From Simplicispira hankyongi (lineage in GTDB: Bacteria > Pseudomonadota > Gammaproteobacteria > Burkholderiales > Burkholderiaceae_C): a stretch of 64,000 nt of DNA. Made by a program: the position numbers and the translations under genes. Positions 1-64,000 of the stretch are shown one piece after another. The notes beneath the pieces were generated by a model. It worked only from the letters and a program-made list of their open reading frames with translations. It did not search any database and was not told where the DNA came from. How positions within the stretch are numbered: position 1 is the stretch's first letter; every line of letters starts with the position of its first letter. The stretch covers positions 868,001 to 932,000 of the forward strand of contig NZ_QXJC01000003.1 of NCBI RefSeq assembly GCF_003570885.1, in the 5' to 3' direction.

Positions 1-111
1 ATGCCAAGGCGGTGCTTGCGGCGCGCTCCCACAGGCCGCCCGCCGCGCGCGGCCAACAATCCAGACATTCCCCATCGCAATTCGCCTGGTATTTTTCTCA
101 CCCTTCTCTTC

Positions 112-1317
112 ATGACCCTGTCTGCATTCACCCCCCACGGCGCTGCCCGCGCCTGCCCCTTGCTGGTGCTCGCCCTGACGGCCAGCGCCGCCGCGCTGGC
201 CCAGGGCGGCGGCGCTGCCATGTCTGGTGCCAGCGCGCCCGACGCCGCCTGGCGCAGCTGCGCGGCCATGACGGCCGACTCCAACGCCCGCCTGGCGTGC
301 TTTGACGGCTGGGCGCAGCAGCAGTCACTGGGCACACCCGTGGCCGCGGGAGGCGCGCCCGCCGCCAGCGCCATCGAAAACGCCGCTGCCCCCAAAGCCC
401 AGGTGGACACCACCCTGCCCGCCACGCGCGTGATCGAAGTCGCCCGCACCGAGGGCTGCCGCGACCCGCAGTACAGCGAGCTCTCGCGCTTCTGGGAGCT
501 CGAATCGGGCACCGACTGCGGCACCTTCAGCTTTCGCGGCTACCGACCCATTTCCGTCTCCGTGGTGGCTGCCAGCAACGTGGACCGCGAGCCCACTTCA
601 CCGGCACCCGACCATTCGGCGCTGCAATCGGTCCCCTACCGCCGCACCGAGGGGCGCTTGCAACTCTCCGTGCGCACCAAGGTGGCCCAGGGCCTGCTGA
701 CCCAGGGCAACCCCACGCTGAGGGATTCGCTGTGGTTTGGCTACACCCAACAGTCGTACTGGCAGGTGTTCACGCCGCAGATCTCGCGCCCGTTCCGCAC
801 CACCGACCACGAGCCCGAAGTCATGTACGTCTACCCGACCGACGCACAGCTCCCCTTTGGCTGGCGCTGGCGCTACAGCGGCATCGGGCTGGTGCACCAG
901 TCCAATGGCCAGAGCGAGCCGCTGTCTCGCAGCTGGAACCGCGCCTATCTGATGACCGGCATCGAGCTCGATAGCCGCTGGCGCCTACAGGCCAAGGTGT
1001 GGAAACGCATTGCCGAAGACGCCAGCAGCGACGACAACCCGGACATCAGCGACTACATCGGCCGCGGCGAGCTGTCGGCGTTCTGGAACGCCACCCCGGA
1101 CAGCACCCTGGGCCTGACCGTGCGCAGCTCACTGGGCAGCACGGCGCGTGGCTCGACACGGCTGGAGTGGCTGCAGGCCTTGGGCACGGGGCTGGGCGGC
1201 GGCAAAAGCAACCTGCGCCTGCACACGCAGCTGTTCTCGGGCTACGGCGACAGCATGATCGACTACAACCACAAGCGCACGGTCTTCAGCGTCGGCCTGA
1301 GCCTGGTGGATTTCTAA
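112..1317 (+). CDS. pldA: Outer-membrane phospholipase A (OMPLA)
   Basis: Integral outer-membrane beta-barrel enzyme that hydrolyses acyl esters of phospholipids misplaced in the outer leaflet. The open frame runs back to base 1, but the ATG at 112 begins a clear signal peptide ending near AAALAQGG, so I start there (401 aa). The signature HQSNGQSEPLSRSWN gives H262, S264 and N276, the same spacing as the H142/S144/N156 triad of the E. coli enzyme. The protein is over 100 residues longer than the E. coli one. The extra part is an N-terminal periplasmic stretch with a pair of cysteines (CAAMTADSNARLACFD) ahead of the barrel. Family assignment is firm; the role of the N-terminal extension is unknown. 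Confidence 0.93.
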   Translation: MTLSAFTPHGAARACPLLVLALTASAAALAQGGGAAMSGASAPDAAWRSCAAMTADSNARLACFDGWAQQQSLGTPVAAGGAPAASAIENAAAPKAQVDTTLPATRVIEVARTEGCRDPQYSELSRFWELESGTDCGTFSFRGYRPISVSVVAASNVDREPTSPAPDHSALQSVPYRRTEGRLQLSVRTKVAQGLLTQGNPTLRDSLWFGYTQQSYWQVFTPQISRPFRTTDHEPEVMYVYPTDAQLPFGWRWRYSGIGLVHQSNGQSEPLSRSWNRAYLMTGIELDSRWRLQAKVWKRIAEDASSDDNPDISDYIGRGELSAFWNATPDSTLGLTVRSSLGSTARGSTRLEWLQALGTGLGGGKSNLRLHTQLFSGYGDSMIDYNHKRTVFSVGLSLVDF

Positions 1318-1327
1318 CAGGAACACC

Positions 1328-1804
1328 CCCCTGAGGCGCTGCGCGCCTTCCCCCCGCTCTCGCTACGCTGCGCTGGGCGGGCAGGGGGACGACGCCCTCG
1401 CTGCGGGGCGGCCCTTGCTCGGCGTCCCACGCCTGGGGCCGCGCCAGTGGTGTGCGCTGCTGACGAGCGCGCAAGGCGGCCAGCAGCCCCTGAGGCGCTG
1501 CGCGCCTTCCCCCCGCTCTCGCTACGCTGCGCTGCGCGGGCAGGGGGACGACGCCCTCGCTGCGGGGCGGCTCTTGCTCGGCGTCCCGCGCCTGGGGCCG
1601 CGCCAGTGGTGTGCGCTGCTGACGAGCGCGCAAGGCGGCCAGCAGCCCCTGAGGCGCTGCGCGCCTTCCCCCCGCTCTCGCTACCCTGCGCTGCGCGGGC
1701 AGGGGGACGACGCCCTCGCTGCGGGGCGGCCCTTGCTCGGCGTCCCACGCCTGGGGCCGCGCCAGTGTTGTGCGCTGCTGACAAACGCGCAAGGCGGCCA
1801 GCAG
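1328..1804. repeat. Three tandem 159-bp repeats, intergenic
   Basis: Three adjacent near-identical units of exactly 159 bp (1328-1486, 1487-1645, 1646-1804), each starting CCCCTGAGGCGCTGCGCGCC and ending GGCGGCCAGCAG. Only a few bases differ between units. The GC-rich text (CCCCTG...TTCCCCC...GCAGGGGG) resembles the single element at 54057-54122. Open frames through it on both strands are periodic and low-complexity, so I do not call them genes. The stretch 1805-1998 that follows shows no gene; a GACAAT box near 1974 could be a -10 for the next gene. Confidence 0.9.
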
Positions 1805-1998
1805 CGTCCGATCACAACTCGTTACGACATCGCCCTCAAGTTCTGCGCCATCGCGCCGAAGCGCCGCCACAATGGCACGCGCGCCGACACCGGCATGGCT
1901 GCGCGCGGCAGGCGCCTGAACAGGGCGACTTTCTCACCGTTTAATCGGCCATTGCCGGCGCCTTGCGCCCTCGACAATGTGGACAAGAGGAGCCTCCG

Positions 1999-2385
1999 AT
2001 GGACATGCAATACCAGCTCAAGGCCGGCAGCTACTACCTGTACGACATGCGCGACGTGCCCAGCGCCGTGACCGGCGAGCGGCGCTTCAAGCTCAAGACC
2101 GACACCGTGGCGATTGCCTTTGACGCCCACACCGGTGAAGTGCACCAGCACGGCAGCCCGGTGCGCATCCAGTCCTGGGCCAACCACACGCGCCGGCGCC
2201 TGCGCGCGGCAGGCAATCAGGCGGTGGCCAACGACCTGGTCGTGGTGTCTGGCCCCCTGCCCGTGGACGAACTCAACAAATGCCTGTGGATTGCCGGCTA
2301 CTGCCGGCGCATGTTCAAGCGCCTCGCCACGCTGCCCCACGGCAAGCTGCAGCGCCCGCCTGAGACAACGCGCCGCGCCGCCTGA
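1999..2385 (+). CDS. Hypothetical protein, 128 aa
   Basis: I do not recognise this family. The start ATG at 1999 follows GAGGAGCCTCCG, a good ribosome binding site, so I prefer it to the in-frame upstream codon. The product is soluble-looking, with no signal peptide or membrane segment. The first half is beta-like (YQLKAGSYYLYDMRD, FKLKTDTVAIAFD). The second half is basic with two cysteines (KCLWIAGYCRRMFKRL) and ends in a disordered tail. It converges with the stress-protein gene nine bases downstream. It could be a small nucleic-acid or metabolite-binding protein, but nothing in the sequence decides this. Confidence 0.7.
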   Translation: MDMQYQLKAGSYYLYDMRDVPSAVTGERRFKLKTDTVAIAFDAHTGEVHQHGSPVRIQSWANHTRRRLRAAGNQAVANDLVVVSGPLPVDELNKCLWIAGYCRRMFKRLATLPHGKLQRPPETTRRAA

Positions 2386-2394
2386 GCTTGCGGT

Positions 2395-2865
2395 TTATTC
2401 GGCCCCGTCCTCATCCTCTGGGACTTCCGGCGCTTCGGCATGCTTGACGATGGTGACCGGCACCGGGCTGGAATGCGCCAGTGCCTGCGACACCGAACCC
2501 AGTAGCGCGCCGCTGATAGCGCCCTGACCGCGGGCGCCGATGATGGCCATGTCGCTCTGCGTGTTCTCAATCAAATCCACCAGTGTGTGCGCCGGGTCGC
2601 CCATGCCGATTTCCGTCTCGTAGGTCAGGCCCGCTGCATCGAGCAGCGCGCGGGCACCGGCCATCAGGTGGGCACCGGCCTCCAGGCTGGCAGCGGCAAT
2701 GCGGTCGGGGTCGCGCGAGACGACCAGCTCGTACAGCGTGGCCGGCTCCTGCACGTTGGCCAGCACGAAGTCGGCACGCAAACCAGCGTGCACCAGGCCA
2801 ATCGCGTGGCGCACGGCATCGAGCGCGAGTTCGGAGCCATCAACGGCAATCAGGATTCTGGGCAT
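2395..2865 (-). CDS. Universal stress protein, UspA family
   Basis: Cytoplasmic stress protein of 156 aa, one Usp domain. It opens MPRILIAVDGSELALDAV, the usual first strand and Asp of the fold, and ends with the ATP-binding pattern GARGQGAISGALLGSVS (G-x2-G-x9-G-S). It is therefore probably of the ATP-binding type. The frame extends further upstream without stops, but the family begins exactly at the ATG at 2865, preceded by AGAAGAAAG. It converges on the hypothetical gene at 1999-2385. Confidence 0.9.
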   Translation of the reverse strand: MPRILIAVDGSELALDAVRHAIGLVHAGLRADFVLANVQEPATLYELVVSRDPDRIAAASLEAGAHLMAGARALLDAAGLTYETEIGMGDPAHTLVDLIENTQSDMAIIGARGQGAISGALLGSVSQALAHSSPVPVTIVKHAEAPEVPEDEDGAE

Positions 2866-4343
<1,478 letters not shown>

Positions 4344-4391
4344 GTAAGCGCCTGTTCAAAGGAAAGCGGCCATAGCGGCACCACTGCTTGC

Positions 4392-4907
4392 ATGACGCCC
4401 GCACCCGCCCCGCTGCGATGGCTGCTTACCAGCCTGCGCACTCTGGCCGTCTGGCTACTGGCCCTGCTGGTCCTGTTCGAGGAATGGGGCTGGGAGCCCT
4501 TGCAGCGCCTGCTCGCGCGCATCGGCCGGTGGCCCGGTCTGCGCTGGGTGGAAGGCCGGGTGCGCGCGCTGCCGCCCTGGGCGGCGCTGGCGGCGTTTGG
4601 CGTCCCCACGCTCTTGCTGCTGCCCACCAAGCTGTTGGCGCTGTGGGCCATCGGAAACGGCCAGGTGCTGCTGGGCACGGCCGTGGTGGTTGCGGCAAAA
4701 ATCATCGGCACGGCCGTGGTGGCGCGCCTGTTCACCTTGACGCAACCGGCGCTGATGCGCCTGGCCTGGTTTGCCACCCTGTACCTTCGCTGGATCGCTC
4801 TGAAAACTGCACTGCTGGCGCGCGCCCGCACCTCCTGGCCCTGGCGAGCAGCGCGGGTGCTGCGGCAGCGCATGCGACGCTGGTGGCGGCGCACGCACCC
4901 AGAGTGA
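4392..4907 (+). CDS. Conserved hypothetical inner-membrane protein
   Basis: 171 aa; no named family recognised. Two or three hydrophobic segments are visible: residues about 12-30 (LAVWLLALLVLFEEWGW), 64-82 (ALAAFGVPTLLLLPTKLLAL) and 88-105. A strongly basic tryptophan/arginine tail follows (RQRMRRWWRRTHPE), which by the positive-inside rule should be cytoplasmic. It lies 48 bases downstream of tgt on the same strand and may be co-transcribed. A link to queuosine is not supported by anything else. Confidence 0.75.
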   Translation: MTPAPAPLRWLLTSLRTLAVWLLALLVLFEEWGWEPLQRLLARIGRWPGLRWVEGRVRALPPWAALAAFGVPTLLLLPTKLLALWAIGNGQVLLGTAVVVAAKIIGTAVVARLFTLTQPALMRLAWFATLYLRWIALKTALLARARTSWPWRAARVLRQRMRRWWRRTHPE

Positions 4908-4920
4908 ACTGCCTGAGGCT

Positions 4921-6024
4921 TCAGCTCGGAATCGGCGGCACTGGTGGCACGGGGACCGCTGCTGCCGGCGCAGTCGCAACGGCCGCAGCACGCCCGGCAC
5001 CCACCCCGCAGGCATGGCAGAACTTCGCAAACGCACTCTTGCGCGTGTTGCAGGCGCCGCAGCGGTCAAACAAACCGATACCGCAGTGCGGGCAGAAGTC
5101 GATCTTTTCGTTCTTCAAATCCACCGGACGCTCGCAGCCGGGACAGACGCTTTTGGCCAGGCGGGCCAGAGCCACGTCGTAGCTCAATTCCTTGCGTCGC
5201 TCCTGGTCCGGCAGGGCTTCGGCGAGTTTTTGCCGCTCCAGGTAGCGGTTGAGGGCCAGGATGGCGTAGCGCCCCACCAGCGCGGTTACCGCAATGCCCA
5301 CCACGTAACGCACGTAGCCGCCGTAGCTCGGCAGGTAGGGCACGAGCTCGACAAAGAAGGCGAACAGAGCGAAAAAGATGAAGCCCCAGACGAAGGGCCA
5401 GTAGGTGCCCTTGCGCTTTTTCACAAACAGCCAGCCGGCCACAACGAGCAGCGGCAGGGTCAGCGCCAGCCGGTAGAGGAACACACGCATTTCCACGCGC
5501 CGCATTTCCTCATTGAGCTTGGCGCGGGCCGCGGTCTCCATGCTGTCGAGCTGCTTTTGCGTTTGCGCTGCCGCCTGCCGTGCGTCCAGCGCCGCTTGCT
5601 GCTGCGCCTCGACGGCGCGCTGCTGGGCCTGTTCGGCGCGCTGCTGTGCGTCGAGCGCACGGGTGCGGGCGATGACTTCGGGGTCTTGCTCGGATCGCTG
5701 GGTCACGCTGCGCGTGGCCAGCCAATTGTTGAAGCTCTCGCGCTGGGCGCGCGTTTCGCTGCGCGCCTTGCTGCGCTGGAGCTGCGCCTGGGCCAGGGCG
5801 CTGTCGGCGGCCTCGGCCGCACTGCGCTCGCCGCGCAACTGCTCGCGCAGCCGCTGGGCCGCCGGCTGGTTCAGAAAGTTGTCGAGCGCCAGCGGCGTCT
5901 CCACCTTGGGCAGGTCGCCCACGATGGTGCCGCCCAGGCCGATCAGGAAGCTGGCAAACACCAGCGCCACCAGCCACAGGCCACGGCGAAACCATTTTTC
6001 CGACAGGCGCAGGGATTTGCTCAT
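4921..6024 (-). CDS. Membrane protein with coiled coil and C-terminal zinc ribbons
   Basis: 367 aa. An N-terminal membrane helix (about residues 14-33) is followed by a long Ala/Gln/Arg-rich coiled coil (about 60-175). Two further membrane helices follow near 180-245, then a cytoplasmic region with paired CxxC knuckles (CPGCERP, CPHCGIG, CGACNTR, CHACGVG) expected to bind two zinc ions. It ends in an Ala/Pro-rich tail. The architecture is visible but I know no function for it. It could be a membrane scaffold with a protein- or nucleic-acid-binding zinc domain. The start has CAGGAAAACG upstream. It converges with the gene at 4392. Confidence 0.8.
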   Translation of the reverse strand: MSKSLRLSEKWFRRGLWLVALVFASFLIGLGGTIVGDLPKVETPLALDNFLNQPAAQRLREQLRGERSAAEAADSALAQAQLQRSKARSETRAQRESFNNWLATRSVTQRSEQDPEVIARTRALDAQQRAEQAQQRAVEAQQQAALDARQAAAQTQKQLDSMETAARAKLNEEMRRVEMRVFLYRLALTLPLLVVAGWLFVKKRKGTYWPFVWGFIFFALFAFFVELVPYLPSYGGYVRYVVGIAVTALVGRYAILALNRYLERQKLAEALPDQERRKELSYDVALARLAKSVCPGCERPVDLKNEKIDFCPHCGIGLFDRCGACNTRKSAFAKFCHACGVGAGRAAAVATAPAAAVPVPPVPPIPS

Positions 6025-6053
6025 TTCGTTTTCCTGATGGGATTACTATATTT

Positions 6054-6100
6054 TCGATAGCTGTTCGCGCAATCACTGTATGCGTTGGAGGCTATTTTCT
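6054..6100. repeat. Degenerate copy of the dispersed palindromic repeat
   Basis: The text GATAGCTGTTCGCGCAATCA followed by TGTATGCGTTGGAGGCTATTTT matches the inverted orientation of the element at 45303-45350 (AGCTAT ... GCGC ... GCGC ... GAGGC). It sits in the intergenic space upstream of the zinc-ribbon protein. Confidence 0.6.
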
Positions 6101-6220
6101 TCTATTTTTTCTTACCTTTTCATCTGACCCGCCCCAGCGGCGGCGGCCCCTACGCCTGCGCGACAGGCGGGCAGCGCGCCGTCTTTCACAATGCCGCCAT
6201 CGCACTCAGAGGTATTTTCC

Positions 6221-7396
6221 ATGGCCAAAGCTTTTGATCTTGTCGTTCACGGCGCCACCGGTTTTACCGGCCGGCTGGTGGTGGAGTATCTGCTCCAGCG
6301 CTACCCAGCAGGCAGCGGTCTGCGCTGGGCCATGGGCGGGCGCAGTGCAGAGAAACTTGCCTCGGTGCGCGACGCCATCGGCGCGCCAGCCGATACGCCC
6401 CTGGTGCTGACCGACAGCAGCGACCCCGCCAGCCTGCAGGCGCTGATGGAGCAGACCCGGCTGGTGCTGACCACGGTGGGGCCCTACCAACTCTATGGCA
6501 GTGAACTCGTGGCGGCCTGCGCGGCTGCGGGTGTGGACTATGTCGACCTGTGCGGCGAGCCCGCCTGGATGCGCCAGATGATCGATGCGCACGAAGGTGC
6601 CGCAAAGGCCAGCGGCGCGCGCATCGTGTTCTCTTGCGGTTTTGATTCCATACCGTTCGACATGGGCGTGTGGATGTTGCAAAACGAGATGCACGCACGC
6701 TTTGGCCACCCCGCCAGCCGCGTGCGCGGACGCGTGCGCAAGATGAAGGGCACCTTCTCCGGCGGGACTGCCGCCAGCCTGAAAGCCACCATGGCCGCCG
6801 CCGCCGCGGACCCCGGCGTGCTGGAGCTGTTGCGCAACCCCTTCTCGCTCACCCCTGGCTTTGAAGGCCCGCGCCAACCCTCGGGCAACAAACCCATGGT
6901 GGACGAGGCGCTGGGCATGTGGGTAGCGCCGTTCGTGATGGCCGCCATCAACACGCGCAACGTCCACCGCTCCAACTTGTTGATGGGGCACCGCTACGGG
7001 CCGGACTTTGTGTACGACGAGATGCTGGTGACCGGCACGGGCGAGAAGGGCGAAGCGATGGCCAACGCCGTGGCCGCCGACAAGTCGCTTGGCTCCGACA
7101 GCGGCCCCAGACCGGGCGAAGGCCCTTCGCCCGAGGAGCGCGAGGCGGGGTTCTACGACGTGCTCTTCCTGGGGATGGACGCCGAGGGCCACCAACTGCG
7201 CGTGGCGGTCCAGGGCGACCGTGATCCGGGCTACGGCTCAACCTCCAAGATGATTGCCGAGGCGGCCGTGTGCCTGCTGCAGGACGCCACCAGCACACCG
7301 GGCGGTATCTGGACCACGGCCCCTGCACTGGGACAGGCGCTGATCGACCGGCTGCAGGCCCACGCCGGGCTGACATTCGCCGTCGAGCCAGCCTGA
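6221..7396 (+). CDS. Saccharopine dehydrogenase-like / enoyl reductase-like oxidoreductase
   Basis: 391 aa soluble protein. The N-terminus has a Rossmann fold (VVHGATGFTGRLVVEYL) for a dinucleotide, followed by GGRSAEKL and TTVGPYQLYGSELVAAC. This is the pattern of the saccharopine-dehydrogenase NADP-binding superfamily and its trans-acting enoyl reductase relatives. The conserved CGFDSIPFDMG lies near residue 140. The ATG at 6221 is chosen over the upstream in-frame ATG because the fold starts at once. The true substrate is unknown; annotation as saccharopine dehydrogenase should not be read as lysine metabolism. Confidence 0.85.
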   Translation: MAKAFDLVVHGATGFTGRLVVEYLLQRYPAGSGLRWAMGGRSAEKLASVRDAIGAPADTPLVLTDSSDPASLQALMEQTRLVLTTVGPYQLYGSELVAACAAAGVDYVDLCGEPAWMRQMIDAHEGAAKASGARIVFSCGFDSIPFDMGVWMLQNEMHARFGHPASRVRGRVRKMKGTFSGGTAASLKATMAAAAADPGVLELLRNPFSLTPGFEGPRQPSGNKPMVDEALGMWVAPFVMAAINTRNVHRSNLLMGHRYGPDFVYDEMLVTGTGEKGEAMANAVAADKSLGSDSGPRPGEGPSPEEREAGFYDVLFLGMDAEGHQLRVAVQGDRDPGYGSTSKMIAEAAVCLLQDATSTPGGIWTTAPALGQALIDRLQAHAGLTFAVEPA

Positions 7397-7402
7397 ACCG
7401 CC

Positions 7403-8023
7403 TTAGCGGAGCAGCCCCCACCACTGCCAGAGCGCAAAGCCTGCCAGCAGGGCCGCCGAGCTCCATTGGATGCGTTGGCGCCAGGTCTCGTCCAGGCGCG
7501 CGCGCCAACGGGCCACCATGGCAGTCAGCAGCAGCCACCACAGCGCCGAGCCCAGCCACACCCCCGCCACCATGGGCAGCACCGCCACGGTCCGGGCCCC
7601 ACCGGCCATGGCGCCGAAGATGGCGATGAACGACAGGATGGTGACCGGGTTCGACAGGGTGAGCGCCAGCGTGCCGACAAAACACCCCAACAGATCGCCG
7701 GACGTGGCCACGACTGCCGCCTGCCGGGCCATGGGCTGGCGTGCCACGCGCCAGGCCATCGCCAACAGCACCAGCCCACCCACCAGCGCCAGCCAGGTTC
7801 GCGCACCCACCAGCGCATCGATCAGAAAGCGCGTGCCCAGCGCCCCGAGTGCGCCATACAGCGCATCCGCCGTGGCCGCTCCGAGCCCCGTGGCCAAGCC
7901 GGCACGCATACCGCGCTCCAGCGTGCGCTGGATGGTCAGCAGGCCGATGGGCCCCACTGGCGCAGCGATCGAGAACCCCACCCACAGAGCCTCAGAAAAC
8001 AACAAAAATACCTTGGAAACCAT
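7403..8023 (-). CDS. LysE/RhtB-family amino-acid exporter
   Basis: 206 aa inner-membrane protein with about six hydrophobic segments. The signature AAPVGPIGLLTIQRTLERG near residue 20 and LSNPVTILSF in the middle mark the LysE/RhtB export family. The frame continues upstream, but the family start corresponds to the ATG at 8023. It is divergent from an Lrp/AsnC regulator 92 bp away, the classical arrangement in which the regulator senses an amino acid and controls the exporter. The substrate cannot be told from sequence. Confidence 0.9.
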   Translation of the reverse strand: MVSKVFLLFSEALWVGFSIAAPVGPIGLLTIQRTLERGMRAGLATGLGAATADALYGALGALGTRFLIDALVGARTWLALVGGLVLLAMAWRVARQPMARQAAVVATSGDLLGCFVGTLALTLSNPVTILSFIAIFGAMAGGARTVAVLPMVAGVWLGSALWWLLLTAMVARWRARLDETWRQRIQWSSAALLAGFALWQWWGLLR

Positions 8024-8115
8024 CTCGCCATGGTAGGCAGAGACGGCGCATGACAACAGCCAGAAAATTCGGCCGAACAGATTGAATGCCGTTCTTTTCA
8101 AAGCAAGAATTGGCA

Positions 8116-8580
8116 ATGACAAAACATTCACCGATCCAGCTCGACAACAAGGCCTGGCTGCTACTGCAGGCCCTGCAGGCCGATGGCCGGGCACCGCTCA
8201 AGGCGCTGGCCGATGCCACGGGCCTATCCATGCCGGCCACGGCCGAGCGCCTCAAGCGACTGCAGGAGTCCGGTGTGATCCGCGGCTACCAGGCACAGGT
8301 GGAACCGGCCGCCGTGGGCTACGGGGTGCGCGCCATCGTAGGCATCCATGTGCCGCAACCGGGCAAGCGCGCCCTGCTGGACAGGCTCGCCGAACTGCCC
8401 GAGGTGCTGGAATGCCACCATGTAGCGGGGGAGGATTCCTATGTGATGCAGGTCGTCGCCACCTCACTGCAAGACCTGGAGCGCTTCCTCGCCAGCATCA
8501 ACGGCTATGGCGAAACACGCACCTCCATCGTGTTCTCCACGCCCATCGAGCGGCGCGGGCTGGCGCGGCCTGCACGCTGA
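8116..8580 (+). CDS. Lrp/AsnC-family transcriptional regulator
   Basis: 154 aa. The N-terminal winged helix-turn-helix (LLQALQADGRAPLKALADAT, then SMPATAERLKRLQESGVIRG) is followed by a C-terminal ligand-binding/oligomerisation domain (VVATSLQDLERFLASINGYG). The start is ambiguous between ATG 8086 and ATG 8116; I use the latter because the DNA-binding domain begins close after it. Its position divergent to the exporter suggests local regulation in response to an amino acid. Confidence 0.9.
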   Translation: MTKHSPIQLDNKAWLLLQALQADGRAPLKALADATGLSMPATAERLKRLQESGVIRGYQAQVEPAAVGYGVRAIVGIHVPQPGKRALLDRLAELPEVLECHHVAGEDSYVMQVVATSLQDLERFLASINGYGETRTSIVFSTPIERRGLARPAR

Positions 8581-8668
8581 GGGCCTGTTCTCGTCTCTCC
8601 TGCAGGCGCGCGTTCGCGCGCAACCGGTCACCCACCTACACACAACTTCACGCTTGCCCTACAGACAT

Positions 8669-8698
8669 TTGACAAGCAGGCCGCATCATGGCGATATT
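8669..8698 (+). promoter_or_regulatory. Probable sigma-70 promoter for the 8733 gene
   Basis: TTGACA (8669-8674), an 18-nt spacer and GATATT (8693-8698). This is a perfect -35 and a 4/6 -10, 35 nt before the start codon of the secreted protein gene, with an AGGAGAAC ribosome binding site between. Confidence 0.55.
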
Positions 8699-8732
8699 GG
8701 CTTTCCGTGAGCCGTATCCCAGGAGAACCTTC

Positions 8733-9227
8733 ATGCACCGCCCTCTCACCACCGCCGCCGCTGTGGCTGCCCTTGCCCTCGCCAGCCTGGCGCCGGCGCA
8801 GGCTGCCACCCAGGCCACTGTGATCATCCAGTCCGGTCCAACCCTCGAATACCGCAACCTGCCACCACCACCGCCCCCACGTGTCATCGAGCGCCCTGGC
8901 ATGCGGCGTGGCCAAGTCTGGGTGGAAGGCCACTGGGAATGGCGCGGCGCACGCTACCACTGGATCAATGGCTACTGGCTGAAGATGCGCCCCGGCTACA
9001 CCTACATGCAACCTCACTGGGTGCAGAGCGGCGGCGATTGGCGCTTTGAGCGCGGCGGCTGGCAAGGCCGCGGTCCCGGTATGCGCGACCATGACGACAT
9101 GCGCAACCGCTACAACCGCCACGACATGGACGGCGACGGCCTGCGCAACAACCGGGACGGCGACCGCGATGGCGACGGCGTGCGCAACCGCAACGACCGG
9201 CATCCAAACGACCCGCGCCGCAATTAA
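8733..9227 (+). CDS. Secreted YxWxxGxW-type protein with Asp-rich C-terminal tail
   Basis: 164 aa. ATG 8733 follows AGGAGAACCTTC and begins a signal peptide ending LAPAQAA, so the protein is exported. The middle carries aromatic repeats (GHWEWRGARYHWINGYW, YMQPHWVQSGGDWRFERGGW) typical of the YXWV/WxxW repeat periplasmic or outer-membrane proteins of proteobacteria. The tail (DMDGDGLRNN, DGDRDGDGVRN) resembles calcium-binding thrombospondin type 3 motifs. It has its own promoter and a strong terminator, so it is probably monocistronic. Function unknown. Confidence 0.8.
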   Translation: MHRPLTTAAAVAALALASLAPAQAATQATVIIQSGPTLEYRNLPPPPPPRVIERPGMRRGQVWVEGHWEWRGARYHWINGYWLKMRPGYTYMQPHWVQSGGDWRFERGGWQGRGPGMRDHDDMRNRYNRHDMDGDGLRNNRDGDRDGDGVRNRNDRHPNDPRRN

Positions 9228-9257
9228 GCGCCCCCGGCATTGCGGCCTTGCTGCACG

Positions 9258-9293
9258 CAAAGCGCCCCAGCCCTCGCGGTTGGGGCGCTTTTT
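9258..9293. terminator. Bidirectional intrinsic terminator
   Basis: AAGCGCCCCA (9260-9269) pairs perfectly with TGGGGCGCTT (9281-9290), followed by a T run on the plus strand and preceded by As. It lies between the convergent genes ending at 9227 and 9296 and may serve both. Confidence 0.85.
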
Positions 9294-9295
9294 CG

Positions 9296-10528
9296 TTACC
9301 GCTTGGTGAGAAACACCGTCAGCACGCCGGTGTAGCCGTAGATATTGGCGTGCGCGATTTCACCGCCGGCAAAAAACCCGACCAGCGGCACATCGCCCAG
9401 GGCATGCTGCACGATGCGCAGCTCCGCACTGTCACCGCCAAAATGCCGGCCACCACGGCCTGAGCAGCTCACGTAAAGGGCGCCGGCAATGGCGTGGGTG
9501 GGCGCCGCACCTTCGGGCGCCAGTTCCTCACGGATTTCGGCGCAGATGCGCGTCAGATCGGCGCGCGCCGCCTGCACGTTGCGCTGGCAGAACGCCAGGC
9601 GCATGCCGCTTTCCACATGCTCTGCGAGGGCTACGCCGTGGCGCGTGCCATCGAGCCCGATGATGTGCCGCACACGGGTTTCGGCGCCGAAATGGCCGGT
9701 GCTGCGCAACGCCGGCGCAGGCCCAGAACGCTCGTCGTCCATGAGACCGGCCAGCGTCACGCGCACGCGCTCGATGGCCTGCTGCGGATCCCCCGAAAGC
9801 GAGACCTCCAGCGTATCGAGCAGGCGCTCGAGCGCCGGCTCGTTGTCCAACGCCAGCACCACGTTGTCGGCGGCCTCGGTGATGCGGTGCACCGGCCCGA
9901 CGGGCTGGCAGCCCTGGGTGACGCGCGAGATCAGGGCCACGCCGGCCCCAAAGGCCACGCCCGAGAGGCCGCCGGTAAATACGCCACTGGCGGCGCCCTG
10001 CCCGGCAAGGTTGCCGTTGCCACCCACGGCAAATTGCACGCTGGCGCCACGGCTGGCCGCCAGACCACCAAACAAATAGCCGCTCGCCGTGCGGTCGGCC
10101 AATTCGGCCACCAGCGCCGCAACCTCAGGCGCGGCGCCATCGGCATGTACCAGCGCCGTCTGCGCCGAAAACCCGCCCACCCCGCTGCAGGGCAGCGGCG
10201 CGACGCCGGAGAACACGCGGTACTGGTCGGGCGGCAATTCCAGCAGCATCAGCGCCAGCGCTGGCTGGTCGAAGTACTCGGCGCTGCCGCCGCAGACCCC
10301 GACGCCCACGGTGCCGCTCCAGTCGGTGATTTCGGGCAGCTCAGCGGCCAGCAGGTCGAGCACTTCCTGCGCTTGATCGGCGTAGTGGTCGGTGATGTAG
10401 AGCAGGCCCAGCGTGGGTGCCGACGCGTAGCCAGGCGTGCCCATCTGCGCGCGCACCTGGGCCAGCGCCATCAGCGCTGCCATGCGGGCTTGCGGATGGG
10501 TGGCGTGGCCGGTTGGAAACAGTTTCAT
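9296..10528 (-). CDS. FIST-domain sensory protein
   Basis: 410 aa soluble protein. The N-terminal half (PTLGLLYITDHYADQAQEVL, TGVGVCGGSAEYFDQPALAL-like) matches the FIST N domain. The C-terminal half (FVGFFAGGEIAHANIYGYTG-like ending) matches the FIST C domain. FIST modules are predicted small-ligand sensors that often accompany signal-transduction proteins; here there is no fused output domain. ATG 10528 is preceded by GGGGAT. The frame itself is open from a TTG at 10543. It lies just downstream of phaM on the same strand. Confidence 0.85.
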   Translation of the reverse strand: MKLFPTGHATHPQARMAALMALAQVRAQMGTPGYASAPTLGLLYITDHYADQAQEVLDLLAAELPEITDWSGTVGVGVCGGSAEYFDQPALALMLLELPPDQYRVFSGVAPLPCSGVGGFSAQTALVHADGAAPEVAALVAELADRTASGYLFGGLAASRGASVQFAVGGNGNLAGQGAASGVFTGGLSGVAFGAGVALISRVTQGCQPVGPVHRITEAADNVVLALDNEPALERLLDTLEVSLSGDPQQAIERVRVTLAGLMDDERSGPAPALRSTGHFGAETRVRHIIGLDGTRHGVALAEHVESGMRLAFCQRNVQAARADLTRICAEIREELAPEGAAPTHAIAGALYVSCSGRGGRHFGGDSAELRIVQHALGDVPLVGFFAGGEIAHANIYGYTGVLTVFLTKR

Positions 10529-10574
10529 CGAGATCCCCGCCAAAGAAGGTGCCCAGCGCTGCGCGCTGGTGGCT

Positions 10575-11441
10575 TCAGCGCGTGCTACGGGCCGAGGTTT
10601 TGCGCGCCGCCGCCTTGCGCGGTGCAGGTTTTTTTGCCGTCGCCTTGGCCACCTTCTTCGCGGCCACTGGCTGTTTGGCCGCGCTGCGGGGGCTGGCCGC
10701 CTTGGTGCGGCCGGTGGCGGCCTGCATGCTCTTGACGCCCTGAGCCGCCATTTGTGCGGTCATGCCGGTGGCGGTCTTCAGAGCGTCCTTGGCCAGACCG
10801 GTAGCCACGTTGCGCGCGGCGTCCACGGCCGTCTGGCGCGCAGCGTCCTTCATGGCCGAACTGGCGATCTGCTGGAACTGCTGCGTCAGCGCGCCCCACC
10901 ACTGCATCGGGTCGATGACGCTGGCGGCTTCGGCCTTGCCTTTGGATTTGCCTGCAGGGGCCTTCTTGTCCGTGCCGCCGTGCACGGAGCCTGCGGCCTC
11001 GGGCGCTGCTTCGTCCGCCGAGGGGCGAACCGCGTCGGCCGCGCGGGATGCCACGCCGCTGACCATCTGCGCGGCTTGGGCCAAGCCCTCACCCGCCTTG
11101 TGCACCCCGCCCATCACGGTATCGGCGGTCTTGAGCTTGAAGGCATTGGCCACGTCGCCCATGCTGAAGTTCATGCCCTTGAGCGTGGCCAGGGTCATCT
11201 TCTGCACCTCCAGCGCCTGGATGGTGGCGGCCAGAGCCCGCGAGTTCTGCTCCAGCCAGAACTGCACGGCTTTGAGCTCCTCGACGCGCTTGTCCAACTC
11301 TTCGACGCTGAGGGTCGGCGCCACCCAGTTGGAGAGCTGGGGCAACTGCGGGATGTTGCCTGCAGCGCCCTTGGCCAGGCCTTGCAGGAAATCGAAGCCC
11401 GGCACGAATTTGCCAAAACCAAAGGGGGTTGAATCGCTCAT
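10575..11441 (-). CDS. phaM: PHA-granule regulatory protein PhaM
   Basis: 288 aa. The N-terminus (MSDSTPFGFGKFVPGFDFLQ, then LSVEELDKRVEELKAVQFWL) is the hallmark of PhaM. In Ralstonia PhaM activates PHB synthase, sits on the granule surface and tethers granules to the nucleoid. The C-terminus is a histone H1-like Ala/Lys/Pro tail (AAKKVAKATAKKPAPRKAAA) suited to DNA binding. It implies that the host stores polyhydroxybutyrate and partitions granules with the chromosome. Middle residues 150-200 are low complexity. The synthase genes are not in this window. Confidence 0.88.
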   Translation of the reverse strand: MSDSTPFGFGKFVPGFDFLQGLAKGAAGNIPQLPQLSNWVAPTLSVEELDKRVEELKAVQFWLEQNSRALAATIQALEVQKMTLATLKGMNFSMGDVANAFKLKTADTVMGGVHKAGEGLAQAAQMVSGVASRAADAVRPSADEAAPEAAGSVHGGTDKKAPAGKSKGKAEAASVIDPMQWWGALTQQFQQIASSAMKDAARQTAVDAARNVATGLAKDALKTATGMTAQMAAQGVKSMQAATGRTKAASPRSAAKQPVAAKKVAKATAKKPAPRKAAARKTSARSTR

Positions 11442-11492
11442 GGTTGCTTCCGCTGTGGAGGGTTAAGAGGTGTGCGGACAGCTTACTCCAAT

Positions 11493-11510
11493 GCGCCCCG
11501 GCTGGGGCGC
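11493..11510. terminator. GC-rich hairpin downstream of the copper cluster
   Basis: GCGCCCC, loop GGCT, GGGGCGC, 7 perfect base pairs just past the stop of the PCu(A)C gene. There is no T run on the minus side, so termination is only a guess. Confidence 0.35.
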
Positions 11511-11530
11511 CCACAGCGGTAATGCGGCGC

Positions 11531-12046
11531 TCAGTTCTTCTGCGTGGGCATGGGCATGGGCATCGCCATGGGCGCGGCGTGGCCGCCGTGCGCGCCAGGG
11601 GGCATGGTGGCCACCGGGACCTGCAGTTCCATGCGGTGCTCCTCGCCCTTGGCGTCCTTGAACACCAGGGTCAGCGGCAATTGCGTGTCCTTGGCCAGCG
11701 GCGCCTTCAGGTCCATCAGCATGATGTGGTAGCCACCGGGCTTGAGCTCGACCGCCTTGCCGGCCGGCAGATCGAGCTCCGGCAAAGCACGCATTTTCAT
11801 GACGCCACCATCCATTTTCATCTCATGCACTTCGGCGTGGCCAGCAGCAGGCGTCTCGGCACGCAGCAGGCGCAAAGGCTCGCTGGCGGTAATGCGCATG
11901 AATGCACCCGAGCTCGTTTGGCCCTGCACGCTGGCACGTGCCCAGGCGCCATCGACGGCGGCCGGAGCCGCGCCCTGGGCATAGGCATGGCCGGCCAGCA
12001 GAGTGGCGGCAAACAGCAGGGAGGTGGTGAAACGTTGCATAGTCAT
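11531..12046 (-). CDS. Periplasmic copper chaperone PCu(A)C
   Basis: 171 aa with a signal peptide ending GHAYA. Copper(I)-binding chaperone of the PCuAC family, which delivers copper in the periplasm, classically to cytochrome oxidase CuA. Ligand motifs are visible: HEMKMDGGVMKM and, about 20 residues on, PGGYHIMLMDLK, i.e. the family H(M)X10MX21HXM type pattern. A Met/His-rich tail (GAHGGHAAPMAMPMPMPT) may add further copper sites. ATG 12046 has GGAG upstream. It is 20 bases downstream of the YcnI gene in the same cluster. Confidence 0.93.
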   Translation of the reverse strand: MTMQRFTTSLLFAATLLAGHAYAQGAAPAAVDGAWARASVQGQTSSGAFMRITASEPLRLLRAETPAAGHAEVHEMKMDGGVMKMRALPELDLPAGKAVELKPGGYHIMLMDLKAPLAKDTQLPLTLVFKDAKGEEHRMELQVPVATMPPGAHGGHAAPMAMPMPMPTQKN

Positions 12047-12066
12047 CGTGGGCTCCTGTGAAAAAC

Positions 12067-12621
12067 TTAGTGCGAATGGCCGCCGGCTGCGGGCAGCAGC
12101 TCCAGCGCAGCCGCGGGGGATTTGAGGTCGTGCAGCTTCTGGTCTGCCATGGGCACCTCGGCCCAGTCCATGCGGCCCTGTTCGCAGATTTGCTCCACCG
12201 GCCAGTAGATTGTTCCGGCCTGGCTGGGCAGGTGTGCCTGGAGCACGAACTCGTCGTAGAAATCGCCGGGCAGTGCGTCCGCTGGCGTCTTGGCGCTCCA
12301 GCGGATGCGGCGCACTTCCTCGGTGATGGTCTTGCCGTGGTCGCTGCGCGGCTGGGCCAGCTTCTCGCGCTCGATAGCAATCGTCCAGCCCGGCTTGGGC
12401 ATGGGCTTGGCGCCTTCCACGCCGGCGGGGATGGTGACGGCGATCTCGCGCGTGGGCGATGCGCCGCAGCCGTGGCCGACGCGGAACGTGGCCTTGTAGC
12501 TGCTGCCTGCATTGGCCACCTGGTATTCCAGCGTGACATGCGCATTTGCAAGGTTAAAAACGCCGCTAGCGCTTACCAGTAAAGCGCTGATAGCTATGAA
12601 TTTGAGAGTTTTTGAAGGCAT
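12067..12621 (-). CDS. YcnI-like (DUF1775) copper-binding protein
   Basis: 184 aa exported protein. After the predicted signal cleavage (NLANA|HVTLE) the mature chain starts with histidine. In the Bacillus YcnI family that residue, with a conserved Trp, makes a monohistidine copper site. Conserved DUF1775 blocks are visible (GHGCGASPTREIAVTIPAGV, MPKPGWTI, WPVEQICEQGRMDW). It ends in GGHSH. It lies 10 bases after the receptor gene and 20 before PCu(A)C, so the three are probably one transcript. Oddly, the signal-peptide codons coincide with a copy of the dispersed repeat (12551-12606). Confidence 0.88.
   Translation of the reverse strand: MPSKTLKFIAISALLVSASGVFNLANAHVTLEYQVANAGSSYKATFRVGHGCGASPTREIAVTIPAGVEGAKPMPKPGWTIAIEREKLAQPRSDHGKTITEEVRRIRWSAKTPADALPGDFYDEFVLQAHLPSQAGTIYWPVEQICEQGRMDWAEVPMADQKLHDLKSPAAALELLPAAGGHSH
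12551..12606. repeat. Dispersed palindromic repeat inside the YcnI signal-peptide codons
   Basis: On the minus strand the text ATAGCTATCAGCGCTTTACT then GGTAAGCGCTAGCGGC matches the repeat at 45303-45342 (ATAGCTGTTAGCGCATACCA then GATAAGCGCTAGAGGC). It encodes roughly the stretch KFIAISALLVSASGVFNLA of the signal peptide. Confidence 0.7.
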
Positions 12622-12631
12622 GGTGGTTCTT

Positions 12632-14965
12632 TCAGAGGTCGATCTTGAGTTCCGCGACATAGCTGCGCTGCGGATAGGGGTGGAAATTCCAGAACTGGTA
12701 GTTGTTGGCGTTGTCGATGCCGAAGGACGCCACCATGTGCTTGTCGATCCGGTAGCGGGCACGCAGGTCCACGGTGAAGAACTTGCTCACGCCCATGTAG
12801 GCAAAACCGTTCACGTCGCTGTTGTCGAGGGTGCGGAACTGCGGGCCGCTGTAGCGCGCGCCCACCGAGGTGCTCCAGCGCTCGTTCCAGCGGTAGCTCG
12901 CCAGCGCGCTGGCGCGCCATTTGGCGACATTGGGCTGGCGCTTGCCGATGGTGTCGCCCGGCACCGTGACGAAGCCGGCGTTGTCCTTGATGACCGAATC
13001 GGCGTAGGTGACGCTGGCGTTCAGGTCCAGGCCGCGGCGCAGCACATCGCTGCCGCTCCAGGCCAGTTCCAATCCCTTTGTCTGGATGCGGCCAACGTTC
13101 TGCACGCGGCTGACGTTGCGGTTGGCCACGGTATCCAGCGTGGTCTGGGTGTAGAGCGCGTCGTGCGTGTCCTCGGTGAAGAAGGTCAGGCGCAGCAGGC
13201 TGCTCCCCAGGTCTTTTTCCGCGCTCAGCTCAGTGGTCCAGGATTTTTCCGGCCGCAGGTTCGGGTCGTTGATGTACTGCGCATTCGCGGTGGCGGTGGC
13301 GCCATACAGTTCGCTCACCGTCGGAAAGCGCACTGCCCGGCCGGCCGAGGCCTTGAGCACCGTGTCCGGCAGCCACTGCCAGGAGAGCGCCGCCTTGGGC
13401 GAGAAGTGCGTCTCGCTGCGCTCGGCCCAGCGCGTGTCGATGGCGGGCGCGGCGCCAGGGATGGCGGTGCTGCCGTCGTAAGCGCTCCAGCGCTCGCCGC
13501 GCAGGCCCAGCACCGTCTTCCAGCGTGGCGCGAACGACCAGGCATCCTGCGCGTACAGGCTTTGCAAGCGCGTCTTGCCGCCCACCTCGCTGACCCGCGC
13601 GCCGGGGCCGTCCTGCAGCCAGTTGCCCGGGATCGCGGAGGTGAGGTAGTCCAGTTGGTAGCTGTCCTGCTGGAAGCCGAAATCGACGATGTGGGCGCCC
13701 TGCATGCCGCCCGGGCGCCAGATGCCCTTCAATGCCAGGTTGTTCCAGCCTGTTCCGTTGCCGTCTGCCAGCGTACCAGGCCCGCCAGAGGCGGCACCGG
13801 GCAAGGCATTGGCGGCGCTGTTCTGGCGCTTTTGGTCCTTGCCGTAGTCGTAGAGGCTGGCCGCCACTTCCCAGTCAAACACGCCCTGCGTATGGCTCTT
13901 GACCGACAGGCCGTGCATGGTGTGCAGGAGCGATTCGTTAGTCAGCGCGAAATCGCTGCCGGTCAGCGGCGCGTAGCTGCGCCCGCCGATGTTGATGGCG
14001 CCGCTCGTGACCGGCTGGCCCGCGGCATCGCGCAGGTACGACACCGGCCGCCCCTGCGACTGGTTTTGCCACACCCCCAGCGTATAGGCGGCGCGCAAGG
14101 TGGGCGTGATGTCCCAGGCCAGCTTGGCCTTGAAGTGGTCCTGCCGCGTGGTGTACGCCGTGCCGCTGCCCAGAATCCACCAGGGGGCATTGGCGCTGTT
14201 CAAACCTGGCACCGCGCCGGTGACCGGTGTGCCGGCCGTGCCGGGCGTTCCGCTGGCCAGCGTGCGCGTGGCAAAGGTCAGCGGCTGGCCCTCGCTGTCG
14301 GTGTGGCTGAAGTTGAGGAACCAGGCCCAGTCGCCGCTTTTGTTGCCCACCGAGGTGCTGGCCTGCCAGCTGCGGGTTGTGGTGTTGGTGCCGTAGAGCT
14401 CAAAAGGCTGCGACACGTAGCCCATCTTGGCGTGCGCCTCGAAGTGCGTGGGCATGCGCGTGACGTAATCGACCACCGCGCCCACCGAGTTGCCAGGGTA
14501 GGCGGCGGAGAACGGCCCGTACATCACATCGACCCGCTCGATCTCCTCGGGCGTCACCAAACCCCAGCGCGGCGGAAACGACAGGCCGCCGATGCCGTTG
14601 CCCAGGTAGTTCGACAGCAGGATGCCGTCGGCATACACCGCCGAGCGCGCGCTGTTGCCGGTGCCCGAGGCCCGGCTGGAGAGGATGGCGTGGTTGTAGT
14701 CGCCGATGTAGCGCTTGCGCACCAGCAGGCTGGGGAAGTACTTGAGCGCGTCCTCGCTGTCGGTGGCGTTGATGCCCTGCTCGATCTGCTCGCCCGTGAC
14801 ACCCTCCATGGTGGTGGGAATCTGCGTCGGCAGCGAGGTGGGCTGACCACCGGTGATGGTGACGACGCCCAGTTCTTTGGTCGGGGCATCGTTGGCCTGG
14901 GCATACGCGCTCAGGCTGAAGGGAAAGGCCACGGCAAGCGCCATGGCCACGCGATTTCTGCGCAT
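12632..14965 (-). CDS. TonB-dependent outer-membrane receptor (probably copper)
   Basis: 777 aa. Signal peptide ending LSAYAQA, TonB-box-like ELGVVTITG, plug domain (DALKYFPSLLVRKRYIGDYN, SAVYADGILLSNYLGNGIGG, ERVDVMYGPFSAAYPGNSVG) and a 22-strand-type barrel region. It ends in ELKIDL rather than an aromatic residue. ATG 14965 is preceded by AGGAGTG. The substrate is inferred only from neighbours: DUF2946, YcnI and PCu(A)C are copper-linked, so an OprC/NosA-like copper role is likely. A siderophore or other metal is possible. Confidence 0.88.
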   Translation of the reverse strand: MRRNRVAMALAVAFPFSLSAYAQANDAPTKELGVVTITGGQPTSLPTQIPTTMEGVTGEQIEQGINATDSEDALKYFPSLLVRKRYIGDYNHAILSSRASGTGNSARSAVYADGILLSNYLGNGIGGLSFPPRWGLVTPEEIERVDVMYGPFSAAYPGNSVGAVVDYVTRMPTHFEAHAKMGYVSQPFELYGTNTTTRSWQASTSVGNKSGDWAWFLNFSHTDSEGQPLTFATRTLASGTPGTAGTPVTGAVPGLNSANAPWWILGSGTAYTTRQDHFKAKLAWDITPTLRAAYTLGVWQNQSQGRPVSYLRDAAGQPVTSGAINIGGRSYAPLTGSDFALTNESLLHTMHGLSVKSHTQGVFDWEVAASLYDYGKDQKRQNSAANALPGAASGGPGTLADGNGTGWNNLALKGIWRPGGMQGAHIVDFGFQQDSYQLDYLTSAIPGNWLQDGPGARVSEVGGKTRLQSLYAQDAWSFAPRWKTVLGLRGERWSAYDGSTAIPGAAPAIDTRWAERSETHFSPKAALSWQWLPDTVLKASAGRAVRFPTVSELYGATATANAQYINDPNLRPEKSWTTELSAEKDLGSSLLRLTFFTEDTHDALYTQTTLDTVANRNVSRVQNVGRIQTKGLELAWSGSDVLRRGLDLNASVTYADSVIKDNAGFVTVPGDTIGKRQPNVAKWRASALASYRWNERWSTSVGARYSGPQFRTLDNSDVNGFAYMGVSKFFTVDLRARYRIDKHMVASFGIDNANNYQFWNFHPYPQRSYVAELKIDL

Positions 14966-14986
14966 GGGAACACTCCTGAAACCAAT

Positions 14987-15040
14987 GAAAACGACCGCCA
15001 GCGCTTATCCCTATTGGGCAAGCAGCTACGGTTGCAATAG
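14987..15040. repeat. Dispersed palindromic repeat, degenerate
   Basis: CGCCAGCGCTTATCCCTATT then GGGCAAGCAGCTACGG follows the family pattern (AGCGCTTAT ... AAGC ... AGCTA). It fills the gap between the DUF2946 gene and the receptor gene. Confidence 0.6.
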
Positions 15041-15044
15041 CACT

Positions 15045-15404
15045 TCAGGAGAACAGCGGAGGCCCGCGCGCCGGCAGCGGCGCGGCCGTGCGCGCCGCAA
15101 TGTGCGCGGCGGGAATGGGCAGCAGGGCATGGGCCAGCGGCAGGGCCTGCGGCAGGCGGATGGGCGCAGGCGGCGGGGCGGCACTGCCAAAGTGCACGCA
15201 CAGCGGACAGTCAAGCGTATGCCCGCGCTGCGTCTGCGTACCATCGTCGCCCAGCGCCAGCAGCTTGATGTCGCCGCTGGCCGAGCACACCAGTTGCGCC
15301 GATTGCGGGTGAACGAAAGGCGACGCCGTCGCCACGCCGATGGACATGGCAAACCACACCAGCATGAAGCTGGCGAGAGCGCGAAAGCGGCGCAAGGTTT
15401 GCAT
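15045..15404 (-). CDS. DUF2946-family exported protein
   Basis: 119 aa with an N-terminal signal or anchor (FRALASFMLVWFAMSIGVATA). The conserved centre (QSAQLVCSASGDIKLLALGD, then HTLDCPLC) is typical of DUF2946 proteins, small periplasmic proteins that recur in copper clusters; the CPLC motif could bind metal. An alternative in-frame ATG at 15443 overlaps the recD stop as ATGA and would add 13 residues, giving translational coupling to recD. I use 15404 because the hydrophobic segment follows directly. A TACAAT box lies just upstream. Confidence 0.75.
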   Translation of the reverse strand: MQTLRRFRALASFMLVWFAMSIGVATASPFVHPQSAQLVCSASGDIKLLALGDDGTQTQRGHTLDCPLCVHFGSAAPPPAPIRLPQALPLAHALLPIPAAHIAARTAAPLPARGPPLFS

Positions 15405-15439
15405 GGACAGGGATTGTAGGCGGCACGCTTGCCGAACGC

Positions 15440-17491
15440 TCATCCGGCTTCGCGCCGCAGCAGGTCTTGCAAGCCGCTGGCGCGCTGGGTGCGCAGCTGC
15501 ACCGCCTGCGCCAGCAGCCCGGCGCGTGGCGCCACCAGCGTAAAGACCTGGCGCGCGCGGGTGATGCCGGTATAGACCAGTTCGCGCGAAAGCAAGGCGC
15601 CCGCGTGCGGCGGCAGCACCAGCGCGGTGTGCTCGAACTCCGAGCCCTGCGCCTTGTGCACCGTCATGGCGAACGCGGTTTCCACATGCGCCAGCCGCGC
15701 CACGCTGACCGAGCGCAAGCTCGGGCCATCGGCAAAAAACACGCGCAGGCCGGCGCCCCCCGCAGCCGGCAAGGCCAGACCCACATCGCCATTGAACACG
15801 CCGGCCTCCGCGTCGTTGCGTGTGACGAGCACCGGGCGCCCGGCGTACCACTGGCCGGTGCCGCCAAGCAGCCGCGCCTCGCGCGCCGCACGTTCGATGG
15901 CGCGCGCCATCCCCTCGGCACCCCAGGGGCCTTCGCGCACCGCGCACAGCAGCCGGAAGCGCTCGAAGGCGGCGAGCACGCTGGCGGTCCAGGCGGCGTG
16001 CCCGGGAGCATCGTCCGCCGCCGGCTGGCGGCCAAGCCGCAACAGGTAGTCGCGGTAGCTCGGCGCCGGCCCTTCGGCAAGTGCAAGTGTTACGGCAGCT
16101 TGGGGGTCAACCCCCTCCAGCGAATGCAGGGCGCCACTGGCGTCATGGCGCAGCAGCGCCGCCGCACGCGCGCCGTCCCCCGCATGGACGGCCAGCGCCA
16201 GCGCACCGATGGGGCCGGAAAAGCGGTGGCTCTCACGCAGCATGACGGTGTTCGCGGCCAGCAGCGGCACCGGCACCGGCACCGCCAGGGCTCGCAGCGC
16301 CAGGGGAATGTCCACACCGGCTGCCGCCTGGGCATAGCGCACCGTGCCCGCGCCGTAATGGCCCTGTTCCGCGCCCTGGCACAGGTCGCCCAGCACGGCG
16401 CCTGCCTCGACCGAGGCGAGCTGGTCTTTGTCGCCCAGCAGCACCAGGCGGGCGTGGGCGGGCAACGCGGCGAGCAGCGAAGCCATCATTTCAAGGTGCA
16501 CCATGGAGGCTTCATCGACGATGAGCACGTCCACATCCAGCGGCGCCGCCGCGTGGTGGCGCAGCCGCCGCGTGCCTGGGCGGGCGCCCAGCAGCGCGTG
16601 CAGGGTACGCGCCGGACCGATGCGCGTGGCAAAGCCGGCCAGGTCCAGGGTATCGCCCACCCGCGCCTGCAAGCCCGCCAGCGCCGTCTCCAGCGATTGG
16701 CGCAAGCGCGCTGCCGCCTTGCCCGTGGGCGCGGCCAGCGCGACCCGCAGGCGCTCGGGCGTGCTGTCCACCGCCAGCAACGCGGCGAGCAGGCGGGCTG
16801 CGGTGTAGGTCTTGCCGGTGCCGGGGCCGCCGGTGACGATGGCCAGGCGCGAGCGCAAGGCGATGGCACAGGCGAGCTTCTGCCAGTCGCAGGTGCCGGT
16901 GGGCGCCGGGTCGAACAAGCGGTCGAGCCAGTGGCGCGCGAGCGCGGTGTCCACCGCGATAGGCTCGGCAGCGCGGGCGCGCAACTGCTGCGCCACCGCT
17001 TGCTCGAAATGCCAGTAGCGCCGCAGGTACAGGAGCGGCGCCTCGGGCGGGCCGGCGAGCACCAACGGGGTGCCACCGTCCGGCTGGGCACCCTGCTGCG
17101 GCGCGCGGGCGGCGTCCTGCACACAGTGGCTGGCGCGCAGCGCCTGCATCCACTGCGTGGGGTCGGTAGAAAGGCCGCGCAACAACGCGTCCAGCGCCTC
17201 CTGAGCCGCTGGCGGCCAGCCCGGCAAGGCAAGCGGCCGAGCGCACAGCAGGTTCACCGGAAGGCAACTGTGGCCACGGCCCTCGAACTGTGCCAGCAGG
17301 GCGGCGGCCACCAGCAGCTCGGGTGCAGCGTCGGGGTCGAGCCGGGCCATGAACTGTGCCAGCGCCCAGTCGAGCTGGCGCAGCCAGCCTGCGTCGGCCA
17401 GGGCACGCAGGCCGGCAAGGGTGGCGGCGCGCGGGTCGGGCACTCCCGGAATCTGGGGCATCTCACACATGCCCAGGTCGGCCGTGCTCAT
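15440..17491 (-). CDS. recD: RecBCD nuclease-helicase, alpha subunit
   Basis: 683 aa 5'-3' helicase subunit of exodeoxyribonuclease V. Walker A is VTGGPGTGKTYTAARL, Walker B region VDVLIVDEASMVHLEMMASL, and the C-terminal motif VHKAQGSEFEHTALVLPP is typical of RecD. The long upstream frame is ignored because ATG 17491 overlaps the recB stop by 4 nt (ATGA), as expected for a coupled operon. It is somewhat longer than the E. coli protein (608 aa). Confidence 0.94.
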   Translation of the reverse strand: MSTADLGMCEMPQIPGVPDPRAATLAGLRALADAGWLRQLDWALAQFMARLDPDAAPELLVAAALLAQFEGRGHSCLPVNLLCARPLALPGWPPAAQEALDALLRGLSTDPTQWMQALRASHCVQDAARAPQQGAQPDGGTPLVLAGPPEAPLLYLRRYWHFEQAVAQQLRARAAEPIAVDTALARHWLDRLFDPAPTGTCDWQKLACAIALRSRLAIVTGGPGTGKTYTAARLLAALLAVDSTPERLRVALAAPTGKAAARLRQSLETALAGLQARVGDTLDLAGFATRIGPARTLHALLGARPGTRRLRHHAAAPLDVDVLIVDEASMVHLEMMASLLAALPAHARLVLLGDKDQLASVEAGAVLGDLCQGAEQGHYGAGTVRYAQAAAGVDIPLALRALAVPVPVPLLAANTVMLRESHRFSGPIGALALAVHAGDGARAAALLRHDASGALHSLEGVDPQAAVTLALAEGPAPSYRDYLLRLGRQPAADDAPGHAAWTASVLAAFERFRLLCAVREGPWGAEGMARAIERAAREARLLGGTGQWYAGRPVLVTRNDAEAGVFNGDVGLALPAAGGAGLRVFFADGPSLRSVSVARLAHVETAFAMTVHKAQGSEFEHTALVLPPHAGALLSRELVYTGITRARQVFTLVAPRAGLLAQAVQLRTQRASGLQDLLRREAG

Positions 17492-20400
17492 GGGTGCACC
17501 TCGCCTGCCACGGGCGTCTGGAGCAGCGCATCGAGCGCATCCAGCAGCGCCAGCGGCGGCGCAAGCTGCACCACGCCGCTGGCCGGCCCGTCGATGCCGC
17601 GCAGGAAGTACAACAGCACGCCGCCCAGGTGCTGCTGCGGGGCATAGTGCGCGCCCAAGCGCGCGCGCAGCAGGCGGTGCAGCGCCAGCAGGTAGAGCGC
17701 AGCCTGCACGTCGTAGCGGTGCTGGGCCAGGGCCTGCTCCAGGGCGGGCAGAGCGTAGGCCTGGGCGTCCGGCCCTAGCCAGTTGGATTTGTAGTCCAGC
17801 ACCCAGTAGCGCCCGCCATGCTCGAACACCAGATCGGCAAAGCCCATCAGCATGCCGTGCAGCGCACGCTCGGGCAGGGCCGGGCGTGGCAGGCCAGGCA
17901 GCAGATGCTGGCGGCACAGCGCGTCGATGTCCTGCGCCGGCAAGCGCTGGGCGGGCAGCCAGAATTCCATCTCCGGCAGGCGCGTGGCGAGGGCGGCGAG
18001 GGGCACGCCCAGCGGCGGCAAGGGGGTTGCCACGACCGCCGCCAGCCAGGTCAGCACCTCGTCTGCCACCGCGCCATAGGCAGAGCGCTCGCAGCGCCGG
18101 CGCAGGCGCGCGGCCACCGGACCATCGGGCGCGAATGCAAAGCCTTCGCCCGCGAGCCATTCGAGCTGCTCATGCAAAAAGTTGCCCACCAGCGTGCCGC
18201 GTGCAAAGCCGTGCCAGAGCGCCGGTGGCTCGGGAAACAGGTCGGCCGTACTGCCGCGCGGGCGCTTGGCCAGCGTGGCGCTGCCGGGTTCTGCGCGTTC
18301 GGCATCGTCCGGCACCGGCGCCTCATCATCCGCCGGCATGGCGCGGTGCGTCGGCAGCAGTGCCTGCTCCGGGCCGGCGGATGGCAGGCCGCGCACCAAC
18401 TGGGAAAAACTGGCGATGCCCCAATGCCGGTCGAACCAGGCGGTGTAGTCCATGCCCTCCTGCAAGGCGCGCACGCCGCCGCGTGGAACAAAGGCGGTGC
18501 AAGGCGCGGCGCCCTCCTCCACCGCTTCCAGGCGGATCGCTGGCTGTGCGTCCGCCAGGTCGTGCAGTGCGGCAAGCCACTCCTCGGGCGAGCGCGCCTC
18601 GCCTCCGGCCAGCACGCTGCCGGCCGCGCTGCGGTGGGTACTGGTCTTGGCCGACTTGCCTTCGCTGATGGCGGCAAAGCCCAGCCAGAGCGCGTGCCGC
18701 GCGCGGGTCAGTGCCACGTAGAACAAGCGCAGATCTTCGCGCAGGCGTTCGCACTCGGCCTGCTGCCATTGCGCGTCGCTGGGCGCAAGCTGGAGCGTGC
18801 GAACGCCCGCGGCATCCGACAGCGCCACGGCGGGGTTGCGCTTTTGCTTCTTCACCGGCCGCATGGAGCAGGCAAACGGCAGGCAGACCACCGGGTATTC
18901 CAGCCCCTTGCTTTTGTGGATGGTGACGATCTGCACCAGGTCGGCATCGCTCTCCAGGCGCACGATCTGCTCGTCGGCGGCCGCGCCCGCTTGCTGCAAC
19001 TGGCCGGCAAGCCAGCGCACCAGCGCCTGTTCGCCATCGAGCGTGCTGCTGGCGGTCTGCAGCAGTTCGGCGAGGTGCAGGAAGTTGGTCAGGCGCCGCT
19101 CGCCACCGGCCTCGCGCAGCCAGCGCGCGGGCAGGCCGAACTGGTGCAGCGTCTGGCGCAGCATGGGAAGCACGCCCTGCGATTGCCACAGCGCCTGCAG
19201 CGCGCGCAATTGCTCGCTGCGCGCCTCCAGCGCTGCATCGTCCTGCGCCAGGCGTTCGAGCTCGGTGATCGGCAAATCCAGTGTCGCGCTCGCCAGCGCG
19301 GTGCGCAGGCGCCGCGCATCGCGCGGCTCGGCCACGGCTTGCAGCCACCAGAGCAGGTCGCGCGCTTCGGGGCCCTTGAACACCGAGTCCTTGTCCGACA
19401 AATACACCGAGGCCAGGCCCCGGCGGCGCAGCGCACGCTGCATGGCCTGGGCTTCGGTGCCACTGCGCACCAGCACGGCGATGTCGGCGGGGCGCAGTGG
19501 CCTGAACGGCTCGCCTTCCTCGGCAAAGCCCGCCTGCGGGTCGTTGAGCCAATCGACAATCTGCTCGGCGCAGCGTGCGGCAAAGCGCTGGCGCTGCACC
19601 GGCGCGCCCGCGGGCTCCAGGGCGTGGGCGAGCACCATCGGGGGCAATGCGCCCGCGCGTGTCACCAGGCGCTCCTTGCGCCCTTTGGCGCCCACCGGCA
19701 CAAAGGGCAGCGGGTCGGTTTCGAGCGCGGCACTCACCCCCATGTCCCCCACCACTTCGCCGGTGCGAAACCCAAAGGCACCCGCGCCAGGGCGCTGCTC
19801 CGCACGGGAAAACCAGTGGTTGACCACCTCCACCAGCACCTGGGTGGAGCGGTAGTTGGTGTCCAGCATGGCGTGCCGGCCGCGGGTGGCGCGGCGCGCG
19901 GCCAGGTAGCTGTAGATATCGGCACCACGGAAGGCATAGATCGATTGCTTGGGGTCACCAATGAGCAGCAGCGCCGTCGCCGGGTCGTTGGCCTGCGGCT
20001 GGTACAGGCGCTCGAAGATGCGGTACTGCAGCGGCGAGGTGTCCTGGAATTCGTCAATCAGCGCCACCGGGTGCTGCGCCAGGATGCGCGCACGCAGGGC
20101 GTCGCCGCGCGGCCCCGAGAGTGCGCGGTCCAGCCGCACCAGCATGTCGTGAAAGCCAAAGCTGCCGCTTTGCTGTTTGAGGTGGGCCAGGCGCTCGGCG
20201 ATCCGCGCGGCAGCGTGCTCGCGCAGCGCAATCTCGGGGGTGGGCAGGGTTTGCTGCGCGGCCAGCAGCGCAGGGATGGCAGAAAAGTCCGGCGGAATCT
20301 CGCTCGGCGGCGCATCGGGCTTGCGCAAGGCCAGCAGCGCTTCGCGGCACAGGCGTTCGGTGGCGGTCTTGGTGAGCGTGAGCGGCTCCACCCCGTCGGA

Positions 20401-21264
20401 GCGGGCCCAGTCGGCCACCGTGCGCAGCCAGCCGGTGACGGACGATAGCTTGCGCGAATCCCAGGCCGCCTTGCGCTCGGCCAGCTCGGTCTGCACCCAC
20501 AGCGCCAGTGCGTCGGCGCGCTCGGCCCACCCGGCCTTGAGCCCGGCGACGGCTGCCGCGTGCCGTGCATCGGCGCGGGCCAGGCAATCGGCAGCGCTGC
20601 CCTCGCCCGCACCGGGCGCCAGCACCAAGGTTTCCAGCGCGCGCGCATCGGCGGCCAGGGCGTCCACGTCGGGCCACACGGTCAGCACGCGCTCCAGAAG
20701 CTCGGGCGAGAGCGGGTACACCTGCTGGCGCCAGTGGTCGTGTACCGCCTGGGCGCGCAGGGTGGCTTCGTCGGCGTCGAGTTCTTCGCCAAACAGCGCG
20801 CCGCTATCGAAAGCGTGCTCACGCAGCATGCGCTGGCACCAGGCGTCGATGGTCTGCACCGCCGCGTCGTCCATGCCCTCGGCGGCAGCCGCCAGGCGCC
20901 AGGCGGCCTGCGCGCGTGCGGGGCCGGGCGTGTACGCATCGCGCAGCGCGGTCAGGTACGTGTCGTCTGGCGTGGGGTCAAACTCGCCACGCAGCACGCG
21001 CGCTGCTTCGGTCAGGCGCGCGCGGATGCGGCCCGAGAGCTCCCGCGTGGCCGCCCGGGTGAACGTCATCACCAGAATTTCGGCCGGCGCCAGCGGCCGG
21101 GCATAGCCGGCCTCGCCGCCGTGGCCCAGCACCAGGCGCAGGTAGAGCGCGGCAATGGTCCAGGTCTTGCCCGTTCCGGCGCTCGCTTCGATGAGGCGGC
21201 TGCCGTGCAAGGGAAAGTGCAGCGGGTCGAGCTTGTGGGCGGCAAGGTCGGCGAAGGGGCTCAT
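17488..21264 (-). CDS. recB: RecBCD nuclease-helicase, beta subunit
   Basis: 1258 aa UvrD-like 3'-5' helicase with a C-terminal nuclease domain, which processes double-strand ends until Chi and loads RecA. Walker A is IEASAGTGKTWTIAAL at residue about 27. Helicase motif II is LIDEFQDTSPLQYRIF, and a later motif is IVTIHKSKGLEYPVVCLPF. The nuclease active-site block is near VLDYKSNWLG, with the upstream DLVFEHGG. The start ATG overlaps the recC stop (ATGA) and its stop overlaps recD. Confidence 0.96.
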   Translation of the reverse strand: MSPFADLAAHKLDPLHFPLHGSRLIEASAGTGKTWTIAALYLRLVLGHGGEAGYARPLAPAEILVMTFTRAATRELSGRIRARLTEAARVLRGEFDPTPDDTYLTALRDAYTPGPARAQAAWRLAAAAEGMDDAAVQTIDAWCQRMLREHAFDSGALFGEELDADEATLRAQAVHDHWRQQVYPLSPELLERVLTVWPDVDALAADARALETLVLAPGAGEGSAADCLARADARHAAAVAGLKAGWAERADALALWVQTELAERKAAWDSRKLSSVTGWLRTVADWARSDGVEPLTLTKTATERLCREALLALRKPDAPPSEIPPDFSAIPALLAAQQTLPTPEIALREHAAARIAERLAHLKQQSGSFGFHDMLVRLDRALSGPRGDALRARILAQHPVALIDEFQDTSPLQYRIFERLYQPQANDPATALLLIGDPKQSIYAFRGADIYSYLAARRATRGRHAMLDTNYRSTQVLVEVVNHWFSRAEQRPGAGAFGFRTGEVVGDMGVSAALETDPLPFVPVGAKGRKERLVTRAGALPPMVLAHALEPAGAPVQRQRFAARCAEQIVDWLNDPQAGFAEEGEPFRPLRPADIAVLVRSGTEAQAMQRALRRRGLASVYLSDKDSVFKGPEARDLLWWLQAVAEPRDARRLRTALASATLDLPITELERLAQDDAALEARSEQLRALQALWQSQGVLPMLRQTLHQFGLPARWLREAGGERRLTNFLHLAELLQTASSTLDGEQALVRWLAGQLQQAGAAADEQIVRLESDADLVQIVTIHKSKGLEYPVVCLPFACSMRPVKKQKRNPAVALSDAAGVRTLQLAPSDAQWQQAECERLREDLRLFYVALTRARHALWLGFAAISEGKSAKTSTHRSAAGSVLAGGEARSPEEWLAALHDLADAQPAIRLEAVEEGAAPCTAFVPRGGVRALQEGMDYTAWFDRHWGIASFSQLVRGLPSAGPEQALLPTHRAMPADDEAPVPDDAERAEPGSATLAKRPRGSTADLFPEPPALWHGFARGTLVGNFLHEQLEWLAGEGFAFAPDGPVAARLRRRCERSAYGAVADEVLTWLAAVVATPLPPLGVPLAALATRLPEMEFWLPAQRLPAQDIDALCRQHLLPGLPRPALPERALHGMLMGFADLVFEHGGRYWVLDYKSNWLGPDAQAYALPALEQALAQHRYDVQAALYLLALHRLLRARLGAHYAPQQHLGGVLLYFLRGIDGPASGVVQLAPPLALLDALDALLQTPVAGEVHP

Positions 21265-24200
21265 TCGTCTTCCTCCGCGTCATCGCCATCGCCGGGCGCA
21301 AGGGTGGTGTGCGGTGTGATCTGGAGCGCCTCGGCCGCCCATCGCGCCAGCGGCGCGTGCAGCAGCAGCGCCAGGGCCTCGAAACGCCCATCGGCGGCGA
21401 GCGCCTCGAAGTCGGGGTAGAAGCGCTCCCACTCCGGGTCTTTGACTTCGCCCGGCGCGCCCTGGCGCGACCCCGAGCCTTCGTACGCGGCCTGGGCGGG
21501 TCGCTCGCTCACCAGGGCCAGCGCAGTGGCGAGCGGCAAGGGCAGCGGCGCATCGGCGTGCCACTGCTGCTGCCACAGCCCCAGAACGACCGTGAGCGTC
21601 TGCTGTGCTGTTGCCTGCTCCATGGGCGGCCAGCAGACCACCGCATCACCGGCGACGAGCACCCCTTCCACCAGGGCGCCACAGGCGGCCGCCGCGAGCG
21701 TGCGCAGCCACCAGACCAGCATTTTCTCGGGCCGCGCCCGCGCCGGCCCTTTCCCCTTGACAAGCACGCGCGAGACCGTGCGCCCCAGCAGGGCGACGCG
21801 CCCGTCGGCTGCGCGGCGCAGGGAGTCGATCCAGTCTTCCAGGGCGGCAGGCGCTGCATTTTTTAGGTCTAAATGGCCTCTAGCGCTTATTCCATATGCG
21901 TTAGCAGCTACCAAATCAGAAGCATCCAACGATTCCCACACCACCCGCAGGCGCGGCGCCGGTACGCTCCACAGCGCGCACTGCTGCTGCCAAGCCTCGG
22001 CCACGGGAAGCAGGGTGTCGAACAACATGTGCTGGGCGCGGGCCCCCAGCGCAGCCATGGGCAGGCGGCCCGCGCGGCGCAGCCCTTCCAGGGCGTCGGC
22101 CAGCATGGCGTCCAGCGGGGCGGGGTCGCCCACCGCTGTGCGGGCGTCGAGCGCGGCCAGCGTGTCCTCGGCCATCTGGTACTGCTCCAGGCCCGCGACG
22201 GCAAAGCTCTCATCGTCGGCCACCTCTTGCTCGGGCGGCTCAAACACCACCGCCAGTCGCTCGCGCAAAAAAGCACGCGCCGGGTGGCGCAGCCAGGCGC
22301 TGAGCTGCGCGAGCGTGGCGATGTGGGGCGCAGGCGTGGAGGGGGGCGCCGGGCGCAGGGCCGCATCCGGCTGGCCCGGCGCAGCGGCCTCGTGCGCGGC
22401 ACGCCACTCGCGCGCGTAGGTGAACCAGCGCGCGTCGCCCTCGAAATACTGGCGGCTGAAGGGCTGCAGCGGGTGCTCGGTGGTGCGCGCCTTGACCGCC
22501 TCTTCGCCCCAGCCAGCGGCCAGGTAGTCGCGCAGTTGGGACACCAGCACCGAGGGCGGCTGTTCGCTGTTGTCGCGCACGCTGCGGCCGGTCCAGCTCA
22601 CCAGCAGCATGCGGCGTGCCGAGAGCAGGGCTTCGAGCATGAGCTGGCGGTCGTCGCTCTGGCGCGACCGGTCGCCGGGCCGCGCCATGCCGGGCAGCGC
22701 CATCAGGTCAAAGTCGCTGCGCGGGCTGCGGCGTGGGTAGTCGCCGTCGTTCATGCCGAGCAGGCAGACCACCTCGAACGGGATGGCGCGCAGCGGCAGC
22801 AGCGTGCAAAAAGTGACGCCGCCGGCCCGAAAGCGCTGGGCGAGCTGCGGTTCATCGAGTGCCTGCATCCAGGCAGCGCGCGCGATCTCCAGCGGGATGG
22901 TGCCGGCGAAATCGCCTGCCTCGCAGGCTGCCAGCCAATCGACCAGCGCGGCTTCGAGCGCCTGCAGCACTTGGCGATCGGCCTCGTCCACGGGCTTGGC
23001 AAAGTCGGCCATGAGCGCGCGAAAGCGTTGCGCCCACACGCTGGGATCGGTAGGCTCCTGGCAGGATTCGAGCCAATGCCTGAGCCGTGCAAGCAAGGCA
23101 GCCAGCGCGCCGGCGAGTTCGGCGTCGAGCCCACCCACCTCGTCCCAGGCCTCGATGCCGCCAAAGCTGCCACTGCCCACGGCGTAGCCGAGCAGCATGC
23201 GCTCCAGCCCGAACCATGCCGTGTTCTGCGCGCCGCAGGCCTGCAGGCCCAGGCCCGCACGCTGCCCGGCGTCCAGGCCCCAGCGAATACCAGCGCCCGA
23301 CATCCACTGCGCGAGCTGGGCCACACCGTCGGTCGCCAGGCCAAAGTGCGCTGCAATTGCCGGAACGTCGAGCAGATCGCGCAGCTCGCTCATGGCAAAA
23401 CGTTGCTGGGGCACCTGCAGCAGCCAGTCAAGCGCCCCCACCAGGGGGTGGCTGGCACGCGCACCCAGGTCGGCAATCCCCCAGGGGATGTAGCGCGCAT
23501 CGCCCTGCGGCACCTGGCCAAACACCGCCCGCACGGCGGGGGCGAAGCGCTCGATATCGGGCACCATCACCACGATGTCGCGCGGCGCCAGTGGCTGGTG
23601 GCCCAGTGGGTGGGCGAGCAGATCGAGCAGTTGGTCGTGCAGCACCTCGACCTCCCGCAGCGCGCTGTGGGCACTGTGGAAGACGATGGAGCGGTCATCC
23701 TCTGCCAGCACTGTGGGCGGGTGCTCCGCCAACGGCACCAGGTCGCGTATGCGCTGCTGCACCTGCAGCAGCAGCGGTGGGGTGGGGCCATCGTCCGCTT
23801 CGTCGAAATAGTCCACGCGCGCCATGCCGAGGCGTGCCTGTGCAGTGGCGGTCTCGTCGAAGGCGTCGAGCTGGCGCACGAAGTCGCGCCCCTGGCGCCC
23901 CCAGGCGGCCAGCAGCGGGTGGGCGTGCGCATGCAGGCTCTCGATGGGCAGTTGCGCCAGATCGACCCCGCCGCGCAGCGGGTGGCGCCGACGTGCCGCA
24001 GCGAGCAGCTCGCGACCGTCAATGGCGTCGGCCCAGTGAAAGCGGCACGGGTTGGGGATGGCCATCAGCACCTGGCTGTAGCGCGACAGGTCTGCCAGGA
24101 GTTCGAGCACTGGCAGCGGCAAATGGGTCATGCCGAACAGCACCACACGGCGCGGCAGCGACGCAGCCAAGGGCTCGCCAGCGCGCAGCGCCGCCAGCGC

Positions 24201-24839
24201 CCGTTGGTGAATCTGCGGCCGAATGGCGGCGCGCTCCGCCTCGCCCAGGCCGCCCAGCACGGCACGCCAGAGCAAAGGCTGCCAGAGCTGCTCAGGAGGC
24301 ACTGGCAGCGCAGCGCCCTGGCCGCGTACCAGCCTGTCGTGGCCCTGTGCCCAATCGCCCAGCCAGTCGGGGCGATAGACCTGGTACTGATCAAACAAAT
24401 CCGCGAACCGCCCAGCGAGCTGCCACAACCGATCAGGTTCGCCAGCGCGAAGAAACCCGGCCACCGGCTCGAAGCCAGGCTGCGCAACCAAGTCAGGGAG
24501 CTGCTGCAGCAGGCGCCAGATCAGCGCCGTTTTGTCCACCGCCGAGCGCGGCGGCACGGCGGCCGCGCCCAGCACCTGGCGGTAGCTGCGCCACAAAAAG
24601 CGCGCCGGCAGCTCGACCTGCGCCGCCGCGCAAACCCCAGCACGCTCGGCCAGCGCCATCTTGAACCACTCGGCCACGCCGTTGCTTTGCACCAGCACGA
24701 TTTCGGATTCAAGCGGCGCGAGCGGGTGCTGCGAAAGCCATTCGAGGACCGCGTCGGCCAGCCATTCGGCACGGTTACCGTGCAAGGCGATCAGGCCAGG
24801 CTGGACAGGAGAGCGTGGGGCCGCAGCGGTGTCAGGCAT
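21261..24839 (-). CDS. recC: RecBCD nuclease-helicase, gamma subunit
   Basis: 1192 aa subunit that splits the duplex and recognises Chi. N-terminal LIVLVQSNGVAEWFKMALAE-like text (seen as EIVLVQSNGVAEWFK) and LPARFLWRSY are characteristic. Later blocks include VVCLLGMNDGDYPRRSPRSD and DRSRQSDDRQLMLEALLSAR. ATG 24839 is preferred to the upstream TTG at 24863. It is the first gene of recCBD. In-frame codons for about SDLVAANAYGISARGHLDL come from a copy of the dispersed repeat at 21860-21915, an unusual insertion within an essential repair gene. Confidence 0.94.
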   Translation of the reverse strand: MPDTAAAPRSPVQPGLIALHGNRAEWLADAVLEWLSQHPLAPLESEIVLVQSNGVAEWFKMALAERAGVCAAAQVELPARFLWRSYRQVLGAAAVPPRSAVDKTALIWRLLQQLPDLVAQPGFEPVAGFLRAGEPDRLWQLAGRFADLFDQYQVYRPDWLGDWAQGHDRLVRGQGAALPVPPEQLWQPLLWRAVLGGLGEAERAAIRPQIHQRALAALRAGEPLAASLPRRVVLFGMTHLPLPVLELLADLSRYSQVLMAIPNPCRFHWADAIDGRELLAAARRRHPLRGGVDLAQLPIESLHAHAHPLLAAWGRQGRDFVRQLDAFDETATAQARLGMARVDYFDEADDGPTPPLLLQVQQRIRDLVPLAEHPPTVLAEDDRSIVFHSAHSALREVEVLHDQLLDLLAHPLGHQPLAPRDIVVMVPDIERFAPAVRAVFGQVPQGDARYIPWGIADLGARASHPLVGALDWLLQVPQQRFAMSELRDLLDVPAIAAHFGLATDGVAQLAQWMSGAGIRWGLDAGQRAGLGLQACGAQNTAWFGLERMLLGYAVGSGSFGGIEAWDEVGGLDAELAGALAALLARLRHWLESCQEPTDPSVWAQRFRALMADFAKPVDEADRQVLQALEAALVDWLAACEAGDFAGTIPLEIARAAWMQALDEPQLAQRFRAGGVTFCTLLPLRAIPFEVVCLLGMNDGDYPRRSPRSDFDLMALPGMARPGDRSRQSDDRQLMLEALLSARRMLLVSWTGRSVRDNSEQPPSVLVSQLRDYLAAGWGEEAVKARTTEHPLQPFSRQYFEGDARWFTYAREWRAAHEAAAPGQPDAALRPAPPSTPAPHIATLAQLSAWLRHPARAFLRERLAVVFEPPEQEVADDESFAVAGLEQYQMAEDTLAALDARTAVGDPAPLDAMLADALEGLRRAGRLPMAALGARAQHMLFDTLLPVAEAWQQQCALWSVPAPRLRVVWESLDASDLVAANAYGISARGHLDLKNAAPAALEDWIDSLRRAADGRVALLGRTVSRVLVKGKGPARARPEKMLVWWLRTLAAAACGALVEGVLVAGDAVVCWPPMEQATAQQTLTVVLGLWQQQWHADAPLPLPLATALALVSERPAQAAYEGSGSRQGAPGEVKDPEWERFYPDFEALAADGRFEALALLLHAPLARWAAEALQITPHTTLAPGDGDDAEEDE
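21860..21915. repeat. Dispersed palindromic repeat inserted in-frame in recC
   Basis: GGCCTCTAGCGCTTATTCCA then TATGCGTTAGCAGCTACCA on the plus strand is almost the same as the intergenic element at 45303-45342 (GGCCTCTAGCGCTTATCTGG then TATGCGCTAACAGCTATTA). The recC frame reads through it without interruption. Confidence 0.75.
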
Positions 24840-24917
24840 ACAGCGCCGATTCTGGCCTATCAAGCAGGCCCGACGGGCGCTGCTTCATCTGAGCTAGGAA
24901 TTTATAAGCCAGAAATG

Positions 24918-24944
24918 CAAAACGCCCACAGAAGTGGGCGTTTG
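24918..24944 (-). terminator. Intrinsic terminator after the initiator tRNA
   Basis: AAACGCCCAC / GTGGGCGTTT, 10 perfect base pairs with a 4-nt loop, 6 nt past the tRNA 3' end. It is the first strong terminator downstream of the ribosomal operon. Confidence 0.85.
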
Positions 24945-24949
24945 CTGAT

Positions 24950-25026
<77 letters not shown>

Positions 25027-25037
25027 GTAAGACGTAA

Positions 25038-25066
25038 ATTATAGCTTATTTAGCGGCTTCTGCCGG
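25038..25066 (-). promoter_or_regulatory. Possible promoter for the initiator tRNA
   Basis: A perfect TATAAT (25043-25038) lies in the 19-nt gap between rplQ and the tRNA, 12 nt before the tRNA 5' end. A weak -35 (CCGGCA, 25066-25061) is 17 nt upstream inside rplQ. A short tRNA leader would result. Confidence 0.45.
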
Positions 25067-25441
25067 TGCAGCAGAAGATTCTTCGCTGCGCTCGACCAAT
25101 TCGACGAACGCCATGGGGGCGTTGTCGCCGACGCGGTAACCCATTTTCAGGATACGCGTGTAGCCGCCGGGGCGCGCGTTGAAACGCGGGCCCAGCACCG
25201 TGAACAGCTTGGTGACGCTGTCGCGGTCGCGCAGGCGGTCAAACGCCAGGCGGCGGTTCGCCAAAGTATCCACCTTGGCCAAGGTGATCATGGGCTCAAT
25301 GACGCGGCGCAGTTCTTTCGACTTGGGCAGCGTGGTCTTGATGGCCTCGTGCTCGATGAGCGAGTTCATCATGTTGCGCAGCATCGCGAGGCGGTGCGAG
25401 CTGGTGCGGTTGAGTTTGCGAAGGCCGAGTCCGTGGCGCAT
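25046..25441 (-). CDS. rplQ: 50S ribosomal protein L17
   Basis: 131 aa. Begins [20 protein letters not shown] and contains [20 protein letters not shown]-type text (here [15 protein letters not shown]), diagnostic for L17 near the exit-tunnel side of the large subunit. It has an Ala/Glu-rich tail. It is the last protein gene of the alpha operon, separated from rpoA by 90 bp that hold a terminator-like hairpin. Confidence 0.98.
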
Positions 25442-25462
25442 GGTGCTTATCCTTAAATGTAA

Positions 25463-25494
25463 TTAAAACGGGCAGCCGTATCAGGTACTGCCCG
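25463..25494 (-). terminator. Terminator-like hairpin between rpoA and rplQ
   Basis: On the minus strand CGGGCAG pairs with CTGCCCG (7 bp, 12-nt loop) and is followed by TTTTAATT. It has the form of an intrinsic terminator or attenuator but lies within the operon, about 20 nt before the rplQ start. It may lower L17 expression relative to RpoA or act as an RNA-processing site. Confidence 0.5.
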
Positions 25495-25531
25495 GGCACG
25501 GCCCTTTCTGTGAGGGCGCGAAATTATAGCT

Positions 25532-26524
25532 TTAGCGCTTGTCCAGACCGGCAGGCGGCCAGTTTTCAAGCTTCATTCCCAAGGTGAGCCCACGCGAGGC
25601 AAGCACTTCCTTGATTTCGTTGAGCGACTTGCGACCCAGATTGGGGGTCTTGAGCAGCTCGTTCTCGGTGCGCTGGATCAGATCACCGATGTAGTAAATG
25701 TTCTCTGCCTTCAGACAGTTGGCAGAACGCACGGTCAGTTCGAGCTCGTCCACCGGGCGCAGCAGAATCGGATCGAAACTTGCGTTGCTGCGTGCTCCAG
25801 AAGGCGCATTGATGGCATCCATCTCGCCACCATCGAGCTGAGCGAATACCGCGAGCTGCTCCACCAGGATGCGCGCCGAAGCCCGAACCGCATCTTCTGC
25901 CGTGACCGCACCGTTGGTTTCAATTTCGACGACCAGCTTATCGAGGTCGGTGCGCTGCTCCACGCGCGCGCTCTCGACCGTGTAGCTGACGCGCTTGATC
26001 GGCGAGAACGAAGCATCCAACACGATACGGCCAATGGACTTGGTCGCCTCATCGCCGTAGCGGCGCTGATTGCCCGGCACGTAGCCGCGACCCTTTTCAA
26101 CCTTGATCTGCATGTCAAGCTTGCCGCCTTGCGACAAGTTCGCAATCACATGATCAGGGTTGACGATTTCCACGTCATGTGGCGTCTGAATGTCGCTGGC
26201 GGTGACCACGCCTTCGGCGTCCTTGCGCAGGCTCAGCGTGACCTCGTCACGGTTGTGCAGCTTGAACACCACACCTTTGAGGTTCAGCAGGATGTTGACG
26301 ACATCTTCTTGGACGCCATCCACGGACGAATACTCGTGCAGCACGCCAGCGATGGTGACTTCCGTCACGGCATAACCAACCATGGAAGACAACAGAACTC
26401 GACGCAGCGCATTGCCGAGCGTGTGACCATAGCCACGCTCGAAAGGTTCGAGCGTTACTTTGGCACGGTTGTGACCAACCTGATCGACGTTGATGGTTTT
26501 TGGCTTCAGCAAATTCGTTTGCAT
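25532..26524 (-). CDS. rpoA: RNA polymerase alpha subunit
   Basis: 330 aa. N-terminal assembly domain ([31 protein letters not shown]) and C-terminal domain that contacts UP elements and activators ([40 protein letters not shown]). Normal length. Sits between rpsD and rplQ as in other proteobacteria. Confidence 0.98.
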
Positions 26525-26630
26525 GCAGACTTCCTCTCAATACCCCCAGCTCGTTACACCGGTAAGGCTGGTGAAGCGCCCACCCAGCGATGCCTCGCTG
26601 AGCAGGAACGATAAATTCAGATTTGCTGGC

Positions 26631-27254
26631 TTAGCGCGAGTACAACTCGACGATCAGCGATTCATTGATGTCGGCGCCGAACTCGTCTCGATCGGGCACT
26701 TTCTTGAACACGCCTTCGGCCTTGTCGGCATTGACATCCACCCAGGCGGGCATACCGACCTGCGCAGCCAGTTGCAGGGCTTCGACGATCCGGTTTTGCT
26801 TCTTCGATTTCTCGCGCACGGCAACCACATCGCCCACCTTGACCAAGTAGGAAGGAATGTTCACCGACTGGCCGTTCACCGTGATCGCCTTGTGCGACAC
26901 CATCTGGCGTGCTTCAGCGCGCGTCGAGCCAAAACCCATACGGTATACGACGTTGTCGAGCCGGCATTCCAGCAACGACAGCAGGTTGGCGCCCGTATTG
27001 CCCTTTTTGCGCTCCGCGGCTTCGAAGTAACGGCGGAATTGCTTCTCCAAAATGCCGTACATGCGCTTGACCTTTTGCTTCTCACGCAGTTGCAGGCCAT
27101 AGTCGGAGGTGCGCTGACCCGAAGTGCGACCGTGCTGGCCGGGCTTGGAATCAAACTTGGACTTGTCCGCGATCGAGCGGCGTGCGCTCTTAAGAAACAG
27201 ATCGGTGCCTTCACGGCGGGAGAGTTTGGCCTTGGGGCCGAGGTAACGTGCCAC
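26631..27254 (-). CDS. rpsD: 30S ribosomal protein S4
   Basis: 207 aa. [20 protein letters not shown] opening and an S4 RNA-binding domain ([38 protein letters not shown]). The N-terminal zinc cysteines of some S4 proteins are absent (cysteine-free form). In E. coli S4 represses the alpha operon by binding its leader; no comparable pseudoknot was looked for quantitatively here. Confidence 0.98.
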
Positions 27255-27296
27255 TTGAATGTCCTTCTGATGTCTCTACCGCAAACCATTGCGGGA

Positions 27297-27329
27297 GCCG
27301 CCTGCGGCGTGGATACGGGCGCAGGCGGC
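27297..27329. promoter_or_regulatory. Inverted repeat in the rpsK-rpsD gap
   Basis: GCCGCCTGCG (27297-27306) and CGCAGGCGGC (27320-27329), 10 perfect base pairs around a 13-nt loop, in the 92-bp gap before rpsD. No T run, so it is more likely an mRNA structure (processing or translational control) than a terminator. Confidence 0.5.
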
Positions 27330-27346
27330 GGTGGGCTTGGAGTAAT

Positions 27347-27751
27347 TTAAATACGGCGACGCTTTTGTGGGCGGCAGCCGTTGTGGGGAACCGGTGTCAC
27401 ATCAGAAATTGAGGTGATACGGATACCGAGCGCACCCAGGGCACGCACCGAGGACTCGCGACCTGGCCCTGGGCCCTTGATCTCGACATCCAGGTTTTTG
27501 ATGCCTTGCTCGATGGCAGCGCGCCCGGCCGTCTCGGATGCGACCTGTGCCGCAAACGGCGTGGACTTGCGCGAACCCTTGAAGCCTTGGCCACCCGACG
27601 AAGCCCACGACAAGGCGTTACCCTGGCGATCGGTGATCGTGATGATGGTGTTGTTGAACGAGGCATGCACGTGGGCGATACCGTCGGAGACGTTCTTGCG
27701 AACCTTCTTACGGACACGCTGTGCGGCGTTATTGGCGGGAGACTTAGCCAT
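27347..27751 (-). CDS. rpsK: 30S ribosomal protein S11
   Basis: 134 aa. Contains [20 protein letters not shown] and the C-terminal [18 protein letters not shown]-type ending, both diagnostic of S11 on the small-subunit platform. Lies between rpsM and rpsD in the alpha operon order. Confidence 0.98.
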
Positions 27752-27769
27752 ATGGTTCTTTCAATCTCT

Positions 27770-28135
27770 TTATTTCTTCAGGGCCGCGGCGCCCTTGCGC
27801 GGACCCTTGCGGGTGCGGGCATTGGTGCGTGTGCGCTGGCCGCGCACCGGCAAACCGCGGCGATGGCGGAAGCCTCGGTAGCAGCCGATGTCCATCAAGC
27901 GCTTGATGTTCATCGTGGTTTCGCGACGCAGGTCACCTTCGATGGTGAACTGCGCGATCTGGTCGCGAATCTTTTCGAGATCGCCGTCCGTAAGATCCTT
28001 GATCTTCTTGGAGTAAGCGATTTCGCAAGCTTCACAGATCTTGCGTGCGCGGGTGCGACCAATGCCATAGATGGCCGTTAAGCCAATCTCTGCGTGCTGA
28101 TGCGGCGGAATGTTGATGCCAGCGATACGTGCCAT
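27770..28135 (-). CDS. rpsM: 30S ribosomal protein S13
   Basis: 121 aa. [20 protein letters not shown] opening, and [20 protein letters not shown] followed by a basic tail, as in all S13. It binds at the head of the 30S subunit and contacts P-site tRNA. First gene of the alpha operon proper, 24 nt after rpmJ. Confidence 0.98.
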
Positions 28136-28159
28136 GTGCGTCCTCTAATACTTTCCTGT

Positions 28160-28273
28160 TCAACCCTGGCGCTGCTTGTGACGCAGGTCCGTGCAGATCA
28201 CGCGCACCACACCCTTGCGGCGGATGATCTTGCAGTTGCGGCAAATTTTCTTGACCGAAGCCGAAACTCTCAT
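28160..28273 (-). CDS. rpmJ: 50S ribosomal protein L36
   Basis: 37 aa, found by reading the secY-rpsM gap. It starts [20 protein letters not shown] and ends [10 protein letters not shown]. The cysteine-containing, zinc-binding form is present (C11, C14, C27 and H32). The start is preceded by TAGGAGAATGAA. Unlike many beta-proteobacteria as I recall them, no infA gene lies between secY and rpmJ; the 143-bp gap is too short for it. Confidence 0.95.
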
Positions 28274-28416
28274 TTCATTCTCCTAAAACCAGTCGTGGTG
28301 TGCGGCCTATGCCATAAACACCGTGTTTGCGTGCGCCATGGCGCACTGCGTTAATGCGAAACCCGAAGGCTTCATCTAATAGTGCTGCGCCTCCGTGGAC
28401 TTGCAGCAAGCCTTCG

Positions 28417-29736
28417 TCAAGCCCCGGCCCCGCCTTTGAAATTAGCCTTCTTCAATAGCGATTCATATTGCTGGGACATCAGATAGTTCTGCACTTGTGC
28501 CATGAAATCCATCGTGACCACCACGATGATCATCAAAGAGGTGCCACCAAAATAAAACGGCACGTTGTACTTCAGGATCATGAATTCAGGCAGCAGACAC
28601 ACCAACGTGATGTAGATAGCCCCAGCAAGCGTCAAACGGACAAGGATTTTATCAATGTACCGCGCTGTCTGGTCGCCCGGCCGAATACCAGGAATAAACG
28701 CGCCACTCTTCTTGAGGTTGTCCGCAGTCTCTCGGCTGTTAAATACCAGCGCGGTGTAGAAAAAGCAGAAAAACACAATGGCCGTCGCATAGAGCAACAC
28801 ATAGATCGGCTGCCCCGGTGTCAAAGCGCCCGAAATATCTTTCAGCCAGCGCATGGAATCACCCGCGCTGAACCAGTTCACCACCGTTGCCGGCAACAAA
28901 ATGATCGAAGACGCGAAGATAGGCGGGATCACGCCAGACATATTGAGCTTCAGCGGCAGGTGAGACGATTGACCGCCATACACCTTGTTGCCGACCTGTC
29001 GCCGCGCGTAATTCACAAGTATCTTGCGCTGACCACGTTCAACGAACACGACGAAATAGGTCACCAAGCAAACAACCAGAACAATGAACAATGCCGCAAT
29101 GATGCTCATGGACCCGGTTCGTACCAGCTCCAAAAGACCACCAACAGCGTTGGGAAGCCCTGCTGCAATACCAGCGAAAATCAGGATGGAAATTCCATTG
29201 CCCAGACCGCGTTCGGTGATTTGCTCGCCCAACCACATCAGGAACATGGTGCCTGCCGTCAGACTCACGACCGCAGTCATGCGAAAACCGAAACCAGGCG
29301 TCAGAACCAAGCCAGCCGAACTCTCGAGTGCAACTGCAATACCCAGGGACTGAAAAAGCGCCAGACCCAGCGTGCCATACCGCGTGTACTGCGTAATCTT
29401 GCGCTGACCGGCCGCCCCTTCCTTCTTCAACTGCTCAAACGCCGGCACCGCATAGCTCATGAGCTGCATGATGATCGACGCCGAGATGTACGGCATGATT
29501 CCCAAAGCGAACACCGTGAACCGGGACAGCGCGCCGCCCGAGAACATATTGAACAAATTGAGAATACCGCCCTGCTGGCCACTGAACAATTGTTTGAGCT
29601 GCGTAGGATCGATGCCCGGAACTGGGATATGCGCGCCGACGCGGTAGACGACCAACGCAAGCAGCAGAAACACCAACCTGCGGCGCAGGTCGCCGAATTT
29701 GCCGGTTTTGGCTATTTGAGCTGCGTTAGTTGCCAC
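28417..29736 (-). CDS. secY: Protein translocase subunit SecY
   Basis: 439 aa, ten-helix core of the Sec channel. Opens [20 protein letters not shown]. Shows the plug/helix region [29 protein letters not shown], the cytoplasmic loop [15 protein letters not shown] and the C-terminal loop [20 protein letters not shown]. The start codon is GTG. Located in the spc operon after rplO as usual. Confidence 0.98.
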
Positions 29737-29759
29737 GGAAGCCTTTCGTCACCGTTTGT

Positions 29760-30191
29760 TCAGGCGAGACTGCCGCCTGCAGCTTCAATAGCAGCGCGCG
29801 CGCCCGCAGTGGCGCCAACGCCTGTCAACTTGACAGCCGTAGCAAGTTCACCACTCTTGACGATCTTCACGACCTTGGCCATCTGGCTGACCAAACCTGC
29901 TTGCTTCAACGCCAACATATCCACTTCCGCCAGACCCAGCCGCGCCAAGGCAGCCAATGTCACTTCGGCGTTGTACTTGAGCGTTTGCGACTTGAAACCG
30001 CGCTTGGGAAGGCGGCGTTGCAAAGGCATTTGACCACCTTCGAAACCTACCTTGTGGTAACCACCGGAACGCGATTTTTGACCTTTGTGGCCGCGTCCTG
30101 CTGTTTTTCCCAGCCCGGAGCCAATGCCGCGACCGACGCGACGCTTCGCGTGCTTGGCGCCAGCGGCCGGCTTAATGCTATTGAGTTCCAT
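29760..30191 (-). CDS. rplO: 50S ribosomal protein L15
   Basis: 143 aa. Glycine/lysine-rich N-terminal arm ([40 protein letters not shown]) that threads into 23S rRNA, and a globular C-terminus. Normal L15 length and place between rpmD and secY. Confidence 0.98.
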
Positions 30192-30201
30192 CTCGAACCT
30201 C

Positions 30202-30384
30202 TCAGAGGACTTTGACCAGGTAACTGATCTTGTTGATCATGCCGCGCACTTCAGGACTGTCCTGGAGTTCGCTGACACTGTTGAGCTTGCGCAGGCCGAG
30301 GCCGCGCACGGTAGCGCGGTGCGACTGCTGGGTTCCAATCGGGCTGCGAACCAGCTGGATCTTCACGGTTTGTTGCGTAGACAT
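30202..30384 (-). CDS. rpmD: 50S ribosomal protein L30
   Basis: 60 aa. [20 protein letters not shown] and [20 protein letters not shown] are the L30 signatures. ATG 30384 is chosen over the longer frame because CAGGAGCGCACAC precedes it and the product then has the family length. Confidence 0.97.
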
Positions 30385-30397
30385 GTGTGCGCTCCTG

Positions 30398-30916
30398 TCA
30401 GATGAAGAGGTCTTCGACCGACTTACCGCGCTTGGAAGCAATTTCCGAAGGCGTGGTGGAATTGGTCAGCGCATCAAACGTGGCGCGAACCATGTTGTAA
30501 GGGTTAGATGAACCATGGCTCTTGGCCACGATGTCGGTCATGCCCATCACTTCGAATACGGCACGCATCGGGCCGCCAGCAATGATGCCGGTTCCCTTGG
30601 GAGCAGGAGCCATCATCACGTGGGCTGCGCCGTGGTGGCCAGTGACCTGGTGGTGGATGGTGCCGTTCTTCAGCGACACCTTGACCATGTTGCGACGCGC
30701 CTCTTCCATCGCTTTTTGCACGGCAGCCGGCACTTCCTTCGACTTGCCCTTGCCCATGCCGACGCGACCGTCGCCATCGCCTACCACGGTCAGTGCGGCG
30801 AAACCAAGAATCCGCCCACCCTTCACGACCTTGGTGACGCGATTGACCGCGATCATCTTCTCGCGCATTCCGTCGTCGCGACTGTCGTCTTGCACTCTGG
30901 GTTGAAATTTAGCCAT
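30398..30916 (-). CDS. rpsE: 30S ribosomal protein S5
   Basis: 172 aa. S5 N domain ([40 protein letters not shown]) and C domain ([20 protein letters not shown]). S5 works in decoding accuracy and mRNA unwinding at the entry tunnel. Standard spc position. Confidence 0.98.
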
Positions 30917-30933
30917 TTTTTTATCCGTTCCGC

Positions 30934-31299
30934 TTAGAACTGCAGACCCGCTTCGCGGGCAGCATCGGCAAGCGCCTTGACGCGGCCATGGTACGCAAAA
31001 CCTGCGCGATCAAATGCCACCTTCTCGACGCCAGCAGCCTTGGCGCGCTCTGCAATGCGCTTGCCAATGACCTCGGCTGCGGCGGCATTGCCTCCCTTGC
31101 CGGAGGCACCCAGCGCGGTGCGGACTTCTGGCTCGACAGTGGAAGCGCTCGCAAGCACCTTGCCACCATCGCTCGAAATGACTGCTGCGTAGATGTGAAG
31201 ATTCGTGCGATTCACCGTGAGTCGCGCCACGCCTTGCTGGGCAATGCGGATCCGCGTCTGACGGGCTCGGCGAAGTCGCTGCTCTTTTTTGGTCAACAT
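30934..31299 (-). CDS. rplR: 50S ribosomal protein L18
   Basis: 121 aa. Begins [20 protein letters not shown] and contains [20 protein letters not shown] and [20 protein letters not shown], the L18 pattern. Binds 5S rRNA in the central protuberance together with L5. Confidence 0.98.
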
Positions 31300-31310
31300 G
31301 GTGCAGCTCC

Positions 31311-31844
31311 TTACTTCTTCTTGGTTTCTTTGATCACAATGCGCTCGCCCACGTAGCGAATACCCTTGCCCTTGTAGGGCTCGGGGGGACGAATCGCACG
31401 AATCTCGGCAGCAATCTGCCCTACACGCTGACGGTCAGCACCCTTGATCACGACCTCTGTCGGAGTCGGGGTCGCCACGGTGATGCCTTCCGGCATCTCC
31501 TTGTTGACAGGATGGGAGTAACCCACCGACAGATTCAGCTTGGAACCCGTCGCCTGCGCCTTGTACCCCACCCCCACCAGACTGAGCTTCTTTTCGAAGC
31601 CAGCACTGACACCAACGACCATGTTGTTCACCAACTGGCGCAAGGTGCCACTCATGGCATTGGCTTCGCGGCTCTCGTTCGCAGGCGCGAAGCTCAGCTT
31701 GCCGTCTTGGCTACCAACCGTAACCAGCGCGTTCTGCGCCAACGACAAGGAGCCGCCTGACCCCTTCACATTGATCAGGCCGTTCGTGATCGACACATCC
31801 ACACCAGCGGGGATGGTGACCGGCATTTTTCCTACTCGGGACAT
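31311..31844 (-). CDS. rplF: 50S ribosomal protein L6
   Basis: 177 aa. [20 protein letters not shown] start and the C-terminal [20 protein letters not shown] block near the factor-binding centre are diagnostic. Two tandem L6 folds, normal length. Confidence 0.98.
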
Positions 31845-31868
31845 TCAGTTTCTCCTCAATGTCACGGC

Positions 31869-32264
31869 TTAAGCCACATAGCAAAGCACTTCACCACCGA
31901 CACCGGTAGCGCGCGCTTTACGATCCGTCATCACACCCTTAGGCGTGGTAACAATGGCTACGCCGAGGCCGTTCATGACCTGCGGAATGGCATCACATCC
32001 CTTGTAAATTCGCAAACCAGGGCGACTGACACGCTCAATGCGCTCAATCACCGGGCGACCTGCGTAGTACTTCAGGGTAATTTCAATTTGTGACTTGCCA
32101 TCTTCGGTCTTGACTTCAAAACCGTCGATGTAACCCTCGTCCTTCAGGACTTGGGCAATGGCCACCTTCACTTTGGAAGATGGGACGGCGACGCTGGCTT
32201 TGGAGACCATCTGCGCATTGCGGATGCGGGTCAGCAGGTCAGCAATGGGATCACTCATGCTCAT
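31869..32264 (-). CDS. rpsH: 30S ribosomal protein S8
   Basis: 131 aa. [20 protein letters not shown] start, ending [19 protein letters not shown]. In E. coli S8 represses the spc operon by binding at the rplE start; the homologous region here was not folded. Confidence 0.98.
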
Positions 32265-32284
32265 GTTGTATCTCTCCTGCCGGC

Positions 32285-32590
32285 TTACCAGCTGGCCTTG
32301 GTGACACCGGGGATGTCGCCTGCAAAAGCCAGTTCACGGATCTTGGCACGGGCCAGACCGAATTGACGGAACGTTCCACGCGGACGACCAGTGATCGTGC
32401 AGCGGTTACGCTGGCGCGTGGGGTTGGCATTGCGCGGAAGCTTTTGCAAGCCCAGACGCGCTGCTTCGCGCTCTCCGCCGGTCGACTTCATGTTCGAAGC
32501 CGCCGCCTTCAGTTCTGCATATTTCGCTGCGTATTTCGCAGCAAGTTTTTCGCGCTTGAGTTCGCGCTGGATCAAAGCTACTTTTGCCAT
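32285..32590 (-). CDS. rpsN: 30S ribosomal protein S14
   Basis: 101 aa long form without the CxxC zinc knuckles, so the zinc-independent type. C-terminal [20 protein letters not shown] and [18 protein letters not shown] are characteristic. Lies 8 nt after rplE. Confidence 0.98.
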
Positions 32591-32598
32591 ACGCTGCC

Positions 32599-33138
32599 TC
32601 AGTTCTTGAACGGAAAACGGAAACCAGTGAGGAGCGCCTTACACTCTTCGTCGGTCTGCGCCGTGGTAGTAATGCTGATATTGAGACCGCGCAAGGCATC
32701 GACCTTGTCGTACTCGATTTCAGGGAAAATAATCTGCTCTTTCACGCCGACGTTATAGTTGCCGCGGCCATCGAATGCGCGACCGGAGATACCCCGGAAG
32801 TCGCGCACACGAGGAAGCGCGACTGTCACGAAACGATCGAGAAACTCATACATCTTGACGCCGCGCAGCGTGACCATGCAGCCAATCGCCTGACCTTCGC
32901 GGATCTTGAAACCAGCGATGGCCTTCCTGGCCTTGGTGACGACAGGCTTTTGCCCAGCAATCTTGGTCAGATCCGCCACAGCGCTGTCCATCACTTTTTT
33001 ATCAGCAACCGCCTCACTCACACCCATATTGAGCGTGATCTTGGTCAGACGCGGAACCTGCATGGGCGAGGTGTAGCCAAACTGCTTCATCAGTTCGGGC
33101 GCCACTTTGTCGCGGTAGTGTTCTTGAAGTCGTGCCAT
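32599..33138 (-). CDS. rplE: 50S ribosomal protein L5
   Basis: 179 aa. [20 protein letters not shown] start, [20 protein letters not shown] and the C-terminal [20 protein letters not shown]. Binds 5S rRNA. The frame is open further upstream into rplX, but ATG 33138 is the family start. Confidence 0.98.
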
Positions 33139-33148
33139 TTCTATTTCC

Positions 33149-33469
33149 TCAGGCCGTCTTGATTTCGGCACCGCTCGACTTGAACACACGAACACGCGTG
33201 CCATCTGCCTGCAGCTTGATACCTACGCGATCACCCTTGCCCGTCGCAGCATTAAAAATGGCGACATTGGACTGGTGAATGGGCATGGCCTTTTCAACGA
33301 TGCCACCCGTAGAACCCTTCATAGGGTTGGGCTTGACATGCTTCTTGACCAGATTGACGCCTTCGACCACCAAATGGGAGTCGTCCGCGCGCAGCGCGAC
33401 CGTGCCGCGCTTTCCCTTATCGCGCCCCGTGAGCACGACGATTTCGTCGCCCTTGCGAATCTTGTTCAT
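33149..33469 (-). CDS. rplX: 50S ribosomal protein L24
   Basis: 106 aa with a KOW motif ([20 protein letters not shown]) near the N-terminus and [20 protein letters not shown]. An early assembly protein of the large subunit. Follows rplN by 9 nt. Confidence 0.98.
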
Positions 33470-33478
33470 CGCGTGTCC

Positions 33479-33847
33479 TTAGAGAACTTCAGGAGCCAGG
33501 GACACGATCTTCATGAAACGCTCGGTGCGCAATTCACGCGTGACCGGGCCGAAGATGCGGGTGCCGATCGGCTCCAGCTTTGCATTGAGCAACACCGCAG
33601 CGTTGCCATCGAATTTGACCAGCGAGCCGTCACCGCGGCGAATACCCTTGGCAGTACGAACCACCACGGCACTGTAAATTTCGCCTTTTTTGACGCGCCC
33701 ACGAGGAGCCGCCTCTTTGACAGCCACCTTGATGATGTCGCCCACGCTGGCGTAACGACGCCTGGATCCGCCCAGCACCTTGATGCACAAGACGGATTTC
33801 GCGCCGGTATTGTCGGCAACGTCTAACCGAGTTTCAGTCTGGATCAT
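33479..33847 (-). CDS. rplN: 50S ribosomal protein L14
   Basis: 122 aa. [20 protein letters not shown] start and [19 protein letters not shown] end, the exact L14 limits, so ATG 33847 is used. It is the first gene of this ribosomal block. The S10 operon genes that precede it in E. coli (ending rpsQ) are absent, and glpD comes next, 205 bp upstream. Confidence 0.98.
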
Positions 33848-33976
33848 TTCAATATTCCCAACTTGCACCAGAAGACTACCGCTCCGAGAACACCTCGAAA
33901 GCAATTGCCTGCCAGTCAGTCTTGGGCCCGCCGTCCACGCTACAAACCATTTGCAGCGCTTCCGCTGGGCAGAGAT

Positions 33977-33996
33977 TTCGCTAATTTCTTAGCGAA
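33977..33996 (-). promoter_or_regulatory. Hairpin at the predicted 5' end of the rplN transcript
   Basis: TTCGCTAA and TTAGCGAA form 8 perfect base pairs around a 4-nt GAAA loop. Measured from the -10 at 34004-34009, transcription should start near 33997, so the hairpin would be the first structure of the mRNA. The remaining leader to rplN is about 130 nt. Confidence 0.5.
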
Positions 33997-34003
33997 GCCT
34001 GCT

Positions 34004-34032
34004 ATTTTCACTAAAAATTCTTCGCCCGTCAA
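34004..34032 (-). promoter_or_regulatory. Probable sigma-70 promoter of the spc operon
   Basis: On the minus strand TTGACG (34032-34027), a 17-nt spacer and GAAAAT (34009-34004). Near-consensus -35, 4/6 -10, AT-rich surroundings in an otherwise GC-rich region. It lies in the gap between glpD and rplN. Confidence 0.6.
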
Positions 34033-34052
34033 GTAGCGCAGCGCGATTTTTC

Positions 34053-35645
34053 TTAGTGGGGCAGGCTGGCGTATTGTGACGCAAGCTCCCGAAAAGGCGC
34101 CAGCTGGGGGTCCAGGCCGGTTTCCTCATGGACGATCCCAGCCACACGCTCAGCCATTTCACTGGCTTGGCGGGCGTCGAGAAACAGAGCACGCCAGCGG
34201 CGGGCCAACACATCCTCCACCGTGCGTGCGTACTCGTTGCGCACAGCAAAGCGCACCATCGCTTCTGTCAGATTCATGCCAAGAACCACGCCAGCGCCAG
34301 GCAGCTGGCGTATGAAGGCAGCCTCACTGCCGTAACTGTGCCAACCTGGGGCTTCGCACAGCCGATGCCGTGCGTACCCGGTTTCTGCGCCAACCAGTGG
34401 AAAATCGTTCGTGGCGCCCCCTTTTCGAGCGTCCAGCAGTTCGGAGTTGAAGCATTTTTGCAACACATCTTCGGCCATTGCGCGGTACGTGGTCCATTTG
34501 CCACCGGTAACCGTCACCAAACCGCTGCGGCTGGCGAGCACGGTGTGCTCCCGGCTGAGGCTCTTGGTGTTATCGCCATTTTCGTCCTGCGGTTTGACCA
34601 GGGGCCGCAGACCCACCCAGACACTGCGGACATCGCTTGCCTGGGGTGCGCGGCGCAGATATCGCGCGGATTCACTGAGGATAAAAGACACCTCCTCCGC
34701 GAAGGGCGTGGGCTCGCGGTCAAGGTCGTGCCGCGGGGTGTCTGTGGTTCCGAGGATGACCTTGCCCAGCCAGGGAACAGCGAAAAGCACGCGGCCGTCG
34801 GCCGTCTTGGGCACCATCAGCGCATGATCAGACGCGAGGAAATCCCGGTCTACAACCAGATGCACGCCTTGGCTTGGCGCCACCAGCGGCGACACCGCCC
34901 GTCCTGTCGCTTGGGCATCTTTCTCGCGCAAGGCATCGACCCAAACGCCTGTGGCATTCACCACGCAGCGCGTGCGCAGCGTGAACGTATGGCCCGATTC
35001 AGCATCTCTGCACACCACACCGGAGATTTTTCCACCCTCGTTCACGAGGTCCGTTGCTTCCACATAGTTGGCAACCAAGGCCCCGGTGCGGGCCGCCGTA
35101 CGCGCCAACGCCAGCGCCAGCCGCGCATCGTCAAACTGGCCATCCCAGTATTTCACACTGCCCTTAAGCCCCTGCCGCCGCACGGTTGGCAGGCACTCAA
35201 GCGTGCGTGTCCGGCCAAGAAATTCGGTGGGCCCCAGCCCCGCCTTGCCGGCCAGGGCGTCGTACATTTTCAGGCCCACACCGTAAAACGGCGTCTCCCA
35301 ACACTTGTAGGAAGGCATGACGAACGGCAGAGGTTGCGCAAGGTGCGGTGCGTTGTGAAGCAAGGTGCTGCGTTCATGCAAAGCCTCCCGTACCAAGGCG
35401 ATATTGCCCTGAGCCAAATAGCGCACACCACCATGGACCAGTTTGGTGGCGCGTGATGAAGTGCCTTTGGCAAAGTCCAATCTCTCGATCAGCGCAACCC
35501 GAAACCCCCGCGTGGCAGCGTCCAGTGCCACCCCCAAGCCGGTAGCGCCGCCGCCGATAACCACAAGATCGTAGGTTGCAGCGCCGGCCAGACGCTCCAG
35601 CAATTCAGCGCGAAGGGTAGGCAAGGGCGAAGAATGGGAAGCCAT
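34053..35645 (-). CDS. glpD: Glycerol-3-phosphate dehydrogenase (aerobic, FAD)
   Basis: 530 aa membrane-associated flavoprotein that oxidises glycerol-3-phosphate to dihydroxyacetone phosphate and passes electrons to ubiquinone. FAD-binding motif DLVVIGGGATGLGVALDAAT at residue about 24, then GTSSRATKLVHGGVRYLAQG. A C-terminal alpha-helical domain follows (TVTGGKWTTYRAMAEDVLQK). Last gene of the glpSTPQUV-glpD block; a 150-bp gap with a GC-rich inverted repeat (35741-35770) separates it from glpV, and AGGGTTAACCCT (12-bp palindrome) lies just before its start region. Confidence 0.95.
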   Translation of the reverse strand: MASHSSPLPTLRAELLERLAGAATYDLVVIGGGATGLGVALDAATRGFRVALIERLDFAKGTSSRATKLVHGGVRYLAQGNIALVREALHERSTLLHNAPHLAQPLPFVMPSYKCWETPFYGVGLKMYDALAGKAGLGPTEFLGRTRTLECLPTVRRQGLKGSVKYWDGQFDDARLALALARTAARTGALVANYVEATDLVNEGGKISGVVCRDAESGHTFTLRTRCVVNATGVWVDALREKDAQATGRAVSPLVAPSQGVHLVVDRDFLASDHALMVPKTADGRVLFAVPWLGKVILGTTDTPRHDLDREPTPFAEEVSFILSESARYLRRAPQASDVRSVWVGLRPLVKPQDENGDNTKSLSREHTVLASRSGLVTVTGGKWTTYRAMAEDVLQKCFNSELLDARKGGATNDFPLVGAETGYARHRLCEAPGWHSYGSEAAFIRQLPGAGVVLGMNLTEAMVRFAVRNEYARTVEDVLARRWRALFLDARQASEMAERVAGIVHEETGLDPQLAPFRELASQYASLPH

Positions 35646-35795
35646 GAGAGCCGCAGGTAGAAGGATGAATAAGGGTTAACCCTAGTCCATTGTGCTGCGG
35701 CACCACGTTTTCTGCCAGCAGTCCACGGACTTACGATCCCGCCGCCACACACCACAGGGTATGCGGCGGCTCAGGAAGCTATCAGGACGCAGCGC

Positions 35796-37529
35796 TCAAC
35801 GCACCTTGCCATCCTTCCAGGCTTGCAGGAGCTTGTCGTAGTCAACGGTTTCACCCTTGGGCTTCTCGTTGGCCAGCTTCTTCCAGGGTGCATGCTCGTC
35901 GCTGAGCCACTTGGCCGGATCGCTCTTGGGGTTGAGCTTGGGCGCGCAGTGGGCCATTCCCGCCCGTTGCAGCCGTGCCATCACGTCGTCCATCTCCTTG
36001 GCCAGGTTGTCCATTGCCTGCTGCGGCGTCTTCTCACCCGTTACCGCCACGGCCACGTTCTTCCACCACAGCTGGGCCAACTTGGGGTAGTCGGGCACGT
36101 TCGTGCCAGTGGGGGTCCAGGCCACGCGGGCCGGGCTGCGATAAAACTCGATCAAGCCACCGTACCTATTGGCGTTCTTGGTGAAGTATTCGCTGCGGAT
36201 ATCGCTGTCGCGGATGAAGGTCAAGCCGGTGATGGATTTCTTCAGCGATACGGTCTTGCTGGTCACGAACTGCGCATACAGCCACGCGGCGGCGGCGCGG
36301 TCTGGGTTCGCAGACTTCAGAAAGGTCCAGGAGCCTACGTCCTGGTACCCATTCTGCATGCCATCTTTCCAGTACGGGCCGTGCGGGCCGGGGGCCATGC
36401 GCCATTTGGGCGAACCATCGGCGTTGACCACCGGTAGACCAGCCTTGGTCATGTCGGCGGTAAATGCCGTGTACCAGAAGACTTGCTGCGCGATTTGGCC
36501 TTGGGCAGGCACAGGTCCCGCCTCGCCGAAGGTCATGCCGGTGGCCTCGGGCGGGGCGTACTTCTTCAGCCAGTCGATGTACTTGGTCAGGGCGTACACC
36601 GCGGCCGGGGAGTTGGTGGCGCCACCACGTGAAACCTCGGCACCCACCGGTGTGCACTTGTCAGCAGCCACGCGAATGCCCCATTCGTCAATCGGCATGC
36701 CGTTGGGAATCCCCTTGTCGGCTTCCCCGGCCATGGACAACCACGCGTCGGTGAAACGCCAGCCCAGCGAGGGGTCTTTCTTGCCGTAGTCCATGTGTCC
36801 ATAAATGGGCTTGCCATCGATGGTCTTGACATCATTGGTAAAGAAGTCAGCGATGTCCTCGTAGGCGCTCCAGTTCACCGGCACGCCCAGGTCGTATCCG
36901 TATTTGGCCTTGAATTTGTCCTTCAGATCCTTGCGCGCAAACAGATCGGCACGGAACCAGTACAGATTGGCGAACTGCTGGTCAGGCAGTTGGTACAGCT
37001 TGCCATCAGGTGCCGTGGTAAAGCTGGTGCCAATGAAATCCTTGATGTCCAGATAGGGATCGGTCAAGTCTTTCCACGGCCCGGCCATCTGGTCGGTCAG
37101 GCTCATCGCGGTGCCATAGCGGTAGTGGGTACCAATCAGGTCGGAGTCGCTGATCCAGCCGTCATAAATGGATTTGCCCGACTGCATGGAGGTTTGCAAT
37201 TTCTCCACCACGTCACCCTCCTGGATGATGTCGTGCTTCACCTTGATGCCCGTGATCTCCTCGAAGGCCTTGGCCAGGGTCTTGCTCTCATATTCGTGCA
37301 CGGTCAGGGTCTCCGAGACCGTGCTGATCTCGTTCACTCCCTTGGCCTTGAGCTTCGCGGCGGCATCAATGAACCACTTCATTTCCTTGAGCTGCTGGTC
37401 CTTGCTCAGCGTAGAGGGCTGAAACTCGGTGTCTACCCACTTTTTGGCTTCGGCCTCGCCAGCCCAGACCGCGTGCCCCATGGCCAGCGCCGCAGCAGCA
37501 AACGCCACTGCTTTCAATTGCACCTTCAT
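35796..37529 (-). CDS. glpV: Glycerol ABC transporter, periplasmic binding protein
   Basis: 577 aa, a large family-1 solute-binding protein. Signal peptide AVAFAAAALAMGHAVWA; then conserved blocks (VKHDIIQEGDVVEKLQTSMQ, GKSIYDGWISDSDLIGTHYR). Two starts are possible: ATG 37544 (AAAGGGGGA upstream) or ATG 37529 (AGGAGA upstream), differing by five residues. By gene order it matches GlpV of the rhizobial glpSTPQUV glycerol transporter as I recall it. A sugar-type annotation is likely in automated pipelines. Confidence 0.88.
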   Translation of the reverse strand: MKVQLKAVAFAAAALAMGHAVWAGEAEAKKWVDTEFQPSTLSKDQQLKEMKWFIDAAAKLKAKGVNEISTVSETLTVHEYESKTLAKAFEEITGIKVKHDIIQEGDVVEKLQTSMQSGKSIYDGWISDSDLIGTHYRYGTAMSLTDQMAGPWKDLTDPYLDIKDFIGTSFTTAPDGKLYQLPDQQFANLYWFRADLFARKDLKDKFKAKYGYDLGVPVNWSAYEDIADFFTNDVKTIDGKPIYGHMDYGKKDPSLGWRFTDAWLSMAGEADKGIPNGMPIDEWGIRVAADKCTPVGAEVSRGGATNSPAAVYALTKYIDWLKKYAPPEATGMTFGEAGPVPAQGQIAQQVFWYTAFTADMTKAGLPVVNADGSPKWRMAPGPHGPYWKDGMQNGYQDVGSWTFLKSANPDRAAAAWLYAQFVTSKTVSLKKSITGLTFIRDSDIRSEYFTKNANRYGGLIEFYRSPARVAWTPTGTNVPDYPKLAQLWWKNVAVAVTGEKTPQQAMDNLAKEMDDVMARLQRAGMAHCAPKLNPKSDPAKWLSDEHAPWKKLANEKPKGETVDYDKLLQAWKDGKVR

Positions 37530-37602
37530 TGCATGTCTCCTCATGTATCCCCCTTTGCGAAAAGAGCCCGGCCACGGGGGTGCCAACCGGGCTCCAGGAA
37601 TC

Positions 37603-37911
37603 TCAGCCTTTGCGCATGATGAACACGAGCAGGGCCATGGACAGCACCAGGCTGATCCACACCGAAGGTTCGGCTTCCAGCGAGAACCACTGCGCCATTT
37701 TTTCGCCCAGGCCCACCCAGAACAGGTTGACGTAGGCTGCGGTAAGCAAGCCAATGAACAGGCGATCGCCTCGCGTGGTGGCGATCGGCAAAAAACCTTT
37801 GCGCAGCACGGTGGGCGACTTGATCTCCCACACCGTCATACCCGCCAGCATCAGCGCGATGCAGACAAAAAATACCGCCACCGGCATGGTCCAGGCCATC
37901 CACTGAAACAT
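37603..37911 (-). CDS. glpU: Small membrane component of the glycerol ABC transporter (DUF2160)
   Basis: 102 aa with three hydrophobic segments (MAWTMPVAVFFVCIALMLAG, LFIGLLTAAYVNLFWVGLG and SVWISLVLSMALLVFIM). DUF2160-type protein found only in this transporter type, as GlpU in rhizobia. Exact role unknown. AAGGAGACAGCG precedes the ATG. Lies between glpQ and glpV. Confidence 0.85.
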   Translation of the reverse strand: MFQWMAWTMPVAVFFVCIALMLAGMTVWEIKSPTVLRKGFLPIATTRGDRLFIGLLTAAYVNLFWVGLGEKMAQWFSLEAEPSVWISLVLSMALLVFIMRKG

Positions 37912-37936
37912 CGCTGTCTCCTTTATTCCTTGGGCG

Positions 37937-38741
37937 TCAGACGCGCCCCATTGCAAAACCCTTGGCGATGTAGTGCCGCACGAACCAGATGACGATGGCG
38001 CCTGGCACGATGGTCAACACCCCCGCAGCAGCCAAGGTCGCCCAATCCATGCCCGAAGCAGACACCGTGCGCGTCATGATGGCCACGATGGGCTTGGCGT
38101 TCACGCTGGTCAGCGTGCGCGCCAAGAGCAGTTCGACCCAGCTGAACATGAAGCAGAAGAACGCCGCCACGCCCACGCCGGACTTGATAAGCGGCAGAAA
38201 GATCGTGAGGAAGAAGCGTGGAAAGCTGTATCCGTCGATATAAGCCGTCTCGTCAATCTCGCGGGGAATGCCGCTCATGAAACCTTCCAGAATCCACACC
38301 GCCAGCGGTACGTTGAACAGCAGGTGGGCCAGCGCCACGGCGATATGGGTGTCCATCAGCCCGACCGTGGTGTAGAGCTGGAAGAAAGGCAACAGGAACA
38401 CGGCTGGCGGCGTCATGCGATTGGTGAGCAGCCAGAAAAAGACGTGCTTGTCACCAAGAAACTGGTAGCGCGAAAACGCATACGCAGCTGGCAGGGCAAC
38501 CGTGAGCGAAATCACCATGTTGATGGCGACATAGATCAGGCTGTTGATGTACCCCGAATACCAGGCCGGATCCGTGAAAATGGTGCGGTAGTTGCCCCAG
38601 GTGAAATGCTGCGGGAAGAACGAGAAGCTGGACAAAATATCTTCGTTCGTCTTGAAGCTCATGCTCACCATCCAATAGATGGGAAGCAGCGCGAACACCA
38701 GGTACAGCGCGAGAAAAATGCTGCGCTTGTGAAAGCGGTTC

Positions 38742-38749
<8 letters not shown>
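37937..38749 (-). CDS. glpQ: Glycerol ABC transporter permease GlpQ (MalG-like)
   Basis: 270 aa, about six membrane segments. The binding-protein-dependent EAA loop reads DETAYIDGYSFPRFFLTIF, which contacts the ATPase. N-terminal YLVFALLPIYWMVSMSFK is typical of MalG-type permeases. The start overlaps the end of glpP by 8 nt, so translation is probably coupled. Not to be confused with the phosphodiesterase also named GlpQ in E. coli. Confidence 0.88.
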
Positions 38750-39638
<889 letters not shown>

Positions 39639-39699
39639 TGTGTAACCTCCGTGCTGCGCACTGCGGTGCGAGCTTGCTTGGGGCGGCCCGACGCGGCGC

Positions 39700-40776
39700 T
39701 CATGCCAGCAACTCCTCGTTTTGGTAAAAGCAGGTGTGCTCACCCAGGATCCGCAGCCAGACCGTATCGCCCGACACGGGCAACTGCGCATCGGGGTCAA
39801 AGCGCGCGCGCAGCACCTGGCCTGCAACCTCTGCCGCCAACATCAGCGAAGTCCCCAGGTCTTGCACCCGCAACACCTTGCAGGGCAAGGCCCCCGCCTC
39901 GCCCGGCGCGGTACGTGCCAGGTACTCAGGGCGCACACCGATTTGCAAGGCGCCAGCCGGCAAGCCGCGCTCGGCAGGTGCATCGAGCCAATGGTCGACA
40001 AGCTGCAAGCGGCCTGCGACATGCTCCACTGGCAGGAAGTTCATGCCTGGCGAGCCAATGAAATGGCCCACAAAGACATGCTGCGGGCGCTCGAACAAGG
40101 CATCGGCCGCCCCCACCTGCACGGCGCGGCCGCGCGTCATCACCACCACCTGGTCGGCAAAGGTCAGCGCCTCGACCTGGTCGTGCGTGACGTAAATCAG
40201 CGTGAGCTTGAGTTCGTGGTGGATCTGCTTGAGCTTGCGCCGCAGCTGCCACTTGAGGTGCGGGTCGATCACCGTGAGCGGCTCGTCGAACAGCACCGCC
40301 GCCACGTCCGGCCGCACCAGGCCGCGACCCAACGATATCTTTTGCTTGGCATCGGCCGCCAGCCCGGCGGCACGCTGGTCGAGCTGGCCGCTCAGCTCCA
40401 GCATTTCGGCAATCACGCCGACGCGCTCGCGTATCTGCGCCTCGGGCACCTTGCGGTTGCGCAGCGGGAAGGCCAGGTTCTGGGCCACCGTCATGGTGTC
40501 GTAGATCACCGGGAACTGGAACACCTGGGCAATGTTGCGTTCCTGCGGGCTGGCATGCGTGACGTCGCGCCCGTCAAATTGCACGCCGCCGTGAGACGGC
40601 ACCAGCAGACCCGACATGATGTTGAGCATGGTGGTCTTGCCACAGCCCGAGGGGCCCAGCAGCGCGTAGGCGCCGCCATCGGCGAACTCCATCTTCAGCG
40701 GCAGCAGCGCGTAGTCGCCATCCGCCGTCGGGTTGGGCTTGTACGAATGCGCCAGGTCCAGCGTGATACGTGCCAT
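39700..40776 (-). CDS. glpT: Glycerol ABC transporter ATPase GlpT
   Basis: 358 aa MalK-type ATPase. Walker A GPSGCGKT (41-48), Q-loop near QVFQFPV, Walker B VLFDEP (161-166) and switch histidine in VTHDQVEAL (H198) are intact. The ABC signature is degenerate: GLAADAKQKISLGRG (about 138-152) replaces LSGGQQQR. C-terminal regulatory TOBE-like region. The ATG is 1 nt after the glpS stop. The partner GlpS has the complementary defect. Distinct from the E. coli antiporter of the same name. Confidence 0.9.
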   Translation of the reverse strand: MARITLDLAHSYKPNPTADGDYALLPLKMEFADGGAYALLGPSGCGKTTMLNIMSGLLVPSHGGVQFDGRDVTHASPQERNIAQVFQFPVIYDTMTVAQNLAFPLRNRKVPEAQIRERVGVIAEMLELSGQLDQRAAGLAADAKQKISLGRGLVRPDVAAVLFDEPLTVIDPHLKWQLRRKLKQIHHELKLTLIYVTHDQVEALTFADQVVVMTRGRAVQVGAADALFERPQHVFVGHFIGSPGMNFLPVEHVAGRLQLVDHWLDAPAERGLPAGALQIGVRPEYLARTAPGEAGALPCKVLRVQDLGTSLMLAAEVAGQVLRARFDPDAQLPVSGDTVWLRILGEHTCFYQNEELLA

Positions 40777-40777
40777 C

Positions 40778-41857
<1,080 letters not shown>

Positions 41858-41946
41858 TACAGCTCCCAGAAACGCAAGACACTTGCGCAGCGCCACGGCG
41901 TTGCGGCCACAGACAAAGAAAACGCGCTTGTTGAATTTCGCATAGG

Positions 41947-42019
41947 TTCATTTTTATTCCTTTTGATTCGTTTTCATCTCAAGGTTTACCCTGAAACGTT
42001 TCCTTTTTGTTCGCTTTAC
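41947..42019. promoter_or_regulatory. Decamer repeats, probable GlpR operators, overlapping a glpS promoter
   Basis: Three perfect-phase tandem decamers TTCATTTTTA, TTCCTTTTGA, TTCGTTTTCA (41947-41976) and two more, TTCCTTTTTG and TTCGCTTTAC (42000-42019), consensus TTCNTTTTNA. On the minus strand a -35 TTGAGA (41982-41977) and -10 AATAAA (41958-41953), 18 nt apart, bracket the first array, so a bound repressor would cover the spacer and -10. The palindrome GAAACGTTTC lies at 41993-42002. DeoR-family GlpR proteins commonly use such repeats. Confidence 0.65.
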
Positions 42020-42029
42020 AGTCACTCTC

Positions 42030-42797
42030 GTGAACACCAACCCAAGACAACTGCAACTGCTCAAGGAAGTCCGTGCGCGCCAGTCGGCCACGGTGGAGCA
42101 ACTGGCCGACACCCTCGGCGTCACTTTGCAAACCGTGCGGCGCGACGTGCAGCGCCTCGCGGACGAAGGCTTGCTGACGCGCTTTCACGGCGGCGTGCGC
42201 GTGCCCAGCTCCACGGTGGAGAACATTGCGCACCAGCAACGTGAAACCCTGCATGCCGCAGAGAAGTCGCGGATTGCGCGGCACGTCGCGCGCGAAATCC
42301 CGAGCAACTGCTCACTGATCCTGAACATCGGCACCACCACGGAAGCGGTAGCCCGCGCCCTGCTGCACCACAAGGGGTTGCGCGTGATCACCAACAATCT
42401 CAATGTCGCCGCCACCCTGAGCAGCAACCCCGATTGCGAAGTCATCGTGGCCGGTGGCGTGGTGCGCTCGCGCGACCGCGGCATCGTCGGCGAGACGGCG
42501 GTCGATTTCATGCGCCAGTTCAAGGTGGACATTGCCGTGATTGGCATCTCGGGCATCGAAGCCGATGGCTCGCTGCGCGACTTCGACTACCGCGAAGTGA
42601 AGGTCGCGCAAACCATCATCGCGCAGTCGCGCCAGGTATGGCTGGCGGCCGACCACAGCAAGTTCAACCGCCCGGCCATGGTGCAGCTCGCCACGCTGGC
42701 GCAGATCGACCGCCTGTTCACCGACGCGCCGCCGCCAGAGCCCTTCCCCGCATTGCTGGAAGATGCGAGCGTTGCCTGCGACATTGCGTCCTCCTGA
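42030..42797 (+). CDS. glpR: DeoR-family repressor of glycerol metabolism
   Basis: 255 aa, GTG start at 42030. N-terminal HTH of DeoR type ([33 protein letters not shown]), then the sugar-phosphate-sensing DeoR C-terminal domain ([48 protein letters not shown]). Senses glycerol-3-phosphate in known GlpR proteins. Divergent from glpS and followed 35 bp later by glpK. Confidence 0.93.
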
Positions 42798-42832
42798 AGG
42801 CGCGCCTTCTTCCGACCCGTTTCTGCCTGCCC

Positions 42833-44329
42833 ATGACCTACCTGCTCGCCCTCGACCAAGGCACTTCCAGCTCCCGCAGCATCGTTTTTGACGACCACGG
42901 CCACGTGGTGGCACAGGCGCAGCGCGAGCTGGCGCAGATCTACCCGCGCCCCGGCTGGGTGGAGCACGACCCGCGCGAAATCTGGCGCACCCAACTCGAA
43001 ACGGTGCGCGAAGCGCTGCACACAGCCGGCATCGGCGCCGCCGAAGTGCGCGCCCTCGGCATCACCAACCAGCGCGAGACCACGGTCTTGTGGAACCGCT
43101 TGACGGGCGAGCCGGTGCACCACGCCATCGTCTGGCAGGACCGGCGCGCCGAACCCGCCTGCGCCGCCCTGCGCGAGCAAGGCCACGCCCCAGCCATTGC
43201 CGCAAAAACCGGGCTGTTGATCGACGCCTATTTCTCCGGCACCAAGCTGCAATGGCTGCTCGACAACGTGCCCGGCGCGCGCGCCCAGGCCGAGCGCGGC
43301 GAACTCGCCTTTGGCACCGTCGACAGCTGGCTGATCTGGCAGCTCACCGAGGGCGCGGTGCACGCAACCGACGTAACCAACGCGTCGCGCACCATGCTGT
43401 TCAACGTGCACAGCAACCAGTGGGACGAGGAACTGCTGGCGCTGCTGCGCATTCCCGCCTCGCTGATGCCACGCGTGCAGCCTTCTTCCAGCCACTTTGG
43501 CGAGGTCGTGCCCAGCCTGCTCGGCCACAGCATGAAGATCGGCGGCGTGGCGGGCGACCAGCAAAGCGCCCTTTTCGGCCAAGCCTGCTTCACGCCCGGC
43601 ATGGCGAAAAACACCTATGGCACCGGCTGCTTCCTGCTGATGCACACCGGCCAGGCGTTCCGCCAATCGGAAAACGGGCTGCTGACCACGAGTGCGGCAC
43701 AAACCACCTCAACGGCACAGTTCGCCATGGAGGGCAGCGTTTTCGTCGGCGGCGCCGTGGTGCAGTGGCTGCGCGACGGCCTGCGTGCCATCAAGAGCAG
43801 CAGCGAAGTGCAGTCGCTGGCCGAGAGTGTTCCCGACGCTGGCGGCGTGATGATGGTGCCGGCCTTCACCGGCCTGGGCGCGCCTTACTGGCAGCCCGAT
43901 GCGCGCGGCACCATCACCGGGCTGACGCGCGGCAGCACGCTGGCGCACATCGCCCGCGCGGCGCTGGAGAGCATTGCCTACCAGAGCGCCGCGCTGCTGC
44001 ACGCCATGTCCCGGGATGCGGTCGCCGCCGGCAGCGCTCCAGTGGCCGAACTGCGCGTGGACGGGGGCGCCTGCGTCAACGATTTGCTGATGCAATTTCA
44101 GGCCGACCTGCTGGGCATTCCCGTGGTGCGCCCCGCCGTGGTCGAGACCACGGCCCTGGGCGCGGCGTATCTGGCGGGCCTGTCCTGCGGTGTCTACGCC
44201 AGCACCGATGAGCTCTCGCGCCTGTGGCGCGCCGAGCGGCGTTTCGAGCCCACGCTGGCGCCGGTGCGCGCAGCGGAACTGATGGCCCGCTGGGAACACG
44301 CGGTGCACCAGGCCACGCTCGCGCCCTGA
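42833..44329 (+). CDS. glpK: Glycerol kinase
   Basis: 498 aa FGGY-family kinase that phosphorylates imported glycerol. N-terminal [20 protein letters not shown] phosphate-binding loop, [27 protein letters not shown], and C-terminal ESIAYQS and [23 protein letters not shown] 42833 is the family start; the frame is open through glpR in another register. It probably shares the glpR transcript. Confidence 0.96.
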
Positions 44330-44423
44330 AAATCCGGGAGCGGCACGAAAAGGCCGTGCACTGGCGCGCACGCTGCGCTGCGGCGACAATGCAGTGGCCT
44401 GCTATGTCCCCTCTGGAACCGCC

Positions 44424-45287
44424 ATGCCTGATACCTCTTCCGCACCTGTTCCCGCTGCCCCAAACCCTGCCACCGCGCCCAACGCCATTGCCTTCATTGG
44501 CGGAGGCAATATGGCCAGCGCCTTGATAGGTGGCCTGATTGCCCAAGGCTTTGCACCCGAGCGGATCGAAGTGGTCGAGCCCTTCGAGGCCGCGCGAGAC
44601 GCCTTGCAAGCGCAATTCGGGGTTACCGCGCAGGCGCTGCCCGGCCCGCAACTGCGCAGCGCCGACCTGGTCGTCTGGGCAGTCAAGCCCCAGGTGTTCC
44701 GTGAAGCCGCACTCCAGGCCCGGCCACTGACAAGCGCTGCGCTGCACCTGAGCGTGGCGGCCGGCATTCGCAGCAGCAGCATTGCGCAGTGGCTGGGCAG
44801 CGAGCGCGTGGTGCGCGCCATGCCGAACACGCCAGCGCTGATTGGCCGGGGCATCAGCGGCCTGTTTGCCCGCCAGGCAGTGGATTCTGCCGAGCGCCAG
44901 CGCATCGAGCAGGTCATGGCGCCCACGGGCGAGACGCTGTGGGTGGAACAGGAACACGACCTGGATGCCGTCACCGCGCTCTCTGGTTCCGGCCCCGCCT
45001 ATGTCTTTTACCTGCTCGAAGCCATGACCCGCGCTGGCGTGGGCATGGGGCTGAGCCAGGCGCAGGCACACCGCCTCGCCGTGGCCACCGTTGGTGGCGC
45101 TGCCGAACTGGCACGCCGCTCGGACGACCCACCCGAGGTGCTGCGCCAGCGCGTCACGTCCAAAGGCGGTACCACGCATGCCGCCATCGAGGTGCTGGAA
45201 CGCGCGGGGGTCGCAGGGCACTTCGTCCATGCCATAGAAGCAGCGCAGCACCGTGCGCGCGAACTGGGCGACGAATTCGGCACCTGA
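44424..45287 (+). CDS. proC: Pyrroline-5-carboxylate reductase
   Basis: 287 aa, last step of proline synthesis, NAD(P)H dependent. Rossmann motif IAFIGGGNMASALIGGLI at residue about 22, VVWAVKPQVF, VRAMPNTPALIGRGISGL, and the C-terminal dimer block ALSGSGPAYVFYLLEAM and RVTSKGGTTHAAIEVL. ATG 44424 gives a short N-terminal extension before the fold. A GACAAT box upstream may be a -10. Confidence 0.95.
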   Translation: MPDTSSAPVPAAPNPATAPNAIAFIGGGNMASALIGGLIAQGFAPERIEVVEPFEAARDALQAQFGVTAQALPGPQLRSADLVVWAVKPQVFREAALQARPLTSAALHLSVAAGIRSSSIAQWLGSERVVRAMPNTPALIGRGISGLFARQAVDSAERQRIEQVMAPTGETLWVEQEHDLDAVTALSGSGPAYVFYLLEAMTRAGVGMGLSQAQAHRLAVATVGGAAELARRSDDPPEVLRQRVTSKGGTTHAAIEVLERAGVAGHFVHAIEAAQHRARELGDEFGT

Positions 45288-45297
45288 AATTTCAAGT

Positions 45298-45350
45298 GTT
45301 TTAGGCCTCTAGCGCTTATCTGGTATGCGCTAACAGCTATTATTTTTATA
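45298..45350. repeat. Dispersed palindromic repeat between proC and ubiA
   Basis: GGCCTCTAGCGCTTATCTGG then TATGCGCTAACAGCTATTA, flanked by A/T runs (TTTTAGG and ATTTTTATAG). The imperfect palindrome AGCGCTTA...TGCGCT lies between two convergent stops; its last bases reach the ubiA stop codon. It may act as a bidirectional terminator. Confidence 0.75.
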
Positions 45351-46221
45351 GTTTTCCGCGCATCCACACATCGAGCACCACGCCGGCAAACAGCGTCAGC
45401 CCGATCCAGTGGTTGAGCCGGAACGCACGGAAACACCCTTCGCGCGTGCGCTGCCAAATCATCTGCGCGTGCCAGGCGACTTGCGCCAGCGCCAGCACCA
45501 GGGCAACGCCCCACACGGCGCCAAAGCCTTGCTGGCGCAGCGCCCAGCCCCACACCACGATCAGCGCCAGATAAAACATGAGCACCGCCATCACATCAAA
45601 GCGCCCCAGGGTGATGGCCGAGGTCTTCATGCCAATCTTCAGGTCGTCGTCGCGGTCGACCATGGCGTACTCCGTGTCGTAGGCCAGCACCCAGAACAGG
45701 TTGCCCACCAGCAGCCACCAGGCCAGCGCCGGCACCTGCCCGAGCACGGCGGCAAAGGCCATGGGAATACCAAAACTGAAGGCCACGCCCAGCACCGCCT
45801 GCGGCATGGACACCACGCGCTTGGCGAAGGGGTACGCCACGGTGATGGCCAGCGCCGCGAACGAGAGCGCGACCGTGAGCGCATTGGTCAGCAGCACCAG
45901 CCCGAACGCCGCCAGGGCGAGCACGGCGGCCAGGGCCAGCGCTTCGCGCACCGACACCGCGCCTATGGTCACAGGCCGCCCCGCCGTGCGCTTGACGTGG
46001 CGGTCGAACTCGCGGTCGGCCACGTCGTTGACGCAGCAGCCCGCGCTGCGCATCAGAATCGTGCCCAGCGTAAAGATGGTGACCAACCGCCAGCCCGGAA
46101 AACCGCCAGCAGCGACCCACAGCGCCGAGAGCGTGGGCCAGAGCAGCAGCAGCCAGCCCGCGGGCCGATTCCAGCGGATGAGATCAAGATACAGAGCAAA
46201 ACGGGTGCGGGCAACGGACAT
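45346..46221 (-). CDS. ubiA: 4-hydroxybenzoate polyprenyltransferase
   Basis: 291 aa inner-membrane enzyme that attaches the polyprenyl tail to 4-hydroxybenzoate in ubiquinone synthesis. About eight or nine membrane helices. Both Asp-rich motifs are present: [20 protein letters not shown] and [19 protein letters not shown]. The long upstream frame is ignored; ATG 46221 is the family start. Confidence 0.95.
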
Positions 46222-46378
46222 GGCAGCGGGGAGATCAGCAAGCGGCGGCGCGGGCAGCAAGCCCCGCCGCGGATGTTGAATGTAGCAGCCGCACCTTGGT
46301 ATCGACGCGGACGGCCTTTTGGCGACAATGGCCCACTGCGGGACCACCGGCCCAGGAAAACCAGGACACGCCTTCACG

Positions 46379-49807
<3,429 letters not shown>

Positions 49808-49820
49808 GGGGGACTCCTCC

Positions 49821-50660
49821 ATGCCCCACCGCGAACGCAGCAAGACGTTGGACATCGAGCAGCGGCTCCTGATCGACGCCATCTACCTGCGCTACCACTA
49901 CGACTTTCGCTCCTATGCCCAGGCGTCGCTGTGCCGCCGTCTGAATGCGGCGCTGGCGCGGTTCCAGTGCAAAACCCTTTCGCAGCTGCAGGACCGCGTG
50001 CTGCACGAGCCCGACGTGTTTGCCGGCATGCTTGACTACCTGACGGTGCAGGTGAGCGACATGTTCCGCGACCCCGACTACTTTCGCGCGCTGCGCGAGC
50101 AGGTGCTGCCGCATTTGCACACCTACCCCTTGCTCAAGATCTGGGTGGCGGGCTGCAGCACGGGCGAAGAGGTGTATTCCCTGGCCGTTCTGCTGCAGGA
50201 AGCCGGGCTGCTGGAACGCACCTTCATCTACGCCACCGACATCAACGCCAAGGCCCTGCAAGCCGCAAGTGCCGGCGTGTTCGACGTCGAGCGCGTGCCG
50301 GCTTTCTCGCAGAACCACGCCGCCTCGGGCGCCGTGACCTCGCTGTCGGACTACTACACCGCCGCCTACGGACGCGTGGTGTTCCACAAATCGCTGCGCG
50401 ACCACATGGTGTTCTCGGACCACAGCCTGGCGACGGACAGCGTGTTTTCCGAAGTGCACCTGGTGTCGTGCCGCAACGTGCTGATCTATTTCGAGCGCGC
50501 GTTGCAGGACCGCGCCCTCGGGCTGTTTCGCGAGGCCCTGTGCCAGCGTGGTTTTCTGGGCCTGGGCAGCAAGGAATCGCTGCGCTTTTCTACCCAGGCC
50601 GACGCGTTCGAGGACTGCGTTCCGCTGCAGTGCATCTACCGCAAGAAGGCTTTGGCGTGA
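49821..50660 (+). CDS. CheR-type protein-glutamate methyltransferase
   Basis: 279 aa. N-terminal CheR helical domain (IYLRYHYDFRSYAQASLCRR) and SAM-dependent methyltransferase domain with motif VAGCSTGEEVYSLAVLL (about 109-125), VSDMFRDPDYF, ATDINAKALQ and VHLVSCRNVLIYFE. It would methylate glutamates of a receptor-like protein or act as a regulator. Located 13 nt after the hybrid kinase and overlapping the cheB remnant by 4 nt (GTGA). No flagellar or Mcp gene is nearby. Confidence 0.9.
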   Translation: MPHRERSKTLDIEQRLLIDAIYLRYHYDFRSYAQASLCRRLNAALARFQCKTLSQLQDRVLHEPDVFAGMLDYLTVQVSDMFRDPDYFRALREQVLPHLHTYPLLKIWVAGCSTGEEVYSLAVLLQEAGLLERTFIYATDINAKALQAASAGVFDVERVPAFSQNHAASGAVTSLSDYYTAAYGRVVFHKSLRDHMVFSDHSLATDSVFSEVHLVSCRNVLIYFERALQDRALGLFREALCQRGFLGLGSKESLRFSTQADAFEDCVPLQCIYRKKALA

Positions 50661-50884
50661 ACACCTCCACCCGGACTTTCGAGGCCATTGCCATCGTGAT
50701 AGGCGGCTCTGCCAGCGCCGTTGATCAGGCCAAGGGCCTGTACCTCGTGCAAGCGCCCGACAGCGCCTCCTCGCCCACCATGCCACGGGCTGTGCTGTCA
50801 CGGATCCCGCAGGTTCCCTATGTCCTGAGCCCTGTGGCGATGGCCGAAACCCTCACCCGACTGCATACCCGAGGATTGCTGTGA
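50657..50884 (+). pseudogene. Internally deleted CheB methylesterase (75 aa)
   Basis: The frame from GTG 50657 reads FEAIAIVIGGSASAVD, the start of a CheB methylesterase domain. It then jumps directly to QAKGLYLVQAPDSA, SPTMPRAVL and VLSPVAMAETL, which match the last third of CheB. About 110-130 central residues, including the catalytic His and Asp, are missing; only the Ser region remains. There is no stop or frameshift: it begins within the cheR stop (GTGA) and ends within the next start (GTGA), so it is still readable and coupled. It is either a decaying gene or a retained spacer peptide. Confidence 0.75.
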
Positions 50885-52026
50885 AACGATCTGCCAATCT
50901 GGATGCGCAAGTCGCGGCACCGATCAAGTGCCTGATCGTCGACGACATTGCCGAGAACCTCGTTGCCCTCGAAGCCTTGCTGCAACGGGACGACCTGCTG
51001 GTCCTCAAGGCACAGTCAGGTGCCCAAGCCCTGGAGTTGCTGCTCGAACACGACGACATCGCGCTCGCGCTGCTCGATGTGCAAATGCCCGAGATGACCG
51101 GTTTTGAATTGGCCGAGATAATCCGCGGGCGCGAACGCACGCGCCACATTCCTCTGATTTTCGTGACCGCGGGCACACAGAACAGTGACTGGCAGTTCAA
51201 GGGTTACGACGCCGGAGCAGTGGATTTTCTCTACAAGCCTATTGATCCCCATATGCTGCTCAGCAAGGTGGAGGTGTTCTTCACGCTGCACCGCCAGAAG
51301 CGCACGTTGGCGCGCGAACTGGCCGAGCGCACGGAGGCGCTGCGCATCAACGAAATGTTCATGGCCGTCTTGAGCCACGACCTGCGCACGCCGCTGACCT
51401 CGGTCACCCTGGCATCGGGCGCGCTGGTTCGCGCCTGCACGGACAAAAAGAACGCGGCGCTGGCGGGCCGCATCCTGTCCAGCGCGCGGCGCATGGACGG
51501 CATGATCGAAAACTTGCTCGACCTCACACGCATTCGCCAGCATGGGGGCCTGAGCCTGCATCCGGGTCCACTCGATCTGGGCGAACTGTGCGCACGCGTT
51601 GTCGAGGAACTGCGGGACCACGGCACCCGAGAGGTGGTGCTCAGCAGCGCGGGCGTGCTTTCAGGTTCCTGGGACGGTGACCGCCTGGCCCAGGTGCTGA
51701 CCAACCTGCTTGGCAATGCGCTGCGGCATGGCGCAGCCGATCAACCCATTGGTCTGCACCTGGACGGCACCCACACGAGCGCCATTCGCATGGAGATCAG
51801 CAACGGTGGTTGCATCCCTGCCGACCTGCTGCCGCTGCTGTTCACGCCATTTCGCAGTAGCGCAAGCAAAGGGGGGCGCCGCGATGGACTGGGACTGGGC
51901 CTGTACATCGTGCAGCAGATCGTCACGAGCCACGGCGGCGGCATTGCAGTGCACAGCGCGGACGACCACACCCGCTTTACTGTGACGCTTCCGCGAAACA
52001 CTGGATCGTCGCCGCCCAGCCGATGA
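50881..52026 (+). CDS. Receiver-histidine kinase fusion
   Basis: 381 aa, soluble. N-terminal receiver (CLIVDDIAENLVALEALL, Asp in ALLDVQMPEMTG, Lys in FLYKPI), HisKA with phosphoacceptor in FMAVLSHDLRTPLTS, and HATPase (LTNLLGNALRHGAADQ, GLGLGLYIVQQIVTSHGG). GTG start overlapping the cheB remnant by 4 nt. Receiver-first kinases of this sort typically take phosphate or regulatory input from an upstream hybrid kinase. Converges with the lone response regulator. Confidence 0.9.
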   Translation: MKRSANLDAQVAAPIKCLIVDDIAENLVALEALLQRDDLLVLKAQSGAQALELLLEHDDIALALLDVQMPEMTGFELAEIIRGRERTRHIPLIFVTAGTQNSDWQFKGYDAGAVDFLYKPIDPHMLLSKVEVFFTLHRQKRTLARELAERTEALRINEMFMAVLSHDLRTPLTSVTLASGALVRACTDKKNAALAGRILSSARRMDGMIENLLDLTRIRQHGGLSLHPGPLDLGELCARVVEELRDHGTREVVLSSAGVLSGSWDGDRLAQVLTNLLGNALRHGAADQPIGLHLDGTHTSAIRMEISNGGCIPADLLPLLFTPFRSSASKGGRRDGLGLGLYIVQQIVTSHGGGIAVHSADDHTRFTVTLPRNTGSSPPSR

Positions 52027-52031
52027 ATGGA

Positions 52032-52394
52032 CTAATCGGCGCTGAGTGCCTGCTCAATCTCCCGCAGCAGAGCGTCGAGCTGTTCCAATTCAAACGGTTT
52101 GAGCAGCGTGCGCACATGCGGCCCCCAGGCCTGCGCATGCTTGCCCAGCTCGTAGCCCGAGCACAGCACCACCCAGCGGTCCGGGTTCCTGGTCAACAAC
52201 TGGTGCGCAAACTCGATCCCAGAGAGTCCGGGCAAACTCACGTCGGTCACCACCACATCGAAGGGGGTCTGCACGTCCTGCGCCATGCCCTGCTCTGCAC
52301 TTTCGCACAGCACCACCGAGCGCCCTTCGCCCTCCATCAGCATGCCGATGGTTTCACGCAGATCCTCATGGTCTTCAACGTACAGAATTCGCAT
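52032..52394 (-). CDS. Single-domain response regulator
   Basis: 120 aa CheY-like receiver only. ILYVEDHEDLRETIGMLMEG (acidic pocket), phosphorylatable Asp in VVVTDVSLPGLSG and Lys in TLLKPFELEQL. No output domain, so it acts by protein contact or as a phosphate shuttle. It is encoded on the opposite strand, five bases from the end of the receiver-kinase gene, and is a likely partner of that operon. Confidence 0.88.
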   Translation of the reverse strand: MRILYVEDHEDLRETIGMLMEGEGRSVVLCESAEQGMAQDVQTPFDVVVTDVSLPGLSGIEFAHQLLTRNPDRWVVLCSGYELGKHAQAWGPHVRTLLKPFELEQLDALLREIEQALSAD

Positions 52395-52492
52395 GGAGTG
52401 CTGGCCCGAACCCGGATGGTGGTCAATCCAACGATCATCTCAAGGGCGACGCGCTCAACTTTGTAGGACAGCGTCTTGAAACCAGGCGACGC

Positions 52493-53011
52493 CTACTCCT
52501 CCAGCAGCGAGCGCAACATCCAGGCAGTCTGCTCGTGCACCGTCAAGCGCTGGGTGAGCAGGTCGGCCGTGGGCTCGTCGCCCACCTTGTCGGCCAGCGG
52601 GAACAGCTCGCGTGCCGTGCGCGCCACCGCCTCATGGCCCGTCACCAGCACACGCACCATGTCCAGTGCGCGCGGTGGCGTAGCGGGTGCATCGGGCAGG
52701 CTGGCAAGCTTGCCGAACTGGGCGTAGGAACCCGGCGCCACATGGCCGAGCGAGCGGATGCGCTCGGCAATCGGATCCACCGCGTTCCACAACTCGGTGT
52801 ACTGGCCCATGAACATCAGGTGCAGGGTGTTGAACATCGGCCCTGTGACATTCCAATGGAAGTTGTGCGTGGTCAGGTACAGGGTATAGGTGTCCGCCAG
52901 CAGGTGCGAAAGGCCTTTGGCAATGCCGGCGCGGTCTTTCTCGGAAATACCGATGTTGATGCGCGGCACGGCGGCGGTTTTGTCGGTGGATTTGGCGGGT
53001 GCTTTGGCCAT
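52493..53011 (-). CDS. dps: Dps-family DNA-protecting ferritin-like protein
   Basis: 172 aa. Ferroxidase motif [20 protein letters not shown] with downstream [20 protein letters not shown], the inter-subunit iron site of Dps dodecamers. Lys/Ala-rich N-terminus ([15 protein letters not shown]) fits DNA binding. ATG 53011 has CAAGGAGAACCCA upstream. A TATAGT box at 53058-53053 may be its -10. Lies directly downstream of oxyR, which activates dps in other bacteria. Confidence 0.93.
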
Positions 53012-53066
53012 TGGGTTCTCCTTGATGGTGTTAAGAACAGTCACTTTGGTCCACTATAGGCCGCAT

Positions 53067-54032
53067 TCAGGTGAGGCGTTTGACGCCGGGCAAGCCACAG
53101 GCCACCACCGCATTGCGCAGCGCAGCAATCGCCTCGTAGCGCGTGAAGCTGCGCCGCCACACCAGCACCACGCGGCGCGTGGGCGGGGCGCTGCCGTCGG
53201 GCTCGACGATGGGCAGGTAGCGGATATGCGGGTCATCAGCGTGGCGCCGCCGGGGGGCGCTGGTCAGCGCCGCATCCGGCACGGCCAGGCGCGGCACCAG
53301 CGTCACGCCCATGCCGGCGGCCACCATGTGCTTGATGGTTTCCAGCGATGAGCCTTCAAAGCGCTTGTGGATGCCGTCGCCCTGTGGAGCCACCCGAGCA
53401 AATTCCGGGCACACCTCCAGCACATGGTCGCGAAAACAGTGGCCGGCGCCCAGCAGCAGCACATGCTCGTTCTTCAGCTCCTCGGTGCAGACCGATTCCT
53501 GCTGCGCCAGCGGGTGCTTGCCGGGGACCGCCGCCAGAAACGGCTCGTCGTACAGCGGCGCACTGGCGAGGCCCGCATCGGGAAACGGCTCCGCCAGGAT
53601 GGCGCAATCGATCTCGCCGGTGCGCAGCATTTCCAGCAATTTGACGGTGAAGTTCTCTTGCAGGATGAGCGGCATCTGCGGCGTGCGCTCAATGACGCTG
53701 CGCACCAGCTCAGGCAGCAAATAGGGACCGATGGTGTAGATCACCCCCAGGGTGAGCGGCCCGCTCAAAGGGTCTTTGCCGCGCAGCGCAATCTCTTTAA
53801 TAGCCGCCGCCTGCTCCAGCACCGCCTGCGCCTGGCGCACGATCTCTTCACCCAGCGGCGTTACCGAGACGTCCCCCGCGCTGCGCTCGAAGAGCTTGAG
53901 ATCGAGCTCTTCTTCCAGTTTCTTGACCGCCACCGACAGCGTCGGCTGCGAGACATGGCAGGCTTCTGCCGCGCGCCCGAAATGGCGCTCGCGGGCGACG
54001 GCGACGATGTATTTGAGTTCGGTGAGGGTCAT
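53067..54032 (-). CDS. oxyR: Hydrogen peroxide-sensing LysR-type regulator OxyR
   Basis: 321 aa. LysR HTH (LTELKYIVAVARERHFGRAA, CHVSQPTLSVAVKKLEEEL) and a C-terminal sensor domain. The redox pair is at C199 and C208 (GAGHCFRDHVLEVCPEF), the same numbering as in E. coli, so it should form the peroxide-sensing disulfide. Upstream of dps on the same strand. ATG 54032 has no strong Shine-Dalgarno. Confidence 0.94.
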   Translation of the reverse strand: MTLTELKYIVAVARERHFGRAAEACHVSQPTLSVAVKKLEEELDLKLFERSAGDVSVTPLGEEIVRQAQAVLEQAAAIKEIALRGKDPLSGPLTLGVIYTIGPYLLPELVRSVIERTPQMPLILQENFTVKLLEMLRTGEIDCAILAEPFPDAGLASAPLYDEPFLAAVPGKHPLAQQESVCTEELKNEHVLLLGAGHCFRDHVLEVCPEFARVAPQGDGIHKRFEGSSLETIKHMVAAGMGVTLVPRLAVPDAALTSAPRRRHADDPHIRYLPIVEPDGSAPPTRRVVLVWRRSFTRYEAIAALRNAVVACGLPGVKRLT

Positions 54033-54056
54033 GGGGGCAGGCAACTATCGCGGCAC

Positions 54057-54122
54057 AGGCCCCTGCCCGCAGCGCGCAGCGCTGCGGGAGGAGGGGGAAG
54101 CGGCGAAGCCGCGCAGGGGGTG
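54057..54122. repeat. GC-rich intergenic repeat between oxyR and recG
   Basis: CCCCTGCCCGCAGCGCGCAG, CGCTGCGGGAGGAGGGGGAA, then GCGGCGAAGCCGCGCAGGGGG: nested palindromes (GCAGCG...CGCTGC, GCGGC...GCCGC) bounded by CCCCTG and CAGGGGG. Same style as the 159-bp units at 1328-1804. Confidence 0.55.
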
Positions 54123-54130
54123 GTCACAAT

Positions 54131-56227
54131 TCAAGCCTTGAGGTAGTCGGATTTTCCGCCCAGCCAGCGCTCCAGGTGCTGCGCCGCCAATTCGGGATGG
54201 TGCTCCAGCATTTTCGGCGCGGTTGCGCGCGCCCAGTCCAGCAGGTGCGTGTCGGTGGCGAGGTCGGCAAAACGCAGGAGCGCGTCGCCCGACTGGCGTG
54301 CCCCCAGGAATTCTCCGGGGCCACGGATTTCAAGGTCCCGCCGTGCGATCTCGAAGCCATCGCTGGTCTCTGCCATGGCGCGCAGGCGCTCTTTCGCCGT
54401 CTCGCCGACACGCCCGCTGTCGTTGGTGGCGTACAGCAGCACACAGGCCGAGGCAGTGGCGCCCCGCCCCACCCGGCCGCGCAGCTGGTGCAGCTGCGAG
54501 AGACCAAAGCGCTCCGCGTGCTCGATGACCATGAGCGAGGCGTTGGGCACGTCCACGCCGACCTCGATGACGGTGGTGCTGACCAGCACACCCAGATGGC
54601 CTTCGGTAAACAGCGCCATCACGGCCTTCTTTTCGGCGCTCGGCATGCGCGAATGCAGCAGGCCGACCGCCACGCCAGGCAGCGCCTCGCTCAGCTCGGC
54701 ATGCACGGCAGTGGCGTTGGAAAGATCCAGCGCCTCGCTCTCTTCGATCAGCGGGCAGACCCAGTACACCTGGCGCCCCTCGGCGACCTGCGCGGCGATG
54801 CGCGCGATGACTTCATCCTTGCGGCTGTCGGCAATGAGCTTGGTGACCACCGGCGTGCGGCCAGGGGGCAGCTCGTCGATGACCGAGACATCCAGGTCGG
54901 CGTAGTAGCTCATGGCCAGGGTGCGCGGGATGGGCGTGGCGCTCATCATCAGCATGTGCGGCTCCATGCCGTGCGCGGCGAGCTTTTGGCGCAGCGCCAG
55001 GCGCTGGAGCACGCCAAAGCGGTGCTGCTCATCGACGATGGCCAGCGCCAGCCGATCAAACGCGACCTGCTCCTGGATGACGGCGTGCGTGCCGACCACC
55101 AGCGCCGCCTCGCCGCTGGCCACCCGCGCCAGGGCCGCCGTACGTTCCTTTTTTCTCTGGCCGCCCACCAGCCAGGCGACGCTGCGGCCCTCTGCCGCCA
55201 GCAGGGGCTCCAGCCAGCCGAGCAGCTTGGCGAAATGCTGCGCAGCGAGGATTTCGGTCGGCGCCATCAGCGCGCACTGCCAGCCTGCGTCAATGGCGCG
55301 GGTGGCGGCAAGCGCTGCCACCACCGTTTTTCCCGAGCCCACGTCGCCTTGCAGCAAGCGGTGCATGGGCTGCGCGCGCGCCAGGTCGGCGCCGATTTCC
55401 CGCACGACGCGCACCTGCGCCGCCGTGAGCGCGAAGGGCAACCCAGCCTGCAATCGGGCGGTGAGCGATGCGCCATCCTGCACGAGCGCCAGCACCGGTG
55501 CACGCAGGCGCGAGCGCTCGCGCCGCGCCTGGAACTGCGAGAGCTGCTGCGCCAGCAGCTCCTCGGCCTTGAGCCGTTGCCAGGCCGGGTGGCTGTGGTC
55601 TTCCAGCGCCGCCAACGCCACATCAGGCGTTGGGCGGTGCAAAAAAGTGAGCGCATCACGCAGGCACATCAAGCGCTGGAGGCTATTTTGGCTTGAAAAA
55701 TAAGCGTGCGGAGGGGCGAGTTCCGGCACCAGGGTTTCCGGCAGGTCCACGCGCGTCAGGGCACTGGCAACCAACCGGCGCAGCAAGGGCTGGGGCAAGC
55801 CGGCCGCTGTCGGGTAGACAGGCGTCAGGGCCGTGGGCAGTTCGCCGCCTGCCGCACGAAACACCGGGTGCAGCATCTGCCGGCCCCAGAAACCTCCCCG
55901 CATTTCGCCCCGGATACGCAGGCGCGCGCCCACCGCCAGCGTCTTTTGTTGCGACGGGTAGAAGCTGAAGAAGCGCAGCGTGCAGTCGCCCGACGCGTCC
56001 TGCACCTGCACCACGAGCTGGCGGCGCGGGCGCAACTGCACTTCGCTGGCGGTGACGGTGGCTTCGATTTGCGCCAGCTGACCATCGCGCGCGCTGGCGA
56101 TCGGCACGATGCGGGTCTCGTCCTCGTAGCGCAGCGGCAGGTGCAGCGCCAGGTCGATGTCGCGCCTGAGGCCCAGTTTGTGCAGGGCCTTTTGAATGGC
56201 AGGGGCAAGGGCGCGGGGCGCAGGCAT
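54131..56227 (-). CDS. recG: ATP-dependent DNA helicase RecG
   Basis: 698 aa, normal length. OB-type wedge domain, then helicase motifs: Walker A LLQGDVGSGKTVVAALAATR, MAPTEILAAQHF, DEQH box VDEQHRFGVLQRLAL, TATPIPRTLA-like SATPIPRTLAMSYY, and VIEVGVDVPNASLMVIEHAE, HQLRGRVGRG. Branch-migrates stalled forks and recombination intermediates. The codons for YFSSQNSLQRLM (55673-55705) coincide with part of the dispersed repeat. ATG 56227 chosen from family length. Confidence 0.95.
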   Translation of the reverse strand: MPAPRALAPAIQKALHKLGLRRDIDLALHLPLRYEDETRIVPIASARDGQLAQIEATVTASEVQLRPRRQLVVQVQDASGDCTLRFFSFYPSQQKTLAVGARLRIRGEMRGGFWGRQMLHPVFRAAGGELPTALTPVYPTAAGLPQPLLRRLVASALTRVDLPETLVPELAPPHAYFSSQNSLQRLMCLRDALTFLHRPTPDVALAALEDHSHPAWQRLKAEELLAQQLSQFQARRERSRLRAPVLALVQDGASLTARLQAGLPFALTAAQVRVVREIGADLARAQPMHRLLQGDVGSGKTVVAALAATRAIDAGWQCALMAPTEILAAQHFAKLLGWLEPLLAAEGRSVAWLVGGQRKKERTAALARVASGEAALVVGTHAVIQEQVAFDRLALAIVDEQHRFGVLQRLALRQKLAAHGMEPHMLMMSATPIPRTLAMSYYADLDVSVIDELPPGRTPVVTKLIADSRKDEVIARIAAQVAEGRQVYWVCPLIEESEALDLSNATAVHAELSEALPGVAVGLLHSRMPSAEKKAVMALFTEGHLGVLVSTTVIEVGVDVPNASLMVIEHAERFGLSQLHQLRGRVGRGATASACVLLYATNDSGRVGETAKERLRAMAETSDGFEIARRDLEIRGPGEFLGARQSGDALLRFADLATDTHLLDWARATAPKMLEHHPELAAQHLERWLGGKSDYLKA
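55673..55705. repeat. Half copy of the dispersed repeat inside recG
   Basis: AAGCGCTGGAGGCTATTTTG then GCTTGAAAAATAAGCG resembles one arm and flank of the repeat family (compare AAGCGCTGGAGGCCGATTTC at 61136). It is read in frame by recG. Confidence 0.5.
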
Positions 56228-56361
56228 GGTGGAAGCAGCAAGCGTATCGAACGCCAAGCATAGACGGGACGGAGCATCCCCCGCCGCAGTCCGCACGCCA
56301 GCCCAGGAACATGCCGGCCATCTAGAATCGGTCCTTCCCTGACCGCACCTCCTGCCCCGCC

Positions 56362-57657
56362 ATGCTCAAGCGCATTCAAACCCGCGACCTCGTGCTCGGC
56401 ATGTATGTGCAGGAGTTCTGCGGCTCATGGATGGACCACCCGTTCTGGCGGGCGAAGTTTTTGCTCAAAGAGCCGTCCGACCTGGCGCGTATTCGTGCCA
56501 CCAGCATCACCGAATTGTGGATTGACACCGATCGTGGGCAAGACGTCGCCGCAGGCACGGTGACGCTCACGCAGGAAGAGGTCGAAGCGCGCATCGACAC
56601 CGATTTCAGCGATCTGGCCGCGATGCACGCCATGGAAAGCACCGCCGCGGCCAAGCCGCGCCCAGCACCGATGGCGCCGCCGTGCCGCAACGCACTGGCC
56701 AGCATGCAGGACGAATTGCGCGCCGCGGCTGCCATTTGCAGCCGGGGAAAAGATGCGGTGATCTCGATGTTCAGCGAAGCCCGCATGGGGCGTGCGGTGG
56801 ACGCCGCTCAGGCACAGCGCCTGGCGCAGGAAATCAACGATTCCGTGACGCGCAACCCAGGCGCGCTCATCAGCCTGGCACGGCTGAAGACGGCCGACGA
56901 CTACACCTACCTGCATTCGGTGGCGGTCTGCGCGCTGATGGTGGCACTCTCGCGCCAACTGGGCCTTAGCGAGGCGCACACGCGCAGCGCGGGCCTGGCC
57001 GGCCTGCTGCACGACCTGGGCAAGGCGGCGGTCCCGATCGAGGTGCTGAACAAGCCCGGCAAGCTCACCGACGAGGAGTTCGACATGGTGCGCCGGCACC
57101 CCGTCGCGGGCTACGAAATGCTCAAGGAGGCCGGCCAGGTGGGCGCGCCGGTACTCGATGCCTGCCGACACCACCACGAGAAGATGGATGGCACGGGCTA
57201 CCCGGACCGGTTGGCGGGAGAAAAAATCAGCCTCATCGCCCGCATGGCGGCGGTGTGCGACGTGTACGACGCGATTACATCCGACCGCGCCTACAAACGC
57301 GGCTGGGACCCTTCCGAATCGCTGCGCCGCATGGCCGAATGGACCGGGGGACATTTCGACGCCCGCGTCTTCCAGGCTTTCGTCAAGAGCATCGGCATCT
57401 ATCCCGTGGGCTCGTTGGTGCGCCTGGTGTCGGGGCGCCTGGCGGTCGTGACCGAACAGGGCAGCCGCTCGCTAGTCACCCCGAAGGTGAAGGTGTTTTA
57501 CTCGACACGCTCCAACCTGCGCATTGCCCCGGAAATCATCGATCTCGGTGCCGTCGGGTGCAACGACCGCATCGCGGCGCGCGAAGACCCGGCGAAATGG
57601 AACTTCCCCGACCTCAACGCAATGTGGTCGGGCCTGCCCAGCCACGCCCCGGCATGA
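56362..57657 (+). CDS. DUF3391-HD-GYP cyclic-di-GMP phosphodiesterase
   Basis: 431 aa. N-terminal DUF3391 domain (MLKRIQTRDLVLGMYVQEFC, FLLKEPSDLARIRATSITEL). HD-GYP domain with LHDLGKAAVPIEVLNKPGKL (HD at about 218), RRHPVAGYEML, CRHHHEKMDGTGYPDRLAGE (the GYP motif) and DVYDAITSDRAYKRGW. All signature residues are present, so it should hydrolyse c-di-GMP to GMP. Its stop overlaps the pfkB start (ATGA). A TAGAAT box lies just upstream of the gene. Confidence 0.92.
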   Translation: MLKRIQTRDLVLGMYVQEFCGSWMDHPFWRAKFLLKEPSDLARIRATSITELWIDTDRGQDVAAGTVTLTQEEVEARIDTDFSDLAAMHAMESTAAAKPRPAPMAPPCRNALASMQDELRAAAAICSRGKDAVISMFSEARMGRAVDAAQAQRLAQEINDSVTRNPGALISLARLKTADDYTYLHSVAVCALMVALSRQLGLSEAHTRSAGLAGLLHDLGKAAVPIEVLNKPGKLTDEEFDMVRRHPVAGYEMLKEAGQVGAPVLDACRHHHEKMDGTGYPDRLAGEKISLIARMAAVCDVYDAITSDRAYKRGWDPSESLRRMAEWTGGHFDARVFQAFVKSIGIYPVGSLVRLVSGRLAVVTEQGSRSLVTPKVKVFYSTRSNLRIAPEIIDLGAVGCNDRIAAREDPAKWNFPDLNAMWSGLPSHAPA

Positions 57658-58604
57658 GCGCCATTCGCACGCTCACGCCCAATCCGGCACTGGACCTCTC
57701 GGCGCGCACGGCGAAGGTCGAGCCGACCCACAAGCTGCGCTGCAGCGACCTGCAGCGCCACGCCGGCGGCGGCGGCATCAACGTGGCGCGCATGCTCCAC
57801 CGTCTGGGGGTCGATGTGCGGGCCCACTACCTGGCCGGCGGCGTGGCGGGTGCGCAGCTCACAGCGCTGTTGGCTCAGGAGGGTGTGCCCGCGCAGTGCC
57901 AGCCCATTGCCGGAGAAACGCGCGAAAACCTGTCCGTGCTGGACAAGGCCAGCGGCCAGGAGTTTCGCTTCGTCATGCCAGGCCCGCAGCTCGCGCAGCA
58001 GGAGTGGCAGACCTGCCTGTCCGCCATGGCAAGCCTCCATCCGGCGCCGCAGTGGCTGGTGGCCAGCGGCAGCCTGCCACCCGGCGCGCCAGACGATTTT
58101 TACGCGCGCCTGGCACGTCAAGCGCAGAACGCTGGCGTGGCCCTGGCACTCGACACCTCTGGCGCCGCCCTGGCGCATGCCATGGACGCGGGCGTAGCGC
58201 TGGTCAAGCCCAGCCTGGGCGAGCTGCGCAGTCTCACCGGCCTGCCGCTTGCCGAGCAACATGAAGCCATCGCCGCCGCCACCGCGCTGGTGCAGCGCGG
58301 TGCAGCGCACATGGTGGCGCTCAGCCTGGGGGCGGAAGGTGCCGTGCTCGCTACAGCGCACGGCGTGTGGCAGGCACCCGCCGTGCCTGTGACCGCGGCG
58401 CAAGGCACTACCGGCGCAGGGGACTGTTTTCTGGGGGGGCTGCTGGCAGCGTTGGTACGGGGAAAAACCCCGCCAGAGGCTTTGCGTTGGGCCACCGCCG
58501 CCGGTGCTGCCTCGCTGCTGGCCAGCGGCACGGCGCTGGCCAGTGCGGCGGATGTGGGCAAGCTGCTGGTCCAGGTAATGGTCTCGCCGGTCGCTGCGAT
58601 ATAG
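57654..58604 (+). CDS. pfkB: PfkB-family phosphofructokinase
   Basis: 316 aa ribokinase-family sugar kinase. N-terminal LTPNPALDLSARTAKVEPTH and KLRCSDLQRHAGGGGINVAR match E. coli 6-phosphofructokinase II; the anion hole and catalytic Asp are in GTTGAGDCFLGGLLAAL. The product is fructose 1,6-bisphosphate if it is a true PfkB; 1-phosphofructokinase or a tagatose kinase is an alternative. Translationally coupled to the HD-GYP gene by a 4-nt overlap. A frame shifted upstream is a shadow. Confidence 0.87.
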   Translation: MSAIRTLTPNPALDLSARTAKVEPTHKLRCSDLQRHAGGGGINVARMLHRLGVDVRAHYLAGGVAGAQLTALLAQEGVPAQCQPIAGETRENLSVLDKASGQEFRFVMPGPQLAQQEWQTCLSAMASLHPAPQWLVASGSLPPGAPDDFYARLARQAQNAGVALALDTSGAALAHAMDAGVALVKPSLGELRSLTGLPLAEQHEAIAAATALVQRGAAHMVALSLGAEGAVLATAHGVWQAPAVPVTAAQGTTGAGDCFLGGLLAALVRGKTPPEALRWATAAGAASLLASGTALASAADVGKLLVQVMVSPVAAI

Positions 58605-58632
58605 CCCCGAGCAAGCCCCCCCGCGCAGCGGG

Positions 58633-59781
58633 TCAGCGCGGCGCCAGCACCCAGCGGTTGCGCCCGCCAGCCTTCGCCTCGTACAGCGCGGCGTCGGCTT
58701 CCTCCACCAGGCGGCTGCTGCCATCTTTGTGGGGCGGCACCTGCGCGGCGACGCCCACGCTCACACTCACACAGGGCGACACCTGGGACGCGCCATGCAC
58801 CAGGCCAAGCGCCGCCACATTCGCCACGACACGCGCGGCCACGGTGGTGGCGCCTTCGGCATCGGTGTCGGGCAGGATGACGGCCAGCTCTTCGCCACCG
58901 TAGCGTGCCACCAGGTCGGTACTGCGCGTCAGGGTGTCCTCCACTGCACGCGCCACCGCCTGCAGGCACGCGTCCCCCTTGGGATGGCCATGGCAATCGT
59001 TGAACTGCTTGAAATGATCGACATCGATCATCAGCAAGGCCAGCGGCTGCTCGCGCCGAAATGCCGCGGCGCAGGCCTGCGCCAGACGTTCATCAAAATA
59101 GCCCCGGTTGGCGATGCCCAGCAGGCCGTCGGTGCGGGAGAACGCCTCCAATTGGAGATTGGCGTTGAGCAACTCTTCGTTGGCGTGCGCGAGCTCCTGG
59201 GTGCGCCCGGCCACACGCATCTCCAGTTGTCGGTTGACGTCGATCAGCCCGGCGTTTTGCTGCGCCAGTACATGGTAGAGCCGGGCGATCAGTTTGAGCA
59301 GCGCCTGCGTGGTTTTGCTCTCGGGGAAGTCCTTCTCGTTGCGCCATGCCTGCTCGGGCGTGGTGCCCGCGGCAATGGCCACGATCTGCCGCGCCAGCGC
59401 CTGGTCGGTTCCCAGGATGTGCAGCCCCAGCCAGGAGGTAAGAAATCCGATGATGGACTCGGCCGTGTCCGGCATGGAATGGCGCGCCGACCAGATGGTG
59501 CGGATCTGCTCGACAAAGTGCGCGTGCTCAGCCTCGTGCGACACAATGTGGCGCGGGTCGAGTCCCACGCCCCGCATCAGCGCTTCCTCGTCGGCAAAGT
59601 GGTATTCGGTATAGGCCACCAGACGCGCAAACGTGTCGTTCAGCAGGGCCTCGCGATCGTCCAGATCGGTGCTCTGGAAGGTGCTGCTCAGTTCATTGAA
59701 CAGATCCACCAGCGCGTGGTGCTGGACATCCACGTCCTCGACGCCTGTGATGAAGTTCTGGTCCCAGACAAAGGCATCCAT
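58633..59781 (-). CDS. Bacteriohemerythrin-GGDEF diguanylate cyclase
   Basis: 382 aa from ATG 59781 (AAGGA upstream); ATG 59811 would add ten residues. N-terminal hemerythrin domain with the full diiron ligand set: H21 (VQHHAL), H61 and E65 (HFADEE), H82 and H86 (SHEAEHAHF), H121 and D126 (HILGTD). Coiled linker (about 170-215), then GGDEF domain with active site YGGEELAVILPDT and an RxxD inhibitory site (RSTD) five residues before it. Predicted to make c-di-GMP under control of oxygen or redox state. Converges with pfkB. Confidence 0.93.
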   Translation of the reverse strand: MDAFVWDQNFITGVEDVDVQHHALVDLFNELSSTFQSTDLDDREALLNDTFARLVAYTEYHFADEEALMRGVGLDPRHIVSHEAEHAHFVEQIRTIWSARHSMPDTAESIIGFLTSWLGLHILGTDQALARQIVAIAAGTTPEQAWRNEKDFPESKTTQALLKLIARLYHVLAQQNAGLIDVNRQLEMRVAGRTQELAHANEELLNANLQLEAFSRTDGLLGIANRGYFDERLAQACAAAFRREQPLALLMIDVDHFKQFNDCHGHPKGDACLQAVARAVEDTLTRSTDLVARYGGEELAVILPDTDAEGATTVAARVVANVAALGLVHGASQVSPCVSVSVGVAAQVPPHKDGSSRLVEEADAALYEAKAGGRNRWVLAPR

Positions 59782-59820
59782 GGGCGCTGTCCTTGAAAAA
59801 TCGTGTGCCATACAAGCTCA

Positions 59821-59871
59821 AGAGCCTGTTCAAAGTCTTTTTGGTGTCCAAAAAGACTCTGAACAGACTCT
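59821..59871. repeat. 24-bp inverted repeat between the GGDEF gene and queA
   Basis: AGAGCCTGTTCAAAGTCTTT + TTGG and CCAAAAAGACTCTGAACAGA + CTCT form arms matching at 22 of 24 positions around a 3-nt loop. It sits ahead of two divergent starts, so it is not in terminator position for either; it could be a mobile-type short repeat or a transcript-end structure for distant reads. Confidence 0.7.
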
Positions 59872-59966
59872 AAGCGCCCCAGGCGGTGCGCGGTTTGACA
59901 CAATCGCGCCCTTTTCTCCTGATTTTCCCGATCTTTTCTAAGCGGGCCTGTTCAGCCCCTTGCCCT

Positions 59967-61112
59967 ATGACGTCCCATTTACCCGATTCCACCGCGCGCG
60001 CCTTCACCCTCAGCGATTTTGATTTCGATCTGCCCCCCGAGCGCATCGCCCAGCACCCTGCGCCCGAGCGCAGCAGCTCGCGCCTGCTCGATGGGCGCGG
60101 CAACGCCCCCCGCGACCGCATCTTCCGCGAACTCCCGGCCTTGCTGCGGGACGGTGACTTGCTGGTGTTCAACGACACCCGTGTCGTCAAGGCGCGCATC
60201 TTTGGCGAGAAGGACAGCGGCGGCAAGCTCGAACTGTTGATCGAGCGCGTGCTGACGGGCCACGCCGGCTGCGAGGTGGTGGCGCACATGAAGGTCAGCA
60301 AGAAGCCGCCCGTGGGCGCGCGCATCCACTTGGCGGGGGGCATGGCAGCCGGCGGTTTTGACGCCACGCTGCTGTCCCGCTGGCCCGATGCCGAAGGCCC
60401 GCTGTTTCGCTTTGCCTTGCACGGACCCGCTGGCGAGAGCGCCTGGGAGCTGATGGAGCGCTGCGGCCACCTGCCACTGCCGCCCTACATAGCCCGCGAC
60501 CAGGCCAGCGGCCACGACGCCGACGAAGCGCAAGACTCCGAACGCTACCAGACGGTGTTTGCCCGTGCCCCCGGTGCGGTGGCGGCGCCCACCGCCGCCC
60601 TGCACTTTGACAACGCGGTACTCGCCGACCTGGCCGAGCGCGGCGTCGAGCGCGCCAGCGTCACGCTGCATGTGGGTGCGGGCACCTTCCAGCCGGTGAA
60701 AACGGAGAACCTGGCCGAGCACCGCATGCACGCCGAGTGGTATTCCATCCCGAGCGCCACGCTGGCGGCGCTGGAGCGCTGCCGCCAGCGCGGCGGCCGC
60801 GTGGTGGCCGTGGGCACGACGACGGTGCGCACGCTCGAATCCTGGGCGCAGAGCGGGCTGGCCGAGGGCGAGACGCGTATCTTCATCACGCCGGGCTTTG
60901 CCTTCCAGGTGGTGGACCTGCTGCTGACCAACTTCCACCTGCCCAAAAGCACATTGATGATGCTGGTCAGCGCCTTTGCCGGCTACGAGCGGGTGATGGC
61001 GCTGTACCGGCACGCGGTGGCGGGGCAGTACCGGTTCTTCAGCTATGGCGATGCGATGCTGCTGGCGCGCAGCGCGGCGCCCGCCTCACACCCCGAATCA
61101 ACTACTGAATAG
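59967..61112 (+). CDS. queA: S-adenosylmethionine:tRNA ribosyltransferase-isomerase
   Basis: 381 aa. Transfers the ribosyl part of SAM to preQ1-tRNA to make epoxyqueuosine. [20 protein letters not shown] start, [50 protein letters not shown]-type mid block, [28 protein letters not shown], and the C-terminal [22 protein letters not shown] 59967 matches the family start. The partner tgt is at the other end of the window. Confidence 0.95.
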
Positions 61113-61160
61113 ATAGCTGCCAGCGCTTATGGAATAAGCGCTGGAGGCCGATTTCACCTT
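61109..61160. repeat. Dispersed palindromic repeat between queA and trpB
   Basis: ATAGATAGCTGCCAGCGCTT then ATGGAATAAGCGCTGGAGGC. The core CCAGCGCTTATGGAATAAGC with GCTGG is a perfect palindrome (CCAGCGCTTA/TAAGCGCTGG). The queA stop codon lies in its edge and the trpB stop is 5 nt beyond it; a likely bidirectional terminator. Confidence 0.8.
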
Positions 61161-61164
61161 AAAT

Positions 61165-62364
61165 TTATAGCCCCAGGTGCTGGGCGACGAAATCGGCGTC
61201 CTTGTCGCCCCGGCCCGAGAGGTTGACCAGAATGTTCTGCTCGGGCGACAGGGTTTTCGCCAGCTTCATCGCATAGGCCAGCGCGTGGGCGCTTTCAAGC
61301 GCGGGGATGATGCCCTCGGTGCGCGAGAGCGCCATGAAGGCGTCCAGGCACTCGTCGTCCGTCACCGCCTCATACTGCACACGGCCCACGTCCTTGAGGT
61401 AGCAGTGCTGCGGGCCGACGCCAGGGTAGTCCAGGCCCGAGGCAATCGAATACACCGGCAGCGGCTCGCCGCGCTCGTCCTGCAGGTTGTAGCAAATGAA
61501 ACCGTGGATGGCGCCTTTGGTGCCCAGCGTCATGGTGGCGGCGTGGTCGGGGGTATCCAGGCCACGTCCGGCGGGTTCCACGCCGACAAGCTGCACATCG
61601 GCATCGGGCAGGAATTCCGTGAAGATGCCCATCGCGTTCGAGCCGCCGCCCACGCAAGCCGTCACCACGTCGGGCAGGCGCTGGTGCTCTGCCAGGAACT
61701 GCGCGCGCGCCTCGCGCCCGACGATGCTCTGGAAGTCGCGCACCATCTTCGGGAACGGGTGTGGCCCCACCACCGAACCGATGGCGTAAAAGAAATGCAC
61801 CGGGTCCAACATGTACTCTTCAAACGCACTGTCCACCGCGTCCTTGAGCGTGCGCGTACCGCGCGTGACGGGCACCAGCTTGGCGCCCAGAATTTTCATC
61901 TTGGTGACGTTGGGGTGCTCCTTGGCAATGTCGATCGCGCCCATGTGGATTTCGCAATCGATGCCCACCAGCGCGCAGGCCGACGCCAGCGCCACGCCGT
62001 GCTGGCCCGCGCCCGTTTCGGCCAGCACCTTGGTCTTGCCCATGTACTTGGCCAGCAGCGCTTCGCCCAGGCAATGGTTGATCTTGTGCGCGCCAGTGTG
62101 GTTCAGGTCTTCGCGCTTCAAGTGGATGTGCGCGCCACCCTGGCGATCGGACAGGCGCCTGGCATAAAAAATCGGACTCGGGCGGCCGACGTAGTGCGCG
62201 TACAGGTCGGTCAGCTCGTCCTGGAACGCCGCCGTCTTGCGGACCTCTTCGTAGGCGACGTTGATGCCGTCCATCACGGCCTTGAGCTCGGGCGGGAGGA
62301 TCTGCCCCCCATATTCGCCAAAGTAGCCCTGGCTGTCGGGCATTTCCAGAAACTGCTGTGCCAT
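61165..62364 (-). CDS. trpB: Tryptophan synthase beta chain (stand-alone)
   Basis: 399 aa PLP enzyme condensing indole with serine. [20 protein letters not shown] start, PLP lysine in [46 protein letters not shown], and [11 protein letters not shown] near the end. ATG 62364 is chosen (AGAGGGA upstream). No trpA or trpF adjoins it, unlike the usual trpFBA order. It could be the main TrpB displaced from its operon or a second, divergent TrpB acting without TrpA. Confidence 0.92.
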
Positions 62365-62514
62365 GCGGTGTCCCTCTGTGTGGTGAAAAAACTGTGAAAT
62401 CTTAGAGCGTGTTGGCGGGCGCAGCTCTGCCGGCTCGGCGTTATTTATTGATTCCACCTCACGAAATTGAAGCCCTTTGGCAACGGCCAGCCGCGCACGG
62501 CCATGGCATGCTGG

Positions 62515-62533
62515 GATCGCGTTCCACGCGATC
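62515..62533. terminator. Palindromic hairpin downstream of the 62563 gene
   Basis: GATCGCGT, loop TCC, ACGCGATC: 8 perfect base pairs. Lies 30 nt after the stop of the minus-strand TonB-like gene and upstream of trpB. No T run on either side, so only a possible terminator. The rest of 62365-62562 shows no gene. Confidence 0.35.
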
Positions 62534-62562
62534 GCTTGTGCCTTCCCGGCGGGCTGGTGGCA

Positions 62563-63303
62563 TCAACGACAGGTGCGCGCAGGAACCATGCGGGGCGCCG
62601 CGCCCATGGTCGGCGGCTGGTCGGCGGAGGGCAGCTCCACGCAATAGTCGCCCCACGGCCCCGACACCTTCGCGGTGCGCGAGCCCCCAGGGCCACGCAG
62701 GTCGCGCACCACGGCCTCCGCGCCCATGGTGGCGGGCACTTCCCCTGCCCAGGTCTGTGGCGCATGGCCCAGCCCTTGCCGGCGCTGCCAGGCCCTCTCC
62801 CGCGCCAGCGCGTGCGCCACTACGTCTGGCCGAAGAACGGCCTGCGGTTGCGCAGCAGAAGCGGGCAGGCTTGGCGCTGGCGCTGACGCAGCGGCGGCGG
62901 CGACCACTGGCGTCTCCCTCTCAGGGCTTGCGGTGGACTGGCGCACGCGCCCCCTTGGCAGCGGCCGGACGATGGCCACCGTGGCACGCCTCATGGCCCT
63001 CGGCGCTGCGGAGCGCGCCCCGGCCGCTTCGCCAGTTTCGCCCGGCACAACCCCGGCAGCCGGTGCGGGCACAGGCGTGGGTACCAGCGCCACCCACTGC
63101 ATGGCCGGGGGCTGCATCTGCGATTCAGTCGGCAGGACGGACTGGGGCACCAGCGTCCGCCACAGCACCGCCAGCCCGACGCCATGCAGCATCAGTGACC
63201 CAGCCACCGCCCAGACCAGGCGCTGGCGTGCCGGGGCAGCGCACGCCTGTTTACTGCTGCGGGGAACCACTCGCCAGACCAGCCGGTGGCGCCGCCCCTT
63301 CAT
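62563..63303 (-). CDS. TonB-like single-pass membrane protein of unknown function
   Basis: 246 aa. Basic N-terminus, one membrane helix (about 29-49, LVWAVAGSLMLHGVGLAVLW) of the TonB-like type, then an Ala/Pro/Arg-rich periplasmic linker and a small C-terminal region with WGDYCVELPSADQPP and a final TCR (two cysteines). ATG 63303 lies inside the end of the HTH gene, overlapping it by 53 nt. I do not recognise the family. The TonB energy-coupling C-terminal domain is not evident. Confidence 0.65.
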   Translation of the reverse strand: MKGRRHRLVWRVVPRSSKQACAAPARQRLVWAVAGSLMLHGVGLAVLWRTLVPQSVLPTESQMQPPAMQWVALVPTPVPAPAAGVVPGETGEAAGARSAAPRAMRRATVAIVRPLPRGRVRQSTASPERETPVVAAAAASAPAPSLPASAAQPQAVLRPDVVAHALARERAWQRRQGLGHAPQTWAGEVPATMGAEAVVRDLRGPGGSRTAKVSGPWGDYCVELPSADQPPTMGAAPRMVPARTCR

Positions 63304-63505
63304 CGGGAATCCAGGTCAGCAGATCCCCTGGCTGGCACTGCAAATAGCTGCAGATGGCGGACAGGGTCTCAAATCGCACGCCCTTGACCTTGCCGCTCTT
63401 GAGCAGGGACAAATTGGCCTCGGTGATGCCCACATGGGCCGCGAGATCTCGCGACTTGACCTTGCGGCGCACAAGCATCTCATCCAGCGTGACAACTATC
63501 GCCAT
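63251..63505 (-). CDS. Small XRE/Cro-type HTH regulator
   Basis: 84 aa. A Cro/C1 HTH (LDEMLVRRKVKSRDLAAHVG, ITEANLSLLKSGKVKGVRFE, LSAICSYLQCQPGDLLTWI), the YozG-like type that nearly always accompanies a DUF2975 membrane protein, as it does here 20 bp upstream. It probably regulates the pair itself. The C-terminal tail overlaps the start of the TonB-like gene. Confidence 0.88.
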   Translation of the reverse strand: MAIVVTLDEMLVRRKVKSRDLAAHVGITEANLSLLKSGKVKGVRFETLSAICSYLQCQPGDLLTWIPDEGAAPPAGLASGSPQQ

Positions 63506-63525
63506 GGGTGGGTGTCCTGGATGAA

Positions 63526-64000
63526 TTACACGAACGCGTTGGCTTCGGCCTGCAGGCGGCAGCCCTCGGCCAGCACATGGGCCAGCAGCAGCATCATGAG
63601 CCCCACCACCAGCATGCTCATTTCAAACGAACCCAGGCCCAGCACAATCAGCCCGCCGTTCTGCCCGGACGCGAGCCACGACAGCAGCGCCGTCACCCCC
63701 ATCTGGTAGAGCAGCGAGGTCACAAACATCGCCAGAAAACCCCAGCCGACACCACGAAATCCGCGCACCACCACGGGCCCGAACACCTCTCCCGCCAGAA
63801 AGGCACGGCAAATGCGGTGCACGCACCACACGGCATAGAACATGGCCAGTGCGGGGATGCACTCGAGCCCCACCCCCACCCAGCGCCACGGCAGGTCCAT
63901 GGACTGTGGCGGCGTCAGGCCGGCCAGCAAGGCCTGTGCAGGCACCACGGTCAGAGGCATCCAGCCAGCCCAGCCGCCCTCCTGCCCAATCGCCGCCCAG
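63526..64000 (-). CDS. DUF2975 membrane protein, 5' end beyond the window
   Basis: At least 144 aa from ATG 63960, but the frame stays open without a stop to base 64000 and the family normally begins with another membrane helix, so the true start is probably outside. Three membrane segments are visible (LECIPALAMFYAVWCVHRIC, VGWGFLAMFVTSLLYQMGV, MSMLVVGLMMLLLAHVLAEG), with the DUF2975 loop GEVFGPVVVRGFRGVGWG. Paired with the downstream HTH gene. Confidence 0.8.
   Translation of the reverse strand, partial: WAAIGQEGGWAGWMPLTVVPAQALLAGLTPPQSMDLPWRWVGVGLECIPALAMFYAVWCVHRICRAFLAGEVFGPVVVRGFRGVGWGFLAMFVTSLLYQMGVTALLSWLASGQNGGLIVLGLGSFEMSMLVVGLMMLLLAHVLAEGCRLQAEANAFV

Follow-up and report, generated by a model that had tools for sequence, protein, structure and literature searches.

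The operon analyzed here very probably contains a lineage-private, in-frame cheB pseudogene: comparison with related genomes suggests that a 75-codon frame between cheR and a receiver-histidine kinase gene is what is left of cheB in a four-gene phosphorelay operon of known type. The frame runs from a GTG at 50657 to a TGA at 50884 on the forward strand of the window, by which we mean the whole 64,000-nucleotide stretch of DNA that was analyzed. The closest relative found (G011) has a complete 197-residue CheB gene at the same place, 594 bp long as against 228 bp in the window, and, judged by comparison with relatives, the middle of the gene is lost. Loss of cheB here is an ordinary kind of gene loss, and several other loci of this module likewise lack CheB or CheR or have a damaged copy.

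The cheB remnant and its operon

The operon lies on the forward strand and begins with a hybrid sensor kinase gene (46319..49807, a 1162-codon frame with a putative start codon), the product of which carries CHASE3, GAF, HisKA and HATPase domains and three receivers and is 82-85% identical in G011, G018 and G025. This is followed by a complete cheR methyltransferase gene (49821..50660; Pfam CheR, E 4.4e-36, and CheR_N) with 92% identity to that of G011 and 87% to that of G018, by the remnant (50657..50884), and by a complete receiver-histidine kinase gene (REC-HisKA-HATPase; 50881..52026) that is 81-86% identical in G011, G018 and G025. The gene order is that of the cfc type (hybrid kinase, CheR, CheB, REC-kinase), with CheB present as a remnant. 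As the first-pass annotation had stated, a GTGA overlap of 4 nt joins the remnant to each neighbor, one between its start at 50657 and the end of cheR at 50660, the other between the kinase start at 50881 and its own end at 50884. The 3' end of the remnant (50871..50884, forward strand) also holds a Shine-Dalgarno-like GAGGA (50871-50875), putatively functional, before the kinase GTG at 50881. Dps-like and OxyR-like genes adjoin the operon on the reverse strand (52493-54044), named from best NCBIfam matches that fall under the curated cut-offs. The same genome has three further CheR and two other CheB with open frames of 369 and 357 codons; one of these CheB lies on contig C19 about 1.3 kb from a CheR, and the other is a receiver-CheB with a CheA-like kinase and an MCP-like protein as neighbors. 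In principle these could stand in for the missing esterase in trans.

The in-frame, 75-residue join of the two ends of CheB that had been proposed from the window alone is real: the remnant joins 23 codons from the beginning of a short CheB to 52 from its end. Relative to G011, 124 codons (372 bp) are missing and two codons (6 bp, Ala-Ile) have been gained in frame, a net difference of 366 bp. The gain is located at codons 10-13 (50684..50695, forward strand), which read GCCATT-GCCATC and include two codons more than G011, G018 and G025; it looks like a tandem duplication. The deletion junction (50717..50725, forward strand; GCCGTTGAT) coincides with a short direct repeat that is common to both junction sides in relatives, reading GCCATTGAT on the left side in G025 and GCCATTGATC on the right side in G011. 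A deletion between two such GCCATTGAT-like repeats, about 370 bp apart, probably removed the middle of cheB along with the catalytic His and Asp, and slippage or recombination at the repeat would have been the deletion step. The remnant is not a chance frame, because its two ends are homologous to the two ends of a single gene, which 66 of the 74 other loci surveyed have between CheR and the same kinase. Each of the seven other genus members found with the module has a full CheB in place, with the catalytic Ser, His and Asp present; these seven gave the strong matches in a DNA search of 26 genus genomes (own genome included) in which the remaining matches were short and very divergent copies would escape.

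Residues 19-66 of the remnant match positions 128-174 of the 174-position Pfam CheB_methylest profile (PF01339; E 1.3e-4) with a score of 22.2 bits, just below the 24-bit gathering cut-off, and the N-terminal part of the remnant aligns with the beginning of CheB in relatives that have the whole gene. Descent in common with PF01339 proteins is indicated by the full CheB at the same place in relatives. The first-pass annotation was correct that the catalytic His and Asp regions are gone, His43 and Asp136 (G011 numbering) both being within the deleted part, although the catalytic Ser (GGS) is retained as the only one of the three catalytic residues. In an alignment of 55 CheB sequences (L201, at a contig end, was excluded), Ser16, His43 and Asp136 are each found in 55/55. 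So is the Gly two residues past the catalytic Ser (Gly18), which is Ser in the window. Because catalytic residues are missing, the peptide would be without esterase activity. A search for a conserved small protein family to which the frame might belong found none: none of the 398 other genomes sampled from the order held a relative matching all 75 residues (E 0.001; a sample only), there was no NCBIfam match, and no such protein occurs among the 74 loci. AlphaFold2 run on the single sequence, a weak test, gave a poor fold with one C-terminal helix and a mean pLDDT of 50.5.

Substitution pattern and the open frame

Changes on the branch leading to the window were counted by parsimony over the 73 comparable codons of the remnant, the two inserted codons having been removed beforehand and 14 ambiguous sites left uncounted. 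With G018 and G025 as outgroups, nine amino-acid-changing and no silent changes were assigned to the remnant (9:0), and with a single outgroup the counts were 9:1 (G018 only) and 11:2 (G025 only). The other three genes together gave 87:100 on the same branch, made up of 54:69 for the hybrid kinase and 16:16 for the receiver-histidine kinase (both outgroups) and 17:15 for cheR (outgroup G018 only), and the remnant differs from them with Fisher P values of 0.0013, 0.007 and 0.003. On the G025 branch, where CheB is complete, these codons show 5:11. These numbers are small and the species is represented by one strain; within that scope the pattern fits a loss of constraint, as would be seen after purifying selection had ceased. 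The remnant and G011 differ over the 73 codons by nine silent and 17 amino-acid differences. Under neutral drift a somewhat less extreme count than 9:0 would be expected (P ~0.04-0.06), a possible hint that simple drift is not the whole explanation. Across the operon (46319-52026), silent-site distances place the hybrid kinase nearer G025 and the second kinase nearer G011. Such different nearest relatives of neighboring genes suggest recombination within the operon, which may blur the branches.

Two observations count against a pseudogene: the frame has stayed open, and the remnant shows little drift. The absence of a stop, to which the first-pass annotation had drawn attention, carries little information, since the probability that the remnant stays stop-free after 9 to 30 random changes is 0.80 to 0.45. 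We also considered the open frame as a sign of selection and rejected it, given that only about 2.5% of single changes create a stop.

Survey of related loci and weighing of explanations

Loci were collected using the downstream kinase as the key (E <= 1e-60), which was found in 58 of 399 family genomes, 13 of 399 order genomes and 3 of 369 class genomes, all of these being samples. After repeats were removed and genus loci added, 74 other loci were read (7 from the genus, 56 from the family and 11 from the order or class). CheR together with a CheB carrying the catalytic Ser, His and Asp was present at the 66 loci already mentioned, so that a full CheB at this place is the rule among relatives and the in-frame deletion leaves the CheR of the window without its operon partner, as had been concluded from the window. 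Three loci have CheR without CheB (L195, L209, L211), and no recognizable cheB remnant was found in the reading frames inspected there. Four have neither gene beside the kinase (L186, L207, L208, L210) and may represent different operons, the kinases of the last three being about 40% identical; one more is cut by a contig end. The CheR-only loci were counted without a tree, and the counts imply no direction of change between loss of CheB and its original absence. One of the 66 is a mirror image of the window: in the genus member G025 (L035; G025:C1:1156500-1164500, positions 4590-5101), cheB is complete and cheR is broken: 1 nt is missing near codon 52, which shifts the frame, and a further 327 bp have been lost from its interior at a GTTCGA repeat. 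The cheR frame stops there about 290 nt before cheB, with the cheB and kinase frames open.

Gene order was also examined at 20 of 80 named loci, L212 and L213 being read besides. Hybrid kinase, CheR, CheB and kinase occur in this order at eight of the 20 (L046, L047, L049-L054). Another three, of the Alcanivorax type, contain both CheR and CheB, arranged differently (L088, L096, L097), and at the two Alloalcanivorax loci L096 and L097 the receiver that matches that of the window kinase sits between CheR and CheB. A single locus has CheR with no CheB match (L104), and the remaining eight have neither, most of them matching by the receiver only (L048, L093, L105, L108, L114, L122, L123, L125). 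The full order with CheB was seen in Herbaspirillum aquaticum, Xanthomonas sp. Leaf148, Massilia sp. BJB1822, Novosphingobium sp. Leaf2 (L052), Pseudomonas thivervalensis (L053) and Anaeromyxobacter oryzae.

If cheB is a pseudogene, the deletion would have kept the frame by chance and, by keeping it, would have left untouched the stop/start overlap with cheR as well as the GTGA from which the kinase starts and its ribosome-binding site; the remnant peptide would now be drifting. With both kinases and CheR complete, the operon should still signal, and CheR methylation, if any, would no longer be reversed by the operon's own esterase. Judging from the damaged cheR of another member, the methylation arm looks dispensable in the genus. 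The biofilm link of P. putida CheR1, which we take to be the CheR of the cfc cluster, is hard to reconcile with this.

Decay was one of three options left open by the first-pass annotation, and it is the one favored by the contrast of 9:0 with 87:100. Another option is that selection maintains the remnant, as a translated frame at this place would couple translation of the kinase to that of cheR and would contain the kinase ribosome-binding site. Selection of this kind is possible and not needed, and we regard it as rather unlikely. Both 4-nt overlaps and the GAGGA before the kinase GTG are intact, and such overlaps are widespread in the family, being possible at 62 of the 66 cheR/cheB junctions and 51 of the 66 cheB/kinase junctions (ATG, GTG, TTG and CTG starts counted). 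However, this is the usual, inherited layout of the family, so its survival in the window needs no new function, and any in-frame internal deletion would preserve it without selection. Operons of this kind also do without a cheB frame: in the cheB-less operon of Novosphingobium US6-1 pLA3, cheR as annotated directly overlaps the gene that follows, and at the three CheR-only survey loci CheR adjoins the kinase. The early end of the cheR frame in G025, ~290 nt before cheB, where the downstream frames are open nonetheless, likewise argues against a need for coupling. As the GAGGA of the kinase lies within the last codons of the remnant, a deletion reaching further would hurt the kinase, and this requirement may be the cause of the persistence of the 3' end. 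The third option, a 75-residue peptide with a new function, such as antagonism of CheR, appears very unlikely. It could draw on the open frame, the plausible start and the 9:0 count, which is also compatible with positive selection. The counts of 9:0, 9:1 and 11:2 and the poor AlphaFold2 fold give it little encouragement, the full-length peptide is found neither in the sampled genomes of the order nor at the 74 loci, and one of the changes hits a residue conserved in all 55 CheB sequences.

The complete CheR invites the further reading that CheR without CheB is itself functional, with one-way methylation of a partner locking the pathway. A candidate methyl-accepting helix, on sequence grounds, is the coil before HisKA in the hybrid kinase (residues 424-464), in which the Glu/Gln pairs QQEEL and NEELE are nearly invariant among 63 relatives, also where CheB is absent (L195, L211); at residue 431 the window, G011, G018 and G025 have Gln, as against Glu in 59/63. 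CheR-only operons do recur, at 3/74 loci and on two Novosphingobium plasmids. Against this, an invariant coil would be equally expected of a signaling helix, it is CheR and not CheB that is broken in G025, and the CheR of the window may be loosening too: it carries S104L and R271C at 98% conserved sites, neither change being present in G011, and its count of 17:15 compares with 6:17 on the branch of G011 (P 0.057). We know of no CheR substrate of such operons. On balance one-way methylation is improbable here, and a little more so is a broader version in which reversible methylation has repeatedly evolved into one-way methylation, CheR being kept and CheB lost, the methylated hybrid kinase fixed in one output, and the cheB remnant surviving solely as the region from which the next kinase is started. 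An assembly or sequencing error as the source of the deletion can be given hardly any credence. There is one genome per species, but the locus lies on a contig of 980,535 bases, and the remnant has substitutions and a 6-bp gain of its own, as in a real and somewhat aged allele.

Comparison with known systems

A cheB pseudogene of this kind would illustrate, clearly and on a small scale, how a gene decays within a densely packed operon, and a close relative supplies the intact gene for comparison. Together, the loss of cheB in the window and the damage to cheR in G025 offer a natural test of the roles of CheR and CheB in kinase modules outside chemotaxis. A narrow literature search found no reports of cheB pseudogenes, which does not mean that none are published, and the passages on such clusters in the papers cited below name no methylated target.

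The best-described counterpart is the cfcABCDE cluster of P. putida KT2440, in which, according to the passages on it in PMC4951495 and PMC6849547, the CHASE3/GAF hybrid kinase CfcA comes first and is accompanied by a CheB/CheR pair (cfcC/cfcB) and the receiver-containing CfcD. The window resembles it, by description only, in having a CHASE3/GAF hybrid kinase, then the CheR/CheB pair and a receiver protein, and is unlike it in that cheB is only a remnant; from the gene order, CfcD would be the REC-kinase. The lone receiver-domain protein of 120 residues encoded convergently with the operon (52032-52394, reverse strand) is a possible counterpart of the fifth gene of the cluster. The same passages state that the c-di-GMP response regulator CfcR depends on CfcA (PMC4951495, PMC6849547) and that in mutants of the other cfc genes the phenotype is retained, a result given by the authors as unpublished (PMC4951495); a title in the reference list of PMC4951495 links P. 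putida CheR1 to biofilm formation. P. putida NBRC 14671 has a REC-PAS-GGDEF-EAL protein, like CfcR, with a receiver 51% identical to that of the window kinase. No other receiver in the window's own genome is more than 40% identical to it, the best by E-value (38%) being in an HD-domain protein, so that the output may differ from that of cfc, with no close CfcR counterpart by this identity test.

A second likeness, again by description only, is to the cluster 3079-3082 of the strain in PMC8175716, given there as a hybrid kinase (3082) followed by CheR (3081), CheB (3080) and another hybrid kinase (3079). The order of kinases and CheR is the same as in the window, whereas CheB is present in that cluster. 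In the passages concerned, PMC8175716 ties the cluster to biofilm and motility in Pseudomonas and cites BmsA of Pseudomonas alkylphenolica. The Novosphingobium plasmids pLA3 (NZ_CP009292.1) and Mpl (NC_015583.1) are like the window in having a hybrid kinase, CheR and a next kinase, with no CheB match between CheR and that kinase; unlike the window, they have no visible remnant, and on pLA3 the genes meet directly by annotation. The operon of Novosphingobium sp. Leaf2, by comparison, retains CheB.
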